From: Pedobacter nutrimenti
GTDB taxonomy: Bacteria; Bacteroidota; Bacteroidia; Sphingobacteriales; Sphingobacteriaceae
DNA: 64,000 nt
Direction of reading: 5' to 3'
NCBI RefSeq assembly: GCF_003208655.1
Contig: NZ_QKLU01000010.1
Location: forward strand, 124,001-188,000
Positions within the stretch are counted from its first letter, which is position 1, and each line of letters begins with the position of its first letter. This document shows, in pieces, positions 1 through 64,000 of this stretch. The position numbers were made by a program, and so were the translations under genes. The notes under the pieces are model-generated. The model saw nothing but the letters and a program-made list of their open reading frames with translations, had not been told where the DNA came from and ran no database searches.

Positions 1-399
1 AATGACATTTATTTGTTGTCCCTTGGTACAGGCAGGTCTAAAAGGTCTTATGACTATGACCATTTTAAAAAAAGTAGCGCCCTGGCCATTGTTCCAGCAT
101 TGATAGACATTATGATGAGCGGAGTGGCCGAAACAAGTGATTTCTTTTTACAACAGCTTTATCATTCTGTGGGTAAACCGGAAAACTATGTCCGCATAGA
201 GCCCGATAGCCTGGAAAGCATCAAAGAAGGCCTTGATGCGGCCAGCCCCTCCAACATCGAAAAGCTGGTTGCCCTGGGCGACAGGACCGTAAGCGAAAAT
301 GAAGGCCTGATTACCCTGATTGCAAAACTCCTGGTGGAAGAACAAAAACACAATGGCTCACAAAAGCCCTGGGATTTTTTAAGGATCAGAAGGCAATAA
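1..399 (+). CDS. Patatin-like phospholipase, C-terminal part (5' end outside window)
   Basis: The reading frame is open from base 1, so the gene begins upstream of the window; only the last 132 codons are here. The segment LLSLGTGRS near the start matches the conserved strand and turn that follow the catalytic core in patatin-family (PF01734) serine lipases, and the helical tail fits the family's C-terminus. The catalytic GxSxG serine and the Asp-Gly dyad are not in view, so activity cannot be judged. The family hydrolyses acyl esters of phospholipids or other lipids. It converges with the LytTR regulator gene, whose stop lies 6 bp away. The family call rests on a short motif. Confidence 0.6.
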   Translation, partial: NDIYLLSLGTGRSKRSYDYDHFKKSSALAIVPALIDIMMSGVAETSDFFLQQLYHSVGKPENYVRIEPDSLESIKEGLDAASPSNIEKLVALGDRTVSENEGLITLIAKLLVEEQKHNGSQKPWDFLRIRRQ

Positions 400-405
400 C
401 CTCAT

Positions 406-1134
406 TTAATGTCTGCGGTTGAGCATTTTTCCTTTCAGGTATTGGTCAAAAAAGCTATCCTTATAGGAGTCTCCAATGGAGAATTCTACATCCTCAATAA
501 AAACGCTGTTGTTATCAAAAGAACTAATATGATCCATGTTTAAAATATAGGACCGGCCAACTCTCTTAAAAATAACACCGGGCAGTTGGTTGTAAATACT
601 CTTGATGTTCAGGGCCGTAATAAATTTCTGGCCCTTCAAATGAATAATGACATAATCCTTTAGCCCCTGGATGTACAGCACATCTCTGTACAGGATTTTG
701 TGAAATTTACGTTCTGCTTTAACCAACATAAAATCATTAGAAATTTCAGTTTTAAGACCGGATGTTTTATCCAATTGCGTAGTTTTTTGCAGCGCCCTTA
801 CCCTTTTTATTGCCTTTATAAAACGTTCTTCTCTTATCGGTTTAACCAGATAATCGACCACCTCCAATTCGTAACTCTCCAGAGCATATTCTTCAAAGGC
901 TGTTGTAAATATGACATGAACATGCCCGGAAAGATGCCTTGCAAATTGCAGGCCATCCATCTCCGGCATCTGGATATCAAGCAGGATGAGATCCGTTTCA
1001 TGGTGTTGTAAAAACCGTCCTGCGTCTTTTACATTACTAAAAACACCCTGCAATTCGAGATCATAAACCAAATCGACGAGTAGTTTCATCCCTTCCCTTG
1101 CAATGGGCTCGTCATCAACAATAATACATTTCAT
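406..1134 (-). CDS. LytTR-family response regulator
   Basis: A 242-residue two-domain response regulator. Residues 1-120 form a receiver domain: acidic pocket D7-D8, phospho-acceptor D53 in LLD, a conserved T77/T78 and K98 followed by P99. Residues about 135-238 form a LytTR DNA-binding domain (LytR/AlgR/AgrA type), which binds DNA through beta strands rather than a helix-turn-helix. The start codon overlaps the stop of the upstream histidine kinase gene (ATGA), so the two are translationally coupled and form a cognate pair. Its targets are unknown; an inverted repeat upstream of the kinase gene is a candidate for autoregulation. Confidence 0.93.
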   Translation of the reverse strand: MKCIIVDDEPIAREGMKLLVDLVYDLELQGVFSNVKDAGRFLQHHETDLILLDIQMPEMDGLQFARHLSGHVHVIFTTAFEEYALESYELEVVDYLVKPIREERFIKAIKRVRALQKTTQLDKTSGLKTEISNDFMLVKAERKFHKILYRDVLYIQGLKDYVIIHLKGQKFITALNIKSIYNQLPGVIFKRVGRSYILNMDHISSFDNNSVFIEDVEFSIGDSYKDSFFDQYLKGKMLNRRH

Positions 1135-2213
1135 AAGTTTAATTCAAGTTTAACCTCATAGGTTAAAGGCAATTCTTCTATAAACAGCGTATGCCGGTCT
1201 GGAAACAGCAAAGAAAGTCTTCTGCGGATGTTTAACAGGCCAAAACCACTGTACATAGAATGTGCTTTACTTTTCTTTACCGGTTTGGAATTGATGCAGC
1301 TGAACAGCAGTCGGTTCCTTTCCAATTTAAATTTTAAATTTACGTACGAAGCTTTTTCACTATCGTGATTGTGTTTTACAGCATTTTCTACAAAAGGAAT
1401 AAACAGTAGTGGAGGAATCATCATATTGGTTTGATCACCCTCCCAGCCAATTTCGAAACGAAACAAGTCCCTCCTGATTTTCTCTAAATTCAAAAAATCC
1501 TCAATAAAACCTATATCTGCCCTAAGCGCAACCTTTTCATTGCCACAGTTGTAAATCTGATATCTTAGCAGATCTGACAGGTTCAACAGTACAAAAGAAG
1601 CCCTGGAAGGGTCTGTTTTGGTCAGAATATGTGCATTATTCAAGGTATTAAACAAAAAATGTGGATTGATCTGACTTTTAAGCTGATGCAGCTCGTGCTT
1701 CAGAGTCAGACTTTGCAATTTAGAAATCCGCTCAACATCTTTTACCCAGCGTTGGAATAATTTAATGCAGGTAGAGGCGGCAAGTATAATCCCAAAAACC
1801 AGGACAAATTTCAGAAAACTGTATAATGCATTTTCCGGTGTTTTTTTGGGAATATGCCGGTAAAAGTTCAACTGGACATCCGCCCAGGCCACCAGAAAAA
1901 AACTCAGGCCCAACAGCGCAGTTGCGCCAAGCAGATAAGCAGGAAGCCTTCCTTTAAACAAAAGGCGTGGAACCAATACATACATGTTCAGGTATAAAAA
2001 GGTAACGAACCAAATCAGGGCAAGCAATTGAATACCATAAAGGGTGTTGCCCTGCACTTTGTATTCGCCATTGTCTTCACTCACCAAAAGCACAAAAAGA
2101 CCAAGCAGCAGCAGATGGCGAAGTATTTTAAAACGTCTTCCTGTAAAAAAATCTGCAAATAAAGATTGATGCTGACCGAAATTCTCGCCCCTTGTTATTT
2201 CTTCTTTAATCAT
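1131..2213 (-). CDS. LytS-type sensor histidine kinase (His_kinase PF06580)
   Basis: A 360-residue membrane sensor kinase. About four hydrophobic segments (around residues 31-45, 60-80, 92-110 and 131-150) precede a short coiled linker and the His_kinase motif around H185 in NPHFLFNTLN, where autophosphorylation is expected. The C-terminal ATPase region carries an N-box-like ENAVKHN and a late glycine-containing segment (SGFGLLNIRRRL), as in YehU/LytS/AgrC-like kinases. No extracellular sensor domain is evident, so the signal is probably sensed in the membrane. It is co-transcribed with the LytTR regulator through a 4-bp overlap. Confidence 0.93.
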   Translation of the reverse strand: MIKEEITRGENFGQHQSLFADFFTGRRFKILRHLLLLGLFVLLVSEDNGEYKVQGNTLYGIQLLALIWFVTFLYLNMYVLVPRLLFKGRLPAYLLGATALLGLSFFLVAWADVQLNFYRHIPKKTPENALYSFLKFVLVFGIILAASTCIKLFQRWVKDVERISKLQSLTLKHELHQLKSQINPHFLFNTLNNAHILTKTDPSRASFVLLNLSDLLRYQIYNCGNEKVALRADIGFIEDFLNLEKIRRDLFRFEIGWEGDQTNMMIPPLLFIPFVENAVKHNHDSEKASYVNLKFKLERNRLLFSCINSKPVKKSKAHSMYSGFGLLNIRRRLSLLFPDRHTLFIEELPLTYEVKLELNL

Positions 2214-2244
2214 GGATCAATTTCCTTATAAAAATGGGTACAGA

Positions 2245-2264
2245 TTACCGCTGTTAAGCGGTAA
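2245..2264. promoter_or_regulatory. Perfect 7-bp inverted repeat upstream of the kinase gene
   Basis: TTACCGC - 6 bp - GCGGTAA lies 32 bp upstream of the kinase start, in the gap between the two-component operon and the divergent secreted-protein gene. The arms match exactly. It could be an operator for the LytTR regulator or another protein, but LytTR sites are usually direct repeats, so the assignment is open. Confidence 0.3.
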
Positions 2265-2363
2265 TAATGCATGCCATAAAATATAAAAAGCTTAAATCCC
2301 GGGGGTCGGTATAATAAATCAGGCCACTGGTATAAACATTTCCTAATCCCTTCCTTCAGAGGC

Positions 2364-2371
2364 TAGTTTTG
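2364..2371 (+). promoter_or_regulatory. Candidate Bacteroidota -7 element
   Basis: TAGTTTTG fits the TAnnTTTG consensus of the primary sigma factor in Bacteroidota and lies 60 bp upstream of the ATG at 2432. Only a poor -33 match (ATTTC around 2338) lies at the expected distance. Confidence 0.35.
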
Positions 2372-2431
2372 TTCAGGCCCGAACCATTACTACTGATTTA
2401 AATTTTAAACAATTCTAAATTAATCAAAAAC

Positions 2432-3112
2432 ATGAAGAAAAACAATTTAATCCTATCTGCGCTGCTCTTCCTGTGCAACACCAATATTTTTGCCCAGGAT
2501 TGCAACAACTTCTTTTTTTTCACAGAAAACAAAGAAGTTGTTATAAATAATTACGACAAAACCGGAAAATTTTCAGGAAAAGATATTGGCACAATAAGTC
2601 ATGTCCAGCAATCAGGAGAATCAATTACCTCCCAATACCGGGTGGTTAAATACGACGCTGGCGGAAAAATAAAACAGGACGGAAATGCCACCATTACCTG
2701 TAAAAATGGAAATGTCAGCATGGGTTTTCAAATCCCTGCTCTGGACGAGGGAGACAAACCCAAAGAAGCTTATTTCACCTATCCATCCGGAATGCAAACC
2801 GGTCAAAATCTGCAGGCCGGTATGGAGATGAACATTAAAGGAAAAGTTAAAGGAAAAAAAATGGATGTTTCTTTTAAGGTTGAAAACCGTAAGGTAATAG
2901 GAAAAGAACGGGTAAATACACCCGCAGGCAGCTATGACACCTTTAAAATTACTTATGATATGGACGTCCGTTTTAAAGTTTTAGGCATTGGAATCCCTAT
3001 GAAACTCAAAGTTTATGAGTGGTATTCCCCTTTAGCAGGGGTAGTTAAAACAGAGTCTTATAACAAAGACGGACAAATGGAGGAACATTCCATTCTGGCG
3101 TCGATCAAGTAA
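2432..3112 (+). CDS. Secreted DUF3108/TapB-like protein
   Basis: A 226-residue protein with a clear N-terminal signal peptide (MKKNNLILSALLFLC... ending near NIFAQ). The mature part is beta-rich. Its second half contains RVNTPAGSYDTFKI followed by YEWYSPLAGVVKTE. This pattern is seen in DUF3108-like beta-barrel or lipocalin-like proteins, where a threonine-proline-glycine turn precedes the core strands and a W-x-S-P segment ends the sheet. It is probably periplasmic; its function is unknown. It stands alone between the divergent kinase operon and the DUF4142 gene, with its own candidate promoter. The family assignment is from pattern recognition only. Confidence 0.6.
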   Translation: MKKNNLILSALLFLCNTNIFAQDCNNFFFFTENKEVVINNYDKTGKFSGKDIGTISHVQQSGESITSQYRVVKYDAGGKIKQDGNATITCKNGNVSMGFQIPALDEGDKPKEAYFTYPSGMQTGQNLQAGMEMNIKGKVKGKKMDVSFKVENRKVIGKERVNTPAGSYDTFKITYDMDVRFKVLGIGIPMKLKVYEWYSPLAGVVKTESYNKDGQMEEHSILASIK

Positions 3113-3174
3113 AACCCGGAAATAAAAAGAACTTTTTTGAACTTTTGATGTTATAGAGTTAAACAAAACAGAAT

Positions 3175-3206
3175 TTTATGAAATGTACTCCGGTATATTT
3201 CATAAA
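3175..3206. promoter_or_regulatory. Inverted repeat over the promoter of the DUF4142 gene
   Basis: TTTATGAAAT and ATTTCATAAA form perfect 10-bp arms separated by 12 bp. The right arm covers a near-consensus -7 element (TATATTTC, 3194-3201) about 20 bp before the ATG at 3224. A site in this position would suit a repressor that blocks the promoter. The cognate regulator is unknown. Confidence 0.4.
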
Positions 3207-3223
3207 CATCAAAATCTAATCTT

Positions 3224-3811
3224 ATGAAAAAGTTACTTTATGTATGTACAATTTCTGCTGCAGCGTTTGCCTTTCAGGGCTGCAACAGCGGAACAAAAGA
3301 CGCCAAAGAAACGGCAGACAGCTTAAACAAAACCAAAGACACCACCAGCAACGTGATGGCCACCGGAGGGATTGCTGTAGATAAAGCAGATGCTGAATTT
3401 GCAACAAAAGCAGCCGTAGGCGGCATGGCAGAAGTTGCCCTGGGAAAATTGGCCCTGGAAAAATCAGCGAATGCCAAAATCAAAGAATTTGCAACAATGA
3501 TGGTCAGTGATCATGGAAAAGCCAACCAGGCCCTTATTGCATTGGCCAAAGTTAAAAACATCACCCTTCCTGCAGATGTAGATGATGAGCACCAGAAAAA
3601 AATGACCGATCTGAAATCAAAAACAGGAGCTGATTTTGACAAAGCCTATGTGGATGCCATGGTCGATGGCCATAAAAAAACACTTACCCTAATGCAAAAT
3701 GAAGCAAAAGATGGGAAAGATGCAGATTTGAAAGCATTTGCTTCAAAAACAACTCCGGTTGTGGAAACCCATTTAAAAATGATCAACAGCATTCATGACA
3801 GTTTGAAATAA
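3224..3811 (+). CDS. DUF4142 lipoprotein
   Basis: A 195-residue lipoprotein: the signal sequence ends in the lipobox AFQGC (Cys20). Residues about 57-193 form a DUF4142 (ferritin-like four-helix) domain, recognisable by ATKAAVGGMAEVALGKLALE, ATMMVSDHGKAN and a final VETHLKMINSI helix. DUF4142 proteins are common in soil Bacteroidota and are often linked to stress; no catalytic role is established. The gene is monocistronic: an inverted repeat overlaps its promoter and a strong terminator follows the stop codon. Confidence 0.9.
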   Translation: MKKLLYVCTISAAAFAFQGCNSGTKDAKETADSLNKTKDTTSNVMATGGIAVDKADAEFATKAAVGGMAEVALGKLALEKSANAKIKEFATMMVSDHGKANQALIALAKVKNITLPADVDDEHQKKMTDLKSKTGADFDKAYVDAMVDGHKKTLTLMQNEAKDGKDADLKAFASKTTPVVETHLKMINSIHDSLK

Positions 3812-3830
3812 ACACAAAGTACAACCTGAA

Positions 3831-3869
3831 ACAAAGGCGGCCCTGAAATTCAGGACCGCCTTTGTTTTT
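3831..3869 (+). terminator. Intrinsic terminator after the DUF4142 gene
   Basis: A 16-bp stem with one mismatch (ACAAAGGCGGCCCTGA pairing with TCAGGACCGCCTTTGT), a 3-nt loop and a following T run. It sits 20 bp after the stop codon. Confidence 0.85.
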
Positions 3870-3926
3870 CAGCAGACAAACCATTTCAGGATCATCTACG
3901 ACCCTGCTCTTGATTGCAAAAACGGA

Positions 3927-5612
3927 TTATAAACTAAGGGCTTTCTTTTGGGGCCTCGAAGCATTAAGGATCAATAGAGCAACCAGAAAAATCAGCCCCC
4001 CTACACCCATAACCGTTGCCCGGTGGCTGGAAGAAACATAGCCAAGAGCGCTTATTCCAATCCCTAAAGCGCTCAGTGAAACACCAATGACCCGTACCCC
4101 AAACCGGTTCTGTTCGGCCGCAGCCAGGTGCAGGGCCGGATCAAGCTTTTTAGTTTCCCCTGCCTTCATTTTTTCCATTTCCAGTACTTCTGGGGAAACT
4201 TTATGATGAATAAGGTAGTACAGCTCAAATGCCAAAAGCATGGCCAATGGGATACCCATCCCCAAAATGGTTTCTAGGGTTCTGTTTAATTTTAAATCCC
4301 ATAAAACAGGGCTCAGGACCTTCAGAAAAAGATTAATCACCAAAGCGGTCACTGTAGCGGTCACCACCGATAAGCCGGTTTGTCTTTTTGAAAATAAAGT
4401 CCAGATGATGGGCGCAAACAGGGCACCACCCGCAATTGAAGCCGTACTTAACACCACTTCCACAATTCCGCCTGCACTGGGAATCCAAATGGCCACCAGT
4501 ATGGTCCCAATCCCAAACAACAGGGTAAAAAACCTGGCCATCAGGATCACTTCTTTCTCTGTTGCCCCCGGGCGGATCAGTTTTTTATAAATGTCCTGTG
4601 CAAATACGGTCGCAGCCATATTAATGGTCGTATTGGCCTTACTGGAGGTCGCAGAGATCATACCCGCCAGGACCAGGCCGATCAGACCGGCCGGCATTAC
4701 TTTTTGGATCAGCATCATATAGGCGCCCTCTGATTCCAGCCCCTGCAGATTGGGGTTTATAATGCGGTAAATCATAGGCGGAAGCATCCAGATGACCGGA
4801 CTCACCAGATACAGCACAGTAAACAGACCAGAGACCTTACGGGCATTTTTCTCATTTGAAACGCTCGTATACCTTTGCACATAAGACCAGTTCCCCCCAA
4901 TATAAAAAGTCTGGTAAACAATAAATGCCAGCATAAAACCAAAAGTATAGTCCTGGTTAAAGGGCTTAAAAAAGTCCTTTGGTGCCTCTTTAATCAAATG
5001 TGATACCCCGCCAATGTGACCAAAAGCAATGGGAATTACAATCAGTACGGCAGCAGAAAGTACGACAAACTGTACCACGTCGGTAACCAGTACCGCCCAT
5101 AAACCGCCTGCAGCAGTATACAGCACAATGATCAGCCCAATGCCAATAATACACTGGTTTAAGGTGAAGGGGGTAGCCACATAAACCATTTTCCCAACGG
5201 GGTACAAGACCGCTGCAGTCGTAAAAAGGCTCAGCAGCAGTGTCATATAGGTATAAAATTGCTTTTCTTTAGAACCAAAGCGTTTGCCAATATATTCTGC
5301 TGCCGTAGCGACACCTGTTCTTTTCCATTTCGCCGCAATAAAAAGCGTTACAATCAGACCGCTGATGGCCATGGTCAGCTGTATGGCATTGGCCACCAAA
5401 CCACTGCTGTAGGCAATAGAACCCCAAACCACAAAAGTCCCTGCAGAAAAATAACTGACAAACAAAGAAAGCCCGTTGATCCACCAGGGCGTTTCTCCTC
5501 CGGCCTCAAAAAAGGCATTACCATTTTTACTGCTCATTCTGGTAAACGTTAAGCCGATGGCAAAAATGAGCAGGGCGAAAACGATCATCACTATAAAATC
5601 CAACTGTACCAT
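3927..5612 (-). CDS. Sodium:solute symporter (SSS family)
   Basis: A 561-residue polytopic membrane protein with about 13-14 hydrophobic segments, matching the usual length and N-terminus of the solute:sodium symporter family (PF00474). Recognisable features are the first helix followed by FFEAGGETPWWINGLSLF, and the conserved region ATSSKANTTINMAATVFAQDIYK near residue 325. It is the last gene of the ten-gene PUL (26 bp after the FAD oxidoreductase gene) and the only inner-membrane transporter in it. It therefore probably imports the mono- or oligosaccharide, or uronate, released in the periplasm. The substrate cannot be read from sequence. The start is the first ATG (MVQLDFIVM). Confidence 0.93.
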   Translation of the reverse strand: MVQLDFIVMIVFALLIFAIGLTFTRMSSKNGNAFFEAGGETPWWINGLSLFVSYFSAGTFVVWGSIAYSSGLVANAIQLTMAISGLIVTLFIAAKWKRTGVATAAEYIGKRFGSKEKQFYTYMTLLLSLFTTAAVLYPVGKMVYVATPFTLNQCIIGIGLIIVLYTAAGGLWAVLVTDVVQFVVLSAAVLIVIPIAFGHIGGVSHLIKEAPKDFFKPFNQDYTFGFMLAFIVYQTFYIGGNWSYVQRYTSVSNEKNARKVSGLFTVLYLVSPVIWMLPPMIYRIINPNLQGLESEGAYMMLIQKVMPAGLIGLVLAGMISATSSKANTTINMAATVFAQDIYKKLIRPGATEKEVILMARFFTLLFGIGTILVAIWIPSAGGIVEVVLSTASIAGGALFAPIIWTLFSKRQTGLSVVTATVTALVINLFLKVLSPVLWDLKLNRTLETILGMGIPLAMLLAFELYYLIHHKVSPEVLEMEKMKAGETKKLDPALHLAAAEQNRFGVRVIGVSLSALGIGISALGYVSSSHRATVMGVGGLIFLVALLILNASRPQKKALSL

Positions 5613-5638
5613 TGTTCTTTGTTAATTATAAATTGAAA

Positions 5639-7918
5639 TTAGGAATAACATCTTACTGAAAATAATGCAGCCGGTACATTTGCCGAAGGCTGCTCCAAAA
5701 TGAGCGTCAGTTTTTTGGTTCTTATGGCCTTTTCCAGTCGTATGCTGTTCCTGCTCTGATGGTTTTCCGTTTTAGCAAAAACCACCCTGCCCTGATCGTC
5801 GAGGATCTTATAATTCCGCACACAAAAAGGCATCACCTGTTCGGGGTGTCCCATCAGCACAGATTCCATAGGATGGTCATAATCCGTATCAAAAAATAAA
5901 TCAATATGAGCAATTTTCTGCTCCTGCTCCCATTCCAGCTTTAACTGAGGATATTTATCTCCTAATGCCGCCACCCAGGCGTTTGGCCCGGTAGTAGGCC
6001 TGTAAACACCACTTTTAACCTGTTCTGCCCCAAATTGATGCAACCCTGAATCCAGCCTGAAAGCCAGGTTGTGCCCTTCAGGTCTCCTTTGTGGGCACCA
6101 GAATTCAAATTCATCCACACCGATATCCTCAGGCGAAGTTTGCCTTCCGTAATTGGAAACCGCTTTGTTCACCAGGTTAAACACAGAAAGAACGCCAGTA
6201 ACCCTTTGCTGGGAACAATAGATCTTTACTTTTGGATTTTTTCTTAACAGCACAAAGGCATAAGCTGCATGTTCCATTTCTGCTGCAAAAGCCAGCTGCA
6301 GACAATTTTTTCCGGGCTGTACCTGCAGGACCTGCTTTTCCAGCAAAAGGTCGGGGGTATAACTTCCTGTCCTGCTGCACACCTGAAGTTCAATTTCCAG
6401 CTCGGTATACACCTCACCTACCACATGAAAAGCCAAAGCGGGCACCCGGCCTTTGTTAAGAGGAAGCATCTGGCCCATAGAAACCTCCAGCGGCTTGAGC
6501 AAATCGGAAGACAATTCTTCCAGAACATATTCACTGGAGGCCGATACGCTCGCCAAAGCAACCAGGTCCAGATCATCCTCCAGCACAAAACCCGGAATAT
6601 GCTGCCCGCTTTTGAGCAATTCCCTTTGCAAAGCGGTCATTAATTTCTGCTCAAGAAGGCCCGCCGGGTATAGTTTATGCACTGTGGCCACGTAGGCAGC
6701 CATACCTACCGCCTGCCCCACATGTGCCGCTGTAGCCATTACCCTGGTCGAGGCAAAGGCCACATGGCTGGCACTGATGATGCGGCCTGCCAGAAACAGG
6801 TTCTTTATATTTTTACTGTACAGGCAGCGGTAAGGAATCTGGTAAACACCTTTACTGTGCCACTGGTTGCAGCCGGGTTTTTCACTGAACACCCCATCGG
6901 CCGGGTGCAGGTCTATAGACCATCCACCATAAGCAACCGCATCTGTATGTGTTTTTTGCTCGACAATATCCTGCTGCCGCAGTATATAATCACCCTCAAA
7001 CCTGCGGCTTTCCCTTTTTCCTGGAATGCTGCCTACCCATTCCAGGGTCATGGTTTCTGCTTCAGGAAAACGGCCCGAATTTTTAATGTAGTTCCAGGCA
7101 CCATACACGACCTTCCAAAGTTCCCACTTGATTTTTTCGGTATCATGTACGGTATCCAGTCTTCCCCCATATTCCAGCCACCACAATTTACAGCCATATT
7201 CTTTGGCATTAAAGCTTCTGAAACGCGGAATTTCTGTGGCAATGTCTTTTAATGCAAAATCCGGTGGAATAAATTGTACAGGTTTACCGGTATCCTTGCT
7301 GTAGAAATATAAACTATGTCCCAGCAGCTCTCCATATTCGGCTGTAGGCGCAAATTTTTCTCCGAATTCTTCTTTGCTCTCGGCCCCCATTCTGAAGGCT
7401 GCACCAGCTAAAAAGCCAACAATACCATCCCCGGAAGCATCGCAAAATAAAGGGGCCGAAATGAGGTATTCTGTGGAATTCTGACTGCAAAAAGCCTTTA
7501 CGCCCGATATGGTGTCCGGGCTGGACTTAAGCACCTGATAAACCGCCGTATTTAACAACAAGGTAATGCCGGGCTCCGAAACAACTTTATCCAGCAATAT
7601 GGTGTCAAAAACCAAAGGATTACCTTCCTTATTGCGATACGTATTCTCTACCAGTATTTCATCCACGACACCACCTTCCCTGCCCCAGCGGTTGTTGTTT
7701 CCCATATGGGAAGTCGCACCAAGGATCCAAAGCCGGACCTCACTGGATGAATTGCCCCCCAAAACCGGCCTGTCCTGAACAAGAATGACTTTCAGCCCTT
7801 TGCGGGCAGCAGTAATGGCGGTACATACCCCAGATAATCCTCCTCCAACGATTAAAAATTCTGTACTTAGTTTTTGAGACACCAATTGACGCGCTCCTGT
7901 TCCTTCTGATCTGATCAT
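5639..7918 (-). CDS. FAD-dependent oxidoreductase with C-terminal beta-sandwich
   Basis: A 759-residue protein. Residues 21-65 form an FAD-binding Rossmann start: strand FLIV, the glycine motif GGGLSG (25-30), then LGGNSSSEVRLW, typical of the PF12831 FAD-dependent oxidoreductases often found in PULs. A second FAD-contact region appears around NLFLAGRIISASHVA. From about residue 600 the sequence changes to a beta-rich domain resembling a discoidin/jelly-roll fold, perhaps carbohydrate-binding. No signal peptide is evident, so a cytoplasmic location is possible, although export by another route cannot be excluded. It probably oxidises a sugar or sugar-derived intermediate of this PUL; the substrate is unknown. 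A different PF12831 protein is encoded in the second PUL. Confidence 0.85.
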   Translation of the reverse strand: MIRSEGTGARQLVSQKLSTEFLIVGGGLSGVCTAITAARKGLKVILVQDRPVLGGNSSSEVRLWILGATSHMGNNNRWGREGGVVDEILVENTYRNKEGNPLVFDTILLDKVVSEPGITLLLNTAVYQVLKSSPDTISGVKAFCSQNSTEYLISAPLFCDASGDGIVGFLAGAAFRMGAESKEEFGEKFAPTAEYGELLGHSLYFYSKDTGKPVQFIPPDFALKDIATEIPRFRSFNAKEYGCKLWWLEYGGRLDTVHDTEKIKWELWKVVYGAWNYIKNSGRFPEAETMTLEWVGSIPGKRESRRFEGDYILRQQDIVEQKTHTDAVAYGGWSIDLHPADGVFSEKPGCNQWHSKGVYQIPYRCLYSKNIKNLFLAGRIISASHVAFASTRVMATAAHVGQAVGMAAYVATVHKLYPAGLLEQKLMTALQRELLKSGQHIPGFVLEDDLDLVALASVSASSEYVLEELSSDLLKPLEVSMGQMLPLNKGRVPALAFHVVGEVYTELEIELQVCSRTGSYTPDLLLEKQVLQVQPGKNCLQLAFAAEMEHAAYAFVLLRKNPKVKIYCSQQRVTGVLSVFNLVNKAVSNYGRQTSPEDIGVDEFEFWCPQRRPEGHNLAFRLDSGLHQFGAEQVKSGVYRPTTGPNAWVAALGDKYPQLKLEWEQEQKIAHIDLFFDTDYDHPMESVLMGHPEQVMPFCVRNYKILDDQGRVVFAKTENHQSRNSIRLEKAIRTKKLTLILEQPSANVPAALFSVRCYS

Positions 7919-7960
7919 AGTAAATGTTTGGGCTGCCCCGATATTTTTTATTAAATTATT

Positions 7961-8860
7961 TTAAAACTGAACTGTTTTTGCGGCTGTTTGTCTGAGGTAA
8001 GCCGCAAAACCTGCAGGGACATTGTCGGGTACATATTGTATTTTTTCCGGTGACTCTTTAAATAAAAAGGCATACCATACTAAGGAGCCCAGGTACCTGC
8101 CCGCCTCATTGGCATGGTTGGGATCAAATACCAATTTTTTATCCTTCCAGTAATAGCCCATATTCAGGGAATTGACCTGATCAGGAAGATTGGGGTAAAC
8201 TGCATTTTCATCATCAAAAGCCGGATCCTTTTTATATACATATTCGGTCCCGGAAGCTACCCGGTTAAAAGCATCTCCCACAGGAATAATGTCCAGGTTC
8301 AATTGTTTAGCCACCGCATGATAGGCTGCCCTTGATTTCTGCCACATTTCTGTCTGGTTTTTGGCCAGCTGCTTAGCCGCAACCCGGCCAAACTTTTTTG
8401 CATCACTGCGGTAAGCCCAGTTCTGGTGTAAAATAATCCTTGTCTTTGGCTGTAAAGCTTTAATGTAATTGTAAAGCTTTTCCGCATAGGGACTGTAGCT
8501 GTCCAGGTCTGCCGACAAATAAGAATACTGCTGTATGGTCACCACATCCCAGGGCCCTTCCAATAAAAGCATGCGCAGTGATTTCCCATTATAAGGTTTT
8601 CCTTTTGGATCATCGGGGTTGGCCTCTGCAGCCTCTGCGTATTCCCAATGTTGTTGTAAAGAGCAGCCCCCAACTTCGGCCTTGCCAATAACCAGCTGTT
8701 TATGCCTTTCTTTGGCCAGGTTTGGCAAATAGGCGGTCGCATTCCCCGAAAAACTGTTACCAATCACCAATAAACGGATGGCCTTGTCCTGATCCTGTCC
8801 AAAACAAAACTGACTGACCAGCAATAGGACAACTAAAAAGATCTTTTTTGTACGCTTCAT
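7961..8860 (-). CDS. DUF4886 SGNH-like secreted protein
   Basis: A 299-residue protein with a signal peptide (hydrophobic 7-20, cleavage near CFGQ). VIGNSFSGNA (around S36) resembles the block I GDS motif of SGNH hydrolases, and FDPNHANEAG near residue 250 provides the expected Asp-x-x-His pair. This is the DUF4886 arrangement. Members are predicted periplasmic esterases, probably removing acyl or sulfate-like decorations from glycans; activity is not proven. It lies 16 bp downstream of a second, unrelated-length SGNH hydrolase gene in the same operon, which suggests that the substrate carries more than one kind of ester. Confidence 0.85.
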   Translation of the reverse strand: MKRTKKIFLVVLLLVSQFCFGQDQDKAIRLLVIGNSFSGNATAYLPNLAKERHKQLVIGKAEVGGCSLQQHWEYAEAAEANPDDPKGKPYNGKSLRMLLLEGPWDVVTIQQYSYLSADLDSYSPYAEKLYNYIKALQPKTRIILHQNWAYRSDAKKFGRVAAKQLAKNQTEMWQKSRAAYHAVAKQLNLDIIPVGDAFNRVASGTEYVYKKDPAFDDENAVYPNLPDQVNSLNMGYYWKDKKLVFDPNHANEAGRYLGSLVWYAFLFKESPEKIQYVPDNVPAGFAAYLRQTAAKTVQF

Positions 8861-8876
8861 TTTTTTGTATTTATAA

Positions 8877-10325
8877 TTATGGTTTTATCATTTCTCCTCT
8901 GATCAGCACCTTACCGATGTAGACCACTGTTTGGTTGTATTTAGCCGGATTACCGGTAATGTCTGTTAATTGCTTTTCCCCCAGGATCTGCTTTTTATCT
9001 GCCTTTTCTCCGGAAAGTCTAAAGGTTACCGTATGGATTCCAGGTGTCAATTCAAAGAACTCTGCCTGACCACGGTACCTGTTGTTGCAAAAAAAGTTGA
9101 ACCTGTTGATCAGTTCCCCCCGACCGGTACTTTCCTCGGCTTTTAAAACCAAGGTTCCGCTCTGGCGGCGAATGCTGGTTTTCTTTCCGTCAACTTCCAG
9201 TACCAGTTGGCCCGATTCAGGTCCGCCGATGTCAAAAAAACCAATCATCTTTCCCTTGAATTTAAAAGAAAAAGATTCCCCTGGTTTTTCAGCTTTCATG
9301 ACATAGGGAAACCAGCCCGAAAATTGTTTAAAGTCAGGATAGGTTAAAGGATTGATCTTTACCCAAGCACTACTGAAACCGGCAATATCCTCAGGGGCAA
9401 ACATTTTGGCATCTTCCCAGTTGTCGGCACTTAAAGGTGCCGGAAGTTTATGTTTGAATACCTCCCCCCTGTTTTTCATTTCAAGGACCGACCTGGCTAT
9501 TGCTGCGGCATACAGGTTCCCTCCGGCTTCCAGGGGATGCGTGCCATCATTCGAAAAAATAAGCTGACCGGTCTTCGTACCTGCTGCAGCCTTCCAAAGG
9601 AGTTTTCCTTCTTTTTCAAGTAAACTGGCTTCCAGGCCCATGTGGATAGAAGGAATTTGGTACCGCCCGGCAATCTTTTCCAGTCCGGCGATATTTGAGG
9701 GGATTTCTCCGGAAGCATAGATGCCGGACTGTCCGCTGTAAATCGTATAAAGCAGGCAGATATCTGTATAGGGGTCTGACTTCCAGATCTGCCGGATCAT
9801 CCCTTCCATTCCTTCAGGAAATGCGTTGTTTACGGCAAATTCAATAAAAATCAGGTCTGGTTTATAATGCAGCAATTGCTGCTGAATGCGGCATGCCCCC
9901 AAATCGGTTCCGGTTCCGGATATACCCGCATTGATAAATTTTATCCGAAGACCGGGGTACATGCGCTGGATAAATTTGGCCGATTGCGTTCTGTACAGGT
10001 TATCGCCCCTGGTAATACTGCCCCCAATATAAGCCACCACCAGTTCTTTGCTTTTTTGCGCCTTGTTAAAAAAATTGGGAAGCCCGTCCCTTGGCAACAG
10101 CTCTTTAGGGCTGTTAAAATCTCCGGGACCAACAAGAGGCACTTCAGGCCCCGAGGGGTTAAAAAACAGAGGCATAGCCCCCGCCTGGCTGGCCGCGATC
10201 AGACGTTCTCTTTCTCTGTCCTGCCCCGCTTCAGCGTTATTTTTCCTGGAGCTGCAACCCGGAAAGCACCACCATACAGCCAGCAGACTTATGGAAAATA
10301 AGATCAGTTTTAGTTTCATTTGCAT
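8877..10325 (-). CDS. SGNH/GDSL-hydrolase lipoprotein
   Basis: A 482-residue lipoprotein: the signal sequence ends in WCFPGC (Cys24). An SGNH hydrolase domain spans about residues 95-290, with block I YIGGSITRGD (nucleophile S103), the glycine block FINAGISGTGTD, the asparagine block FIEFAVNNAF and block V DGTHPLEAGG with the Asp-x-x-His pair. Residues about 300-475 form a beta-rich accessory domain (FKGKMIGFFDIGGPESGQ). The enzyme is expected to deacylate polysaccharides at the cell surface or in the periplasm. The ATG overlaps the stop of the upstream gene by one base (TGATG), so translation is coupled. An alternative ATG lies two codons downstream (10319). Confidence 0.9.
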   Translation of the reverse strand: MQMKLKLILFSISLLAVWWCFPGCSSRKNNAEAGQDRERERLIAASQAGAMPLFFNPSGPEVPLVGPGDFNSPKELLPRDGLPNFFNKAQKSKELVVAYIGGSITRGDNLYRTQSAKFIQRMYPGLRIKFINAGISGTGTDLGACRIQQQLLHYKPDLIFIEFAVNNAFPEGMEGMIRQIWKSDPYTDICLLYTIYSGQSGIYASGEIPSNIAGLEKIAGRYQIPSIHMGLEASLLEKEGKLLWKAAAGTKTGQLIFSNDGTHPLEAGGNLYAAAIARSVLEMKNRGEVFKHKLPAPLSADNWEDAKMFAPEDIAGFSSAWVKINPLTYPDFKQFSGWFPYVMKAEKPGESFSFKFKGKMIGFFDIGGPESGQLVLEVDGKKTSIRRQSGTLVLKAEESTGRGELINRFNFFCNNRYRGQAEFFELTPGIHTVTFRLSGEKADKKQILGEKQLTDITGNPAKYNQTVVYIGKVLIRGEMIKP

Positions 10326-13300
10326 CAGTTTGTCGGTCCGTCAAATTTCACCAGCACCTGACTGCTTTCCCCGGCAGCATTTTTCAAATCGAATATAAGA
10401 TTGACCGGAGCCAGCGGATCTACATGCAACAGCGTCCATTCAAAAGGATAAGCCGTACGTTTACCCGCGCTGGTATTGCCATTTAACGTCAGCTCGGCAC
10501 TGGCTCCTGTTAAAGGATAGGCACTCAGATAAGCGTAAATGGAATCCCAGCCAAAAGGGGAACGGATGCGGAAAGTATACAATGTACCCCATGCTGCACC
10601 CAGATCGGTCGCCTGCAAGCCGTTTTTAACCGCAGGAAGCTCCACACTGGTATCCGGATGGACCAAAGGAAAAGAATAGGCATATAAACCTTTTGCGGCA
10701 AGGTTTACATTTAGTTTTCCCGCGGTAAGACTCAGCACACCAGGCTCCGGCAGGGCGCCTTTGTACAATTTGATCCCGGCACTGGCAATGCCGGCTTTTA
10801 AGGTATCCAGGGTCATGCTAAAATTCTTTCCGGTATTGGATTCGTTGAGCAGAACAAGCCAAAAACGGTCTTTGGAAATTCCACTGATGTAATTTACCTG
10901 TGGGGTATCTATTTTAACCAGCCCCTTTGCCAGCCATGGCCTGACCAGGCTATCTCCAAAAACAGTTCCCTTCCCTCCGCCAAAAATCCTGTTGTTGAAC
11001 CAAACAAAACCTTCCTGCTTTCCCCATGGAAAACTGATCTGACCGGCTGACCTCTGCATGGCTTCTGTAAACAGAAAATCGAGGGTGAAAGCCAAATGCG
11101 GTGCGATATGGTGGTAATAAATGGAATTGATGTCCGGTCCTTTATATGGATAAGCGGCGCCATAGGTCAGGTCTGTAAAACCAGTCGCGTAATAACCCGG
11201 ATAATTGGAGAAACGCCCGATAAGGGAATTCCGCGCATAGGTTTCCAGGATACTGCGGTTGCGATAGCTGGCTACCCGAAGCAGGTGCGGCGACCAGGTA
11301 GACATAAAAATATGGCGTACATTTTTATTGGGCAGGAAAAAAGTAACCGGCTGCTCCAGCCCTAGACCCACAGGCGAGAGCAGAGACTGGGGAACACTTT
11401 TTTCCTGGACATCCCCTGGCTGCCGCGGAAAACCAAGACGAAATTTGACCATCCCTTTCCACCACAAATTGGTATTGCCCTCATAACGGTTCCCCGGATG
11501 GATCAACTGCAGCTGATTTTCAATGGCGGGGTAAGAGCGGATGCCTGCTATGGTAAAAAAAGATGAATATTCCGCCGCATCCAGAAAAGCCTGATCTTTA
11601 CTCAGCTCGTACAAATCCATCAGGTCCCACCAGTAGGGATAAAAAGACGTATTATAGAAAGACTGCGCGGTTAATAAATTGGTTTTTGCCCCGTAGACTT
11701 CTTTTTGGAGAAAATCTTTTGCGTGCAAAACGGCTTTGCTGAGCCAGAGTGAATCTTTGGTCAGTTTGAAGGAGGCCAGTTCCTGTGTCCAGTCGGGAAT
11801 ATTCACAGAATATCCTGCAGATTTTCTGGGCAAGCCTGCCGGCATGGCCACTGAGGTCAGCCAGGGATTTTTGGCGCCCAGCAGCTGATGTAAAGATTCG
11901 AAATAAGCGGTATTGAATTGATTGTTTTTATAAGGGTTCAACTCCATAGAGGCCGGGGTCAGGTTAAAAGGTTCACCCATGGCCCTTGCCCAGCGGAATG
12001 CACTACGGGACAAAGTATATTCAATAGTGGGCAGCGCACGTGTAATGTATAAGTCTTCATCCCGGCTCAGCACCGCTGCAGAGATCGTGGCCAGCGGGGC
12101 AGCCTGTGCAACGGTTGGTGAAATTTTCGGTTCGGCTTCTATATCATAAAAGCCTTTCAGGCCGCTGTCCCAGCCCGAAGCACTCTCATTTTTAATCAGG
12201 TCAATGATGTTAAATGCCGCATTGGTCAGAGAGGCAGAATCCTGCCGGCGGTAATCTTTCACCTGGTAAATGGTATTGGAAATATACTCCAACGCCGCAT
12301 TCCAATTGCCTGGAACAGCACCAATGTTAAATGTCCGCTGTAACATTTGTCCGTTTAAAAGTTTAGAATCGCTAAGGCCCAGAAGAGGTGCAAATGCGAC
12401 AGGCTGAACCGTATTGAGCTCCCCTTTTAACAAAAAGCCAATACGGGAAGTGGTATCCTGTGCCCAGTCTAAAGGAAAACCAGTCAAAGAGCCGGTCACA
12501 AACATACTCAGCGCTTTATTATTTTTAGCGAGCTCTACAATGGCCAGCGGCTGCGGGGTCATTGTGCCCGGCACCAGTTCGGGAAATTCCGTAATCCGTT
12601 TGTAATTAAACATAGGGGGAAGCTGTACATTTTTCACGCTGGCTTCCACTGCGCCCTGGAAAGAAGAAGTTCCAAAACTGTAAAAACCATCTTCTGTTGC
12701 TGAATATTTTAAAGTCAGTTCAAAATGGCTGGTACCGGTTTTAAGCTTCCAGGTTCCGCTCAGCTGGGTTCCGTCGGCAGCGGTGTAAATGACCGCAAGC
12801 TCCTCCGGGGAAGTCTGGGTGACCGAAGAAGGCCTGCACAACAAGAGTTTTCCGGAAAGAAAAGGGTTTCTGAAACCAATCTGATCAAAGGTTTGGTAGG
12901 TATTCCCGTTCACCGTGAAAGTGCTTACGCTCACCGAATCTTTCCAGGAAGCATAATAATCCGTGAATTTGATTTTTGGGCTTTTGGACTTAACCAGAAA
13001 AATCCGGTGCTCTTCTACAGGCTGACCTACGCCGGTCCACTGACCATCCTGAAAAACCTCAGTCACTGCAGCAATCCGGCCCTGACCCGTGCCAACACTG
13101 GCCTGTTTAAAATTTAACCGGATCTGACCATTGGACAATGTGCCTATTACCGTTTCGTTTGTGCCCATAACCGATGGTGCAGGCGTATTCACAGTGGCAT
13201 GATTTTCTTTAACCTGCAGCGGAGCGATGTAAAAAGGCTGAAGATTGACATTTCCCACATTTGGATCAAAGGAGGTATCTGTCGTAAAAAATATAGCGTC

Positions 13301-13771
13301 GCAACGGGCAAAATTCAGTTTGGTATTCTTTAACCTCAGCAGGTTTTCCCCGGCTTTCAGATTGGCCACCCCTACTTTTTCCCAGCGGTACCCCTCCTGA
13401 AGGTGCATCCCGGATTCAGCAGCCATGTCCTGATCATTACAGCTCAAACGATACCTTCTGGTTCCCGGACTGTTTTGTGCATAATCCCTGGACCTGGTCC
13501 AGGTGGTGTAGGCACCCTGGGTGGTAATTTTGATCACCGTAAAAGCATCGGACCTGGGATCTTTGGAAGAAGAGCCCAGTAAGGCCCCTTTTCCCAAAAC
13601 ATTTGTGCCGGTTTCCTTACTGATGGTCCAGTCTCCGGGAAACTGAAAATCTTCAGCCTGGACGAAATAGTTTTGTCCGGTTTGCGCTAGGACTTTTTTT
13701 GAAGTAAAAATGCCAAAGAACAGCATGATGCAAAGCAGAAACAAGCGGCGGATGGTCTTTAATCTTTTCAT
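10325..13771 (-). CDS. Large secreted PUL protein, putative novel polysaccharide-degrading enzyme
   Basis: 1148 residues with a signal peptide (hydrophobic 10-28, cleavage near VLAQ). The N-terminus, about 30-180, resembles a carbohydrate-binding module that begins NYFVQAEDFQFPGDW and ends in a beta-sandwich. The middle, about 200-520, is beta-rich. Residues about 550-910 look like an alpha-helical toroid (repeated helices, aromatic pairs such as YYHHIAPH near 885). A beta-rich tail follows. The toroid and tail are similar to those of the next protein encoded upstream (see that entry). I do not recognise a named GH or PL family. The architecture is like that of polysaccharide lyases and toroid hydrolases, so a depolymerase role is plausible but inferred. 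Two base pairs separate it from the upstream gene. Confidence 0.7.
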   Translation of the reverse strand: MKRLKTIRRLFLLCIMLFFGIFTSKKVLAQTGQNYFVQAEDFQFPGDWTISKETGTNVLGKGALLGSSSKDPRSDAFTVIKITTQGAYTTWTRSRDYAQNSPGTRRYRLSCNDQDMAAESGMHLQEGYRWEKVGVANLKAGENLLRLKNTKLNFARCDAIFFTTDTSFDPNVGNVNLQPFYIAPLQVKENHATVNTPAPSVMGTNETVIGTLSNGQIRLNFKQASVGTGQGRIAAVTEVFQDGQWTGVGQPVEEHRIFLVKSKSPKIKFTDYYASWKDSVSVSTFTVNGNTYQTFDQIGFRNPFLSGKLLLCRPSSVTQTSPEELAVIYTAADGTQLSGTWKLKTGTSHFELTLKYSATEDGFYSFGTSSFQGAVEASVKNVQLPPMFNYKRITEFPELVPGTMTPQPLAIVELAKNNKALSMFVTGSLTGFPLDWAQDTTSRIGFLLKGELNTVQPVAFAPLLGLSDSKLLNGQMLQRTFNIGAVPGNWNAALEYISNTIYQVKDYRRQDSASLTNAAFNIIDLIKNESASGWDSGLKGFYDIEAEPKISPTVAQAAPLATISAAVLSRDEDLYITRALPTIEYTLSRSAFRWARAMGEPFNLTPASMELNPYKNNQFNTAYFESLHQLLGAKNPWLTSVAMPAGLPRKSAGYSVNIPDWTQELASFKLTKDSLWLSKAVLHAKDFLQKEVYGAKTNLLTAQSFYNTSFYPYWWDLMDLYELSKDQAFLDAAEYSSFFTIAGIRSYPAIENQLQLIHPGNRYEGNTNLWWKGMVKFRLGFPRQPGDVQEKSVPQSLLSPVGLGLEQPVTFFLPNKNVRHIFMSTWSPHLLRVASYRNRSILETYARNSLIGRFSNYPGYYATGFTDLTYGAAYPYKGPDINSIYYHHIAPHLAFTLDFLFTEAMQRSAGQISFPWGKQEGFVWFNNRIFGGGKGTVFGDSLVRPWLAKGLVKIDTPQVNYISGISKDRFWLVLLNESNTGKNFSMTLDTLKAGIASAGIKLYKGALPEPGVLSLTAGKLNVNLAAKGLYAYSFPLVHPDTSVELPAVKNGLQATDLGAAWGTLYTFRIRSPFGWDSIYAYLSAYPLTGASAELTLNGNTSAGKRTAYPFEWTLLHVDPLAPVNLIFDLKNAAGESSQVLVKFDGPTN

Positions 13772-13773
13772 CT

Positions 13774-16398
13774 TTAATAGTTTATTTCAATAACTTTTAA
13801 ACCATAGGGTTCTATTTCAACGGCCCAGGGGCCCCTAACAGACAGCTGTTCACCTGATTTCATCCAGGCAGCGCTTTTTATCTCCTTTAGCCCGGAACCA
13901 GGGATTTTTTCCGGGTCAAAATAAACCCTGGTTTTCAACACTTTATCGCTACTGCTCATCAGGATCAGAAAACATTTTTTGCGGTCCGGGTTAATGGCTT
14001 CCACATAATCCAGATCAGGGCTATCTGTCTTCAGCATCCCATCGCTGAGCAGCAGCGATGCCGGAACTCCATACACCTTCCCCGGAGCAAAACCATAACT
14101 TTCATGGGGCCCTACTTTGGGCGTAATAAACCCCCTTGGGAAACGGATCGCACCCTGCGAACGCATTTCAGCTTCTGCCAGCAGGTAATCGGTAATCCAG
14201 CCAATCTGCCACCAGGCATGGTGTGGAAAAGAACCCGGGCCTGCATTCATCGCCTGCCAGTAATAAGAGGCCACATTTGTTTTTGGATCTACAAAAGCAT
14301 CCCTTCCCAACACCGCAGCACGTGCCATATCCAGATACATGGAATCTTTGGTCAGCTGGAAAATCCGGACAAATAAACCAGCATGACTGGCCAATAAAAT
14401 TGGTCCCAGTGCATTTGCAGAACCTATATTTCCGCCATGCTCAAAACTTAATCCCACCTGGCTGATCTGCCAGTCTTCCCATCGCCTGCCTTTAACGGTT
14501 TTGATCTCTCTGTTTGGAATGGGATGTGTGTAAACAGAAGTGGTGTAAAAACGGGCCGTTTGTATGGCTGCCTGCAAATACTTTTCTTTCTTACTGAGCG
14601 CATAAAGATCCATCAATGCCTGGGCACTCTGGGCCGTTGCAAAATCAGGGACAAACCTGCTGTCACCACAAACACCCAGAAAATGTCCTTTTTCTACCGC
14701 ATTTTTGATGTACCAATCTGCGCCTTTACAGGCCGCATCGAGGTATTTCTGTTCTCCAAGAATCCGGTAAGCGACCAGCAACCCGTAAAAGGTCGGGCGC
14801 AAATCTTCCAGTTCAGTAAACGGCTGCCTTTCTGATGCCCGGTCATAGGCCACAGCCCATCCTCCTCCCGGCTGCTGCCACTGCAGCAAACGCTCGGCAC
14901 CTTGTCTTAACCTGGTCCGGAGCTGGGCATCTGTAGGTTCAAACAACAGGATGTTGCCAATATCCATCATGGTATAATAGGTTAAACCGATCGGTTCTAC
15001 ATAGGGCCCCCACTCCTCTGTAAATTTCTTTTTCTTTGATAAAAAATACTGTCCAACTGCCGCCCCCTGAAAAAAGCCAGGCTCCTGTTGCTGCTGGAGC
15101 AGTTTAAAGTTACGGGCAAAGGGCAGTCGCTGTTTCAGCAGCACAGAATCGTTCATCAGTGCCGAAAGCATCCACATGGCCCCATAATCAGAATTTTTCA
15201 TCGCATCTTTATCTGCCCCCAATACCCCTCCAAGGTAAGCCTGGGCCCCTATGGTCAGCCCTTCATAACTTTCGGTACGCCACATGGAGCTCGCGCTATC
15301 GGTAACGTATTTGTGCATCGCCAGTACCCGCTCGGTGAGCGATTGCTGCGTAGTTTTCAGGGTTAAAAAATCTTTAAACCGGTAAACATCATTAACCGCA
15401 TGCTTAAACACCTCATACCAGCCTTCGGTCCTTATGGTATACCGGAAAGAGAAACTGATGGAATCACCTGCTTTCAGAAAAGAGCCCTTTTCTCCTAAAA
15501 CAGGGTGATAAAGGGTTGGGGAAAGCTGTGCGCCCCAGTTCATCAGGGAAAGGCCCAGCAGCCAGTCTTTGTGCGTATTCCTATCTTTTGCCCAGGGGTC
15601 CCGTCCGGTGCCCGGTTCGGGAATGACCGCCATCGTGATCCCGTTTTTTAAGCTGATCAAAGGAGAAAGTGTACTTGCGGCCCTTTCCCTCACCAAAACA
15701 GGTTTGTCCGGAATCCCTTGTCCGTAAGCATAGGCTTTGATAAAATCCTTTTCCAGGGCTGCGCCCTGGAAATATCCGGGAAGGAGCCCCCAGGCCAGTC
15801 CTGCCTCAGGAATGGCAGAGACCGTCGGACTGGCGATCGAAAAATAGCCCTCTTTTTTGGCCTTGAGCACTATTTTAACCAGCACATCACCCGCATATTG
15901 CGGATCTATTTTCCAAAAGGATTTTAGATCAGCCCTTTCGCCTTCTTCCCGGAAAGTCAAACCCTCTTTTTCATAAACCATATCGCTGGGGTAGAAATTC
16001 CAGGCTTCGCCTGCCGTATTCATCTGCACAGGCTTGGTGACTTCTTTCCACTGCGTAGTGGGATAACGGTAAACCGGTTCAGGAAAATGAATCTTTTTAC
16101 CATTTTGATAAAACACCGCCTGCGTGGTATCTGGCGCCCCGGCGGAATACAATACCGTATAAAGGCCATCAGGGGCAGGCATATTTGTCCATTGCGTTTT
16201 AGACTTAACCCCGATCTTTGCCAAATGCCATCCTTTTGCACCGCGTTCCCATTGTAAATTTAATCCCGCTGATTTCAATACGGCAGGCCCGTCTTTTTGC
16301 CAGCCACTGTGTACCAGCAGCACCATAAAAAGACCAGGCAGCAGCAAAATCTGCAGAGTTTTTTTTTGGATAAAGGACTTGTATCTGTTTTTAAACAT
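13774..16398 (-). CDS. Large secreted toroid protein, relative of the neighbouring 1148-residue protein
   Basis: 874 residues from the ATG at 16398 (MFKNRYKSF). A longer frame would need a TTG at 16422 overlapping the upstream gene; the ATG start is preferred because a signal-anchor-like segment (LQILLLPGLFMVLLVHSG) follows directly. Residues about 30-340 are beta-rich. Residues about 350-750 form a probable alpha/alpha toroid with W-rich helix ends (RLLQWQQPGGGWAVAYD, ADWYIKN). The end is a small beta domain. LYALSKKEKYLQAA and EMRSQGAIRFPRG align with LYELSKDQAFLDAA and AMQRSAGQISFPWG of the adjacent 1148-residue protein, so the two share ancestry. The enzymatic family is not recognised; a periplasmic glycan-active enzyme is inferred from context. 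Confidence 0.7.
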   Translation of the reverse strand: MFKNRYKSFIQKKTLQILLLPGLFMVLLVHSGWQKDGPAVLKSAGLNLQWERGAKGWHLAKIGVKSKTQWTNMPAPDGLYTVLYSAGAPDTTQAVFYQNGKKIHFPEPVYRYPTTQWKEVTKPVQMNTAGEAWNFYPSDMVYEKEGLTFREEGERADLKSFWKIDPQYAGDVLVKIVLKAKKEGYFSIASPTVSAIPEAGLAWGLLPGYFQGAALEKDFIKAYAYGQGIPDKPVLVRERAASTLSPLISLKNGITMAVIPEPGTGRDPWAKDRNTHKDWLLGLSLMNWGAQLSPTLYHPVLGEKGSFLKAGDSISFSFRYTIRTEGWYEVFKHAVNDVYRFKDFLTLKTTQQSLTERVLAMHKYVTDSASSMWRTESYEGLTIGAQAYLGGVLGADKDAMKNSDYGAMWMLSALMNDSVLLKQRLPFARNFKLLQQQQEPGFFQGAAVGQYFLSKKKKFTEEWGPYVEPIGLTYYTMMDIGNILLFEPTDAQLRTRLRQGAERLLQWQQPGGGWAVAYDRASERQPFTELEDLRPTFYGLLVAYRILGEQKYLDAACKGADWYIKNAVEKGHFLGVCGDSRFVPDFATAQSAQALMDLYALSKKEKYLQAAIQTARFYTTSVYTHPIPNREIKTVKGRRWEDWQISQVGLSFEHGGNIGSANALGPILLASHAGLFVRIFQLTKDSMYLDMARAAVLGRDAFVDPKTNVASYYWQAMNAGPGSFPHHAWWQIGWITDYLLAEAEMRSQGAIRFPRGFITPKVGPHESYGFAPGKVYGVPASLLLSDGMLKTDSPDLDYVEAINPDRKKCFLILMSSSDKVLKTRVYFDPEKIPGSGLKEIKSAAWMKSGEQLSVRGPWAVEIEPYGLKVIEINY

Positions 16399-16411
16399 GT
16401 TGATCGTATGA

Positions 16412-17293
16412 CTATGGCTCAATGGTTAGTGTCATTTCTTTAAGATTTTCTTTAGCCGTTTGGCCCAAACGGTTGGAAGCCAGAAAACTCACCTTGTAGA
16501 TGCCCGGTTTGGTATAGGTATAGGTAAAATCGGCTATTGGTGAGCTGATGTTTTTCAATACATAGCCCACATCCGATTTGATGAAGTTCGGATCAAGCGG
16601 TTTAGAGATCACCCAGTCTTCATTATCTTCGGCGCCAATAGCCCCTCCGTACATCAACAGTTGTGCAGCAGTAATGGTCCAGACCGACTGCGGGTTTTTA
16701 AAGCTAATGGCTGTCCAGCCTGCATCGGCCATGACCGCCAAAGGTGTGGAGGCGCCTTCACGGACAGCATTTGCGTTAAAGGTCCGGATGACCCAGCGGT
16801 TCTGCTGGGCGGTGGTGCTTTTTACATCTGTATACCTGAAAGCTACTGAAACCGGTTTACCGGAATCCGAAAAATCGGACAGGTCAATGGCCCCTGATGG
16901 GGTATTGTCGGCGCCCGTTGAAAAAATGGCCCTGTTGCTGATGTCTGTCCATTGCACACCCTTTACAGTAGCCGAATCGATCTTCCCGACAAGCTGGGTG
17001 GTGGCAAATAAAGAAAGGTTATTTCTGATCCCCCACTGTACCAGCGAGGTAAACTGGACCTGCAACTTGCCTGGCTGACTGGTACGGTTCCGGTATTCAT
17101 ATTTTTTCCCATCCTCACCGGAGTAAAAAGTCAGGTTATCCGGATTTCCTGAAAACCTGAAGGTAATGGCTGATCCGGCTTTATAGTGGAGGGCATCTGT
17201 AGAGACGTCAAATACAGGTGCCTCCACTTTATCCTTTGAGCAGGAAGAAAGCAAAAGGAGCAAACCGGCAGTAAAAAAAATAAAGTATCTCAT
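16412..17293 (-). CDS. DUF5017 lipoprotein, putative surface glycan-binding protein
   Basis: A 293-residue lipoprotein: LLLLSSC (Cys18) is followed by SKDKVE, a charged stretch like the Bacteroidota surface-export signal. The mature protein begins with an immunoglobulin-like stretch (HYKAGSAITFRFSGNPDNLTFYSGEDGKKYEYRN), continues into the DUF5017 region, and ends with a PKD-like segment (FTYTYTKPGIYKVSFLASN). DUF5017 proteins are usually encoded directly after SusD and are thought to bind the target polysaccharide at the surface, like SusE/SusF. It sits 25 bp after susD and 13 bp before the toroid protein gene. Confidence 0.82.
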   Translation of the reverse strand: MRYFIFFTAGLLLLLSSCSKDKVEAPVFDVSTDALHYKAGSAITFRFSGNPDNLTFYSGEDGKKYEYRNRTSQPGKLQVQFTSLVQWGIRNNLSLFATTQLVGKIDSATVKGVQWTDISNRAIFSTGADNTPSGAIDLSDFSDSGKPVSVAFRYTDVKSTTAQQNRWVIRTFNANAVREGASTPLAVMADAGWTAISFKNPQSVWTITAAQLLMYGGAIGAEDNEDWVISKPLDPNFIKSDVGYVLKNISSPIADFTYTYTKPGIYKVSFLASNRLGQTAKENLKEMTLTIEP

Positions 17294-17318
17294 GTGTTAG
17301 GATCTAAATGATAAATGA

Positions 17319-18926
17319 TTACCAGCCCGGATTTTGATTGTTGACCCCTATGTTGGGGTTCAGCACCAGTTCGGAGTTGGGAATTGGAAAAAGAAGATTT
17401 CTATCTGTGGTATTTTTACCGGCCGAGGCTGCGTACTTCCAGGTAGAAGGGGCATTTGCGTTGATCTCCACGGCCAGACTGTTCATTTTGGACACATACA
17501 GGCCCCAGCGTTTTAAATCGTGCTGCCGCATCCCTTCAAAAGCAAACTCCCTGGCCCTTTCGTTTTGCAGTTCTTCCAGAAATTTGCCTTTGCTCAAACC
17601 ACGGGCCACATCAATGGCCGGATCTGGAGTCCCCACAGGTTTATTGTGTCCCCTTCTTTTTACCTGGTTCAGGTACAGCTCCGCAGTGGGTGTTGGTCCG
17701 CCATTCACTTCATTGGCAGCCTCTGCATACATGAGCAATACATCAGCATACCGAAGGGCCGGAAAATTAACCGAGTTAAAATCGATGGCCTTAGGCACAA
17801 CCGTTTCATATTGCCTGCGCCATTTGCCGATGTTCCTGTCGTAGAGCTGGGCGGTCGTCCATGCTACAGTGGTGGTTTTGTTATTGGTGGTCACATATTT
17901 AAAAGGGGCAATGCACCAGTCACGGCGCACATCGGTGGCATCATATAAATTGTACATCCTTGCCGTGGCATTGATGGTTCCGGTCGCATAGCCAGGATCG
18001 TTAACATCGGTACTGGCAATGCCATTGGTAATGCCCAGGGTACCGCCCTGTTGAAAACTCCCCGTATTGTTCCCGTAAAAGCCAATCTCCCAGATACACT
18101 CTTTAGTATCGTAAACATCTTTGGCCGCATTGATAAAAATCTGCTTATAATCCGGATTGAGCATATGTCGTCCGGAACCGATCACCAGATCAGACCATTT
18201 TAAAGCTTCTGCATTTTTTGACTGGTCTTTCAAAGGCTCACCCGCCATGGTCAGGCAAACTTTTGCCAGGATTCCGGCAATCGCCGACTTGGTGACCCTT
18301 TCGCTGTATATCAATCCCTGATCGCTTTGATCGGCCGGATCTTTTTTAAGGTCCTGTACCAGCGCATAAGCCGCGCTCATGTCCTGCAGGATTTGGTCAT
18401 AGACTTCTTTGACCGTTGCCCTTTTCAAAGGTTTGTCTGTCGGATTCTTTGTAGAGGTCAGTTTCAAGGGTACCCCACCATAATTGTCCACCAGCAGGAA
18501 ATAGAAATAAGCCCTTAAGAATAAGGTTTCCCCTTTGATCACCCCTCTTTTTTGTTCATCCATTACCGGTTTCTGTATGTTTTCCAGGATGGCATTTGCA
18601 CGGTCAATTCCCTGGTAACAGGCCTCCCAGAACCGCCCGATATCTACCTGTGCCGCATCAAAATCCAATACAAACAAAGAACTGGTCGAGACATTCCTGT
18701 AAAAGAATTCATCACTGATGGCCAGATACGTAAACAGGCCCCTGCGGTACATTCTTTCATCTTCCAGGCGATTATACACCCCAACCAGGGCCGTATTCAG
18801 CTCACTTTCGGTACTGAAATAATTTTCCGGGCTTTTAAAATCCAATGGAGAAGTATCCAGAAATTTCTTGCAGGAAACCATTGGAAAAAGGAAAACAATA
18901 CACATTAAATAAATAAAACGTTTCAT
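17319..18926 (-). CDS. SusD/RagB-family nutrient-binding outer-membrane lipoprotein
   Basis: A 535-residue lipoprotein with lipobox MVSC (Cys19) followed by KKFLDTSPLDF, the classic start of mature SusD proteins. The N-terminal region has TPR-like helices (GVYNRLEDERMYRRG, CYQGIDRANAILENI). The C-terminal SusD motif is present as GKFLEELQNERAREFAFEGMRQHDLKRWG, and the protein ends in LVLNPNIGVNNQNPGW. It forms the lid of the SusC transporter and binds the glycan at the cell surface. It lies 10 bp after susC in the same operon. Confidence 0.97.
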   Translation of the reverse strand: MKRFIYLMCIVFLFPMVSCKKFLDTSPLDFKSPENYFSTESELNTALVGVYNRLEDERMYRRGLFTYLAISDEFFYRNVSTSSLFVLDFDAAQVDIGRFWEACYQGIDRANAILENIQKPVMDEQKRGVIKGETLFLRAYFYFLLVDNYGGVPLKLTSTKNPTDKPLKRATVKEVYDQILQDMSAAYALVQDLKKDPADQSDQGLIYSERVTKSAIAGILAKVCLTMAGEPLKDQSKNAEALKWSDLVIGSGRHMLNPDYKQIFINAAKDVYDTKECIWEIGFYGNNTGSFQQGGTLGITNGIASTDVNDPGYATGTINATARMYNLYDATDVRRDWCIAPFKYVTTNNKTTTVAWTTAQLYDRNIGKWRRQYETVVPKAIDFNSVNFPALRYADVLLMYAEAANEVNGGPTPTAELYLNQVKRRGHNKPVGTPDPAIDVARGLSKGKFLEELQNERAREFAFEGMRQHDLKRWGLYVSKMNSLAVEINANAPSTWKYAASAGKNTTDRNLLFPIPNSELVLNPNIGVNNQNPGW

Positions 18927-18936
18927 ATCTTATGAA

Positions 18937-21900
18937 TTATAAAGTAAGGTTAAGTCCAAAAGTGAGCGTTCTGGCTTTCGGGTAGGCCGACCAGTCAAAG
19001 CCAGGGGTAAGCGCAGATGGCCAGGTGGAAACATCGGGGTCCAGTCCGGTATATTTGGTCCAGGTATAGAGGTTTTGAGCAGAAGCATATATCCTTAAAC
19101 CTTTGACTTTTATCCTTTTCAGCAGTGCTGCGTTGAAAGAATAACCCAGGGCCACAGTTTTCAAGCGGAGGTAAGAACCATCTTCTATCGTCCTGGAGGA
19201 ATACACCAGAGGCCCCTGGCCATAAACCTTGTACAATTCATTGGTCTGGTTTTCAGGAGTCCATCTGTTGGCATAAGAAGCAAACATGTTCAAAGCACTC
19301 CGGTTTTCACCACCTTCAAATTCTATCCGGTTGGCATTCAGGACATCATTGCCATAAGACCATTGAAAAAAAACATTCAGGTCAAAACCTTTGTAACTGA
19401 AGTTATTGGAAAGGCCTCCGGTATGGATGGGGTTAGGGTCCCCGATAATGGTCTGATCAAAACTATTGACCACACCATCACCGTTAATGTCTTTGTACTT
19501 GATAAATCCGGGTTGTATGGTTGCCCTGGACTGGCCATTGTTGGGGATGTTGTCTTTTAATACATAGGTCCCGTTAGCCAGCTGGTTAAAGTCGGCATAC
19601 TGGTATACCCCGTCCCATACATAACCATAAAACTGGGCAATCGGATGACCAGGCAAGGCGATATAAGGGTAGGCATTATTGAAATTTCCCCAGGTGATCC
19701 TGGACAAAATTGAGGGGTCCTGCTCTGCCAGCCTGATCACTTTATTTCTATTGAAAGAGATGTTAAAATTGGTGTTCCAGCTAAAGTTTTTATTTTGAAT
19801 GTTTACCGTATTGATGGTAAACTCCCAGCCTTTATTTCCTACCTTACCCACATTTCTGATTCCGGTCAAATAGCCCTGAGAAGGCGCCAGAGAGGAATTC
19901 AGCAACAAATCATAGGTTTTTTTGTCGTAATAATCCACCGTTAAAGAAACCCGTTCTTTAAACAGGCCGATGTCCAGGCCTATATCCGCCTGGGCCGTGC
20001 TTTCCCATTTCAGGTTCCTGTTTCCCAAAAGGTTCGGGATGCTTCCGCCAAAAGGTGAATTGTTAAAATTGTAACCCGAAGTAGAGATGATCTGCAAGGT
20101 GGACATACTCGCATAATCGCTTACCCGGTTGTTACCGGTTAAGCCATAACTGGTGCGCAGTTTGGCACTGGAAACATAAGGCAATTTTTTTACAAAAGCT
20201 TCCTCGCCCAGCAGCCAGGCAAAAGAGCCCGATGGAAAATAGGCCCATTGGTTTCCCTTTGCAAATTTAGAAGAACCATCTGCCCTTAAGGAAGCTGTAA
20301 AAAGGTACCTGGATTTATAACTGTAATTCAGCCTTGTCAAAAAAGACATCAGGGCAGCCTCCGAACGGATAGAGGTTAAACGGTTTGGGATACCTTCATC
20401 CAGCCCACTGATCCCCAGGGATTCGTTTGGAACCTGGGTGGCCGAAAAACCGTACACAAAACTGCTGGTCTTTTGCAAAGTGAATCCTGCCAGCGCATTA
20501 ATGTTGTGTACCTTGTTCAGGGTCTTTTTAAAAGTCAGCGTATTCTCGTTCAGCAGGTCTGTGAGGTCAAAATTGGTAATCGAGCCATTGATTCCATTCC
20601 CACTCGACAAAGGATTGCCCGACCTGGTGTTTGAATTGTTAAAAATTTCCTTGCGGGTACTTCTTTTGGTCAATCCACCGGAAGTCCGGAAAGTAAAATT
20701 TTTCAGGAATTTATATTCTGCATAGGCATTGGCCATCAGTGCATTTACAAAAGAAGGATTGTATTCATTTTGTGTGGAGATCACCGGGTTGATCCTGTAT
20801 TCGGCCGAAGGATTTACATCCGGATCAAAAGGTTGGTTCAGGATCTGGTCGTCTTTTAAAGGATCGCCGGTAATGGGCCGGTAGCCCCATACACTGTACA
20901 TTAAACTGGCTGTGGGACTACTGTTCCTTTCGGCAGCAATGGTCCCATAAGTTTTAGTATAGGAATAATTGGTGTTTACCCCTACTTTAAGATTTGGGCT
21001 AATGCTCTGGTCCAGTACAATTCTGCCCTGATAACGTTTAAAACCACTGTTTAAAATAATCCCGTCCTGGTTGAGCAGGGAACCGGAAACCGAGTACCTG
21101 GTTTTATCTGTTCCGCCACTCACCGACAGAAAGTGGTTTTGCATAGGGGCTGTTCTGAAAATACGGTCCTGCCAGTCTATGCCCTGCACGCCTCGGTAAG
21201 ACTCCAGGTCTTTTCCATCTTTCAGGTAAATCGGGGTATACACCGAGGGGTTAAACTCCAGCTGGTACTTTACAAATTCATAGGCACTGAGCATTTCCTG
21301 TTTTTTCAGGTTTTTCTGGAAGCCGAAATAGTTGCTGTAGGCAATAGTTGGTGTGCCTATTTTTCCTTTTTTCGTGGTCACAATAATGACCCCGTTGGCC
21401 CCTCTTGCCCCATAAATCGCTGTAGCGGAAGCGTCTTTTAAAATATCTATAGATTCGATTTCAGCCGGGTTGAGTACATTATTAGCCGGGTCCTCCAGTG
21501 GAAAACCATCAATCACATAAAGCGGGGAATTGCTTTGGGTAACCGAGTTGTTTCCCCGTATCGAAATTTGAAGACCTGCTCCGGGCTGTCCGTCAGAAGA
21601 AGAAACCTGGACCCCCGCCACCCTTCCGGCCAGTGCTTCTTCAAAGGAAGCAACAGGGGCCTTCTGCAAATCTTCCATTTTTACCTGGCTCACCGCCCCG
21701 GTCAGGTCCCTTTTGGTAGAGGTGCCGTAACCAATCACCACCACCTCATCCAGTGCTTTTAAATCAGGAAACAGTTTTACATGATAGATCAGGGCACTGC
21801 TTAAAGGAATTTCTTTACTGAGGTAACCGGTATAGGAAAAAACAAGTGCTCCTTTTAACTCCGGTAGTGTCAGTTTAAATTTACCATTGCCGTCGCTTTG

Positions 21901-22128
21901 TGTGACAATACTGCTCCCTTTTAGCCGGATGGTTACCCCAGGTATCGGACTTCCTTTTTCATCGTTTACTGCTCCGGAAATGGTAATTAAAGCCAGTCCG
22001 GCAAAAGAACCGGGTTCTGTTTTTTTGGCCGCCCGCAACTCCAGAAAGCCCAGTACGGCGCAGATAAATACAAAGTAAAATTTCATTACATATTTGGTTA
22101 GTGTGGTTGGTTTTGGTTGCCTGTCCAT
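18937..22128 (-). CDS. SusC/RagA-family TonB-dependent transporter
   Basis: 1063 residues. The N-terminus MDRQPKPTTLTKYVMKFYFV has a long n-region before the signal peptide, a form common in SusC proteins; an alternative ATG is 14 codons later (22086). A carboxypeptidase-regulatory-like domain (about 50-120), a TonB-box-like segment (LDEVVVIGYG), a plug domain (about 130-240, with SIRGNNSVTQSNSPLYVIDG) and a 22-strand barrel ending in a terminal phenylalanine-rich strand (LTFGLNLTL) follow. It has no STN domain, so it is not expected to signal to an anti-sigma factor. Regulation therefore probably runs through the GntR-type protein encoded upstream. It starts 26 bp after the GH3 gene. Confidence 0.97.
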   Translation of the reverse strand: MDRQPKPTTLTKYVMKFYFVFICAVLGFLELRAAKKTEPGSFAGLALITISGAVNDEKGSPIPGVTIRLKGSSIVTQSDGNGKFKLTLPELKGALVFSYTGYLSKEIPLSSALIYHVKLFPDLKALDEVVVIGYGTSTKRDLTGAVSQVKMEDLQKAPVASFEEALAGRVAGVQVSSSDGQPGAGLQISIRGNNSVTQSNSPLYVIDGFPLEDPANNVLNPAEIESIDILKDASATAIYGARGANGVIIVTTKKGKIGTPTIAYSNYFGFQKNLKKQEMLSAYEFVKYQLEFNPSVYTPIYLKDGKDLESYRGVQGIDWQDRIFRTAPMQNHFLSVSGGTDKTRYSVSGSLLNQDGIILNSGFKRYQGRIVLDQSISPNLKVGVNTNYSYTKTYGTIAAERNSSPTASLMYSVWGYRPITGDPLKDDQILNQPFDPDVNPSAEYRINPVISTQNEYNPSFVNALMANAYAEYKFLKNFTFRTSGGLTKRSTRKEIFNNSNTRSGNPLSSGNGINGSITNFDLTDLLNENTLTFKKTLNKVHNINALAGFTLQKTSSFVYGFSATQVPNESLGISGLDEGIPNRLTSIRSEAALMSFLTRLNYSYKSRYLFTASLRADGSSKFAKGNQWAYFPSGSFAWLLGEEAFVKKLPYVSSAKLRTSYGLTGNNRVSDYASMSTLQIISTSGYNFNNSPFGGSIPNLLGNRNLKWESTAQADIGLDIGLFKERVSLTVDYYDKKTYDLLLNSSLAPSQGYLTGIRNVGKVGNKGWEFTINTVNIQNKNFSWNTNFNISFNRNKVIRLAEQDPSILSRITWGNFNNAYPYIALPGHPIAQFYGYVWDGVYQYADFNQLANGTYVLKDNIPNNGQSRATIQPGFIKYKDINGDGVVNSFDQTIIGDPNPIHTGGLSNNFSYKGFDLNVFFQWSYGNDVLNANRIEFEGGENRSALNMFASYANRWTPENQTNELYKVYGQGPLVYSSRTIEDGSYLRLKTVALGYSFNAALLKRIKVKGLRIYASAQNLYTWTKYTGLDPDVSTWPSALTPGFDWSAYPKARTLTFGLNLTL

Positions 22129-22154
22129 TTAAAGATCAGGGCTTTGCTGTTTAA

Positions 22155-24650
22155 TCAGGGTATATTTACCCTGTTTTTTAAATGAATATCTGCCGAAGAA
22201 GAACCGATCAGGATTTCAAAGCTTCCCGGGTCATATCCGAATCTTTTTTTGCTCGTTTTATAATAAGAAAAGGCTTGTTTATCCAGTAAAATGCTAATGT
22301 TCCGGCTTTCCCCCTTTTTCAAAAAGACCTTCGAGAAGGCTTTGAGTTCCTTGTAAGGCCTGCTGAGCTGACTTTTCAATTCCCGGACATAGAGCTGGGC
22401 CACTTCCGCCCCCTCTCGCATCCCGGTATTTCTGACCTGGAAACTGACCCGGACTTGCGGGGCACCTTTTTTACCGGAGACTTTTACCTGCAGTCCCGAA
22501 TAGTTAAAGGAGGTATAAGACAAACCATATCCAAAGGGAAACATGGGCTTCACTCCTTTTGAATCGTAATAACGGTAGCCTATAAAAACCCCCTCCTTAT
22601 ACGTAATCCTTTTGGTCTGCTGCGGATCGGCATAATTGGCAAATGCCGGGTTGTCTTCCCATTTTTTTTCAAAACTTACCGGAAGTTTCCCACTTGGGTT
22701 AATGCTGCCGAAAAGGATTTCTGCAACCGCGGTACCGCCTTCTTGTCCGGGATACCAGGCATGGAGCAGGCCTTGCACTTTGGGCAGCCATTTTTCCATA
22801 TACACATTGCCGCCTGCATTTAAAACCACAATGGTTTTCGGATTGGCTTTGGCCACAACTGCAATGAGGCTGTCCTGGTACTGGGGAAGTTCAAAACTGC
22901 GGTCATTGCCCTCTCTTTCGGTACTTTCATTAAAACCTGTACAAAGGACTACTGCATCTGCTGCCGCAGCGGCCCGGACGGCCTCCCTAAAATCCAGCAC
23001 ATCCGGATGCCAGGCAAAACTGATGTCTACCGGATGGGTATTTGCATAATACTCCAGCTTAACCGGATATTCCTTTCCGGCAGTCAGCTGCATCACTATG
23101 CTGCTGGTGGTGATGCCTTGTTCCCTCCAGAGGTCTATCACTTTTTCTTTTCCAACTTCCAGCCGGAAACCATCAAAGCCCCTTACAGTAAAGCGGTAAG
23201 CTCCTGTTTTTTCAGGTCTGATGACCCCGGTCCAGCGCATGGAGCAATGATCAAAGGGAATCCCCCTTTCTTCAGCAGCAATATGCCAGCCATTGTGAAT
23301 GCTGACCACGCTGTCTGTTCCGGTTTTTACCGGTTCACCTGCCAGTTTAATATTGTTAAAATATTCGGCCTTTATCCCCCTTGCTGTCGAGCCTGGGCCT
23401 GTAAAAAACATAGATCTGGACACCAGGTCCGATAAAACAGGCAATCCGGTCGCATGAATAATTTTTATCGTTTTGGAATGCGCCTGTATCCCTTTAAGAA
23501 CTGAAACCGAGTGAAAGGGAAAGGTATAAGAGCTTCCACCACCGGAAATATAGGCATCCGCATTGGGGCCAATTACGGCCAGAGTTTTAATATTTTCATT
23601 CAGGGGAAGAATATTGTCCTGGTTTTTCAACAAAACAATTCCTCCCCTGGCCAAATCCAGTGCAGCCCTGGCACCCTCAGGATTATCTTTTGGAATGGTA
23701 CTGTCCAGTTGGGGCCGGTCATAAAAACCAAAGCGGAAAATAATACGCAAAATCCTTCGCACCTTATCGTCAATGACCGCTTCTTCCAACTTTCCGCTTT
23801 TAATGGCCGCCATAAGGTCTTTGCGGTTCATTCTCCGCGCTCCGGGCATTTCCAGGTCAAGTCCTCCTTTTGCCGCTTCGACCCCGTCGTAAGTGGACGA
23901 CCAGTCTGACATCACAAAGCCATCAAAAGCCCAGTCCCCTTTTAAAATTTCATTGTTCAGGTGGTGGTTCTGGGTGGCATGGACCCCGTTAACAGGGTTA
24001 TAGCTGTTCATCACTGAGCCAGCCTTTCCTTCCTGAACAGCCGCCTTGAAAGCCGGAAGATAAATTTCCTGCAGGGTCCTTTCATCCAGGTCTGAACTGA
24101 CATTGTTGCGGTCCCATTCCTGGTTGTTGGCCGCATAATGTTTTACCGTTGCCACCACGCGCTCTGCCTGTAAACCTTTTATGTAATTCACAGCAATCCT
24201 CGAATTCAAAAAAGGATCTTCCGAAAAATATTCAAAATTTCTGCCCGAGAGCGGGGCCCGGACAATGTTCACTCCGGGGGCTAGCAGAATATGCACCCCT
24301 CTGGCCCTGGAATCCCGGCCCAGTTCCTTGCCCAGTCTTTTGACCAGGACCGTATCCCAGGTTGCGGCCGATAAAATACTTGCCGGATAAGCAGTTGACT
24401 TTCCATCTTTGTGTGTTCCCACCGGCCCATCTGTCAGTTTAATTTCCGGAAGGCCCAGCCTTTCCACAGGGCGAATGTAAAAACCTTTAAAACCTCCGAT
24501 ATAATCCAGCTTCTCTTCCAGGCTCATTTGGGCAAGCAGGGCATTTACCCTTTTTTCTACACCTGCTTTCGGGTCTTTATATACCTGTGCAAGGGCAAAT
24601 GAACCATAAACAGACAACAGGAAAAGAAGCAATCCTGATTTTGACAGCAC
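22155..24650 (-). CDS. GH3 family glycosidase with inserted PA14 domain
   Basis: 831 residues from a GTG at 24650 that opens a good signal peptide (LSKSGLLLFLLSVYGSFALAQ). The frame extends upstream to a TTG at 24743 but contains no ATG there, and the extra part covers the repeat array downstream of the promoter. The N-terminal GH3 barrel carries KHYAANN (near 170) and the nucleophile Asp in GFVMSDWSS (D249). A PA14 domain (about 410-530, EYFNNIKLAGEP to the FTVRGFDGFRLEVG strand) is inserted in the C-terminal alpha/beta sandwich, as in beta-glucosidases with side-chain specificity. A fibronectin-III-like domain ends the protein. It is exported to the periplasm and trims non-reducing-end sugars. 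It is the first gene of the ten-gene operon. Confidence 0.93.
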   Translation of the reverse strand: MLSKSGLLLFLLSVYGSFALAQVYKDPKAGVEKRVNALLAQMSLEEKLDYIGGFKGFYIRPVERLGLPEIKLTDGPVGTHKDGKSTAYPASILSAATWDTVLVKRLGKELGRDSRARGVHILLAPGVNIVRAPLSGRNFEYFSEDPFLNSRIAVNYIKGLQAERVVATVKHYAANNQEWDRNNVSSDLDERTLQEIYLPAFKAAVQEGKAGSVMNSYNPVNGVHATQNHHLNNEILKGDWAFDGFVMSDWSSTYDGVEAAKGGLDLEMPGARRMNRKDLMAAIKSGKLEEAVIDDKVRRILRIIFRFGFYDRPQLDSTIPKDNPEGARAALDLARGGIVLLKNQDNILPLNENIKTLAVIGPNADAYISGGGSSYTFPFHSVSVLKGIQAHSKTIKIIHATGLPVLSDLVSRSMFFTGPGSTARGIKAEYFNNIKLAGEPVKTGTDSVVSIHNGWHIAAEERGIPFDHCSMRWTGVIRPEKTGAYRFTVRGFDGFRLEVGKEKVIDLWREQGITTSSIVMQLTAGKEYPVKLEYYANTHPVDISFAWHPDVLDFREAVRAAAAADAVVLCTGFNESTEREGNDRSFELPQYQDSLIAVVAKANPKTIVVLNAGGNVYMEKWLPKVQGLLHAWYPGQEGGTAVAEILFGSINPSGKLPVSFEKKWEDNPAFANYADPQQTKRITYKEGVFIGYRYYDSKGVKPMFPFGYGLSYTSFNYSGLQVKVSGKKGAPQVRVSFQVRNTGMREGAEVAQLYVRELKSQLSRPYKELKAFSKVFLKKGESRNISILLDKQAFSYYKTSKKRFGYDPGSFEILIGSSSADIHLKNRVNIP

Positions 24651-24710
24651 ATTTTGTTTTCTATCCGGCCTTAAAGAGGATTGACATTGTTTTTTATACA
24701 CGGCTCTATT

Positions 24711-24730
24711 TGGTTTGGTCTGGTCTGGTA
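24711..24730. repeat. Array 1 of a 5-bp repeat (TGGTY x4)
   Basis: TGGTTTGGTCTGGTCTGGTA is four tandem copies of TGGT[TC/A]. It lies just downstream of the predicted start of transcription of the PUL operon, in the position of a repressor block. A second array of the same repeat lies 180 bp away. Read on the coding strand the unit is ACCAG/ACCAA. Confidence 0.6.
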
Positions 24731-24745
24731 ATATACAAGACAAAA

Positions 24746-24775
24746 CAAAAATAGGAAATATTATTAGTTTTCAAA
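24746..24775 (-). promoter_or_regulatory. Promoter of the ten-gene PUL operon
   Basis: On the minus strand, TTTG (24772-24775), 18 bp, then TATTTTTG (24746-24753): an exact match to the Bacteroidota -33/-7 consensus. Transcription should begin near 24740, about 90 bp before the GTG start of the GH3 gene. Confidence 0.7.
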
Positions 24776-24890
24776 TTTTTTTTAAAATTCTTCAAAAACC
24801 TCCTTAAATACTCAATTAAAAAGGTTTTTTCGATTTTAAACAGCGGAGCCCACTTTTTCTGCCCGAATTTTTTCTTAAAAAAATCAATAT

Positions 24891-24910
24891 TGGTCTGGTT
24901 TGGTTCGGTT
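24891..24910. repeat. Array 2 of the 5-bp repeat (TGGTY x4, last copy degenerate)
   Basis: TGGTCTGGTTTGGTTCGGTT carries three exact TGGT[TC] copies and a TTCGG variant. It sits directly upstream of the -7 element of the divergent GntR-type gene. Together with array 1 it brackets the 180-bp core of the bidirectional control region, an arrangement that would allow looping between two bound regulators. Confidence 0.6.
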
Positions 24911-24937
24911 TTATAAGCATAATTCAGAAATATCACT

Positions 24938-24945
24938 TAGTTTTG
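24938..24945 (+). promoter_or_regulatory. Candidate -7 element of the GntR-type regulator gene
   Basis: TAGTTTTG matches TAnnTTTG and lies 30 bp before the ATG at 24975. No good -33 match is seen; array 2 occupies that region. The rest of the 324-bp gap between the two genes is AT-rich and shows no other structure. Confidence 0.5.
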
Positions 24946-24974
24946 CAGAACACTATTGATCAGAAAAAAATTAT

Positions 24975-26024
24975 ATGTCTCTACCTCCTATTCCTGTTCA
25001 TGATTCCAAGCCCACAGAAACAGACGCCAGGGCAGGATCTGCCCACCGGATGAAATACCTTCAGCTGGCGGAATACATCAATGCACTGATTGAAAGTAAT
25101 GAACTGAGGATCAACGACAGGCTTCCTTCGTTGAACCAGCTGATGGAAAAATTAAAGATCAGTAAGGAAACGACGCTTAAAGGGCTCAATTATCTAAGCG
25201 AAAAGGGCATCATTGAAGCAGAATACAGAAAAGGTTATTATGTAAAGAAAAAAGCACAATACCATCCTTATCGCATCTGTCTGATTTTAGATAAGATGAA
25301 TGTATTAAGGGACAGGGTTTACCAATCTTTTCTCGATGCGGTAAAAGAGCATGCCGATGTGGACGTTTATTTCCACAACCACAATTTTAAGGTATTTGAA
25401 AAACTGGTGGATGAAAATTTAGGCAGTTATACACATTTTGTCGTCACCACCTTTCTTCATGGTCACACTGCAGAAGTCCTGAACCGCATCCCTGCGCAAA
25501 AAAGGGTTATCCTTGACTACCGTGAGGAAGGCCTGAAAGGAGAATACACCTGCATTTACCAGGATTACCAAACTGATATTTTTGAATCCCTTGGCAAACT
25601 AATGCCGCAGCTGGAAAAATATTCCCGACTGGTGCTCATTTCTCCCCTGGAAGCTTTTCATGCCGGGGAAGTCATTAAAGGTTTTGAGCATTTCTGCAAA
25701 ACGGAACAGAAGAAATACAAGATTTACCATACCGTAAATGAAAGCCTCTGCAAAAAAGGAGATGCTTATGTCACTTTCAGCAGGTACGACCAGGATGACG
25801 TGGCTGTTATTAAACTGGCCAGAAAACAGGGCTGGAAACTGGGAAAAGATATCGGTTTGATTTCTTACAACGATACTGCGGTAAAAGAAGTGCTGGAAGA
25901 TGGAATTACAGTCATCAGTACAGACTTTAACAAAATGGGCGAGGAAGCCGCCAAAGCCATCCTGGCCAGGGAAGTGGTGACTATGCGCGATCCAGCCAAA
26001 GTTATTTTAAGAAATTCGCTGTAA
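24975..26024 (+). CDS. GntR-type transcriptional regulator with LacI-like ligand domain
   Basis: 349 residues. Residues about 27-93 form a GntR winged helix (YINALIESNELRINDRLPSLNQL, then a recognition helix ISKETTLKGLNYL and the wing EKGIIEAEYRKGYYV). Residues about 100-345 form a periplasmic-binding-protein-like sensor domain (YRICLILDKMNVLRD... ending ISTDFNKMGEEAAKAIL). This hybrid of GntR DNA binding with a LacI/ribose-binding-like sensor is common among sugar regulators of Bacteroidota. It is divergent from the ten-gene PUL and probably binds the two repeat arrays in the shared control region, responding to a sugar from that pathway. The sensed sugar is unknown. Confidence 0.92.
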   Translation: MSLPPIPVHDSKPTETDARAGSAHRMKYLQLAEYINALIESNELRINDRLPSLNQLMEKLKISKETTLKGLNYLSEKGIIEAEYRKGYYVKKKAQYHPYRICLILDKMNVLRDRVYQSFLDAVKEHADVDVYFHNHNFKVFEKLVDENLGSYTHFVVTTFLHGHTAEVLNRIPAQKRVILDYREEGLKGEYTCIYQDYQTDIFESLGKLMPQLEKYSRLVLISPLEAFHAGEVIKGFEHFCKTEQKKYKIYHTVNESLCKKGDAYVTFSRYDQDDVAVIKLARKQGWKLGKDIGLISYNDTAVKEVLEDGITVISTDFNKMGEEAAKAILAREVVTMRDPAKVILRNSL

Positions 26025-26081
26025 CAATAGTCGCTTTCTATAAATACCTTCTTAAATTTAGGTCTTAAAATAGAGCATATT

Positions 26082-26447
26082 ATGGCAGAAGTAATCCCTG
26101 TTTTCAGAATTTTTGACTACAACAAAGTCCTGGAATTTTACATAGACTGGCTGGGTTTTAAAATTGACTGGGAAGACAGGCCCGCACACTCCCAACTGTA
26201 CATGCAGGTTTCCAGAAATGATATTGTACTGCATTTATCAGAGCATCATGGAGACTGCAGCCCCGGGGCAAGGGTTTATATCGGGGGCTTTGAACGTCTG
26301 GAAGCCTATCACCGGGAGCTGCTTGATCAAAATTATAAGTTTAACCGCCCAGGACTCGAGCCTGCACCCTGGGACGAAAATACCCTGGTCATGGAAGTTA
26401 TTGATCCTTTTGGAAACCGCCTGACCTTTAACAGCAGGAACAGTTAA
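26082..26447 (+). CDS. VOC/glyoxalase-superfamily protein
   Basis: A 121-residue small protein of the vicinal-oxygen-chelate fold: VIPVFRIFDYNKVLEFYIDWLGFKIDW at the start and LVMEVIDPFGNRLTFN at the end are the usual beta-alpha-beta-beta-beta edges of the glyoxalase/bleomycin-resistance family. The related groups bind drugs or act as metal-dependent isomerases or dioxygenases; no specific substrate is evident. It lies 57 bp downstream of the regulator gene and may be independent of the PUL. Confidence 0.85.
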   Translation: MAEVIPVFRIFDYNKVLEFYIDWLGFKIDWEDRPAHSQLYMQVSRNDIVLHLSEHHGDCSPGARVYIGGFERLEAYHRELLDQNYKFNRPGLEPAPWDENTLVMEVIDPFGNRLTFNSRNS

Positions 26448-26474
26448 CTCCTGCCTGATCCGCAGGCATCTAAA

Positions 26475-26515
26475 GCATCTGAATATTCAAAGAAATTCTT
26501 TGAATATTCAGATGC
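26475..26515. terminator. Perfect 20-bp palindrome between convergent genes
   Basis: Arms 26475-26494 and 26496-26515 are exact reverse complements with a single base between them. The gene pair on either side converges, so it may act as a two-way terminator, but neither side has a T run and a 1-nt loop is too small, so the real hairpin would open a few pairs. A protein-binding palindrome is the alternative. Confidence 0.45.
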
Positions 26516-26533
26516 GCCTGAACAATCATCCGG

Positions 26534-27070
26534 TTATTTTATTGCTACAGGTACAGCTAAATTTTCCCATTTAAGGACAATACCTTTATGCTGCACTTCA
26601 TAAACCAGCTTCTCGGTCATCACGCCTTTTACAGGTTTCACCGTTACGGTAACCACATCTTTTGCAGGATCCCGGTTCGCTTCTCCGGTGCGTTTAATGC
26701 CCCACTGTCCGGTTTCTGAATTCAGGATAATTTGCCATTGTTCTGTACCTGGTACGGCGAAAAGGCTATACTGGCCTGCAGGTATTTTTTTTCCTCCGAT
26801 CTGGATTTCCTTATCGGTTTTAAAAATGGTTGCCTCATTTGCGCCTGCCCGCCATGCTTTATCATAAGGTACCAATTCTCCCCAGATTTTACGTCCGTTC
26901 ACAGAAGGACTGCTGTAATCGATGGTAATGGTGGCCTTGCCGATTTTACCGGTTGCGGTAGCCGGCGGACTTGCTCTTTTGGTTTTGTCCTTTTGCGCAA
27001 ATGCAGCAGAACTCATCACAAAAATAGCCAGCGTCAGGGCAAACATGCTTTTTAATGTTCTGATTTTCAT
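26534..27070 (-). CDS. DUF2911 secreted protein
   Basis: A 178-residue protein with a signal peptide (LTLAIFVMSSAAFAQ). The mature part matches DUF2911: SPPATATGKIGKATITIDYSSPSVNGRKIWG, then YDKAWRAGANEATIF, IPAGQYSLFAVPG, and W-x-I-I-L-N. These proteins are small predicted beta-sandwich periplasmic or surface proteins, widespread in Bacteroidota, of unknown function. It is transcribed alone, opposite to the outer-membrane protein gene that begins 187 bp away. Confidence 0.93.
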   Translation of the reverse strand: MKIRTLKSMFALTLAIFVMSSAAFAQKDKTKRASPPATATGKIGKATITIDYSSPSVNGRKIWGELVPYDKAWRAGANEATIFKTDKEIQIGGKKIPAGQYSLFAVPGTEQWQIILNSETGQWGIKRTGEANRDPAKDVVTVTVKPVKGVMTEKLVYEVQHKGIVLKWENLAVPVAIK

Positions 27071-27256
27071 ACAAATATTTAATTAAGGTTCTGGTTATAC
27101 TATCCGAACGTTTTTTTGTGCCAATTGTTTTGCAGCGTAAAAATTCAAAACATCCCGGGATCAAACATTTTACAAATTCCGGGGTTTAAACTAAAGACCC
27201 AGATCAACACAACCTCTAAAAATTTGAATTTTAACCATTTACAGCAGCAGACATCT

Positions 27257-28588
27257 ATGTCCCTTTCCTCCCGCAGGAAGGCACCAAAGGCCTTACAATT
27301 TGTTTTGATCCCCCTATTTATCATTTTATGCAGTGCTGCATGTGCCCAAACCATCACCCCCCCGGATTCCCTGAAAAAAGATTCCTTGTCCAAACATATG
27401 GCATTAAAAAAACCTTCAGACAGTTTGTCCAAAGCATACGATATTGCAGATTTACTCCGGAACATCCTCCATCCAAACCGTAAAACACCGCGCATCCGTA
27501 AAAAATCGGGCATTACGCCCATGCCCAATGTAGCTTATAACCCAAGTATTGGTGCACAGATTGGAATTAAAGCAGTAGCCGGCAGGGTTCTGGGCAGCGA
27601 TCCAAACACCTTCATGTCTGTGGCGGCCACCTCTGCTTCCATTACCACCAAAGGCATTCTCTATTTTTACATCAGTCACAATGTTTTTACGCCCGGAAAC
27701 AAATGGAATTTCCAGGGCAGCCTGGTTGCTGCAAAAACAGTTACCCCCGATTATGGCCTGGGCATCGGACAGGCATCCAATGGATCTGAGGCAGACCAGG
27801 TGCTGAGCAATCCCGGCCGGAAAGGCTATGCACTACATGCCCTGTACTATAGCCTCCGGGAAAAGGTTTACAAGCAAATCCAGGAAAACCTTTTCTTGGG
27901 AGCAGGGGTCTCTTTTGACATCCGGAATAAAATTGAAGACAGAAACTCAAAAACCGATTTAACCCCATACAATATTTACAGTGACCGGCACGGTTTTGAC
28001 CGGGACCATTATAGGGCCAATGCCCTTCTTTTTAACATCCAGTACACCACCAGGGACAACCAGAACCGTGCCTATAAAGGTGTATATGCCGATGCGGGCT
28101 TTCGCCTGAACCAAAGCTGGCTGGGCAGTTCTAAAAGTGCGGTACAATTTATCACCGACTTCAGAAAATACTGGAGCCTTTCCGACCAGAACCCCGAGCA
28201 CGTACTTGCCTTCTGGAACTGGGGTTCCTATTTGCTTGGCGGCACCCTTCCTTATCTGGAATTGCCCGGTACAGGCAAAGACACCAATTTTCGCAGTGGC
28301 AGAGGCTATACAGTAGGTTACTTTAAAGGCACAAAGTATTTTTATTCGGAAATGGAATACCGCTTTCCCATTACCCGGAATAAATTTTTAAGCGGGGTTA
28401 CTTTTTTCAACATCCAAACAACCAATGATGAATCGGGGACCAAACTTTTTCAAAAATGGCAGCCTGGAGCCGGCGCAGGTTTAAGGGTACTCTTTAATAA
28501 GGCCACCCGGACCAATTTATGCCTGGATTATGCTTTTGGTAATTATGGTGCCAAAGGTTTCTTTCTGGGTTTAAATGAGGCTTTTTAA
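27257..28588 (+). CDS. BamA/TamA-like outer-membrane barrel protein
   Basis: 443 residues from the ATG at 27257 (MSLSSRRKAPK), which is followed by a signal peptide ending ILCSAACAQ. A longer frame would need a TTG at 27116 and is rejected. The mature region is a membrane-embedded beta barrel: alternating strands such as TTKGILYFYISHNVF, RGKRGYALHALYYSLRE-like spacing, the RGYTVGYFKGTKYFYSEMEYRFPI strand near 370, and a terminal aromatic residue (LNEAF). This resembles the surface-antigen/BamA-like barrels, but POTRA domains are absent, so it is a barrel-only member. It probably sits in the outer membrane; function unknown. Confidence 0.72.
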   Translation: MSLSSRRKAPKALQFVLIPLFIILCSAACAQTITPPDSLKKDSLSKHMALKKPSDSLSKAYDIADLLRNILHPNRKTPRIRKKSGITPMPNVAYNPSIGAQIGIKAVAGRVLGSDPNTFMSVAATSASITTKGILYFYISHNVFTPGNKWNFQGSLVAAKTVTPDYGLGIGQASNGSEADQVLSNPGRKGYALHALYYSLREKVYKQIQENLFLGAGVSFDIRNKIEDRNSKTDLTPYNIYSDRHGFDRDHYRANALLFNIQYTTRDNQNRAYKGVYADAGFRLNQSWLGSSKSAVQFITDFRKYWSLSDQNPEHVLAFWNWGSYLLGGTLPYLELPGTGKDTNFRSGRGYTVGYFKGTKYFYSEMEYRFPITRNKFLSGVTFFNIQTTNDESGTKLFQKWQPGAGAGLRVLFNKATRTNLCLDYAFGNYGAKGFFLGLNEAF

Positions 28589-28681
28589 GTGTTTGTTCTC
28601 TTTTTTCCTTAAAAACGCTTTTGTTGTAACCTTTTCAGGACCCGGAAGTTTATTCGGGGATGAAATAAATCTAAATCTCCA

Positions 28682-29830
28682 ATGAAAAAAACCATGTTCC
28701 TGCTTTTATTGCTGACTGCCCTCTGCACTTTTAACAGCAAGTCTCAAACCATAGACACCCTGCTCGATGTGGGCGGTTACCGTTTACATTTCCGCATCAT
28801 CAAAGGAACAGGTATGCCCATTTTATTTGAGGCCGGTGGGGGTAATGATGGCAGCATCTGGAACAGCCTGTTAAAGCCGGTGGCGGAGCTGACCCGTGCA
28901 ACACTGATTACCTATGACCGTGCCGGTTTTGGAACAAGTGAATTCGACAGCACTAAACATGGCCTGCTCGCTGGTGTAGAAGCTCTGGAAACAGGGCTCA
29001 GAAAACTAGGCTATAATCAGGACATCATGCTGGTGGCCCACTCTTTTGGGGGCTTTTATGCCGGTTTATATGCAGCAAGACATCCTGAAACGGTAAAAAC
29101 AGCGGTATTGATTGATGTAAACCTGCCCTGCTTTTTTACAGAACAAAGGTTAGATGCCATGAAAATGGGAGACGAGCAACTCTTAAAAAAAATGAAATTA
29201 ACCCACCCGGGCGCCTATTATATGTTTGCAGACCGCAAAAGTGACCTGGAGTTGTTGAGAAAAAATCCTTTTCCCCTGAACATAGCACTAATCGATCTGG
29301 TTGCAGAGCAATCGGCACAACAAGACAGTATAGCTGCCCTGGAGTGGCGGCTTTGCCACCAGCAGTTTGCAGCGGCTTCTTCTCAGAGACAGGGAATAAC
29401 TGCTTATACCTGTGGCCATTACATTTTTATAGACAATCCGGGGCTGGTGCTCCATGCCATTGTGCAACAATATGCAAAACAAAACACCGAACAAAGAAAA
29501 AATCAGATTCTGGAAAAAGCCTTTAGCTATTCACTGGAATCAGTTAACCAGGACAAAAGGCGTTATGCAAAAAACCAACACTCGGAAGGTAGTGTAAATT
29601 CCTGGGCCTATGCCACCATGCGGTCTGGAAGGCTTAATGAAGCGTTGGAAATATTTAAATTGAATGTCCTGCTGCACCCCAATAGCGCCAATTGTTATGA
29701 CAGCCTGGCCGAAGGCTATGAACAGGCCAAGTCTGTGAATCTGGCTTTACAAAATTACCGCCGGGCCCTGCAGCTCGATCCAAAAAACGAACATGCGTCC
29801 CAAAGGTTAAAAATACTGGAAAAGCATTAA
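28682..29830 (+). CDS. Secreted alpha/beta hydrolase with C-terminal TPR
   Basis: A 382-residue protein with a signal peptide (LLLLLTALCTFNSKSQ). Residues about 25-280 form an alpha/beta hydrolase fold with oxyanion region FEAGGGNDG and nucleophile elbow AHSFGG (S121). Residues about 310-380 are a TPR-like solenoid (EALEIFKLNVLLHPNSANCYDSLAEGYEQ). Substrate unknown; ester or peptide-like substrates are typical. The hydrolase-TPR fusion occurs in Bacteroidota proteins. It precedes the bestrophin gene by 72 bp on the same strand. Confidence 0.87.
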   Translation: MKKTMFLLLLLTALCTFNSKSQTIDTLLDVGGYRLHFRIIKGTGMPILFEAGGGNDGSIWNSLLKPVAELTRATLITYDRAGFGTSEFDSTKHGLLAGVEALETGLRKLGYNQDIMLVAHSFGGFYAGLYAARHPETVKTAVLIDVNLPCFFTEQRLDAMKMGDEQLLKKMKLTHPGAYYMFADRKSDLELLRKNPFPLNIALIDLVAEQSAQQDSIAALEWRLCHQQFAAASSQRQGITAYTCGHYIFIDNPGLVLHAIVQQYAKQNTEQRKNQILEKAFSYSLESVNQDKRRYAKNQHSEGSVNSWAYATMRSGRLNEALEIFKLNVLLHPNSANCYDSLAEGYEQAKSVNLALQNYRRALQLDPKNEHASQRLKILEKH

Positions 29831-29902
29831 AAGAATCAGGGCCGCCGCAGGTAATTTCCGGACCCTATTGACAAAGCCAAAAATAAAGGGCAGTTTTACC
29901 AT

Positions 29903-30820
29903 ATGATTCAAAGGAAGTCAGAAAATTGGTTCAGAATGCTGTTTATATGGAACGGATCTGTTCTTCCGCAGCTGCTGCCCCGCCTGCTCCTTTTACTTGT
30001 CCTTTCCATAGGAATTGTTTATGTAAAGGGCAGTTTTATGAGTTTTAAAATTCAGCTCAATCCCGCGCCTTTTACTTTGTTTGGGGTAGCCCTTGCCCTG
30101 TTTCTGGGTTTCAGGAACAATGCCAGTTATGACCGTTTCTGGGAGGCCCGAAAAATCTGGGGCGCTTTATTGAACGATACCCGTTCCCTTGCCCGCCAGG
30201 CACTGACCATTAGCGGATACAAAGCCCATTCTGCCCAGGTCGATGAATTTATCCATTACCTGACGGCCTTTGTTTATGCCTTAAAACATCAGCTGAGACA
30301 TACAGACCCAGGTCCGGACCTGCAAAAAAGACTGGACAACCCCTTGGTCGAAAAACTTGCCCAGACCCGCTTTAAACCTGTAATTTTGATCCGGGAAATG
30401 GGACATTGGGTACAACGGGCCAAAGAAGAGGGCAAAATGGATTCCATTGCACAGTCCAATTTCGAAACCAACCTGAACAAACTTTCCGATATTGTAGGCG
30501 GCTGTGAACGGATTGCCTCTACCCCCATTCCTTATACCTACAGGGTGCTGCTGCACCGCACCGTATACATTTATTGCTTTTTGCTTCCCTTTGGTTTTGT
30601 AGACAGCCTGGGCTGGATGACCCCTTTGATTGTGATTTTCATTGCCTATACTTTTGTGGCGCTGGAAGCCATTGCCGATGAAATAGAAGAACCTTTTGGC
30701 ACAGAACCCAATGACCTGGCCCTGAACACCATGAGCCGGATGATTGAAGCCACCCTGTTGGAAATGGCGGATCAGCCGGTCCCTGAGCAGGAGCATTCCG
30801 AAACAATGATTTTAGATTAG
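29903..30820 (+). CDS. Bestrophin-family anion channel
   Basis: A 305-residue membrane protein of the bestrophin/YneE family: SENWFRMLFIWNGSVLPQLLPRLLL at the N-terminus, FRNNASYDRFWEARKIWGALLNDTRSL around residues 70-98, and two hydrophobic segments near 210-250 (YIYCFLLPFGFVDSLGWMTP) followed by the acidic DEIEEPFG motif. Bacterial members form pentameric ion channels (monovalent anion or cation) in the inner membrane. The gene is followed 16 bp later by the DUF1801 gene. Confidence 0.95.
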   Translation: MIQRKSENWFRMLFIWNGSVLPQLLPRLLLLLVLSIGIVYVKGSFMSFKIQLNPAPFTLFGVALALFLGFRNNASYDRFWEARKIWGALLNDTRSLARQALTISGYKAHSAQVDEFIHYLTAFVYALKHQLRHTDPGPDLQKRLDNPLVEKLAQTRFKPVILIREMGHWVQRAKEEGKMDSIAQSNFETNLNKLSDIVGGCERIASTPIPYTYRVLLHRTVYIYCFLLPFGFVDSLGWMTPLIVIFIAYTFVALEAIADEIEEPFGTEPNDLALNTMSRMIEATLLEMADQPVPEQEHSETMILD

Positions 30821-30836
30821 TTCAAACAAAACAGCC

Positions 30837-31262
30837 ATGGCAAAAAATAAAACCACCCAAACAGAACTCAGCGTTAAAGATTTTATAGAACAGATCGGTG
30901 ATCCTGTTCAAAAGCAGGACAGTTTTGCACTAGCGGAAATGATGCAACAGGAAAGTGGTTTTGAGGCAAAAATGTGGGGATCTGCGATTGTTGGCTTCGG
31001 ATCTTATCATTATAAATACGACAGTGGTCACCAGGGTGACGCACCGCTGGTGGCCTTTTCACCCAGAAGCGCTGCCATCAGCTTATACCTGGCCATAGAT
31101 GTTGATACCAAAGCACAGCTTTTGGCCCAACTGGGCAAACACAAAACCGGTAAAGGTTGCGTATATGTGAAAAAGCTGGCGGATGTGGATACCGGCGTAC
31201 TGCGTAAAATGATCCGCCACTCCCTGGATTACATGAAACAAAAATATCCGGCACATTCCTGA
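30837..31262 (+). CDS. DUF1801 domain protein
   Basis: A 141-residue small cytoplasmic protein. The central region (MWGSAIVGFGSYHYKYDSGHQGD and APLVAFSPRSAAISLYL) is a DUF1801 (YdhG-like) domain, related to the fold of Fre/YdeI-type proteins. No biochemical function is established; some members are linked to iron or stress responses. It shares a strand with the bestrophin gene and may be co-transcribed. Confidence 0.87.
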   Translation: MAKNKTTQTELSVKDFIEQIGDPVQKQDSFALAEMMQQESGFEAKMWGSAIVGFGSYHYKYDSGHQGDAPLVAFSPRSAAISLYLAIDVDTKAQLLAQLGKHKTGKGCVYVKKLADVDTGVLRKMIRHSLDYMKQKYPAHS

Positions 31263-31279
31263 TCAATTTGCCGGCCAGG

Positions 31280-31825
31280 TTATAAATAACGCTTTTTTAT
31301 ATCCTCTTCCTGAATTTCCTCAAGGGTATTCAAATCTGTTTTAAAAATGGTGTCGTGTATAGAAAAATAGGCATCTATACGTATGCCCGTTTCTTCAACA
31401 GCCTTTTTCCAGCAACTGCAAAACCAGTCCTCAAAGATCCGGTACTTTTCATCGTTATACTCATCGAGCAGGTCCTCCAGTTCTTCGTCCAGATCTTCGT
31501 CCTGAACATCGGCAAGCTTATCCCAGATGTCTTCGGGCATAAAGGAATTCCACTTGCTTTGTTCATCATTTTTGCTGTTTTTCTTAGTTGGCAAAACCTG
31601 TGTCTGGGAAATAATTTCGCCGCTTTTGTCTGCAAGCCAGTAAACCATATCCAGATAATCATATTCATACTCCACATAAAGTGCGGCAGCTTCTTTTCTG
31701 GATTTACCCGGCAGATACAAAATGGAATCATCCTGCAAAATGCCTTTTAAATCCGAGAGCATTTGCGGGGTAGAACGGTCCAGGTAATTTTTTAAGTCTT
31801 TGTTGAGTTTTAACAGATCATGCAT
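31280..31825 (-). CDS. Hypothetical acidic protein
   Basis: A 181-residue protein with no signal peptide or membrane segment. It has a highly acidic central stretch (DVQDEDLDEELEDLLDEYNDE, around 105-125) and a tryptophan-rich region (EDWFCSCWKKAVEETG). I do not recognise a family. It converges with the DUF1801 gene (17 bp between stops) and follows the secreted hypothetical gene 31 bp upstream on the same strand, so the two may be co-transcribed. Confidence 0.65.
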   Translation of the reverse strand: MHDLLKLNKDLKNYLDRSTPQMLSDLKGILQDDSILYLPGKSRKEAAALYVEYEYDYLDMVYWLADKSGEIISQTQVLPTKKNSKNDEQSKWNSFMPEDIWDKLADVQDEDLDEELEDLLDEYNDEKYRIFEDWFCSCWKKAVEETGIRIDAYFSIHDTIFKTDLNTLEEIQEEDIKKRYL

Positions 31826-31856
31826 GGGCCAATGGCTTTAAACGATTCACGAAATT

Positions 31857-32495
31857 TTATTTTTTTACCGGTTTTTCCTTATAAACATCAAAATCTTTAA
31901 AGGCTATATGTCCAAAGTCCTTTATGGTATATACTTTGGTTTGTGGCTTAACGTCGGGCGCACTTGCCTGAAAACGGTCCCCCCCGTCTTTATACAACAA
32001 CCAATCCTTTTCCGCTGGCGTATATTTAAAGGTGATGGTCCTGGTCCAGCGCAAATTACTTCCGCCATAATGTTCTATAGAGAAATATCCTTTTTTGATC
32101 ACAATTCCCATAAAAGGGTCACCCATCATGCCTCCGCAATCATAACAATAAACAGCGTTATCATTACGTGCAGCTAAATGGTATTTTTTATCTGCTGTTC
32201 CGGTAAAAATGAGCAAAGGTCTTTTTTCAGGATGTGCCACTACCTGGGATGTTTTTTCTTCGTTGATTTTATTCAAAACCAGAATCAGGTCCCGGAACTG
32301 GTCCTGGTTCAGGTTCCCCTTGGTCACATTCAGCACCTGATATCCTTTAGGGATGTATTTTTTCAGTGCAGCAGGGAGTTCATCAGGGTCTGCAGGACCG
32401 GGCAAATGCTGCTGCCCCTTTGGACGGGCATAGGATAAATTCGCAAACAGGCAAATGCCCCCAAAAAACAATAAGCTTAAAATTCTGTATTTCAT
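31857..32495 (-). CDS. Secreted hypothetical protein
   Basis: A 212-residue protein with a signal peptide (ILSLLFFGGICLFANLSYA). The mature part resembles an FG-GAP/VCBS-like repeat fragment: YQVLNVTKGNLNQDQFRDLILVLN, followed by PLLIFTGTADKKYHLAARND, and a Tyr-Cys-x-x-Cys-Gly-Gly-Met-Met turn (YCYDCGGMMGDPF). Such sequences in Bacteroidota are extracytoplasmic. No function is known. A good promoter (32604-32634) lies upstream. Confidence 0.65.
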   Translation of the reverse strand: MKYRILSLLFFGGICLFANLSYARPKGQQHLPGPADPDELPAALKKYIPKGYQVLNVTKGNLNQDQFRDLILVLNKINEEKTSQVVAHPEKRPLLIFTGTADKKYHLAARNDNAVYCYDCGGMMGDPFMGIVIKKGYFSIEHYGGSNLRWTRTITFKYTPAEKDWLLYKDGGDRFQASAPDVKPQTKVYTIKDFGHIAFKDFDVYKEKPVKK

Positions 32496-32603
32496 TCCGC
32501 TTATTTTTCAAGGATTTGAATGACATGCGCCCAATTCGATTGTCTGGTAAAAAAAAGTCCTGTGTTTTCCATGTATGTATTTGAGTGATGTTCTGGAGCT
32601 GAA

Positions 32604-32634
32604 CAAATTTACAGCCAGAAAAACTTTAACCCAA
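32604..32634 (-). promoter_or_regulatory. Promoter of the secreted hypothetical gene
   Basis: On the minus strand, TTG (32632-32634), 20 bp, then TAAATTTG (32604-32611). It matches the Bacteroidota consensus and lies about 110 bp upstream of the ATG at 32495. Confidence 0.5.
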
Positions 32635-32722
32635 CCACTGCCTGCCTACCATAGCTCTACTGACTTTCCGAAAAGCATCATAATGGTCTGAATAAGACAA
32701 GAATAAAAAAAAACGAAACAAT

Positions 32723-32784
32723 CGATTTCAGGAAAATAATTCCAAACATTAAACGATTTCAGGAAGAAATTTCCAATAAACAAA
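32723..32784. repeat. Two 31-bp tandem direct repeats with GGAA-TTCC cores
   Basis: CGATTTCAGGAA begins at 32723 and again at 32754. Each copy contains an inverted core GGAA-5 bp-TTCC. It lies in the 650-bp gene-free stretch between the hypothetical gene and the ArsR operon, 150 bp before the 11-bp-periodic element. It looks like a duplicated protein-binding site. Confidence 0.5.
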
Positions 32785-32880
32785 CAAAATCAGTAATAAC
32801 GAATTTTGAACGAGTTCGAGTTCGCCTAAATCAACATGAATATCCGTACAAGACAGTTGGGTTATAAGGCCAGTTTACAG

Positions 32881-33067
32881 ACTGTTAAAATGCTAATAAA
32901 CTAAATGATTTACCTAGGGTTGAGCTAGGGTTGCCCTACCGTTGCTGTACCCTAGGGGTACGGCAACGGTAGGGCAAGGGTACAGCAAGGGTACGCCAAC
33001 CCTATAGTTATCCAGTGATTTATCAGTATTTTATCAGTGCTTTATCAATCGATTAACAGTACTTATG
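32881..33067. repeat. 11-bp-periodic palindromic repeat element
   Basis: From 32914 to 33067 the sequence divides into fourteen successive 11-bp units with no insertions, for example CTAGGGTTGAG, CTAGGGTTGCC, GTACGGCAACG, GTAGGGCAAGG, GTACAGCAAGG, GTACGCCAACC, CAGTGATTTAT, CAGTATTTTAT, CAGTGCTTTAT. Three more units (32881-32913) fit the same register. The centre (32931-32977) is a 22-bp inverted repeat with one G-T pair and a 3-nt loop. The flanks also mirror each other imperfectly, at 26 of 39 positions. There is no gene here. It is too regular for random AT-rich DNA and is not a CRISPR, since it has no spacers. Confidence 0.75.
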
Positions 33068-33097
33068 CCAAACCGGGCATAAAAAAATACACTAAAA

Positions 33098-33144
33098 TTT
33101 GCGTAGTTAAATAACTACACTTATATTCGTAGTCAAATAGCTAC
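33098..33144 (+). promoter_or_regulatory. ArsR-operon promoter with two operator palindromes
   Basis: TTTG (33098-33101), 20 bp, TATATTCG (33122-33129) is a promoter just upstream of the ATG at 33148. Two near-identical 16-bp palindromes, GTAGTTAAATAACTAC (33103-33118) and GTAGTCAAATAGCTAC (33129-33144), fill the spacer and the start region, 26 bp apart centre to centre. The layout suits repression by the ArsR-type product of the first gene. Confidence 0.75.
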
Positions 33145-33147
33145 ACG

Positions 33148-33471
33148 ATGAATTTAAGAAGAGATGTATTTCAAGCCATCGCAGACCCTACCCGAAGGGC
33201 TATTCTGTTGCTGCTTGCTACCCAGGCCATGACAGCAGGTGCCATTGCTTCAAATTTTAATACGGCAAGACCCACCGTTTCAAAACACCTGCAAATACTT
33301 ACCGAATGCGAACTGCTTGGACAAGAGCAAAATGGAAGAGAGATTTATTACCACCTGAATGCACAAAATATGAAAGAAGTAGCCGACTTTCTTGAACCTT
33401 TCCGCAAAATGTGGGACGAAAGGTTTAACAAACTGGAAGCCATAATGGAAAAGTACAAAACGAAAAAATAA
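33148..33471 (+). CDS. ArsR-family transcriptional regulator
   Basis: A 107-residue winged-helix repressor: [23 protein letters not shown], the recognition helix region [20 protein letters not shown] and the wing [13 protein letters not shown]. No cysteine pair of the metal-sensing CxC type is seen, so it is probably a non-metal member. Such ArsR proteins are commonly paired with AHSA1-like SRPBCC genes. It lies at the head of a five-gene operon and probably regulates itself at the palindromes covering its promoter. Confidence 0.93.
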
Positions 33472-33477
33472 AAAAAC

Positions 33478-33945
33478 ATGGAAGCAAAAACAAAAGTCAG
33501 TGCCCAGGAAGGCCAACAGGAGCTGGTGATTACCAGAACATTTGATTTACCCTTGGAATTGCTTTTCAAAGCCTATACAGAACCTGAAATTGTTGCGCAA
33601 TGGATGGGCACTAAAGTAATAAAACTGGAAAACAAAAAACACGGCAGCTGGCAATTTGAAACCAGTGATGCCAAAGGAAATGTCGCATTTCAGGCCCATG
33701 GGACGATACATGATTTTGTTCCAAACCAGAAAATCATCCGGACATTTGAAATGGAAAACGCCCCCTTTGATGTTCAGCTGGAATTTCTGGAATTTGAAGC
33801 CCTTACCGAGCATACCAGTAAACTCCGCATGCAGGTGGTTTACAAATCAGCGGCCCACAGGGACCAAATGCTAAAACTACCTTTTAGCCAGGGCATCAAT
33901 AGGGCACACAACCGCTTACAGGACATTATGAATACTTTAAAATAA
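33478..33945 (+). CDS. SRPBCC/AHSA1-like protein
   Basis: A 155-residue SRPBCC (START-like) fold protein of the Activator of Hsp90 ATPase (AHSA1)-like group: VITRTFDLPLELLFKAYTEPEIVAQWMG at the start, FQAHGTIHDFVPNQKIIRTFEM in the middle, and a C-terminal helix (FSQGINRAHNRLQDIMNTL). The fold makes a deep hydrophobic cavity for a ligand; the ligand is unknown. It begins 6 bp after the ArsR gene and is part of the conserved ArsR-SRPBCC pairing. Confidence 0.93.
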   Translation: MEAKTKVSAQEGQQELVITRTFDLPLELLFKAYTEPEIVAQWMGTKVIKLENKKHGSWQFETSDAKGNVAFQAHGTIHDFVPNQKIIRTFEMENAPFDVQLEFLEFEALTEHTSKLRMQVVYKSAAHRDQMLKLPFSQGINRAHNRLQDIMNTLK

Positions 33946-33951
33946 CGCATC

Positions 33952-34335
33952 ATGACAAAAAGAAACAAAATCATTTATTGGATTGCCACCCTCTGGCTTG
34001 CGCTGGGCATGCTGTCTACCGGGGCCGTTCAGTTGCTGAAAACCAAAGCAGAAACAGATCTTTTTCAAAGCCTGGGTTATCCTGTCTATCTTTTAGGCCT
34101 GCTGGCCATCTGGAAAATTTTAGGGGTTGTCGCAGTACTTATTCCCAAATTTCCTTTGCTAAAGGAATGGGCTTATGCAGGTTTTTTCTTTACCACTTCG
34201 GGTGCAATATTTTCCCATATTGCGATGGCAGAACCCCTCACCAAAACATTTCCGGCCTTGCTTCTTTTAATACTGACTTTGGTATCTTGGTATTTTAGAC
34301 CCGAAGACCGCAAAATCATTTCAGTTCAACCCTAA
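33952..34335 (+). CDS. DoxX-like membrane protein
   Basis: A 127-residue protein with four hydrophobic segments: IIYWIATLWLALGMLSTG, the PVYLLGLLAIWKILGVVAVLIP region, WAYAGFFFTTSGAIFSHIAMA, and TFPALLLLILTLVSWYF. It fits the DoxX-like (DUF417/DoxX_2) family, small inner-membrane proteins often found with ArsR-SRPBCC modules. Function unresolved; some members act in redox or resistance complexes. It lies 6 bp after the SRPBCC gene. Confidence 0.88.
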   Translation: MTKRNKIIYWIATLWLALGMLSTGAVQLLKTKAETDLFQSLGYPVYLLGLLAIWKILGVVAVLIPKFPLLKEWAYAGFFFTTSGAIFSHIAMAEPLTKTFPALLLLILTLVSWYFRPEDRKIISVQP

Positions 34336-34346
34336 ACAGGAGTAAC

Positions 34347-34913
34347 ATGACCCAAAATAAAAAAGAATTATCCGCTTCAGGATCGGAAGCATTGCTTGAG
34401 GTGTTGAAAAACCGTTTTGAGAAAAACATGCAGCGGCACAAGGACCTGATCTGGCACCAGGTTCGGGCAAAACTGGAAGCAAACCCTGAAAAGCTTTGGA
34501 TCCTGGATCAAATGGAAAAAAGTGGTGGGGAGCCCGATGTGGCAGCGTATGATCAAAAGACCGGTGAATTTCTTTTCTACGACTGCAGTGCAGAAAGCCC
34601 GAGCGGGCGCAGAAGTGTTTGTTATGACCTGGAAGGCCTGGAATCAAGAAAGGAACACCGGCCGCAAAATAATGCCATTGATCTAGCCGCAGCAATGGGC
34701 ATAGAAATTTTAACAGAGGCGCAATACAGGGCCCTGCAGCAACTTGGAAAGTTCGATGCAAAAACATCCAGCTGGATAAAAACCCCCGACAGCATCAGAA
34801 AACTTGGTGGTGCCCTGTTTGCCGATTACCGTTACGACAGCGTTTTTGTCTATCACAATGGGGCACAATCTTATTATGCCGCCAGGGGTTTTCGCGGTGT
34901 GCTCAAGGTTTAA
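34347..34913 (+). CDS. DUF4256 domain protein
   Basis: A 188-residue protein matching DUF4256: LLEVLKNRFEKNMQRHKDLIW, MEKSGGEPDVAAYDQKTGEFLFYDCS, RRSVCYDLEGLESRKEHRP and the C-terminal KLGGALFADYRYDSVFVYHNGA. The family is conserved but without an assigned function. It is the fourth gene of the ArsR operon, 11 bp after the DoxX-like gene. Confidence 0.92.
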   Translation: MTQNKKELSASGSEALLEVLKNRFEKNMQRHKDLIWHQVRAKLEANPEKLWILDQMEKSGGEPDVAAYDQKTGEFLFYDCSAESPSGRRSVCYDLEGLESRKEHRPQNNAIDLAAAMGIEILTEAQYRALQQLGKFDAKTSSWIKTPDSIRKLGGALFADYRYDSVFVYHNGAQSYYAARGFRGVLKV

Positions 34914-34932
34914 ATTCAAAACGAACAAGAAT

Positions 34933-35511
34933 ATGAATCCAAAAGTTGATTTTTACTTCACTAAAGACCAAAAATGGCAGCAGGAAGTCCAGGAGCTCCG
35001 GCTGATTGCCCTTGACTGCGGGCTGAGCGAAGAATTAAAATGGGGTGTTCCCTGTTATACCTTTCAAAAAAGCAATATTGTTCTGATCCATGACTTCAAA
35101 GAATACTGTGCCTTTTTGTTTTTTAAAGGTGCATTACTAAAGGACCCTCAAAATATACTGGTCCAGCAAACGAAAAATGTTCAGGCCGCGCGCCAGGTCC
35201 GTTTTAGGAACATCCGGGAGATCATTGATCTGAGAAGGGCCTTGAAGGCGTATATTCAGCAGGCCATTGAAGTGGAAAAATCGGGTCTAAAAGTAAATTT
35301 CAAGACCACAGCGGATTTCCCGGTTCCTGAAGAGTTTCAAGCTAAACTGGAGCAGATCCCCGATTTAAAAATGGCTTTTGATGCCCTGACCCCGGGACGA
35401 CAAAAATCCTATATCCTGTATTTTTCCTCGGCAAAACAATCCAAAACAAGGGAATCCAGGGTCGAAAAGTACCTGCCTCAAATTCTTAGCGGAAAAGGTT
35501 TGGAGGATTAA
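34933..35511 (+). CDS. YdeI/OmpD-associated DUF1801-type protein
   Basis: 192 residues from the ATG at 34933 (MNPKVDFYFTKDQKWQQEV); an upstream in-frame extension overlaps the DUF4256 gene and is rejected. The N-terminal region (WGVPCYTFQKSNIVLIHDFKEYCAFLFFKGALLKDPQNI) is a DUF1801 domain, and the C-terminal half (PEEFQAKLEQIPDLKMAFDALTPGRQKSYILYF) is the YdeI/OmdA-like helix-rich module with the conserved basic Arg-Gln-Lys-Ser. It is the last gene of the operon. A protective or peptide-resistance role has been proposed for YdeI; here it is inference only. Confidence 0.9.
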   Translation: MNPKVDFYFTKDQKWQQEVQELRLIALDCGLSEELKWGVPCYTFQKSNIVLIHDFKEYCAFLFFKGALLKDPQNILVQQTKNVQAARQVRFRNIREIIDLRRALKAYIQQAIEVEKSGLKVNFKTTADFPVPEEFQAKLEQIPDLKMAFDALTPGRQKSYILYFSSAKQSKTRESRVEKYLPQILSGKGLED

Positions 35512-35579
35512 CCTCTGTCCTGGTCTTTGTAAAAGGCCATGTCATTGCGAACACAGCCTTTTATAAACAGGCCTATAGA

Positions 35580-37580
35580 TTACCTGACCGGCACAAGTAA
35601 CAATGCATCGGCCGTTACAGCGCCCTGTAATCCTTTAGCGGTTATTTCTACATAGGCGTTTTTACCTTCCTTTAAAGCATACCTGCCCAGGCTCACCCAC
35701 TCTCCGGAAGTTTGCCCAAGCACCTTCACTTGCGCGTCTTTGATCAAAACTTCTTTGGTGAGCAGGCCATCGTATACATAGACCTGGGTAACGGCAGCAG
35801 CATTTTTTAGTTTTGGGTAATAAACATACAATTCATAGTTCCCTTTTTTTGCAATATGGGGTGTATATTTAACTGATTTTGGTTCCCCGGAGGTGGAATC
35901 TGCCACGTAGTAATCGGGCCCGTACCCACCATACTGATGAACCGTCCATGCGCCCTTTTTCTCCACCTGGGCAGCATCATTATTGTCTACCAGAATTTCA
36001 GGCAAACTTCCATCGGCCAGGGGATCATTTTTTAGTTGCAGCTGCAGCTGCGAAACATTTATTTTTTGTACAGACACTTTGCGGTCTATGGCCTGAACTG
36101 CTGCAACTGCCGCCGATTGGCCTAAAACCATAAACACCGGCTCCATACGGATAGAACCATAGGCAATGTGGCTGGCAGAAAGACAAACAGGGACCAACAG
36201 GTTCGCTACCTGGGTTTCTTTCGGAACAATGGCCCTGTAGGAAATTGGATAAGGTCCAAAGCCCCCTTGTTCTACATTTCCTTCATTTTTAACCATTCCA
36301 TCCACCACCAGCCGGTCACAATTGTGCGAATCCATGGTATAAGCCGCCATTCCCACCCCGTCCCGCACAATTTCTCTTCCCTGACAATGGTGCTGGGTCA
36401 TGACCAGTTCCCCGATCATTCTCCTGGCCTCCCGGATGTAAAGCTGGTGGGACCAGTTGCCCATATCGGTATATTCATCTTTAGGATACCCCCATTGGTT
36501 CAGCTCGGCCCTGATGGTGGCCGGGACACGGGGATCGTTTCCGACAAAATAAAGCAGGCCTTTGGTATAATCTGTATGGGCTTTCCAGATCCGGGCCCTT
36601 GCCGCATAATCTGCGTCGGGGTATGCCCAGTTCATTCCGATCATATCGGTCGAGAAACCGTTCCTGTTGTTGATGTCTGTTTTTTCATTGGGCATCGCAC
36701 TCCAGATAAAACCATCCTGCAAAGATTTCCAGGGCCTTTTTTCCATTTGCCGGAGCAGCAGTTCATATTTTTCGGGCGCATAGTTTTCCGGTTTGCTGAT
36801 GGGAACCTGGTTCGCCTTATTGCTGGTCAGACAAATCCTAAAATTATAGGCCTGAACTTTTTGGTCACCTGTTCCATCTTTTTCCAATACGCCGGGGTTA
36901 ATTCCCCAGAGCAATCCGCTGGAAGCTTGTCCCGGAATTTTATAAGGGTCTATCCCATCGGGCAGCTGATGCCCTGTCATCAACTGGACACCATTAAAAG
37001 TTTCCTGATACACCTGGTTGGCTTCCCGGCCCACCACATAAGAAACCCCTGCTTTGGCCATTAAATCGCCTTCATAGGAACAATCTATAAATACGCTGGC
37101 CCTGACTTTTTGATCTGCCCCGGTTTGTGCACTATGCTCCAGCCTAATTTCGCTGATCAGGTTTCCTTTTTTGTGCACTGACTTCAGCCGGTTTTGGTAC
37201 AGGACCTTTACCCCCGCCCTTTTGATGTAATCCAGAAACAGGTTTTCGGCCACATGCGGTTCAAATACCCATTGTTCGAAATGGCCATAGTGACGGCCTA
37301 TTCTTCTGTAAAAATCGAGCGCCAAACCACTAATCGCATATTTATTGCCAATATCGGTCAGGCCAAGCCCTCCAGAGCTCATCCCGCCCAGGTGTTTTCC
37401 GGGCTCAATGAGCAAGACCGTTTTGCCAAGCCTGGCCGCAGTATAAGCCGCAATGACACCCGAGGAGGTTCCTCCGTAAATACAAATGTCGTAGTTTGTC
37501 GCAGCGGCTTTCTGGGCCAGTGAAGGTTGCAGCGAAAAGAGGATAAAAAGGGGGACCAGCAGGTATAAGATCTTTTTCAT
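35580..37580 (-). CDS. Secreted FAD-dependent oxidoreductase with golvesin/Xly-like domain
   Basis: A 666-residue protein with a signal peptide (LLVPLFILFSLQPSLAQ). Residues about 29-75 form the FAD-binding start: YDICIYGGTSSGVIAAYTAAR and LGGMSSGGLGLTDIGN, typical of PF12831. The C-terminal region about 525-666 (VDNNDAAQVEKKGAW, YELYVYYPKL, TQVYVYDGL, TADALLLVPV) is a golvesin/Xly-type beta-sandwich, which may bind glycans and is the reason such proteins are sometimes labelled xanthan lyase. It is expected to oxidise a carbohydrate-derived substrate in the periplasm or at the surface. It is the last gene of the second PUL, 2 bp after the SusD gene. Confidence 0.87.
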   Translation of the reverse strand: MKKILYLLVPLFILFSLQPSLAQKAAATNYDICIYGGTSSGVIAAYTAARLGKTVLLIEPGKHLGGMSSGGLGLTDIGNKYAISGLALDFYRRIGRHYGHFEQWVFEPHVAENLFLDYIKRAGVKVLYQNRLKSVHKKGNLISEIRLEHSAQTGADQKVRASVFIDCSYEGDLMAKAGVSYVVGREANQVYQETFNGVQLMTGHQLPDGIDPYKIPGQASSGLLWGINPGVLEKDGTGDQKVQAYNFRICLTSNKANQVPISKPENYAPEKYELLLRQMEKRPWKSLQDGFIWSAMPNEKTDINNRNGFSTDMIGMNWAYPDADYAARARIWKAHTDYTKGLLYFVGNDPRVPATIRAELNQWGYPKDEYTDMGNWSHQLYIREARRMIGELVMTQHHCQGREIVRDGVGMAAYTMDSHNCDRLVVDGMVKNEGNVEQGGFGPYPISYRAIVPKETQVANLLVPVCLSASHIAYGSIRMEPVFMVLGQSAAVAAVQAIDRKVSVQKINVSQLQLQLKNDPLADGSLPEILVDNNDAAQVEKKGAWTVHQYGGYGPDYYVADSTSGEPKSVKYTPHIAKKGNYELYVYYPKLKNAAAVTQVYVYDGLLTKEVLIKDAQVKVLGQTSGEWVSLGRYALKEGKNAYVEITAKGLQGAVTADALLLVPVR

Positions 37581-37582
37581 AA

Positions 37583-39265
37583 TTAGTAATTAGGGTTTTG
37601 AATCAGTTTAGGGTTGGTCACCACTTCTATATTGGGAATTGGCCACAGGTAATCCCTGTTCTTGTCAAAGGTGCGTACTTCTATAACCCTCATGTCTGCA
37701 CGGTTGGGCACAGCAGTGTAATCGCACAGACCATTGGCATCAATTTGGGGCGCCGCAGCCAGCAGGCCTCTTTGCACCCTTCCGTAGAAGTTCCCCACCA
37801 TGGCCTTTTCAGCAATTTTCCATCTGCGGAGATCGGTTTGCCGGAAGCCTTCCATGGCCAGCTCATACAGGCGCTCTTTATGCACCAGGCTCCGGAACTC
37901 TGCAGGGCTTTTACCAGGCGTAATGGCAGGCATATTGACGCTCGGACGCTGGCGCACCAGGTTAATGGCATCGTAAGCCGATTGATCCAGCTGGTTAAGT
38001 TCATTTTTAGCTTCGGCATAGATCAGTAGAATTTCGGCATACCTGATCTGGATAACATTAAGTTCTGAATTGGAACGGTCTGCCTTATCCTGCAGGTCAA
38101 CATACTTTTTCCAGCAATAGCCCGTAAAAGTTGCAAAGGCATTGATGGCATCCTGGTTGTCTACCCGGGTAGCCGGAGTGGTGTTGTAGTTCCAGCATTT
38201 TAAACTGTCCCTATGGGTTTCAAACTGGTAGTTGTAAAATACAGAGCCTGGCACGGCAATCGTATAGCCAAGCCTCGGGTCCCTGTTTTTGTAAGGCTGC
38301 CGGGGATCAAACAAAGGCGACTTGTCGATATTCAGCCCATCTGTACATGTAAAAACATCAACCATAGACTGAGAAGGCACCTTATTGGTAAAACCCAGAC
38401 CGTTTCTGGACAACAGGGCTACCGGCGTACCATGAACCTTGGTGTTGGAGGCTTTTAGAAATTGAAAGGCCCAGATGATTTCTGCTGAATTTTGTCCGGC
38501 ATAACTAAACAGCTCGGCAAAATTGCCATGCAGGCCATACACTTTTAGGTCCATGACCTGTTTAGCAGCTTCTGCAGCCTCTGCCCATTTTTCATTGTTT
38601 AATGCAGTCCTGGCCTTTATGGATAAGGCCGCCCCCTTGGTCGCCCGGCCCACATCGGCACCGGCATAAGTGCCGGGAAGATCCACTGCGGCCTCGGTCA
38701 GTTCTTTCAGGATAAAATCGACTACTTCTGTTTTAGGGTTTTTAGGAACCTGGGCTTCTTCCAGCCTGAGCACCCTGGTGATTAAAGGGACTGCCCCAAA
38801 GTAATCCGTAAGGTACTGATAGGTATAGGCCCTAATAAATCTGGCTTCTGCTTTGGAGCGGTTAAAGATCTGGGGTGTCGCTTTATCCTTCACCTTATCC
38901 AGGTTGTCCAGCACGAAGTTGCATTTGGCAATTACTTTATAGGCCTCCCGCCAAATGTTCAGCGCATATCCATTGTTGCTGTCCTGGTTGCCTTTGCCCA
39001 GGCTTTGCAACGGGCTGTTGTTGCGGTCCCAGCCAATGTCGGTCCCGTTATCAATGGTGAGGTTGGTGGGCATGTTGTCCAGCGGGGCATAATTTGCATA
39101 ACGGTATAAACCATTCACGGCCAGAATCAGCTCGTCCTGATTGCTAAAAAAAGATTCATCAGAAGGGCCCGAGAGCGGGCTTTTATCCAGATAGTCCTTT
39201 TTACAGGAAGGGGATAATGCCACCAGTACAGCGGCGATTATGAAATAGTATATCTTCTTGTTCAT
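37583..39265 (-). CDS. SusD/RagB-family lipoprotein (second PUL)
   Basis: A 560-residue lipoprotein with lipobox SPSC (Cys21), then KKDYLDKSPLSGPSDESFF, the usual SusD start with charged residues after the cysteine. TPR-like helices follow (WREAYKVIAKCNFVLDNL), and the conserved C-terminal half includes RSLVHKERLYELAMEGFRQTDLRRWKIAEKAM. The last residues (VVTNPKLIQNPNY) are typical. It binds substrate on the cell surface as the lid of the adjacent SusC. It lies 11 bp after susC. Confidence 0.97.
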   Translation of the reverse strand: MNKKIYYFIIAAVLVALSPSCKKDYLDKSPLSGPSDESFFSNQDELILAVNGLYRYANYAPLDNMPTNLTIDNGTDIGWDRNNSPLQSLGKGNQDSNNGYALNIWREAYKVIAKCNFVLDNLDKVKDKATPQIFNRSKAEARFIRAYTYQYLTDYFGAVPLITRVLRLEEAQVPKNPKTEVVDFILKELTEAAVDLPGTYAGADVGRATKGAALSIKARTALNNEKWAEAAEAAKQVMDLKVYGLHGNFAELFSYAGQNSAEIIWAFQFLKASNTKVHGTPVALLSRNGLGFTNKVPSQSMVDVFTCTDGLNIDKSPLFDPRQPYKNRDPRLGYTIAVPGSVFYNYQFETHRDSLKCWNYNTTPATRVDNQDAINAFATFTGYCWKKYVDLQDKADRSNSELNVIQIRYAEILLIYAEAKNELNQLDQSAYDAINLVRQRPSVNMPAITPGKSPAEFRSLVHKERLYELAMEGFRQTDLRRWKIAEKAMVGNFYGRVQRGLLAAAPQIDANGLCDYTAVPNRADMRVIEVRTFDKNRDYLWPIPNIEVVTNPKLIQNPNY

Positions 39266-39276
39266 TTGTCCTGTTT

Positions 39277-42200
39277 TTAAAAAGTGGCTTCTAAACCAAA
39301 ACTGTATAACTTAACCTGGGGATAGATGTTTCCGGCGCCCACAGGGGCCTCTACATCATAACCCTTCAGGAATTTATCGAAAGAGGCCACATTTGACCCG
39401 TTGGCAAAGATCCGCAAGCGGTTAAGTCCGGCTTTTTTGGAAAATTTTTCGGACAGGGTGTAGCCCAGCTGGACGTTTTTGATTCGCAGGTAAGCCGCAT
39501 TTCTAAGCCAGAAAGTGGATGCTTGTTCGTTATTGGTTTCTCCAAAGGCAAGCCGCGGATAGCTGGCATCGGGATGATCGGGTGTCCAGCGGTCTTTGTT
39601 TTCCTCCCGGATGGTCCCTCCTATGGCCCCGCCAACGTTAAAGGGCAAAATTCCGGGACCTGAAAGATAACCATTGGCTTTTCCGACCCCCTGGAGCAGG
39701 ATAGAAAAATCGAAGCCTTTATAAGCGCCTGAAATGTTGGAAGAGAAAGTATAACGCGGAACGGTACTGCCCATAATGATTTTATCGTTTTCATTAATGA
39801 TGCCGTCCCCATTCTGGTCTTTGTATTTGATGTCTCCTGCCTTTACGGTTCCAAATTGCTTGGCATGGGCGGCAACTTCTGCATCAGAGCTGAAAAAACC
39901 CTCGGCCTGGTAGCCAAAAAGAGAACCAATCGCATAACCCTCCCTGTTTACGGTAAGTCCGGTCTGGTTAATGCCCCTCATGTCTTTGATGGTATTTTTA
40001 ACATCGGACAGGTTAAAACTAATGTTGTAATTGAAGTCCTTTATATTCCCCTTATAAGCCAGCCCCAGTTCCCAGCCATTGTTGTCTACAACGCCTGCAT
40101 TCTGGTAAGGACTGGCCAGGCCAACAATAAGCGGGATGTCCAGCAACAGCAAAATATCCCTTGTACGGCGGCGGTAATAGTCGGCGGTAATGCTCAGGTT
40201 CTGAAACAAGGTCAAATCAATCCCTATGTTTTTTTCTTCGGTCGTTTCCCAGGATATATTTTTATTGGCCAGGCTGTTCAGGGCCGCGGTATTCACAATC
40301 TGCTTCCCCAGCGTGTATGATTCCAGTACGATAGAAGTCATGGAAGGATAGGTACCAATGTTCTGATTGCCTAACTTTCCCCAGGACAACCTGAGCTTTG
40401 CTTCGTTCAAAACGCCCTTCAGCCCCTGCATAAAACGCTCTTCTGAAATGCGCCATCCGGCAGAGGCAGAAGGGAAGAAGCCATATTTATTACCTGTTGA
40501 AAAGCGTGAAGAACCATCATACCGGGCATTGACTTCCAAAAGGTATTTTCCTTTGTAATTGTAATTGAACCTGCTGAACAGGGACTGAAGCGCCCATTCT
40601 TCTGCATTGCCCGTGGCCCTTTGGTTGGTGGCTGAACCGGCATCAAGGACCGGGTAATCGGGTAAAATATAGGTATCCCTAAAGGCAGAAATTTGTTCAA
40701 AGGAATAATCCTCTCTGGATCCGCCCAGCAGCAATTTAAAATGATGCTCCTTGACCGCTTTTGTTGCCGTAACCGTTGCCCTGAGGTTGTTAAAAAAAGA
40801 CTGGGCCTGGTTTTCAGTCAGGGAGGTTAAAGCCGGGGTCAGGAAGCTGGGTGTTCCATTTGGCAAATAGGATTGAATGGCCTTTCTAAACATTTTAAGT
40901 GAAGACAGAGCATATTTAGGGGCATAAGCCGCTTCAGCCTCTAACCAGGGGACGGGTTTATAATTCAAAACGGCGTTCATGCTGCCAAAGGGCGCCCTGT
41001 TTCGGTTGGTTCCGCCATCGCGTGTTGCCGAAATGGGGTTAACGCCGTTCCATCCAACGCCCCATTGCCCTTTTTCGGTAATTCCGATCTGATTGGCCGG
41101 TATACCGTTCATCCACTGAAAAATCTCTGAAGAGGTTGCCGCTGGATCTGTAGTAATGGCATTTACATATTGTAAATCGATCCGGGCACTGAGTTTATCA
41201 GAAAAGGTGATGTCTGTGTTGTTGCGAATGGTATAGCGTTTAAAGCTGGAATTCTGGATAATGCCCTTCTGATCAAACAAACCAAAAGAACCCAGCATTT
41301 TAACCTTTTGTGTTCCGCCCTGGATGGTCAGAAAATGACTTTGTTGTAAACCCGAGCCGGTAAGGGTTTCCTTCTGCCAGTCGGTATTGGGATAAAGATC
41401 AGAACTGACCCCGTTTTGTTCCCGGTATTTCTGGACCAGGGCATCGGAATAAAGCGGTGTTCTGCCGGTGTTCACATAAGCTTCATTGATCAGCAGCATA
41501 TAATCCAGTCCATTGACCAGCTTGGGCATATTGGTTGGGTTTTGCCAGCCGATGTAATTGTTATAGGAAATGCTCACCAGATCTGCTTTGGCGCGTTTTG
41601 TGGTGATGAGAATGACCCCATTGGCCGCCCTGGAACCATATATGGAGGAAGATGCTGCATCTTTAAGCACCGATATAGATTCTATTAAATTGGGGTCAAT
41701 GTTGTTCATGGAGCCTTCGATCCCGTCTATCATGACCAGCGGATTGGCCCCGGTTAAGGAGTTTTGGTCCGTGCCGCTCAATGTTCCTATTCCACGAATC
41801 CGGATGGTACCTGCGTCATTGCCCGGCCGGCCGGAGGCTTGCTGAACGGTTACACCAGGGGCCATACCTTGTAAGGCCGCAGAAGTCTGGCCCATTGGGC
41901 GCGCGGCAAGGTCTTTCCCGGAAATGGTCGAAACAGCCCCCGTAAGGTTCACTTTTTTCTGTGAACCATAACCGACCACCACCACCTCTGTCAATTTGTT
42001 GTCTTCTTCCCGTAGCTTCACATCCATACTGGTCTGGCTCCCAATGCGTATTTCATGAGCAGTAAAACCAACATAGGAGAACACCAGCGTGTTTCCGCTG
42101 TTGGCTTCAATGGCATAACGGCCATTCTTATCGGTCACCGTTGCCGCATTGCTTTCTTTGACCTTGACGCCTACTCCGGCCATTGGCACGCCCGCCCCAT

Positions 42201-42609
42201 CGGTAACGGTTCCCCTAATGGTCTGCTGAATAGATTTTGCGGCATCCTGTGCGGGTTTATTGTCGGCCGGGGCAACCTGCTGCTCTCCCTTTTGCAGAAT
42301 AATGTATTTCTCTTTCAGCAGCCAGCCCAGTCCCCGGCCCTTCAGCGCGGCATTCATCACCTCGCCAAGGTCCGTCTGCTGAAAATCAACGGTCACCTTC
42401 TGCGCATCATCGAGCAGTTTATTGCTGTAAAACACGGTTAAACCCGTTTGTTTTTTAATCGCTTTAAAGAGGGTGGCAAGGGTGATGTTGTTGCCCCTGA
42501 GGCTGATTTTATGCTGGCCCTGTGTGCCCGCACGAACAGGGAATAAAACAAACAACATCAAAACGACCAGCAAAAACAGCCGGCCCGATCGGGTAAATTT
42601 TTTAAGCAT
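39277..42609 (-). CDS. SusC/RagA-family transporter with STN signalling domain (second PUL)
   Basis: 1110 residues. After a signal peptide (LFLLVVLMLFVLFPVRAG), residues about 33-95 form an STN domain (ISLRGNNITLATLFKAIKKQ, DLGEVMNAALKGRGL), the periplasmic part that interacts with FecR-type anti-sigma factors. A carboxypeptidase-regulatory-like domain (about 130-205), a TonB-box-like segment (LTEVVVVGYG), a plug (with GMAPGVTVQQASGRPGND) and a large barrel ending in LEATF follow. Substrate binding should be relayed to FecR and the ECF sigma factor encoded upstream, and thus to expression of this PUL. Confidence 0.97.
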   Translation of the reverse strand: MLKKFTRSGRLFLLVVLMLFVLFPVRAGTQGQHKISLRGNNITLATLFKAIKKQTGLTVFYSNKLLDDAQKVTVDFQQTDLGEVMNAALKGRGLGWLLKEKYIILQKGEQQVAPADNKPAQDAAKSIQQTIRGTVTDGAGVPMAGVGVKVKESNAATVTDKNGRYAIEANSGNTLVFSYVGFTAHEIRIGSQTSMDVKLREEDNKLTEVVVVGYGSQKKVNLTGAVSTISGKDLAARPMGQTSAALQGMAPGVTVQQASGRPGNDAGTIRIRGIGTLSGTDQNSLTGANPLVMIDGIEGSMNNIDPNLIESISVLKDAASSSIYGSRAANGVILITTKRAKADLVSISYNNYIGWQNPTNMPKLVNGLDYMLLINEAYVNTGRTPLYSDALVQKYREQNGVSSDLYPNTDWQKETLTGSGLQQSHFLTIQGGTQKVKMLGSFGLFDQKGIIQNSSFKRYTIRNNTDITFSDKLSARIDLQYVNAITTDPAATSSEIFQWMNGIPANQIGITEKGQWGVGWNGVNPISATRDGGTNRNRAPFGSMNAVLNYKPVPWLEAEAAYAPKYALSSLKMFRKAIQSYLPNGTPSFLTPALTSLTENQAQSFFNNLRATVTATKAVKEHHFKLLLGGSREDYSFEQISAFRDTYILPDYPVLDAGSATNQRATGNAEEWALQSLFSRFNYNYKGKYLLEVNARYDGSSRFSTGNKYGFFPSASAGWRISEERFMQGLKGVLNEAKLRLSWGKLGNQNIGTYPSMTSIVLESYTLGKQIVNTAALNSLANKNISWETTEEKNIGIDLTLFQNLSITADYYRRRTRDILLLLDIPLIVGLASPYQNAGVVDNNGWELGLAYKGNIKDFNYNISFNLSDVKNTIKDMRGINQTGLTVNREGYAIGSLFGYQAEGFFSSDAEVAAHAKQFGTVKAGDIKYKDQNGDGIINENDKIIMGSTVPRYTFSSNISGAYKGFDFSILLQGVGKANGYLSGPGILPFNVGGAIGGTIREENKDRWTPDHPDASYPRLAFGETNNEQASTFWLRNAAYLRIKNVQLGYTLSEKFSKKAGLNRLRIFANGSNVASFDKFLKGYDVEAPVGAGNIYPQVKLYSFGLEATF

Positions 42610-42684
42610 ACATTTAAAGTTTATAGTTGGTTTGCTCTAAGACGCAGCTTTTACCCGGATGGGTGAAGGGGATCTGAAAAAAAT

Positions 42685-43806
42685 TTATTTAAAGGTCAAT
42701 ACCCTGTTTTTAAGCTCCGCCTGCATCCCCGAGGAAAGTTTTAAATTACTGATCACCACTTCCAGGGGCAGGTGTTTATCAATTTCCCCGGTAAAGGTTT
42801 GCTGGGAAACCCCGGAGCTTTGCCAAACAATTTGAACGTCGAACCAGCGCTTTAAGACCTCTGCAATCTGGGACAAGGGCTGGTTGTGAAAAGAATAGGT
42901 CCCATTTCGCCAGGAAAGGACTTCCTGGGCATCAAAGGGCCTAACTTCAAAACCCGTACTGCTCATCAGGACTTCTTCTCCGGGTTTTAATCTGATCTGC
43001 TGAGCCTTTTTCTTTACAGAAACCGCACCTTCCACCAGCGCTGTGGTAAAATGCGCAGTGGTATAGGCATTCACATTAAAAGAAGTTCCGTGTACCTGGA
43101 TATCGGCCGTGGAAGTATGTACCACAAAGGCCTGCAGGCTATTCTTTGCCACTTCAAAATAGGCTTCTCCGGTTAAATAAACTGCTCTGGTTTCTTTTCC
43201 AAACTGAAAAGGGAAGCGCAAACTGGACGCCGCATTCATCCATACGGTAGTCCCGTCTGACAATTTGATCTTATAGTCTTTTGTGGCCGGCACAAACAGG
43301 GTCGCCCATTCTTTGCTTTGCGCAGCACCGGAAGTATAGCTCAACTCCTGCTGTTTGGTTTGGATTTGGGTTTCACCCAGGGTAATCTGCTGATTACCGG
43401 ACAAATCAACGGCCTTTCCCTGCTGGGTTTTAAGATAGACTTCCTTAAAGGCTTGCTGCTGACCGGCCAGCGGGTGCCGGCCACTAAAACCTATATACCA
43501 TGCCAGCGGAAGGGCAATGACCAGAACCGCTGCAGCACTTAGGATCCATTTATTCCTTCTAAAAAAGGAAACAGGTGCTCTATGCAGGTTTTGCCGGGTT
43601 ACAGCCCAGGCACGGTCTGCGTCCAGGCCAGACAGGAATGCCCTGCCTTGGGGCTTTTCCATTTTAGTTTTGAGTTCTTCCCAGAACTTTCTCAGCCCTG
43701 CATCATTTAAAATAGCCTGCTCAGCAACAAGGTTATCCTGTTCACTAATCGTTCCGGCTATCTTTTCAAAGAAAAGACCTTGTATGTATTCCTGGTTGTA
43801 CTCCAT
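42685..43806 (-). CDS. FecR-family anti-sigma factor
   Basis: 373 residues. The cytoplasmic N-terminal part (about 1-80) would hold the sigma factor. One hydrophobic segment (about 85-105, ILSAAAVLVIALPLAWYIG) crosses the membrane. The periplasmic FecR domain (about 175-265) contains KIKLSDGTTVWMNAASSLRFP, VYLTGEAYFEVAKN and VHGTSFNVNAY. A C-terminal DUF4974 segment (FHNQPLSQIAEVLKRWFDVQI) ends the protein; it resembles the STN partner fold. It is expected to receive the signal from the STN domain of SusC. Confidence 0.96.
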   Translation of the reverse strand: MEYNQEYIQGLFFEKIAGTISEQDNLVAEQAILNDAGLRKFWEELKTKMEKPQGRAFLSGLDADRAWAVTRQNLHRAPVSFFRRNKWILSAAAVLVIALPLAWYIGFSGRHPLAGQQQAFKEVYLKTQQGKAVDLSGNQQITLGETQIQTKQQELSYTSGAAQSKEWATLFVPATKDYKIKLSDGTTVWMNAASSLRFPFQFGKETRAVYLTGEAYFEVAKNSLQAFVVHTSTADIQVHGTSFNVNAYTTAHFTTALVEGAVSVKKKAQQIRLKPGEEVLMSSTGFEVRPFDAQEVLSWRNGTYSFHNQPLSQIAEVLKRWFDVQIVWQSSGVSQQTFTGEIDKHLPLEVVISNLKLSSGMQAELKNRVLTFK

Positions 43807-43849
43807 TTCTATATTTTAGACGCCAACACGCAGCGATCAGGTGAATATT

Positions 43850-44389
43850 TCATTTAAAATTAATCAGTTTTTTTTGCAGGGCCCTTACAGCCAGTTTTAA
43901 GTGGGTTTTTACCGAGTTTACAGAGAGTCCCATTTCCTGCGCTGCCTCTTTATATTTTTTATCCTCCAGGTAAACAAGCTTAAATGCTTTCTGGCGCTGA
44001 AATGGCAATTCTTCAACGATCCGTTCCACCTCACCCCCTTCTTTTTGCGGCAACATTTCCTGCTCCTTTTCTGCCTGCTGGTGCTGCTGTTCTGTATACT
44101 CGTTCAGCTTACGCACTGCAACCTTTCTGTCCCGGAGCACCGTTAAGCAGCGGTTGTGAACCGAACGGAGCAAATAGGCTTTTACAGAAGTATTGATGCC
44201 CAGAAAAAGTTCTTTCTGCCAGATGGAAATAAAAAGGTTCTGCACCAGATCCTCTGCCTCCATGTCATCTTCCAGCATGAAATAGGCTTTTACGGAAAGG
44301 ACTTTATAGTATTTCTTAAAAATCAGCTCATAAGCGGCACTGTCGCCGCCTTTAAGTTGATCAAGTAATATTTGGTCGTCAATTTCCAT
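43850..44389 (-). CDS. ECF RNA polymerase sigma factor
   Basis: A 179-residue sigma-70 factor of the extracytoplasmic-function group. Region 2 (about 15-85) includes YELIFKKYYKVLSVKAYFMLEDDMEAEDLVQNLFISIWQ, with the usual core-binding and -10-reading helices. Region 4 (about 120-175) contains PFQRQKAFKLVYLEDKKYKEAAQEMGLSVNSVKTHL, a helix-turn-helix for the -35 element. The Bacteroidota SusC-FecR-sigma type fits the neighbours. It is divergent from the lysine aminotransferase gene and 43 bp upstream of fecR. Confidence 0.96.
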   Translation of the reverse strand: MEIDDQILLDQLKGGDSAAYELIFKKYYKVLSVKAYFMLEDDMEAEDLVQNLFISIWQKELFLGINTSVKAYLLRSVHNRCLTVLRDRKVAVRKLNEYTEQQHQQAEKEQEMLPQKEGGEVERIVEELPFQRQKAFKLVYLEDKKYKEAAQEMGLSVNSVKTHLKLAVRALQKKLINFK

Positions 44390-44628
44390 GATACGCTCGG
44401 GTATTTCTAAAGATATAAGTTCAATTGATGATTATCAACATCTTATGGAAACATTGGTCAAAACCACATTGAGTTTATCAGATTTTTTTCATTTTTAAGC
44501 GCTAAACAGACGAAATTCAGAAAAAAAAATAATCCACATTTGTTAAACCAAATCTGATTTGATTACAAAATCATACTTTAAACTGTTTAAACCTAGATTT
44601 TGTCTTTTGAGTTCAAATAGTGCCCAGA

Positions 44629-44659
44629 TTTGTTAATTAGGGGGTTTTTACTACATTTG
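44629..44659 (+). promoter_or_regulatory. Promoter of the lysine aminotransferase gene
   Basis: TTTG (44629-44632), 19 bp, TACATTTG (44652-44659): an exact Bacteroidota -33/-7 consensus, 22 bp before the ATG at 44682. The nearly 300-bp gap between the sigma factor gene and this gene also contains two copies of ATTTGTTAA (44538 and 44628); no promoter for the sigma factor gene was found on the other strand. Confidence 0.7.
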
Positions 44660-44681
44660 GAACATACCAAAAACAAAAACT

Positions 44682-46013
44682 ATGTACCATTTAACTGTAG
44701 CACCTGACCAGGTAAACGAGGTTTTAAGCAAGCACATTTTAGCAGATGGCTATGACCTGACCTATGATATGGATAAAAGCCAGGGCGCTTATATTTATGA
44801 TGCAAAATACGATCGCAGGCTTCTGGATTTTTTCACCTGCTTTGCGTCTGTTCCGCTGGGATACAACCACCCGAAAATGATCAATGATGAGGCCTTTAAA
44901 AAGAACCTGCTGGCCGCAGCCATTGCCAACCCTTCCAACTCGGATGTTTACACCCAGCAGTATGCACAATTTGTTGATACTTTTTCCAAAGTCGGGATCC
45001 CTTCTTATCTGCCACATGCCTTTTTTATTGCCGGCGGTTCGTTGGCGGTAGAAAATGCCATTAAAGTAGCCATGGACTGGAAAGTACAGAAAAATTTTGC
45101 CAGAGGCTATAAAGAAGAAAAAGGCTTTAAAGTGCTTCATTTTGAAAAGGCTTTTCACGGTCGCAGTGGTTATACCTTAAGTTTAACCAATACCCTGCCC
45201 GATAAAACCAAGTGGTTTGCAAAATTTGACTGGCCTAGGGTTTCTGTTCCAGTGGTGAAATTTCCCCTGCAGGGCGAAAACCTGAAACTGGCCGCAGATA
45301 CAGAGGAAACCTCTATTGCCCAGATCAAAAAGGCTTTTACTGAACATAAAGACGACATCTGTGCGATTATTGTAGAGCCCATTCAGTCTGAGGGCGGCGA
45401 CAACCATTTGAGGGAAGAATTTTTGATCCGTTTAAAACAGCTGGCGGATGAAAATGAGGCCTTTCTGATTTATGATGAGGTACAGACAGGTGTCGGATTA
45501 ACCGGTAAATTCTGGTGCCATGAACATTATAGTGAAAAAGCACGCCCGGACATCCTTGCATTTGGTAAAAAAATGCAGGTCTGCGGGATTCTGGCCGGCA
45601 CTAAAGTAGACGAGGTAGAAACCAATGTTTTCAGGGTCCCTTCCAGGATCAATTCCACCTGGGGTGGCAACCTGGTGGACATGGTCAGGTCTACCCAGAT
45701 CCTTCAGATTGTTCAGGAAGACAACCTGTGTGAAAATGCGGCCGTGGTTGGGCAATACCTGAAACAGCAACTGGATGTTCTGGCGGAAAAGTATGATAAA
45801 ATGAGCAATGTACGCGGTAAGGGATTGCTTTGCGCTTTTGATTTTCCAAGCAAGGAAATGCGCAATGCCTTTATTCAGAAAGGGATGGAGAAAAATGTGA
45901 TGTTCCTGGGCTGTGGAAACCAGACCATTCGTTTCCGCCCGGCATTGTGTATAGAGAAAAAACATATTGATGAAGGACTGGCGGTTATGGAACAACTTTT
46001 ACCTACCCTTTAA
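44682..46013 (+). CDS. lat: L-lysine 6-transaminase
   Basis: A 443-residue class III PLP-dependent aminotransferase that moves the epsilon-amino group of lysine to 2-oxoglutarate, giving 2-aminoadipate 6-semialdehyde. LASGs such as FFIAGGSLAVENAIKVAMDWK, FEKAFHGRSGYTLSLTNT, VEPIQSEGGDNH and LIYDEVQTGVGLTGKFWCHEH are typical. The PLP lysine lies in AFGKKMQVCG (K297). Length and motifs match the lat family closely. It has its own promoter and a strong two-way terminator after the stop. It converges with the acyl-CoA dehydrogenase gene. Confidence 0.95.
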   Translation: MYHLTVAPDQVNEVLSKHILADGYDLTYDMDKSQGAYIYDAKYDRRLLDFFTCFASVPLGYNHPKMINDEAFKKNLLAAAIANPSNSDVYTQQYAQFVDTFSKVGIPSYLPHAFFIAGGSLAVENAIKVAMDWKVQKNFARGYKEEKGFKVLHFEKAFHGRSGYTLSLTNTLPDKTKWFAKFDWPRVSVPVVKFPLQGENLKLAADTEETSIAQIKKAFTEHKDDICAIIVEPIQSEGGDNHLREEFLIRLKQLADENEAFLIYDEVQTGVGLTGKFWCHEHYSEKARPDILAFGKKMQVCGILAGTKVDEVETNVFRVPSRINSTWGGNLVDMVRSTQILQIVQEDNLCENAAVVGQYLKQQLDVLAEKYDKMSNVRGKGLLCAFDFPSKEMRNAFIQKGMEKNVMFLGCGNQTIRFRPALCIEKKHIDEGLAVMEQLLPTL

Positions 46014-46026
46014 TCCTAAAAATGAT

Positions 46027-46076
46027 CAACAAAGCCCTTTGCAATATTAAAAATTGCAAAGGGCTTTGTTGTTTTA
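46027..46076. terminator. Two-way intrinsic terminator between convergent genes
   Basis: A perfect 19-bp stem (46027-46045 with 46053-46071), a 7-nt loop and T runs on the plus side. It lies between the stop codons of the lysine aminotransferase and acyl-CoA dehydrogenase genes. Confidence 0.9.
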
Positions 46077-47435
46077 GACAAAGGCCGAAAAGCCGGTAAT
46101 TGCCCGGCCCACGATCAGGGAATTGATTTCCTTTGTTCCTTCATAAGAATAAATGGCCTCTGCATCGGCTACAAAACGGGCCACATCGTACTCGAGTAAA
46201 ATGCCGTTCCCGCCCATTACTTCCCTTGCGCGGCTCACCACATCCCTGGTTCTCATGGAACAGAACACTTTGGCCAGCGAAGCGTGTTCGTCTGTGAGCA
46301 GGCCCTGGTCCTGCAACTGGGACAAACGGAAACAAAGGGTCTGCATGGCTGTCAGATTGGACAGCATTTCCACCAGGTGGTTCTGGATGAGCTGGAAGGA
46401 AGCGATCGGTTTACCAAATTGTTTCCTGGTCCTGGTATAATTTAAAGCGCTTTCATAAGCCCCCCTGGCACAACCTACTGCCTGCCAGGCAACCCCTGCC
46501 CTGGTCATCCGCAATACCTTGGCGGTATCTTTAAAAGAGTCTGCATGCTGGAGACGGTCCTGTTCTTCCACCTCGCAATTTGTTAGGGTAATCAGGCCAT
46601 TCTGGACAATGCGAAGGGCCATTTTATCCTGCATTTTCTCGACATGCATGCCTTTATTGCCTTTTCTGACCAAAAAGCCCTTTACCTGGCTGTCTTCCAG
46701 GTCCCTTGCCCATATAATGGTCACATCAGAAAAGGTGGCATTACCAATCCATTTCTTTTGTCCGTTTAAGATCCATTTGTTTCCCACCCTTTTCGCGGTG
46801 GTGGTTAAACCGCCTGCTGCTGCAGAACCAACTTCCGGTTCGGTCAGGCCAAAGGCGCCGATAATTTTAAACTGCTGCATGCCGGGCAGCCATTCCTGTT
46901 TTTGTTCTTCAGAGCCCAAAAGATAAATGGAGCCCATGGCCAGTCCGCTCTGTACGCCAAAAAAAGTAGATATAGAGGTGTCTACTCTGGCCATTTCCAT
47001 CGCCAGCATACCTTCCATGAGGTTGGAACGGCCCGGACAACCATAACCTTTATAGGTGAGCCCGCAAATGTTCAGTTCTGCAATTTTAGGGATCAGCTCA
47101 AAGGGAAATTCTGCTTTGAGCCAGTACTGGTTGACAACAGGCTTTACTTCCTTTTCTAAAAATGCCCGTACTTTCAGTTGCAGGGCCCTGTCTTCATCTT
47201 TTAAAGCTTCCTCACCCAAATGGTAAAAATCGCCTTCTATGGGCGGAAGTTCTTTCTTTTTATGGGAAGAACCCATCATTTTCATCAGGCCGCTCAACTG
47301 AGTCTGGTCCATGTTTGAAAAAGATTCGACCACTTTAGGCAAATCTACTTTTTTGGAAAGCTGCTCGAGTTTCTGGAAGTCAACATGCCTGAACAGTTGA
47401 TAGGCATTTTTTAAAGAGGAAAAAAAATTAGGCAT
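46074..47435 (-). CDS. Acyl-CoA dehydrogenase, glutaryl-CoA dehydrogenase-like
   Basis: A 453-residue flavoprotein. About 70 extra N-terminal residues precede the acyl-CoA dehydrogenase fold. FAD/substrate motifs are AFGLTEPEVGSAAAGG and WILNGQKKWIGNATFSDV. The C-terminal FADAEAIYSYEGTKEINSLIVGRAITGFSAF is the form found in glutaryl-CoA dehydrogenase, with the catalytic glutamate in YEGT. Acyl-CoA dehydrogenases remove the alpha-beta hydrogens of a CoA thioester. The glutaryl-CoA link, and any tie to the neighbouring lysine aminotransferase, is inference. Its ATG lies inside a hairpin (see 47420-47475). Confidence 0.82.
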   Translation of the reverse strand: MPNFFSSLKNAYQLFRHVDFQKLEQLSKKVDLPKVVESFSNMDQTQLSGLMKMMGSSHKKKELPPIEGDFYHLGEEALKDEDRALQLKVRAFLEKEVKPVVNQYWLKAEFPFELIPKIAELNICGLTYKGYGCPGRSNLMEGMLAMEMARVDTSISTFFGVQSGLAMGSIYLLGSEEQKQEWLPGMQQFKIIGAFGLTEPEVGSAAAGGLTTTAKRVGNKWILNGQKKWIGNATFSDVTIIWARDLEDSQVKGFLVRKGNKGMHVEKMQDKMALRIVQNGLITLTNCEVEEQDRLQHADSFKDTAKVLRMTRAGVAWQAVGCARGAYESALNYTRTRKQFGKPIASFQLIQNHLVEMLSNLTAMQTLCFRLSQLQDQGLLTDEHASLAKVFCSMRTRDVVSRAREVMGGNGILLEYDVARFVADAEAIYSYEGTKEINSLIVGRAITGFSAFV

Positions 47436-47475
47436 AATTGCTGTTTTTAGGTTTAATAAAAACAGCAGTTATGCC
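47420..47475 (-). terminator. Hairpin with U tract covering the acyl-CoA dehydrogenase start codon
   Basis: On the minus strand, an 18-bp stem with one mismatch (47458-47475 with 47431-47448), a 9-nt loop, then TAA and eight Ts (47420-47427). It looks like the intrinsic terminator of the upstream bshB1 operon, but the ATG at 47433-47435 of the acyl-CoA dehydrogenase gene is in its descending arm. Confidence 0.75.
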
Positions 47476-47487
47476 TTTTTGTTGGTT

Positions 47488-48204
47488 TTATCTTAAGTTA
47501 AATAAATCATCCACCCCAAGTAGTTTACGACTGGTAAAGCCTTCAGCGTAGGTGGCGCCTATGGATTTTCCGAATTCCCTTGCCCTTCCGATCACACTTT
47601 CAAAAAAATCAGGGGATGAAATATAGGTTTCCTGTTCCTGATGATCGGGGTTGTAAAACTGGGTTTTAAACGCTTTTATGGCCGCTATTTTGGTTTCGAT
47701 ATAGGGTGTAATATCAACAATAATATCGGGTTTGATGTAATTGTCCTGGATGAACTGCAGGTTTAACCTTGGCCTCCAGGCCTGTTGTGGCTGCCCATCG
47801 AGTGTCGTTTCAATTTTTGGAAGGCCCGCCAGAAAGCAGGCGTCACTGGTCAGTGTACTCGCCCGGCCATGGTCGGGATGCCTGTCCTGCAAAGCATTGC
47901 TCAGCACAATTTCGGGCTGGTACTTACGGATCATTTTAACCACTTCCCGCTGGTGGGCCTCATTGTTTTCAAAAAAACCATCTTTGAACCTCAGGTTTTC
48001 CCTGGCATGCAGGCCCAGGATCTTTGCAGAATCTGCGGCCTCCTGGTCCCTGATCTCAGCAGAACCCCTGGTACCCAGTTCTCCCCGGGTAAAATCTACA
48101 ATGCCCACCTTTTTACCGGCAGCAATATACTTCAATATCGTTCCTGAACAGCCCAGTTCGGCATCGTCCGGGTGTACGGCAAATACTAATATGTCTAATT
48201 TCAT
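47488..48204 (-). CDS. bshB1: Bacillithiol biosynthesis deacetylase BshB1
   Basis: A 238-residue PIG-L/LmbE-like zinc deacetylase that removes the acetyl group from GlcNAc-malate in bacillithiol synthesis. FAVHPDDAELGCSG (zinc ligands H11 and D14) and ALQDRHPDHGRAS (another zinc ligand) are diagnostic. The region FTRGELGTRGSAEIRDQEA is the BshB1 signature. It lies 8 bp after the glutathione peroxidase gene and is in the same short operon. The U-tract hairpin after the stop probably ends the transcript. Confidence 0.95.
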   Translation of the reverse strand: MKLDILVFAVHPDDAELGCSGTILKYIAAGKKVGIVDFTRGELGTRGSAEIRDQEAADSAKILGLHARENLRFKDGFFENNEAHQREVVKMIRKYQPEIVLSNALQDRHPDHGRASTLTSDACFLAGLPKIETTLDGQPQQAWRPRLNLQFIQDNYIKPDIIVDITPYIETKIAAIKAFKTQFYNPDHQEQETYISSPDFFESVIGRAREFGKSIGATYAEGFTSRKLLGVDDLFNLR

Positions 48205-48212
48205 GTGCTTTT

Positions 48213-48713
48213 TTAGGATAACAAACGCTGGATCTTCTTTTTAACTTTCGAGGCATCCGGTTTGGTAAAAGGGAAAAAATAATCGACCACTTCTCCCTGT
48301 TTATTGATCAGGTATTTGTGAAAATTCCACCTGGGGGTAGAGGTTAGGTTTCCGTTGAGTTTTTTATCTCCCAGGAATTTGTACAGGGGGTGCGCCTGGC
48401 TTCCCCTGACCATAATTTTTTCGAAAATCGGAAATTCCACTCCATAATTCACTTCACAGAACTGGCTGATCTGGTCCCCTTCCAGGGGCTCCTGACGGCC
48501 AAAATCATTGGAAGGGAAAGCCAAGACCTCGAAATTTTTATCTTTCAATTCTGTGCGCAGTTCCTGCAGCTCCTTAAGCTGGGGCGCAAAACCGCAGCCA
48601 GAGGCAATGTTTACAATCAACAATACTTTGTTCCGGTATTCAAAGAGGTTCTTTTCCGAACCGTTCAGGAGTTTAACCTTAAACTGGTGGATACTTTTTG
48701 GATTATCAGTCAT
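48213..48713 (-). CDS. Glutathione peroxidase family protein
   Basis: 166 residues from the ATG at 48713 (MTDNPKSIHQF); a longer frame starting at TTG 48743 would overlap the upstream gene. NIASGCGFAPQLKELQ holds the peroxidatic cysteine (C40), in the usual Cys form rather than selenocysteine. FPSNDFGRQEPL provides the Gln, and PRWNFHKYLI the Trp of the catalytic tetrad. Family members reduce peroxides with thiols, often thioredoxin; the neighbouring BshB1 gene suggests a bacillithiol or thioredoxin partner (inferred). It follows the DUF4294 gene by 4 bp. Confidence 0.92.
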   Translation of the reverse strand: MTDNPKSIHQFKVKLLNGSEKNLFEYRNKVLLIVNIASGCGFAPQLKELQELRTELKDKNFEVLAFPSNDFGRQEPLEGDQISQFCEVNYGVEFPIFEKIMVRGSQAHPLYKFLGDKKLNGNLTSTPRWNFHKYLINKQGEVVDYFFPFTKPDASKVKKKIQRLLS

Positions 48714-48717
48714 TCTT

Positions 48718-49347
48718 TTATTGATAATAGCCTGAAGAAACAATAATAGATTCTATATCTCTGTCTTCTGTAGGGCTGTACGTACTTTTTAAATTGTGTC
48801 CAACGACCCTGGCCACCGATTGGTACAAAAAGGCTGTAAAACCTCCTTTGGTCTGCTTGACGATGTCATAGGTGGTGCGGCCAAGTTCCCGGTCAACCAG
48901 CTTGGTCAGGATCTGCCCCTGGGTAATGGTGAGTTCCTTAATCTCCTTGTTGAACATCTGTTTGATTTCCAGGTCGCATTGCTTGACCAGTTTTTTCTGT
49001 TCTTTTTTATCAGTGGTGATCGCCAGGTCTTTTTCGAGTTGTTCGTAACGGCGTTTGGCATACAGGGCATAAGGCATTACCTTAAGTACGTTATACCTTA
49101 AACGGTTGTATGCAGCTTGTTCGGCAGGTGATTTAAAAATTCTTTCCCCATAGATAATTACTTCTTTGAGGGCAATCCAGGGAATCATTTCCCCGTCTAC
49201 ATTGGTTCCGGCCACCCGGATCGTATCGTTTTTACCCAACTTTGGCATTTTTACAGGGTTATTTACAGGTACAACTGTCTCCTGGGCTTTTGCGGTAAAC
49301 CCTGTAATAATGACAATTAGCAGAATAATTAACCTATAAAATTTCAT
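48718..49347 (-). CDS. DUF4294 secreted protein
   Basis: 209 residues from the ATG at 49347 (MKFYRLIILL); an AGGAG sequence lies just upstream, one of the few good Shine-Dalgarno sequences here. A signal peptide (LLIVIITGFTAKAQ) is followed by the DUF4294 region: DGEMIPWIALKEVIIYGERIFKS, AAYNRLRYNVLKVMPYALYAKRRYEQLEKDL and DRELGRTTYDIVKQTKGGFTAFLYQSVARVVGHNLK. Its role is unknown; it is conserved in Bacteroidota. It is the first gene of the three-gene operon with the peroxidase and BshB1. Confidence 0.93.
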   Translation of the reverse strand: MKFYRLIILLIVIITGFTAKAQETVVPVNNPVKMPKLGKNDTIRVAGTNVDGEMIPWIALKEVIIYGERIFKSPAEQAAYNRLRYNVLKVMPYALYAKRRYEQLEKDLAITTDKKEQKKLVKQCDLEIKQMFNKEIKELTITQGQILTKLVDRELGRTTYDIVKQTKGGFTAFLYQSVARVVGHNLKSTYSPTEDRDIESIIVSSGYYQ

Positions 49348-49362
49348 AAATTTATACTCCTG

Positions 49363-49370
49363 CAAAGTTA
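49363..49370 (-). promoter_or_regulatory. Candidate -7 element of the DUF4294 operon
   Basis: On the minus strand, TAACTTTG fits TAnnTTTG, 16 bp before the ATG at 49347. The leader would be very short. No convincing -33 element is seen. Confidence 0.45.
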
Positions 49371-49585
49371 AAGCAATTTTATATATTAGGATTCATCTGA
49401 ACTCCTAATTTTGTTGCTGGAATGTCAGATGCGGGCCTGGTGAACTAATATAGCATTTTAACGAAAGGCAAGCTATAATTATTACGAAAATAATACAAAT
49501 CTACCTGCATTTTGGGCAGGAAATTGATAAAATACAAACAGCAAGCGGATAATGGTTTTTAACCATTTGGAAATTTACAGAAGAG

Positions 49586-51796
49586 ATGAAGAATACTTTG
49601 GTGATCGATTTAGAAGCAGAAAAACAAGAAATACTGAAACGGTACAGGGCCTTGCTGCGTGCCTGCAAGCCAACTTTACAACGGGGGGATAAAAAAGAGA
49701 TCCGCAAAGCCTTTGACATGGCCCTTGAAAGCCATAAAAACATGCGGCGCAAATCGGGTGAACCTTATATTTATCATCCTATCGCTGTGGCACAGATTGC
49801 TGCAGAAGAAATAGGCCTGGGTACCACTTCTATCGTCTGCGCCCTGCTCCATGATGTGGTGGAGGATACAGAGATCACCCTGGAGGATATTGAAAGGGAA
49901 TTTGGCAAAAAGACCGCAAAGATCATTGACGGCCTGACCAAAATTTCGGGTGTATTTGATTACAACAGCTCTTTACAGGCAGAGAACTTCCGGAAAATGC
50001 TGCTCACCCTGGCCGATGATGTACGGGTGATCCTGATTAAACTGGCCGACCGTCTGCACAATATGCGGACAATGGATTTTATGCCCAGACAGAAACAATT
50101 GAAAATTGCTTCTGAAACCATTTACCTGTATGCGCCCCTTGCACACCGGTTAGGCCTATACGCCATCAAGTCTGAGCTGGAAGACCTGTCCATGAAATAC
50201 CTGGAACCGGACACTTACAAATATATTGCCACCCAGCTCAATGAGAAAAAAGCAGAACGGAACCTGTTCATTAAACGTTTTGTTGAGCCCATCAATGAAA
50301 TTCTGGCCGAACAGGGACTGGTTGCCGATATCTTTGGCCGTCCAAAGTCCATCCATTCCATCTGGAACAAAATGAAAAAGAAAAACATCCCTTTTGAAGA
50401 GGTGTATGATCTTTTTGCCATCCGGATCATTCTGGACAGTGCCCCAGAACACGAAAAAGCCGATTGCTGGAAGGCTTATTCGATCGTGACCGATTTATAC
50501 CGGCCAAATCCCGACCGCTTAAGGGATTGGGTGTCTTCTCCCAAAGGAAATGGCTATGAATCTTTGCATACCACCGTTATGGGGCCTAAGGGCCAGTGGG
50601 TAGAGGTACAGATCCGTACCCAGCGGATGAACGAAATTGCAGAGAAAGGTTTTGCCGCACACTGGAAATACAAAGAATCCAGCAATGACAATGGTCTGGA
50701 CCAATGGATCATGAAGGTCAGGGAAATGCTCAACAATCCCGAAGCCAATGCGCTGGACTTTCTGGACGATTTTAAAATGAACCTTTTCTCTGATGAGATT
50801 TTCATTTTTACCCCTAAAGGGGCCCTGCTGCAATTGCCATTAGGTGCCACTGCCCTGGATTTTGCTTTTGAAATCCATACCGATGTGGGGGCCAAATGTA
50901 TTGGGGCCAAAGTCAACCACAAACTGGTGCCCCTGTCGCACAAACTGCAGAACGGGGACCAGGTAGAAATCATCACTTCCGGGAAGCAGGTCCCTAAAGA
51001 GGACTGGCTGAACATTGTGGTGACCGCCAAGGCCAAGTCCAAGATCAAATCTTCTTTAAAAGAGGAGAAAAGAAAAGTTGCCGAACAGGGTAAGGAAATT
51101 CTGGAACGCAAACTGAAATCATTAAAAATCACTTACAATACAGACAACCTCAATAAACTCAGTTATTTCTTTAAACTACCTTCTACACAAGACCTGTTTA
51201 TTGGTATTGCCAATGGAAAAATTGAGCTCAAGGACCTCAGGGAGTACCTGGCTGCCGAGAAAGAGATTGAAAACCGGAGTACTCCGGAAAAAAATGACCA
51301 CCAGCAAATTGAAGCGCTGCTGAGTAAAGTGAAAGGACCTGAATCGGACATTCTGCTGATTGGGGAAGACCTGCAGAAAATCGATTATACCCTGGCCGCC
51401 TGTTGTAATCCTATACCGGGAGATGACGTATTTGGCTTTGTAACGGTGAATGAGGGCATCAAAATTCACCGGACCAATTGTCCGAACGCCGCACAGCTAA
51501 TGGCCAATTATGGTTACCGTATTGTAAAAGCAAAATGGAACAGGCAGAAAGAACTCACCTTTTTAACCGGACTGCACATTATTGGTATCGATGATGTAGG
51601 TCTGATCAACAACATTACCAAGGTGATTTCCGGCGATTTTAAAGTAAACATGCGTTCTATTACCGTAGACACAGATAATGGGATCTTTGATGGTTCAATT
51701 ATGATCTATGTTAACGATAAGGAACACCTGGATAAGCTGATTGAAAACCTGTTAGAAGTTAGGGGCGTGACCGGGGTGACCAGGTTCGATGCCTAA
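49586..51796 (+). CDS. Bifunctional (p)ppGpp synthetase/hydrolase RelA/SpoT
   Basis: A 736-residue Rel protein. The HD hydrolase domain is intact: H64 in YHPI and H89/D90 in LLHDVVEDTEIT. The synthetase domain (about 245-355) contains FGRPKSIHSIWNKMKKKNI and YDLFAIRIIL, with the downstream GNGYESLHTTVMGP. TGS (IFTPKGALLQLPLGATALDFAFEIH) follows, then a zinc-finger-like ACCNPIPGDDVFGFV, and the ACT domain (TGLHIIGIDDVGLINNITKVIS). It makes and breaks down the alarmone (p)ppGpp. It is encoded before the Fur-family and purA genes, an order also seen in other Bacteroidota. Confidence 0.97.
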   Translation: MKNTLVIDLEAEKQEILKRYRALLRACKPTLQRGDKKEIRKAFDMALESHKNMRRKSGEPYIYHPIAVAQIAAEEIGLGTTSIVCALLHDVVEDTEITLEDIEREFGKKTAKIIDGLTKISGVFDYNSSLQAENFRKMLLTLADDVRVILIKLADRLHNMRTMDFMPRQKQLKIASETIYLYAPLAHRLGLYAIKSELEDLSMKYLEPDTYKYIATQLNEKKAERNLFIKRFVEPINEILAEQGLVADIFGRPKSIHSIWNKMKKKNIPFEEVYDLFAIRIILDSAPEHEKADCWKAYSIVTDLYRPNPDRLRDWVSSPKGNGYESLHTTVMGPKGQWVEVQIRTQRMNEIAEKGFAAHWKYKESSNDNGLDQWIMKVREMLNNPEANALDFLDDFKMNLFSDEIFIFTPKGALLQLPLGATALDFAFEIHTDVGAKCIGAKVNHKLVPLSHKLQNGDQVEIITSGKQVPKEDWLNIVVTAKAKSKIKSSLKEEKRKVAEQGKEILERKLKSLKITYNTDNLNKLSYFFKLPSTQDLFIGIANGKIELKDLREYLAAEKEIENRSTPEKNDHQQIEALLSKVKGPESDILLIGEDLQKIDYTLAACCNPIPGDDVFGFVTVNEGIKIHRTNCPNAAQLMANYGYRIVKAKWNRQKELTFLTGLHIIGIDDVGLINNITKVISGDFKVNMRSITVDTDNGIFDGSIMIYVNDKEHLDKLIENLLEVRGVTGVTRFDA

Positions 51797-51834
51797 ATAT
51801 TAGGATTTAATCTTACCATTTTAATAAAAATTGA

Positions 51835-51842
51835 TACCTTTG
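51835..51842 (+). promoter_or_regulatory. Candidate -7 element of the Fur-family gene
   Basis: TACCTTTG matches TAnnTTTG, 18 bp before the ATG at 51860; an AAAGGAG sequence (51843-51849) lies between. No clear -33 element. Confidence 0.5.
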
Positions 51843-51859
51843 AAAGGAGTTTGAAAACT

Positions 51860-52348
51860 ATGTCTACAAATCACAACAGCGAGTTGGTCAGAAAAATATT
51901 TGAAGCCTATCTCGAAAATAAAGCCCTTAGAAAAACGCCGGAGCGTTTTGCTATCCTGGAAGAAATCTATTCAAGAGACGATCACTTTGATGTAGAAACC
52001 CTCTACATCCATATGAAAAACCAGAAATACCGTGTCAGCAGGGCAACGGTGTACAATACACTTGAATTACTGGTTTCCTGCGATCTGGTGACCAAACATC
52101 AGTTTGGAAAAAACATGGCGCAGTTTGAAAAATCTTATGGTTATCACCAGCATGATCACATCATTTGCATTGATTGTGGTAAGGTGGTTGAATTTTGTGA
52201 CCCGCGGATCCATCAGATTCAGAGCATGGTCGGTGAGTTGTTAAAATTTGACATTAAACACCATTCCCTGAACCTTTACGGGGTTTGCTTTGATTGTAAA
52301 GCAAAAGCTGCTGCAACTGAAAATGCAGAGATACAGCATGCAAGTTAA
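51860..52348 (+). CDS. Fur-family transcriptional regulator
   Basis: 162 residues from the ATG at 51860 (MSTNHNSELV); an upstream TTG is rejected because an AAAGGAG sequence lies at the right distance from the ATG. The winged helix includes LRKTPERFAILEEIYSRDDHFDVETLYIHMK and the recognition segment VSRATVYNTLELLVSCDLVTKH. Metal-binding residues appear as HQHDHIICIDCGK and the C-terminal CFDC, so two CxxC zinc pairs are present. The family senses iron, zinc, manganese or peroxide; here the ligand is unknown. Confidence 0.95.
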   Translation: MSTNHNSELVRKIFEAYLENKALRKTPERFAILEEIYSRDDHFDVETLYIHMKNQKYRVSRATVYNTLELLVSCDLVTKHQFGKNMAQFEKSYGYHQHDHIICIDCGKVVEFCDPRIHQIQSMVGELLKFDIKHHSLNLYGVCFDCKAKAAATENAEIQHAS

Positions 52349-52450
52349 GGGTTTTAAAATTTTTGATTTTAATCAGCTTCTCAGAGCTCATGGCTGCTTT
52401 ATGCCTGTTAAAAAATTAAACTTAAATATCCAATTATAATTTTTTCTTAA

Positions 52451-53737
<1,287 letters not shown>

Positions 53738-53756
53738 TTTTAAAATAAAAACCTTT

Positions 53757-53789
53757 AAAGGGACTGCCTAATGGCGGTCCTTTTTTTTT
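53757..53789 (+). terminator. Intrinsic terminator after purA
   Basis: A stem GGACTGCC with GGCGGTCC (one G-T pair), a TAAT loop and a run of nine Ts. The ATG inside the loop region (53771) is in frame with pabB but is not its real start. Confidence 0.85.
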
Positions 53790-53805
53790 GCGCCATGAAA
53801 TGTTA

Positions 53806-53813
53806 TAACTTTG
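53806..53813 (+). promoter_or_regulatory. Candidate -7 element of the pabB-like gene
   Basis: TAACTTTG fits TAnnTTTG and ends 8 bp before the ATG at 53822. The transcript would be almost leaderless. A TTTG lies 15 bp upstream (53787-53790), slightly close. Confidence 0.5.
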
Positions 53814-53821
53814 GCGCATCA

Positions 53822-55087
53822 ATGACAAAACTGGATCCCGTATTTAAAAAACAACTGCTGGGCTGGGCAAATTCTTTTGAAGTCTGCTGTATGCTCGATT
53901 CAAATGCTTATTCGGATACAAACAGCAAATATGACCTGCTGGTTGCCGCCGGGGCCTGCAAACAGCTTACGGCCACAGGCCATCAGGCTTTTGAGGAGCT
54001 CAAACATTTTTACCGGGCTTCCCCCGGCTGGTTGTTCGGCCTGCTGGCTTATGACCTTAAAAATGGCACGGAAGCCCTTAGTTCACAAAATGCAGATCTG
54101 ATGGATTTTCCAGACCTTTTCTTTTTTGCCCCTGAATACCTTATTGGGGTTAAGCAAGGTCATATAGAAGTATTAATCGGGGATCCGGCCCTGCCTGCTC
54201 AGATCAGCACCTTTAATACACCTACAGGAGATACAGGGCCCATTGATTTAAAACCCCGCATGAGCCGGGATACTTATCTGGAAAAGGTCCGGGCACTGAA
54301 AGAGCATATCCGGCTTGGCGATATTTATGAAGTGACCTTTTGCCAGGAATTTTTTGCAGAACATGCCGTTATAGACCCGGTTTCTGTCTACCAGGACCTG
54401 AGTACCTTATCCCCCACTCCATTTGCAGGTTTTTTCAAAATAAAAGACCGTTATGTATTGTCTGCAAGTCCGGAGCGGTTTTTAAGTAAAAGGAACAATC
54501 ATTTACTTTCCCAGCCCATAAAGGGAACCGCCAAAAGGAGCACGGACCCGGCAGAAGATGAAAACATCCGCCGGCAGCTGCGAAACGACAAAAAAGAACA
54601 GGCAGAGAATGTGATGATTGTGGACCTGGTGCGCAATGACCTGACCAAAAGTGCTGTACCTGGAACGGTAAAAGTAAAGGAATTGTTTGGCATTTACAGC
54701 TTCCCGCAGGTACACCAGATGATCTCCAGCATTAGCTGTGAACTAAACCCTGAGCTAGACCTGATAGATGCCATTAAAAATACTTTTCCTATGGGTTCGA
54801 TGACTGGTGCGCCCAAAATCAGGGCCATGGAGCTGATTGAACGTTATGAAGAAAGTAAAAGAGGTGCTTATTCAGGCGCCCTGGGTTATATTGATCCAGC
54901 CGGGGATTTTGATTTTAATGTGGTGATCCGGAGCATCCTTTATCACCAGTCGGGGCAACGGCTCTCTTTCCAGGTTGGAGGGGCCATCACTTATGCTTCA
55001 GATCCCCAAAAAGAATATGAAGAATGTCTGCTGAAAGCCTCTGCCATGATCAAAACGTTAAAAGGGTTGAATGAACAACCCTTTTAA
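53822..55087 (+). CDS. pabB: Aminodeoxychorismate synthase component I (PabB-like)
   Basis: 421 residues from the ATG at 53822 (MTKLDPVF); a longer frame from 53771 would run through the purA terminator and is rejected. The chorismate-binding region holds SQPIKGTAKRSTDPAEDE, with lysine in the PIKGT position as in PabB rather than alanine as in TrpE, and DLVRNDLTKSAVPGTVKVKELFG, GSMTGAPKIRAMELIERYE and GAYSGALGYIDPAGDFDFNV. It adds ammonia to chorismate in the first step to 4-aminobenzoate and folate. The glutamine amidotransferase PabA is not in view. Its stop faces the M48 gene stop, 23 bp away. Confidence 0.92.
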   Translation: MTKLDPVFKKQLLGWANSFEVCCMLDSNAYSDTNSKYDLLVAAGACKQLTATGHQAFEELKHFYRASPGWLFGLLAYDLKNGTEALSSQNADLMDFPDLFFFAPEYLIGVKQGHIEVLIGDPALPAQISTFNTPTGDTGPIDLKPRMSRDTYLEKVRALKEHIRLGDIYEVTFCQEFFAEHAVIDPVSVYQDLSTLSPTPFAGFFKIKDRYVLSASPERFLSKRNNHLLSQPIKGTAKRSTDPAEDENIRRQLRNDKKEQAENVMIVDLVRNDLTKSAVPGTVKVKELFGIYSFPQVHQMISSISCELNPELDLIDAIKNTFPMGSMTGAPKIRAMELIERYEESKRGAYSGALGYIDPAGDFDFNVVIRSILYHQSGQRLSFQVGGAITYASDPQKEYEECLLKASAMIKTLKGLNEQPF

Positions 55088-55110
55088 ATCAGCCACACGA
55101 TTTTGTATAA

Positions 55111-55944
55111 TTAGTTGACCGGTTTACCGGTTGGTGAATTGAAATAACGCTGTGCCTCGGGCAGGTCTCTTTGGATCTGGGCAATACGGGTGCCATCTGC
55201 CGGGTGTGTACTTAAAAATTCAGGCGGTTTCTGTCCACCCTGGCTGGCCGAAGCCATGCGCTGCCAAAAGCTAACCGCACTGGAAGGGTTAAATCCTGCC
55301 ATAGACATAAAAATCAGGCCCAGGTGATCGGCTTCCAGTTCTTGCGTTCTGGAATTAGGCAATAAATAAAAACCCTGTGCACTGATTCCATATACCTGGC
55401 TGATCAATTGCTGGGTGCCTGCAGCACTGCCGGAGGTTGCAGCCCCAAGCAGGCCTCCCACTCCTTCTGCCACCTTAGCTTTAGACGCCCTTTCAGAAGA
55501 GTGCCGGGCAACCGCATGGGCAATTTCATGCCCCATGACCGTAGCCAGTCCGGCATCGTCTTTGGCTACCGGCAGAATACCTGAATATACGGCAACTTTT
55601 CCACCCGGCATACACCAGGCATTGATCTCTTTACTGTCTATTAAGTTAAATTCCCAGTTAAACCCTTGAATCTGTTCGCCATAACCATTGGCCGTCATGT
55701 ATTTGGTTACCGCAGAAGCGATGCGCTGACCAATCCTTTTTACCCGCTGGGCATCGGCATTGTTCAAAACCTTGGTTTGGGGATCTTTTAATAAAGTGGT
55801 ATAGCTTTGGGCTGCTGCCGACTGCATTTCACCTTCGTTTACAAAATTTATACGGCTGCGTCCGGATAAAGGGACAGTCGAACAGGAATTCAGGGTCAGG
55901 ACTGCCGTGGCCAGCCCTATACCCATCAGTTGAAATTTCTTCAT
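55111..55944 (-). CDS. M48-family metalloprotease lipoprotein
   Basis: A 277-residue lipoprotein (lipobox LNSC, Cys21) with a Zn-protease domain: ATVMGHEIAHAVARHSSERA contains the HExxH motif, and the third ligand lies in SRTQELEADHLGLIFM. It resembles BepA/Oma1-type M48 proteases, which act in the periplasm on outer-membrane proteins. The C-terminal half has PPEFLSTHPADGTRIAQIQ, the usual M48 ending. It is 11 bp downstream of plsY. Confidence 0.93.
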   Translation of the reverse strand: MKKFQLMGIGLATAVLTLNSCSTVPLSGRSRINFVNEGEMQSAAAQSYTTLLKDPQTKVLNNADAQRVKRIGQRIASAVTKYMTANGYGEQIQGFNWEFNLIDSKEINAWCMPGGKVAVYSGILPVAKDDAGLATVMGHEIAHAVARHSSERASKAKVAEGVGGLLGAATSGSAAGTQQLISQVYGISAQGFYLLPNSRTQELEADHLGLIFMSMAGFNPSSAVSFWQRMASASQGGQKPPEFLSTHPADGTRIAQIQRDLPEAQRYFNSPTGKPVN

Positions 55945-55955
55945 GGGGAAGTTTA

Positions 55956-56600
55956 TTAGTTTTTCTTTTTAAACAGATAAACTTTTGATTCTTTGCCTTT
56001 TAATAACCTTTCGAGGTTTTTCTGATGGGTGACCAGAATGAGTATACATACACACATCCCATAAAGCACCTCTGATTTTACCGAAGAATGAAAGATAAAT
56101 ATAATCCCAAGAGGGAATGTAAATCCTGCACATATGGAACTTAGCGAAACATATTTGGTCACCAGTAAAACCACCACAAAGACAAGAACACAAAGTAAAG
56201 CTGCCTGAAAATGGACTGCCAAAATCATTCCAAAAAGTGTTGCAACCCCCTTTCCGCCTCTGAATCCTGCAAAAACAGGAAAAAGATGTCCCATGACAGC
56301 GGTTACCCCCAGGGCCAGTTCGTAATTGATAAACTGAGAGGAGTTATGTGGCCCGGTTACCGAAAGCCCTATAAAATAAGCCAGTTTGGTTGCCGTATAG
56401 CCTTTTAGAATATCAATGGTCATCACTGCAATACCTGCTTTTTTACCCAATACCCTAAAGGTATTGGTCGCACCGGCATTACCGCTTCCATACTCCCTGA
56501 CATCCACCCCATAAAATGCCTGCCCCAGCCATACCGCAGTTGGTATAGACCCAAAAAGATAGGCCAGCAATACTGCTGAAATAGAATAGATAGAAATCAT
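55956..56600 (-). CDS. plsY: Acyl-phosphate glycerol-3-phosphate acyltransferase PlsY
   Basis: A 214-residue membrane enzyme with five hydrophobic segments. FGSIPTAVWLGQ, YGSGNAGATNTFRVLG, LFPVFAGFRGGKGVATLFG and a late hydrophobic stretch are the PlsY motifs. It transfers acyl groups from acyl phosphate to glycerol 3-phosphate in phospholipid synthesis. The last 30 residues are a basic tail. It is encoded 3 bp after nadC. Confidence 0.95.
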   Translation of the reverse strand: MISIYSISAVLLAYLFGSIPTAVWLGQAFYGVDVREYGSGNAGATNTFRVLGKKAGIAVMTIDILKGYTATKLAYFIGLSVTGPHNSSQFINYELALGVTAVMGHLFPVFAGFRGGKGVATLFGMILAVHFQAALLCVLVFVVVLLVTKYVSLSSICAGFTFPLGIIFIFHSSVKSEVLYGMCVCILILVTHQKNLERLLKGKESKVYLFKKKN

Positions 56601-56603
56601 ATC

Positions 56604-57446
56604 CTAAAAAGCTTTTAAACTCATGTCCAGGCTTTTTACAGAATGGGTCAGTGCACCCATAGAAATATAATCTACGCCGCAGGCTGCATATTCTGTAATA
56701 TTTTCTTCAAGGATTCCCCCTGATGCTTCCGTAATATATTTATGGTCAATTCTTTTAACAGCCTCCCGAAGGTCTTCAAAACTAAAATTGTCCAACATGA
56801 TCCGGTTCACTTTCCCATTTTCCAGCACTTGTTCAAGTTCGTCCAGGTTACGGACTTCAATTTCAATTTCAAGTTTCCGGCCTGTTTTCTGAAGGTATTC
56901 ATTTGCCGAGCGAATGGCGTTGCTGATCCCGCCCGCATAATCTACATGATTGTCTTTAATCAGGATCATATCGTACAAGCCAATACGATGGTTTACTCCA
57001 CCGCCAATTTTTACGGCCCATTTTTCCAGATCGCGAAGGCCCGGTGTGGTTTTGCGGGTATCCAATATTTTTGTCGCATAAGGTGCCAGCAGTTTGGCCA
57101 CCCTGTTGGTTTTGCTTGCAATTCCGCTCATCCTTTGCATACAGTTCAACACCAACCGCTCTGCCAGTAAAATGGAATGGGTACTGCCCTCTACTGTAAA
57201 GGCAATGTCTCCATACTTTACGGGCGTACCATCTTTGATAAAGATTTCCAGTTTCAAAGCCGGGTCTATGTGGGCGAATATTTCCTGGGCGAGTGCGACT
57301 CCTGCAAGGATCCCATCCTCTTTGACCAATAATTTTGCTTTGCCCTGTGCACCGGCCGGTATAGTGGAAAGTGAAGTGTGGTCTCCATCACCTAAATCTT
57401 CAGCAATGGCATTTTTTATAAATAGGTGTATTATCTGCTTATCCAA
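56604..57446 (-). CDS. nadC: Nicotinate-nucleotide pyrophosphorylase (quinolinate phosphoribosyltransferase)
   Basis: 280 residues. The frame opens with TTG at 57446 (DKQIIHLFIKNAIAED); no in-frame ATG is suitably placed, so a TTG start is likely. The NadC motifs are IAEDLGDGDHTSL, LLAERLVLNCMQRMSGIA, ILDTRKTTPGLRDLEKWAVKIGGG, HRIGLYDMILIKDNH and EASGGILEENI. It converts quinolinate and PRPP to nicotinate mononucleotide in NAD synthesis. It is followed closely by plsY and M48, so the three are probably one operon, with the -7 element at 57463-57470. Confidence 0.95.
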   Translation of the reverse strand: MDKQIIHLFIKNAIAEDLGDGDHTSLSTIPAGAQGKAKLLVKEDGILAGVALAQEIFAHIDPALKLEIFIKDGTPVKYGDIAFTVEGSTHSILLAERLVLNCMQRMSGIASKTNRVAKLLAPYATKILDTRKTTPGLRDLEKWAVKIGGGVNHRIGLYDMILIKDNHVDYAGGISNAIRSANEYLQKTGRKLEIEIEVRNLDELEQVLENGKVNRIMLDNFSFEDLREAVKRIDHKYITEASGGILEENITEYAACGVDYISMGALTHSVKSLDMSLKAF

Positions 57447-57462
57447 ATCATCAATTTTAAAC

Positions 57463-57470
57463 CAAAAATA
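57463..57470 (-). promoter_or_regulatory. Candidate -7 element of the nadC operon
   Basis: On the minus strand, TATTTTTG fits TAnnTTTG, 16 bp before the TTG start of nadC. It lies just after the hairpin that ends the DUF4783 transcript. No -33 element is clear. Confidence 0.45.
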
Positions 57471-57483
57471 GTATTTTTACGCA

Positions 57484-57526
57484 AGAGCCCGTTTAAAATT
57501 TATCTAATAAATTTTAAACGGGCTCT
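57484..57526 (-). terminator. 20-bp perfect hairpin between DUF4783 and nadC
   Basis: Arms 57484-57503 and 57507-57526 with a 3-nt loop. It separates the DUF4783 gene from nadC, both on the minus strand. The following sequence has no T run, so termination is likely but not certain. Confidence 0.6.
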
Positions 57527-57539
57527 GTTGTGTACTATT

Positions 57540-57935
57540 TTATTTCTCCGATTCGATCCGGAGTTCGGTAATTAAAAAAACATTACCGCTTTTTCTGGCG
57601 GTTACAGACACCCTGAATTTGCCATTTCTGGTCACCAGGGAGAGCACACCAAACCTGTAATTCGGGTTGCTGTTAATGGGATGAAGAATGGATGATCCAA
57701 CCGGCACATGTTTGGTAAAAAAATCCCTTAAAATTTGTTCGGCTTGTACTTTGGAGTAGACATCTTCCTCATTTAGCATGGTCAGCTCTACAGAAGAACT
57801 AAAACTTTTTCCGATTTCCTTTGCGTTTCCAGATTTAAACAGGGACGACATTTCATCAATAAAATCGGCCTGATTCGTTGTTGAATGGAGAAACGGCATA
57901 ATAAACACGAGCACCGGAAACAAAAATCTGATCAT
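57540..57935 (-). CDS. DUF4783 secreted protein
   Basis: A 131-residue protein with a signal peptide (FLFPVLVFIMPFLHS). The mature part (DFIDEMSSLFKSGNAKEIGKSF, VYSKVQAEQILRDFFTKHVP, YRFGVLSLVTRNGKFRVSVTAR) is DUF4783, a small NTF2-like fold of unknown function typically encoded near nadC in Bacteroidota. It is divergent from gpmI, with which it shares a control region. Confidence 0.92.
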   Translation of the reverse strand: MIRFLFPVLVFIMPFLHSTTNQADFIDEMSSLFKSGNAKEIGKSFSSSVELTMLNEEDVYSKVQAEQILRDFFTKHVPVGSSILHPINSNPNYRFGVLSLVTRNGKFRVSVTARKSGNVFLITELRIESEK

Positions 57936-58010
57936 TTTAATTCATAATATAAACTCCTCACAACATAAATTATGCCATTAACAGATCATAAATTGTAATT
58001 ATCTGCTCTT

Positions 58011-58035
58011 CAAAAATAGAATAGGCTTATATTTG
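58011..58035. promoter_or_regulatory. Back-to-back -7 elements for DUF4783 and gpmI
   Basis: TATTTTTG on the minus strand (58011-58018) and TATATTTG on the plus strand (58028-58035) lie 9 bp apart, one for each divergent gene. The plus-strand leader before gpmI would be about 160 nt and is AT-rich without a recognised structure. Confidence 0.5.
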
Positions 58036-58200
58036 TATAGCAAGAAGCATGTTTAAACATCTTTTTTGCGCAAATATATATTCAAATCGTTTTAACTTAA
58101 AATTTGGGTGAACATTCCTGGGTATAGGTATGTTTCATAACCAGAATAATTTGCAATACGAAAAAATTATGTACAACACGAAAAAAAACCATAAAAGCTA

Positions 58201-59721
58201 ATGACACACAAAAAAGTAATGCTCCTTATTCTGGATGGCTGGGGCTACGGAAAACAGGATAAGTCGGATGCTGCTTACGCTGCCAATACACCTTTCTTTG
58301 ATTCTTTGTTAAAAAAGTACCCGAATTCAAAACTTGAAGCCTCTGGTGAAGCCGTTGGTTTACCTGCAGGACAAATGGGAAATTCTGAGGTCGGCCATAT
58401 GAACCTGGGCGCCGGCCGGATCGTGTATCAGGAACTGGGAAGGATCAACAAAGCCATCTCTGACCGGAGCCTGTTCAGTAATCCGGTGCTGACAGATGCT
58501 TTTAAATATGCCAAAGAAAATGGCAAAGCCGTGCATTTTATTGGTTTGCTTTCTGACGGAGGCGTGCACGCACACATCAATCACCTCAAAGCCCTCTGCG
58601 ATGCGGCGACAGAACAGCATTTAAAAGATGTTTTTGTTCATGCCTTTACCGATGGCAGGGATACTGACCCGAATTCCGGTTTGGGTTTTATTCAAAGCCT
58701 GCAGCAACATATCGCAAACTCACCGGTACAACTGGCCAGTATCATTGGACGTTACTATGCCATGGACAGGGATTCCCGCTGGGAACGGGTAAAAGAAGCT
58801 TATGATCTTTTGACCAAAGGAATCGGGACCCCTTCTGCAGATGCAGCCGCTTCACTGGAAAAATCTTATGCCCAAGGCATTACCGACGAGTTTATTAAAC
58901 CTGTGGTTTTAACAAAACCCGATGGTCAGCCAGTGGCCACCATACAGCCAGGAGACGTGGTCATCTGTTTCAACTACAGAACCGACCGCGGCCGTGAAAT
59001 TACTTCCGTGTTGACCCAACACGATTACCCTGATTTTGGCATGCATAAATTGCCATTGTATTATGTGACCATGACCAGTTATGATGAAAATTTCAAGGAC
59101 GTAAAGGTCATTTTCAGTAAGGATGACTTATTACAAACCTTAGGAGAGGTCCTGGAAAACAACCATAAAAATCAGATCCGCATTGCCGAAACTGAAAAAT
59201 ACCCGCATGTTACCTTTTTCTTTTCGGGTGGAAGGGAACAGGAGTTTAAAAATGAAAAAAGAATTATGGTTCCTTCTCCTAAGGTGGCAACATATGACCT
59301 GCAACCTGAAATGAGTGCACAGGGCATTACTGATGCCATTTGTAAAGAACTGGAAACCGGATGGGCAGATTTCATCTGTTTAAACTTTGCCAACCCGGAT
59401 ATGGTAGGCCATACGGGTGTATTTGAAGCAGTGGTTAAAGCGGTGGAAACGGCAGACCGTTGTACAGAGGTTGTGGTCAACAAGGGACTGGAATATGGCT
59501 ATTCTTTCATCATTCTGGCAGATCATGGAAACTCAGAATTTATGATCAATGCTGATGGTTCTGTAAATACCGCGCATACCACCAACCTGGTGCCCTGCAT
59601 ACTGGTAGATAACGATTACCATTCCATTGCGGATGGAAAACTCGGAGATGTTGCGCCAACCATTTTAAAGCTGATGGGCATTAACAAACCGGATATCATG
59701 ACCGGAAACGAATTGATCTGA
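58201..59721 (+). CDS. gpmI: 2,3-bisphosphoglycerate-independent phosphoglycerate mutase
   Basis: A 506-residue enzyme that interconverts 3- and 2-phosphoglycerate. VMLLILDGWGYG gives one metal ligand (D12); QMGNSEVGHMNLGAGR carries the phosphorylated serine (S62); AFTDGRDTDP, RTDRGREIT and ADHGNSEFM, plus the C-terminal HTTNLVPCILV, complete the two-domain phosphatase/transferase pattern. Its stop overlaps the next start by one base (TGATG), coupling the two genes. Confidence 0.98.
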   Translation: MTHKKVMLLILDGWGYGKQDKSDAAYAANTPFFDSLLKKYPNSKLEASGEAVGLPAGQMGNSEVGHMNLGAGRIVYQELGRINKAISDRSLFSNPVLTDAFKYAKENGKAVHFIGLLSDGGVHAHINHLKALCDAATEQHLKDVFVHAFTDGRDTDPNSGLGFIQSLQQHIANSPVQLASIIGRYYAMDRDSRWERVKEAYDLLTKGIGTPSADAAASLEKSYAQGITDEFIKPVVLTKPDGQPVATIQPGDVVICFNYRTDRGREITSVLTQHDYPDFGMHKLPLYYVTMTSYDENFKDVKVIFSKDDLLQTLGEVLENNHKNQIRIAETEKYPHVTFFFSGGREQEFKNEKRIMVPSPKVATYDLQPEMSAQGITDAICKELETGWADFICLNFANPDMVGHTGVFEAVVKAVETADRCTEVVVNKGLEYGYSFIILADHGNSEFMINADGSVNTAHTTNLVPCILVDNDYHSIADGKLGDVAPTILKLMGINKPDIMTGNELI

Positions 59722-60248
59722 TGCGTAAAATCACCTTCTTAATTTCTTTATCTTTATGTTTTACCGCCTGCCAGAACCAGGATGAGGTTAAGCGCCAGGC
59801 TGCGCAGACTTATTTTGACCTGAAAGGCTATTTTGTACAGGAAAGCAGCAGGCTCAACAAACTAAACCCGCAGATCAGCAAGACGGTTATGGTCAATGGT
59901 GCCGCAGAAAGCAAAGACCTGCACATTAAAGATTGGAATGCAGAGCTAACGGTCTTTTCGGATGCCGACATCAACAAGACAGCCTGGCAGGGTTTGTTTA
60001 AAGTGAGCAAGCAAGGTCAGCGCGAGTTTTATAAAAGTGACCAGGACAAAGTAGCGGTCAAAGCGCTGGAGGTTTTCCGAAAGAACAATAAGGTTTCGGG
60101 CCTGCGGATTTTACTCCATACAAAGAATTACCTTTACAATTCTGTCGACACTTTAGAATATTACCCAGACAGCCTGTACAGGATCAGTAAAACCCAGAAC
60201 ATTAAACTTCTGAATTCCAAAGCCTACCGGATTACCGGAAAGTTTTAA
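59721..60248 (+). CDS. Hypothetical lipoprotein
   Basis: A 175-residue lipoprotein (lipobox FTAC, Cys16; then QNQDEVKRQ). The mature part is basic and mostly beta-rich with a middle stretch around DADINKTAWQGLFKVSKQG. No family is recognised. It is translationally coupled to gpmI, so the pair is transcribed together, and a terminator follows. Confidence 0.7.
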   Translation: MRKITFLISLSLCFTACQNQDEVKRQAAQTYFDLKGYFVQESSRLNKLNPQISKTVMVNGAAESKDLHIKDWNAELTVFSDADINKTAWQGLFKVSKQGQREFYKSDQDKVAVKALEVFRKNNKVSGLRILLHTKNYLYNSVDTLEYYPDSLYRISKTQNIKLLNSKAYRITGKF

Positions 60249-60254
60249 GGCCAT

Positions 60255-60294
60255 AAAAAAAGAGCGGGTGCTGTACAGGCATCCGCTCTTTTTT
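60255..60294 (+). terminator. Intrinsic terminator after the hypothetical lipoprotein gene
   Basis: AAAAAAGAGCGGGTGC pairs with GCATCCGCTCTTTTTT (one G-T pair), with a TGTACAG-type loop. It also has A and T runs on both sides, so it can work for the convergent TPR gene. Confidence 0.9.
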
Positions 60295-60309
60295 ATTTAA
60301 TATCGTTGT

Positions 60310-60936
60310 TTATTTCAAGCTTGCAATCTGCGCTTTCACATAATCCACCAGTGCAATAATGTCTTTACGCTGTGGCTGCATGACCAGAATTTTTTGAAAG
60401 TCAGCGATGGAATTGTTAAACATCGCTATGCAGGAGCTTTTCTCTGCTGCTTTTTTGGCTTTATAAGATTTAAAGATCGCATAATCTTTATACGTTATTC
60501 CCCTGTTTTGCCACAATTGAGCATCTTCTTCCCCGTTGAGTTCAATCGCTTTGGTAAAGTCTTTAATTGCAGACTGGTAAAAGCTATCCCTCATCTGATT
60601 TAAAGATTCCTTAGGGTCATTGGCCACATTTAACCGGGCTTTGCCACGGTAATAATATGCAGAATTATCTGCCGGTTTTAAAGAAATCAGCTTGCTGCAG
60701 GTAGATATAGTATTCTCATAATCACCACATTGATAATAAGAATAACCCAGCATTTTTAATACAGTTGCATTGTTCGGGGTTTTGGCATCTGCCTTCTCCA
60801 ACTGAGCTACCGCTTCCTTGAAATCCCCCTTCATCATGGCCTGCATGCCCAACTTCTCGTAACCACTGGTTTGTGCGATTGATGCAGTTGAAGAAACAAC
60901 GAGTAATAAAAAAATTGCTTGTTTTAGATAGTTCAT
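60310..60936 (-). CDS. Secreted TPR-repeat protein
   Basis: 208 residues from the ATG at 60936 (MNYLKQAIFL); a TTG one codon upstream is possible but less likely. A signal peptide (LLLVVSSTASIAQ) is followed by about four TPR units: YEKLGMQAMMKGDFKEAVAQLEKADAKTPN, VLKMLGYSYYQCGDYENTISTCSKLISLKPAD, SAYYYRGKARLN and QSAIKDFTKAIELNGEEDAQLWQNRGITY. These solenoids usually bind partner proteins; the partner is unknown. It is divergent from lon and has its own -7 element at 60970-60977. Confidence 0.9.
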   Translation of the reverse strand: MNYLKQAIFLLLVVSSTASIAQTSGYEKLGMQAMMKGDFKEAVAQLEKADAKTPNNATVLKMLGYSYYQCGDYENTISTCSKLISLKPADNSAYYYRGKARLNVANDPKESLNQMRDSFYQSAIKDFTKAIELNGEEDAQLWQNRGITYKDYAIFKSYKAKKAAEKSSCIAMFNNSIADFQKILVMQPQRKDIIALVDYVKAQIASLK

Positions 60937-60969
60937 CAAATTTTATTTAAAAAAATAAAGATATAAAAT

Positions 60970-60977
60970 CAAAGATA
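60970..60977 (-). promoter_or_regulatory. Candidate -7 element of the TPR gene
   Basis: On the minus strand, TATCTTTG matches TAnnTTTG, 33 bp before the ATG at 60936. No -33 match is clear. The rest of the 280-bp gap to lon shows no exact promoter for lon. Confidence 0.4.
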
Positions 60978-61216
60978 CACTTTAGACAATTATTGTACCA
61001 TTGTAAAAATATTTAGCTCCTTAATCCTCTTTAACGTTAATTAATTCAAATTATGATTTGAAGGTATTTTTTTTCAGTTCTGCCGTTTTAGCATGTGGTC
61101 CCGCTCCAAATGGGTTTGGCACAAGAGTTGAAATTATACCCTATCAACATATAATTATATATTTTGATACGACCTTCTGTCAGAATGTCGTTATTATTTT
61201 AAGAAAGGCATTATTA

Positions 61217-63688
61217 ATGAGTATAAAAGATCAGTTTGATTTTGGCAATGCATTACCTATCATAAATGAAGATACCGAGTTCTTTCCTTTAATGTCCCAG
61301 CAGGACGAAGATGAAATGAACAACGAAGAAACCCCGGACGTACTGGCGATACTACCGCTGCGCAATACCGTACTTTTCCCTGGTGTAGTTATACCAATTA
61401 CCGTGGGCCGGGATAAATCCATCAAATTAATTAAAGAAGCCTATAAGGGCAACCGCATTATCGGTGTGGTTTCACAGCGGGATGTTTCTATTGAGGACCC
61501 GACTTTTGAGCAGCTGAACAGCGTAGGTACAGTTGCCCATATTATTAAAATGCTGCAAATGCCCGATGGGAATACCACGGTGATCATACAGGGCAAACAA
61601 CGGTTCAGACTGATTTCTGAAGTACAATCTGAACCTTATATTAAGGTGACCATCCAGAAATTTGAAGAAAGCAAACACAAACAGGATAAAGAGTTTAAAG
61701 CCCTGGTGGCCTCTATCCGGGAAATGTCTGCTCAAATTATACAATTGTCCCCTAATATCCCCAGTGAAGCCGGCATCGCGCTCAAAAATATAGAAAGCAC
61801 CTCTTTTCTGATCAACTTCATTTCCTCAAATATGAATGCGGATGTGTCGGACAAACAGAAAATGCTGGAAATGACCAGCCAGCGGGCACGCGCTGAAATG
61901 GTCATGGAACTCCTTACCCTGGAGCTCCAGATGCTGGAACTGAAAAATCAGATCCAGTCCAAGGTCCGTACAGACCTGGACAAACAGCAAAGGGATTATT
62001 TCCTGAATCAACAACTTAAAACCATTCAGGAAGAGTTGGGCGGAAATTCTTCAGATGTGGAGTATGAAGCCCTGGAGACCCGTGCCAAAAAGAAAAAATG
62101 GGCAGTTCATGTAAAAGACCATTTTAACAAAGAATTGGAAAAGCTGGGCCGCATGAATCCTGCCGCACCAGATTATTCTATACAGATCAATTATCTGGAA
62201 TTGCTTCTGGACCTTCCATGGAACGATTTCACCAAAGACAATTTTGATTTGAAACGGGCACAGCGTGTGCTGGACAAAGACCATTTTGGATTGGAGAAAG
62301 TAAAGCAAAGGATTATAGAATACCTGGCCGTACTTAAACTAAAAAGGGACATGAAAGCCCCCATCCTTTGTTTGGTTGGGCCTCCGGGGGTTGGTAAAAC
62401 TTCCCTGGGCAAGTCCATTGCAAAGGCTTTAAACCGCAATTATGTACGTATGGCATTGGGTGGCATCCGGGATGAAGCTGAAATCCGCGGGCACAGAAAA
62501 ACCTATATAGGTGCCATGCCGGGTAGAATTATACAGTCTATAAAAAAAGCCGGCGCAGCCAACCCGGTATTTGTACTGGATGAAATTGACAAAGTCGGTT
62601 CAGATTTCAGGGGTGATCCTTCTTCTGCTTTGCTGGAAGTTTTGGACCCTGAACAAAACAATGCTTTCAATGACCATTATGTAGAGGCAGATTACGACCT
62701 GTCCAACGTATTGTTTATTGCGACGGCCAACTCCCTGAGCACCATACAACCGGCATTGCTGGACCGTATGGAAATCATTGAAGTGAACGGCTATACCATT
62801 GAAGAGAAAATTGAGATCGCAAAAAAATACCTGCTGCCAAAACAAAAAGAGGTACATGGGATTAAATCGAAAGACATTAACCTGAAAGCGGGTCTTATTG
62901 AAAAAGTTATAGAAGACTACACCAGGGAATCTGGGGTAAGGGGCCTGGAAAAAAAGATAGGTTCTCTGGTCAGAGGGGTTGCTACAAAAATTGCGATGGA
63001 AGAAAGCTATGAGCCTTCTTTAACTGAGCAGGATGTGGAACGGATTCTTGGGGCCCCGATTTTTGACAAGGATCTATATGAAGGCAATGAAGTTGCCGGT
63101 GTGGTAACAGGCCTGGCCTGGACCTCTGTGGGCGGGGATATCCTGTTTATTGAAGCAAGCCTAAGCCCAGGTAAAGGCAAACTGACCCTGACCGGAAATT
63201 TGGGAGATGTGATGAAGGAATCGGCAGTGATTGCCCTCGCCTACCTGCGTGCGCATGCCAGTTTGTTCGATATAGATTATGATTTATTCGATCATTTTGA
63301 CATCCACATCCATGTTCCGGCAGGAGCAACTCCAAAAGATGGTCCTTCAGCGGGAATTACCATGCTGACCGCCCTCACTTCTGCTTTTACACAACGTAAG
63401 GTAAAATCCAATCTGGCAATGACAGGCGAAATTACCCTGAGGGGCAAAGTACTGCCGGTTGGCGGGATTAAAGAAAAGATTCTTGCTGCCAAAAGAGCCA
63501 ACATCAAAGACATCATTTTGTGTAAATCGAACAAAAAAGACATTCTGGAAATTAAGGAAAGTTACATCAAGGACCTGAATTTTCATTATGTATCTGAAAT
63601 GAAAGAGGTGATTGATCTGGCCCTGACCAGGGATAAAGTAAAAAATCCCCTGGACCTGAGCATTAAAACAAAAACAGCTTCAAACTAA
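61217..63688 (+). CDS. lon: ATP-dependent protease Lon
   Basis: 823 residues from the ATG at 61217 (MSIKDQFDFGN); a longer frame from TTG 61058 would add an unrelated N-terminus and is rejected. Lon N-domain: LPLRNTVLFPGVVIPITVGR. AAA+ domain: Walker A GPPGVGKT (388-395), Walker B FVLDEIDKVG, and sensor segments RPALLDRMEIIEV-like near 515. Protease domain: catalytic dyad S711 in KDGPSAGIT and K752 in GGIKEKILAAKRA. It degrades damaged and short-lived regulatory proteins. A strong terminator follows. Confidence 0.98.
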   Translation: MSIKDQFDFGNALPIINEDTEFFPLMSQQDEDEMNNEETPDVLAILPLRNTVLFPGVVIPITVGRDKSIKLIKEAYKGNRIIGVVSQRDVSIEDPTFEQLNSVGTVAHIIKMLQMPDGNTTVIIQGKQRFRLISEVQSEPYIKVTIQKFEESKHKQDKEFKALVASIREMSAQIIQLSPNIPSEAGIALKNIESTSFLINFISSNMNADVSDKQKMLEMTSQRARAEMVMELLTLELQMLELKNQIQSKVRTDLDKQQRDYFLNQQLKTIQEELGGNSSDVEYEALETRAKKKKWAVHVKDHFNKELEKLGRMNPAAPDYSIQINYLELLLDLPWNDFTKDNFDLKRAQRVLDKDHFGLEKVKQRIIEYLAVLKLKRDMKAPILCLVGPPGVGKTSLGKSIAKALNRNYVRMALGGIRDEAEIRGHRKTYIGAMPGRIIQSIKKAGAANPVFVLDEIDKVGSDFRGDPSSALLEVLDPEQNNAFNDHYVEADYDLSNVLFIATANSLSTIQPALLDRMEIIEVNGYTIEEKIEIAKKYLLPKQKEVHGIKSKDINLKAGLIEKVIEDYTRESGVRGLEKKIGSLVRGVATKIAMEESYEPSLTEQDVERILGAPIFDKDLYEGNEVAGVVTGLAWTSVGGDILFIEASLSPGKGKLTLTGNLGDVMKESAVIALAYLRAHASLFDIDYDLFDHFDIHIHVPAGATPKDGPSAGITMLTALTSAFTQRKVKSNLAMTGEITLRGKVLPVGGIKEKILAAKRANIKDIILCKSNKKDILEIKESYIKDLNFHYVSEMKEVIDLALTRDKVKNPLDLSIKTKTASN

Positions 63689-63719
63689 TTGAAGGGTTTG
63701 TGTTAAAATAAATATCTTT

Positions 63720-63747
63720 AAGCCCCGGCTAAAGCCGGGGCTTTTTA
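63720..63747 (+). terminator. Intrinsic terminator after lon
   Basis: AAGCCCCGGCT pairs with AGCCGGGGCTT across a 2-nt loop, followed by TTTTATTTT. The loop is small but the stem is GC-rich. Confidence 0.85.
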
Positions 63748-63756
63748 TTTTCCGGC

Positions 63757-64000
63757 ATGAAATTATTTAAATCCAGTCTTACAGGACTTTTCCTTTGTTT
63801 TTCCCTTGCACAAACCAGTGCACAAACCTATAAAAACGAGTTTGGCTTTAGAAGTGATAACGACGCTTATCTGGCACAGGGCTCAGACCGTTATTATACC
63901 AATGGGCTGTTTATCCAGTTTCGCCACGCCTTTAATCAGCAGGAGCTAAAAGAAGGCCTGGAGAAAAAAACGCTGGAAATTACCCTGGGACAAAAAATGT
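63757..64000 (+). CDS. LpxR-like lipid A deacylase, N-terminal part (3' end outside window)
   Basis: The first 81 residues are here. A signal peptide (LTGLFLCFSLAQTSAQ) is followed by NEFGFRSDNDAYLAQGSDRYYTNGLFIQF, the Asp-Asn-Asp/Tyr-Tyr-Thr-Asn-Gly pattern of LpxR/DUF2219 outer-membrane deacylases. The family removes 3'-acyloxyacyl chains from lipid A; the catalytic His and the rest of the barrel lie beyond the window. The gene is preceded by the lon terminator, 9 bp away. Confidence 0.82.
   Translation, partial: MKLFKSSLTGLFLCFSLAQTSAQTYKNEFGFRSDNDAYLAQGSDRYYTNGLFIQFRHAFNQQELKEGLEKKTLEITLGQKM

Follow-up and report, generated by a model that had tools for sequence, protein, structure and literature searches.

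We identified a previously undescribed family of dispersed repeat arrays in Pedobacter, palindromic and phased at 11 bp, one member of which occupies positions 32881-33067 of the 64-kb stretch of DNA analysed here (the window). Home copies of the family lie directly upstream of a pair of DUF6266 genes, and the window array is thus an orphan copy. It is neither the only copy nor aperiodic, and the register is not lost in relatives. The literature searched yielded nothing relevant on palindromic or 11-bp repeats of Pedobacter, and no paper naming DUF6266 or PF19781 was found there.

The sequence-only reading of the window had described 32881-33067 as a palindrome built on an 11-bp period and had called for a periodicity test; both properties were borne out. 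At lag 11 the identity reaches 0.580 across 32881-33067 and 0.629 across 32914-33067, compared with a mean of 0.252 (sd 0.033, maximum 0.375) in 2000 dinucleotide shuffles, which places the element beyond every shuffle (0.58 vs 0.25, z = 10). Lags 22 and 33 are elevated too, neighbouring lags are at background, and the top line of the periodogram, at 5.5 bp, is the second harmonic of 11. The element also holds the top-scoring lag-11 segment of the 64-kb window (55/77). Dyad symmetry at 32954, scored with 60-bp arms, matches 38/59 pairs against a shuffle maximum of 31. The central inverted repeat (32932-32978, axis base 32954, centre CCCTAGGGG) has 22-bp arms at 32932-32953 and 32957-32978; it is present as claimed but imperfect, with one G.T mismatch. 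Like the other parts of the element, it is assigned to neither strand. Around it, the inner array (32913-33010) comprises nine 11-bp units of the form TTGNNNTASSS left of the dyad and SSSTANNSCAA right of it, whose TA dinucleotides at 32915, 32926, 32937, 32948, 32959, 32970, 32981, 32992, and 33003 keep an exact 11-bp register across the dyad. Further right, A+T-rich units of the CAGTGATTTAT type form 11-bp-spaced direct repeats (33013-33067) and recur in the genome copies on C3 and C4. The outer right units CAGTGATTTAT CAGTATTTTAT CAGTGCTTTAT (33013-33056) keep the 11-bp lag but run 2 bp out of phase with the SSSTA core, so the register described as unbroken over 32914-33067 is strict for the nine inner units only. 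The left outer region (32881-32912) mirrors the right outer units imperfectly.

Further copies turned up both in the host genome (G000) and in relatives, where the earlier reading had proposed to look. G000 carries three array copies and one remnant. The two full copies outside the window, at C3:209500-209652 and C4:434943-435111, have 78-80% identity, and the remnant at C1:1066489 (L068) retains its outer arms intact, whereas its inner palindrome has been removed between CCC repeats, a pattern that replicative deletion of a palindrome would be expected to leave. A sequence profile built from 13 copies matched the family in 41/145 congeneric genomes. With this profile, G102 and G045 each yielded at least 11-12 loci, and the best-covered genomes range from 3 to at least 12; these copy numbers are lower bounds because 24 candidates were scored per genome. 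The arrays measure about 100-190 bp overall with up to 17 or so units, each array is an inverted repeat in itself, and the unit consensus is SSSTANNSCAA or near it in nine genomes. Array loci are extragenic, repetitive, and palindromic, and the few that overlap short ORFs overlap probably spurious ones.

The home position was recognized from the C3 copy and copies in three other species, each of which is followed, about 200 bp downstream, by two genes in tandem. In the two pairs that were tested, each gene belongs to DUF6266 (PF19781; E values of 1e-22 to 3e-37). From the home copy to the first DUF6266 gene downstream of it, the distance is about 155-245 bp in G000, G012, G026, G014, G123, G106, G139, G102, and G045; in G118, G099, and G170, coordinates likewise place the array upstream of the pair. 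Among 40 further loci, DUF6266 adjoins the array only as the gene pair (G102, G045, G123, G106, G139), and the array is always upstream. Arrays occur in 20 of the 21 genomes with a strong match to the pair gene (E value of about 1e-78 or better, a threshold set after inspection) compared with 21/124 others (Fisher p = 3e-12, which is optimistic because the genomes are related). The window array shares its unit type with the array upstream of the DUF6266 pair in its own genome: for each of the window, C3, and C4 arrays the nearest neighbour is always another of these three, of which C3 is the home copy.

Orphan arrays often occupy matching loci in different species, and their spread is therefore slow. 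At nine loci of G102 and G045 with shared neighbour genes, the similarity between counterparts is 49-61; at 8/9 of them the G102 copies are closer to other G102 copies (mean 58-74) than to the G045 counterpart, whereas on the G045 side the counterpart and within-genome similarities are about equal. Array positions have thus been inherited and array sequences homogenised within the genome, a pattern that is clearer in one species than in the other. Units are permuted between copies. No obvious regulon emerged among the genes neighbouring orphan arrays.

The neighbourhood of the window copy is incidental. The element sits in a 652-bp gap between the left gene (32495) and ArsR (33148), in agreement with the empty interval of roughly 650 bp that had been noted. 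Downstream lie genes for an ArsR-type HTH regulator, AHSA1, and DoxX_2 (33148-34335, forward strand), preceded by two 26-bp repeats (CGTAGTNAAATANCTACAC; 33097-33146, forward strand) that lie outside the element in a promoter region conserved in the genus. More than 30 Pedobacter genomes conserve these repeats, which are likely ArsR operators. On the other side the array is abutted by a separate 150-bp repeat, block A (32711-32858, no strand assigned), which has two more copies in the genome. All of its copies there stand beside an array or the remnant (window, C3, C1), and it abuts the array in several species. Block A was rejected as a marker of the family: only 9/145 genomes have it, and the majority of arrays lack it, among them the home copies in G012 and G026. 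A search by motif for block A at full length was likewise set aside, its other hits having fallen inside unrelated coding genes.

Over 32 bp, block A matches (88%) sequence upstream of one DUF1016 (YhcG) gene in G116. DUF1016 was nevertheless rejected as the parent gene: about 60 other DUF1016 loci showed nothing convincingly similar to block A or to the array, G000 lacks DUF1016 altogether, and the 32-bp match was treated as chance or a shared promoter motif. In G116, a DUF1016 gene for a YhcG-type nuclease is flanked by a near-perfect duplication of about 65 bp (L078:3051-3128 and ~4343-4440) that matches the 3' end of the adjoining gene, and a relative in G144 (L129) has copies of the end of a tRNA gene on its flanks; the arrangement has the appearance of a mobile element of one gene, able to rebuild its target. 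Weak lag-11 signals (42 and 45 of 77) were seen upstream of DUF1016 genes in the related genomes G171 and G177 (L149, L150, ~1090-1330).

The link between DUF6266 and phased arrays extends across the genus and the phylum. Of the 145 genomes of the genus, 104 carry DUF6266 genes, often in large numbers. The 295 kb surrounding 45 such loci gave 25 lag-11 peaks of at least 43/77, compared with 0-2 peaks at lags 8-10 and 12-14 and with one lag-11 peak in a control of 218 kb around DUF1016 genes. In the genus, most array centres fall within one of two ranges upstream of the DUF6266 start, 90-210 bp or 290-360 bp. A scan of GTDB species genomes added 80 DUF6266 loci (Flavobacteriales, Bacteroidales, Chitinophagales, Sphingobacteriales, and others), a sample chosen by one conserved peptide and thus biased to the GILGGF subfamily. 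In their upstream regions, the 99th shuffle percentile was exceeded at lag 11 in 28/77 (median 273 bp upstream) and at lag 10 in 30/77 (median 111 bp upstream), compared with 4/77 at lag 9 and 1/77 at lag 12; a wider lag scan found strong 7-bp or 14-bp repeats as well at a few loci. The dyad score lay beyond every shuffle in 23/77, and eight Chryseobacterium/Epilithonimonas-type loci have the dyad at exactly -172. In L241, L243, L246, and other Flavobacteriales loci, the interval that separates the 11-bp palindrome from DUF6266 contains a second array, of 10-bp period and of the GGACATTNNC / GGTCATTTTC type, some 60-150 bp upstream of the gene. Under the scoring applied, roughly half of the DUF6266 genes have no detectable array: 33/73 are array-positive in the genus (where the counts include related genomes and some of the negatives are the second genes of operons) and 44/77 in the phylum (lag 10 or 11).

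Array sequence was shown to track the DUF6266 subfamily and not the genome. For pairs from different genomes, the array similarity score is at background (~10) where the proteins share less than 50% identity, 23 at 50-60% identity, and 48 above 60%, and different DUF6266 genes within one genome carry unrelated array units. This agreement could be simple common descent.

An AlphaFold2 model of DUF6266 (pLDDT 86) begins with a disordered stretch rich in Gly and Lys, followed by a beta hairpin, two helices, and, at residues 112-213, a beta sandwich resembling FN3 (VIA Z 11.7 in the fold comparison). The proteins are basic (median pI 9.4), with a net charge of +7 over the first 50 residues, from which a role of the N-terminus in nucleic-acid contact might be guessed. 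To our knowledge, FN3 folds are not typical DNA binders. The model contains no nuclease or transposase fold, the N-terminal half being barely covered by the fold comparison, and there is no significant sequence relative in the PDB. A plasmid or phage origin of DUF6266 was considered and rejected, with no tblastn match in plasmid or phage collections and no significant PHROG.

The earlier reading had suggested that the element might be an array of sites for a protein, that it might serve the nucleoid or recombination, or that it might belong to a mobile repeat family. That the repeats form a dispersed family is observed, and phased protein sites are the best-supported candidate mechanism. We favour, at a little under an even chance, the reading that the window array is an orphan of an 11-bp-phased family whose units are sites on double-stranded DNA, with DUF6266 as the likeliest binder and the home array as its operator or assembly platform. 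Each 11-bp unit would accommodate one protomer of a DNA-binding protein, and units one helical turn apart would present these protomers on one face of the helix; starting at the dyad, loading would proceed in opposite directions on the two halves of the array. The binder may well be DUF6266 itself, with its basic N-terminus and FN3-like domain. At home the array could then control the DUF6266 operon, and orphan arrays such as the window copy would provide extra binding sites, homogenised with the home copy.

Known systems offer partial parallels to such sites. The parC/ParR plasmid centromeres consist of helix-phased 11-bp iterons near the promoter of the operon that they serve. The arrays are similar in their 11-bp repeats, position, and helical phase, but are chromosomal, dispersed, and made of palindromic halves, and no ParM or ParR was seen adjoining home or orphan copies, whose nearest ORFs, judged by sequence, are DUF6266 or varied genes. 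With the phased operator arrays of autoregulated genes they share repeated sites upstream of a gene that they may control; up to about 17 units, a strict phase of 11 and then 10 bp, and genome-wide orphans set them apart.

The main rival to phased protein sites, possible but the less probable of the two, is that the arrays are REPIN-like, non-autonomous mobile palindromes, with the DUF6266 pair or an unseen nuclease as a domesticated spreader or homogeniser. The family resembles the population pattern described for REPINs and RAYTs (PMC3116915): dispersed intergenic palindromes with species-specific units, a home cluster beside a companion gene, and persistent populations. In its favour are the home copy by a gene pair, the intergenic orphans, and the homogenisation at fixed loci. 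The companion at the home copy, however, is the DUF6266 pair and not a Y1 (HUH) transposase, and REP units are 20-60 bp long and present in hundreds of copies, whereas the arrays have 11-bp units and reach about a dozen copies per genome at most, as a lower bound. The DUF6266 model, with the coverage noted above, contains no nuclease or transposase fold, the shared orphan loci speak for slow spread, and no empty site was found for the arrays and no target duplication defined.

It is improbable that the palindrome acts as RNA, as a terminator, an attenuator, or a stable 5' UTR hairpin. The array does fold well as RNA (z = -6.5), it lies upstream of genes, and in Flavobacteriales its centre is flanked by A6/T6. 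Mirror mismatches nevertheless show no excess of G.U, the mismatch that selection for an RNA helix would favour (67 G.T vs 69 A.C, with pooled orientations that would mask part of a bias), and the commonest are G.G and C.C (210 together). What is conserved is therefore the unit and not base pairing, and on these mismatch types an RNA hairpin was rejected as the main reading. In the median array, the longest stem without gaps and with a short loop measures 6 bp, only 6/40 copies lie between convergent genes, and no Rfam family reached its gathering score (best 25.8 bits vs a cut-off of 82). A conserved directional unit would fit recognition of double-stranded DNA.

Very unlikely is that the element derives from an insertion sequence, as a miniature form or a relic, with block A as the remaining part. 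In its favour, block A abuts the array in several species, and an IS3-like end with an integrase-core ORF lies beside the array in G102. Yet most arrays lack block A, those of other DUF6266 subfamilies have no sequence in common with it, and no intact IS with ends formed by the array was found. IS elements that insert into REP sequences are known, for example ISPpu9 (PMC8450116), and the IS3-like elements directly beside arrays in some genomes are similar; their ends look inserted beside the arrays, as of a visitor and not of the array source. Such ends (TGTCTTATACTG) lie directly by arrays at L345:3149-3421, where an integrase-core ORF also stands beside the array, at the right end of L057, and right of the array in L178. 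Their recurrence in several genomes suggests insertion targeting of the palindromes. Least probable of all is a neutral satellite of functionless 11-bp units made by replication slippage and template switching in a palindrome, which would account for unit gain and loss, the central deletion at C1, and permuted units but not for the phylum-wide tie to one gene family, the fixed distance from the gene start (the eight dyads at -172), or the strong enrichment of 10- and 11-bp lags.

For the DUF6266 family, which occurs across Bacteroidota and often in many copies, the arrays are a first functional handle: they give the protein a defined DNA partner and geometry, together with orphan sites at which an effect can be sought. 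Were DUF6266 to bind the arrays, an FN3-like fold would be serving in DNA binding; were it to move or homogenise them, they would form a REPIN-like system without a RAYT. A broader proposal, which we regard as rather doubtful, is that DUF6266 and its arrays constitute a phylum-wide DNA-array system, in which a basic FN3-fold protein would polymerise on phased 11-bp/10-bp sites and the array would have spread and been kept alike in some lineages. If true, one small protein family would write and maintain its own chromosomal docking sites.
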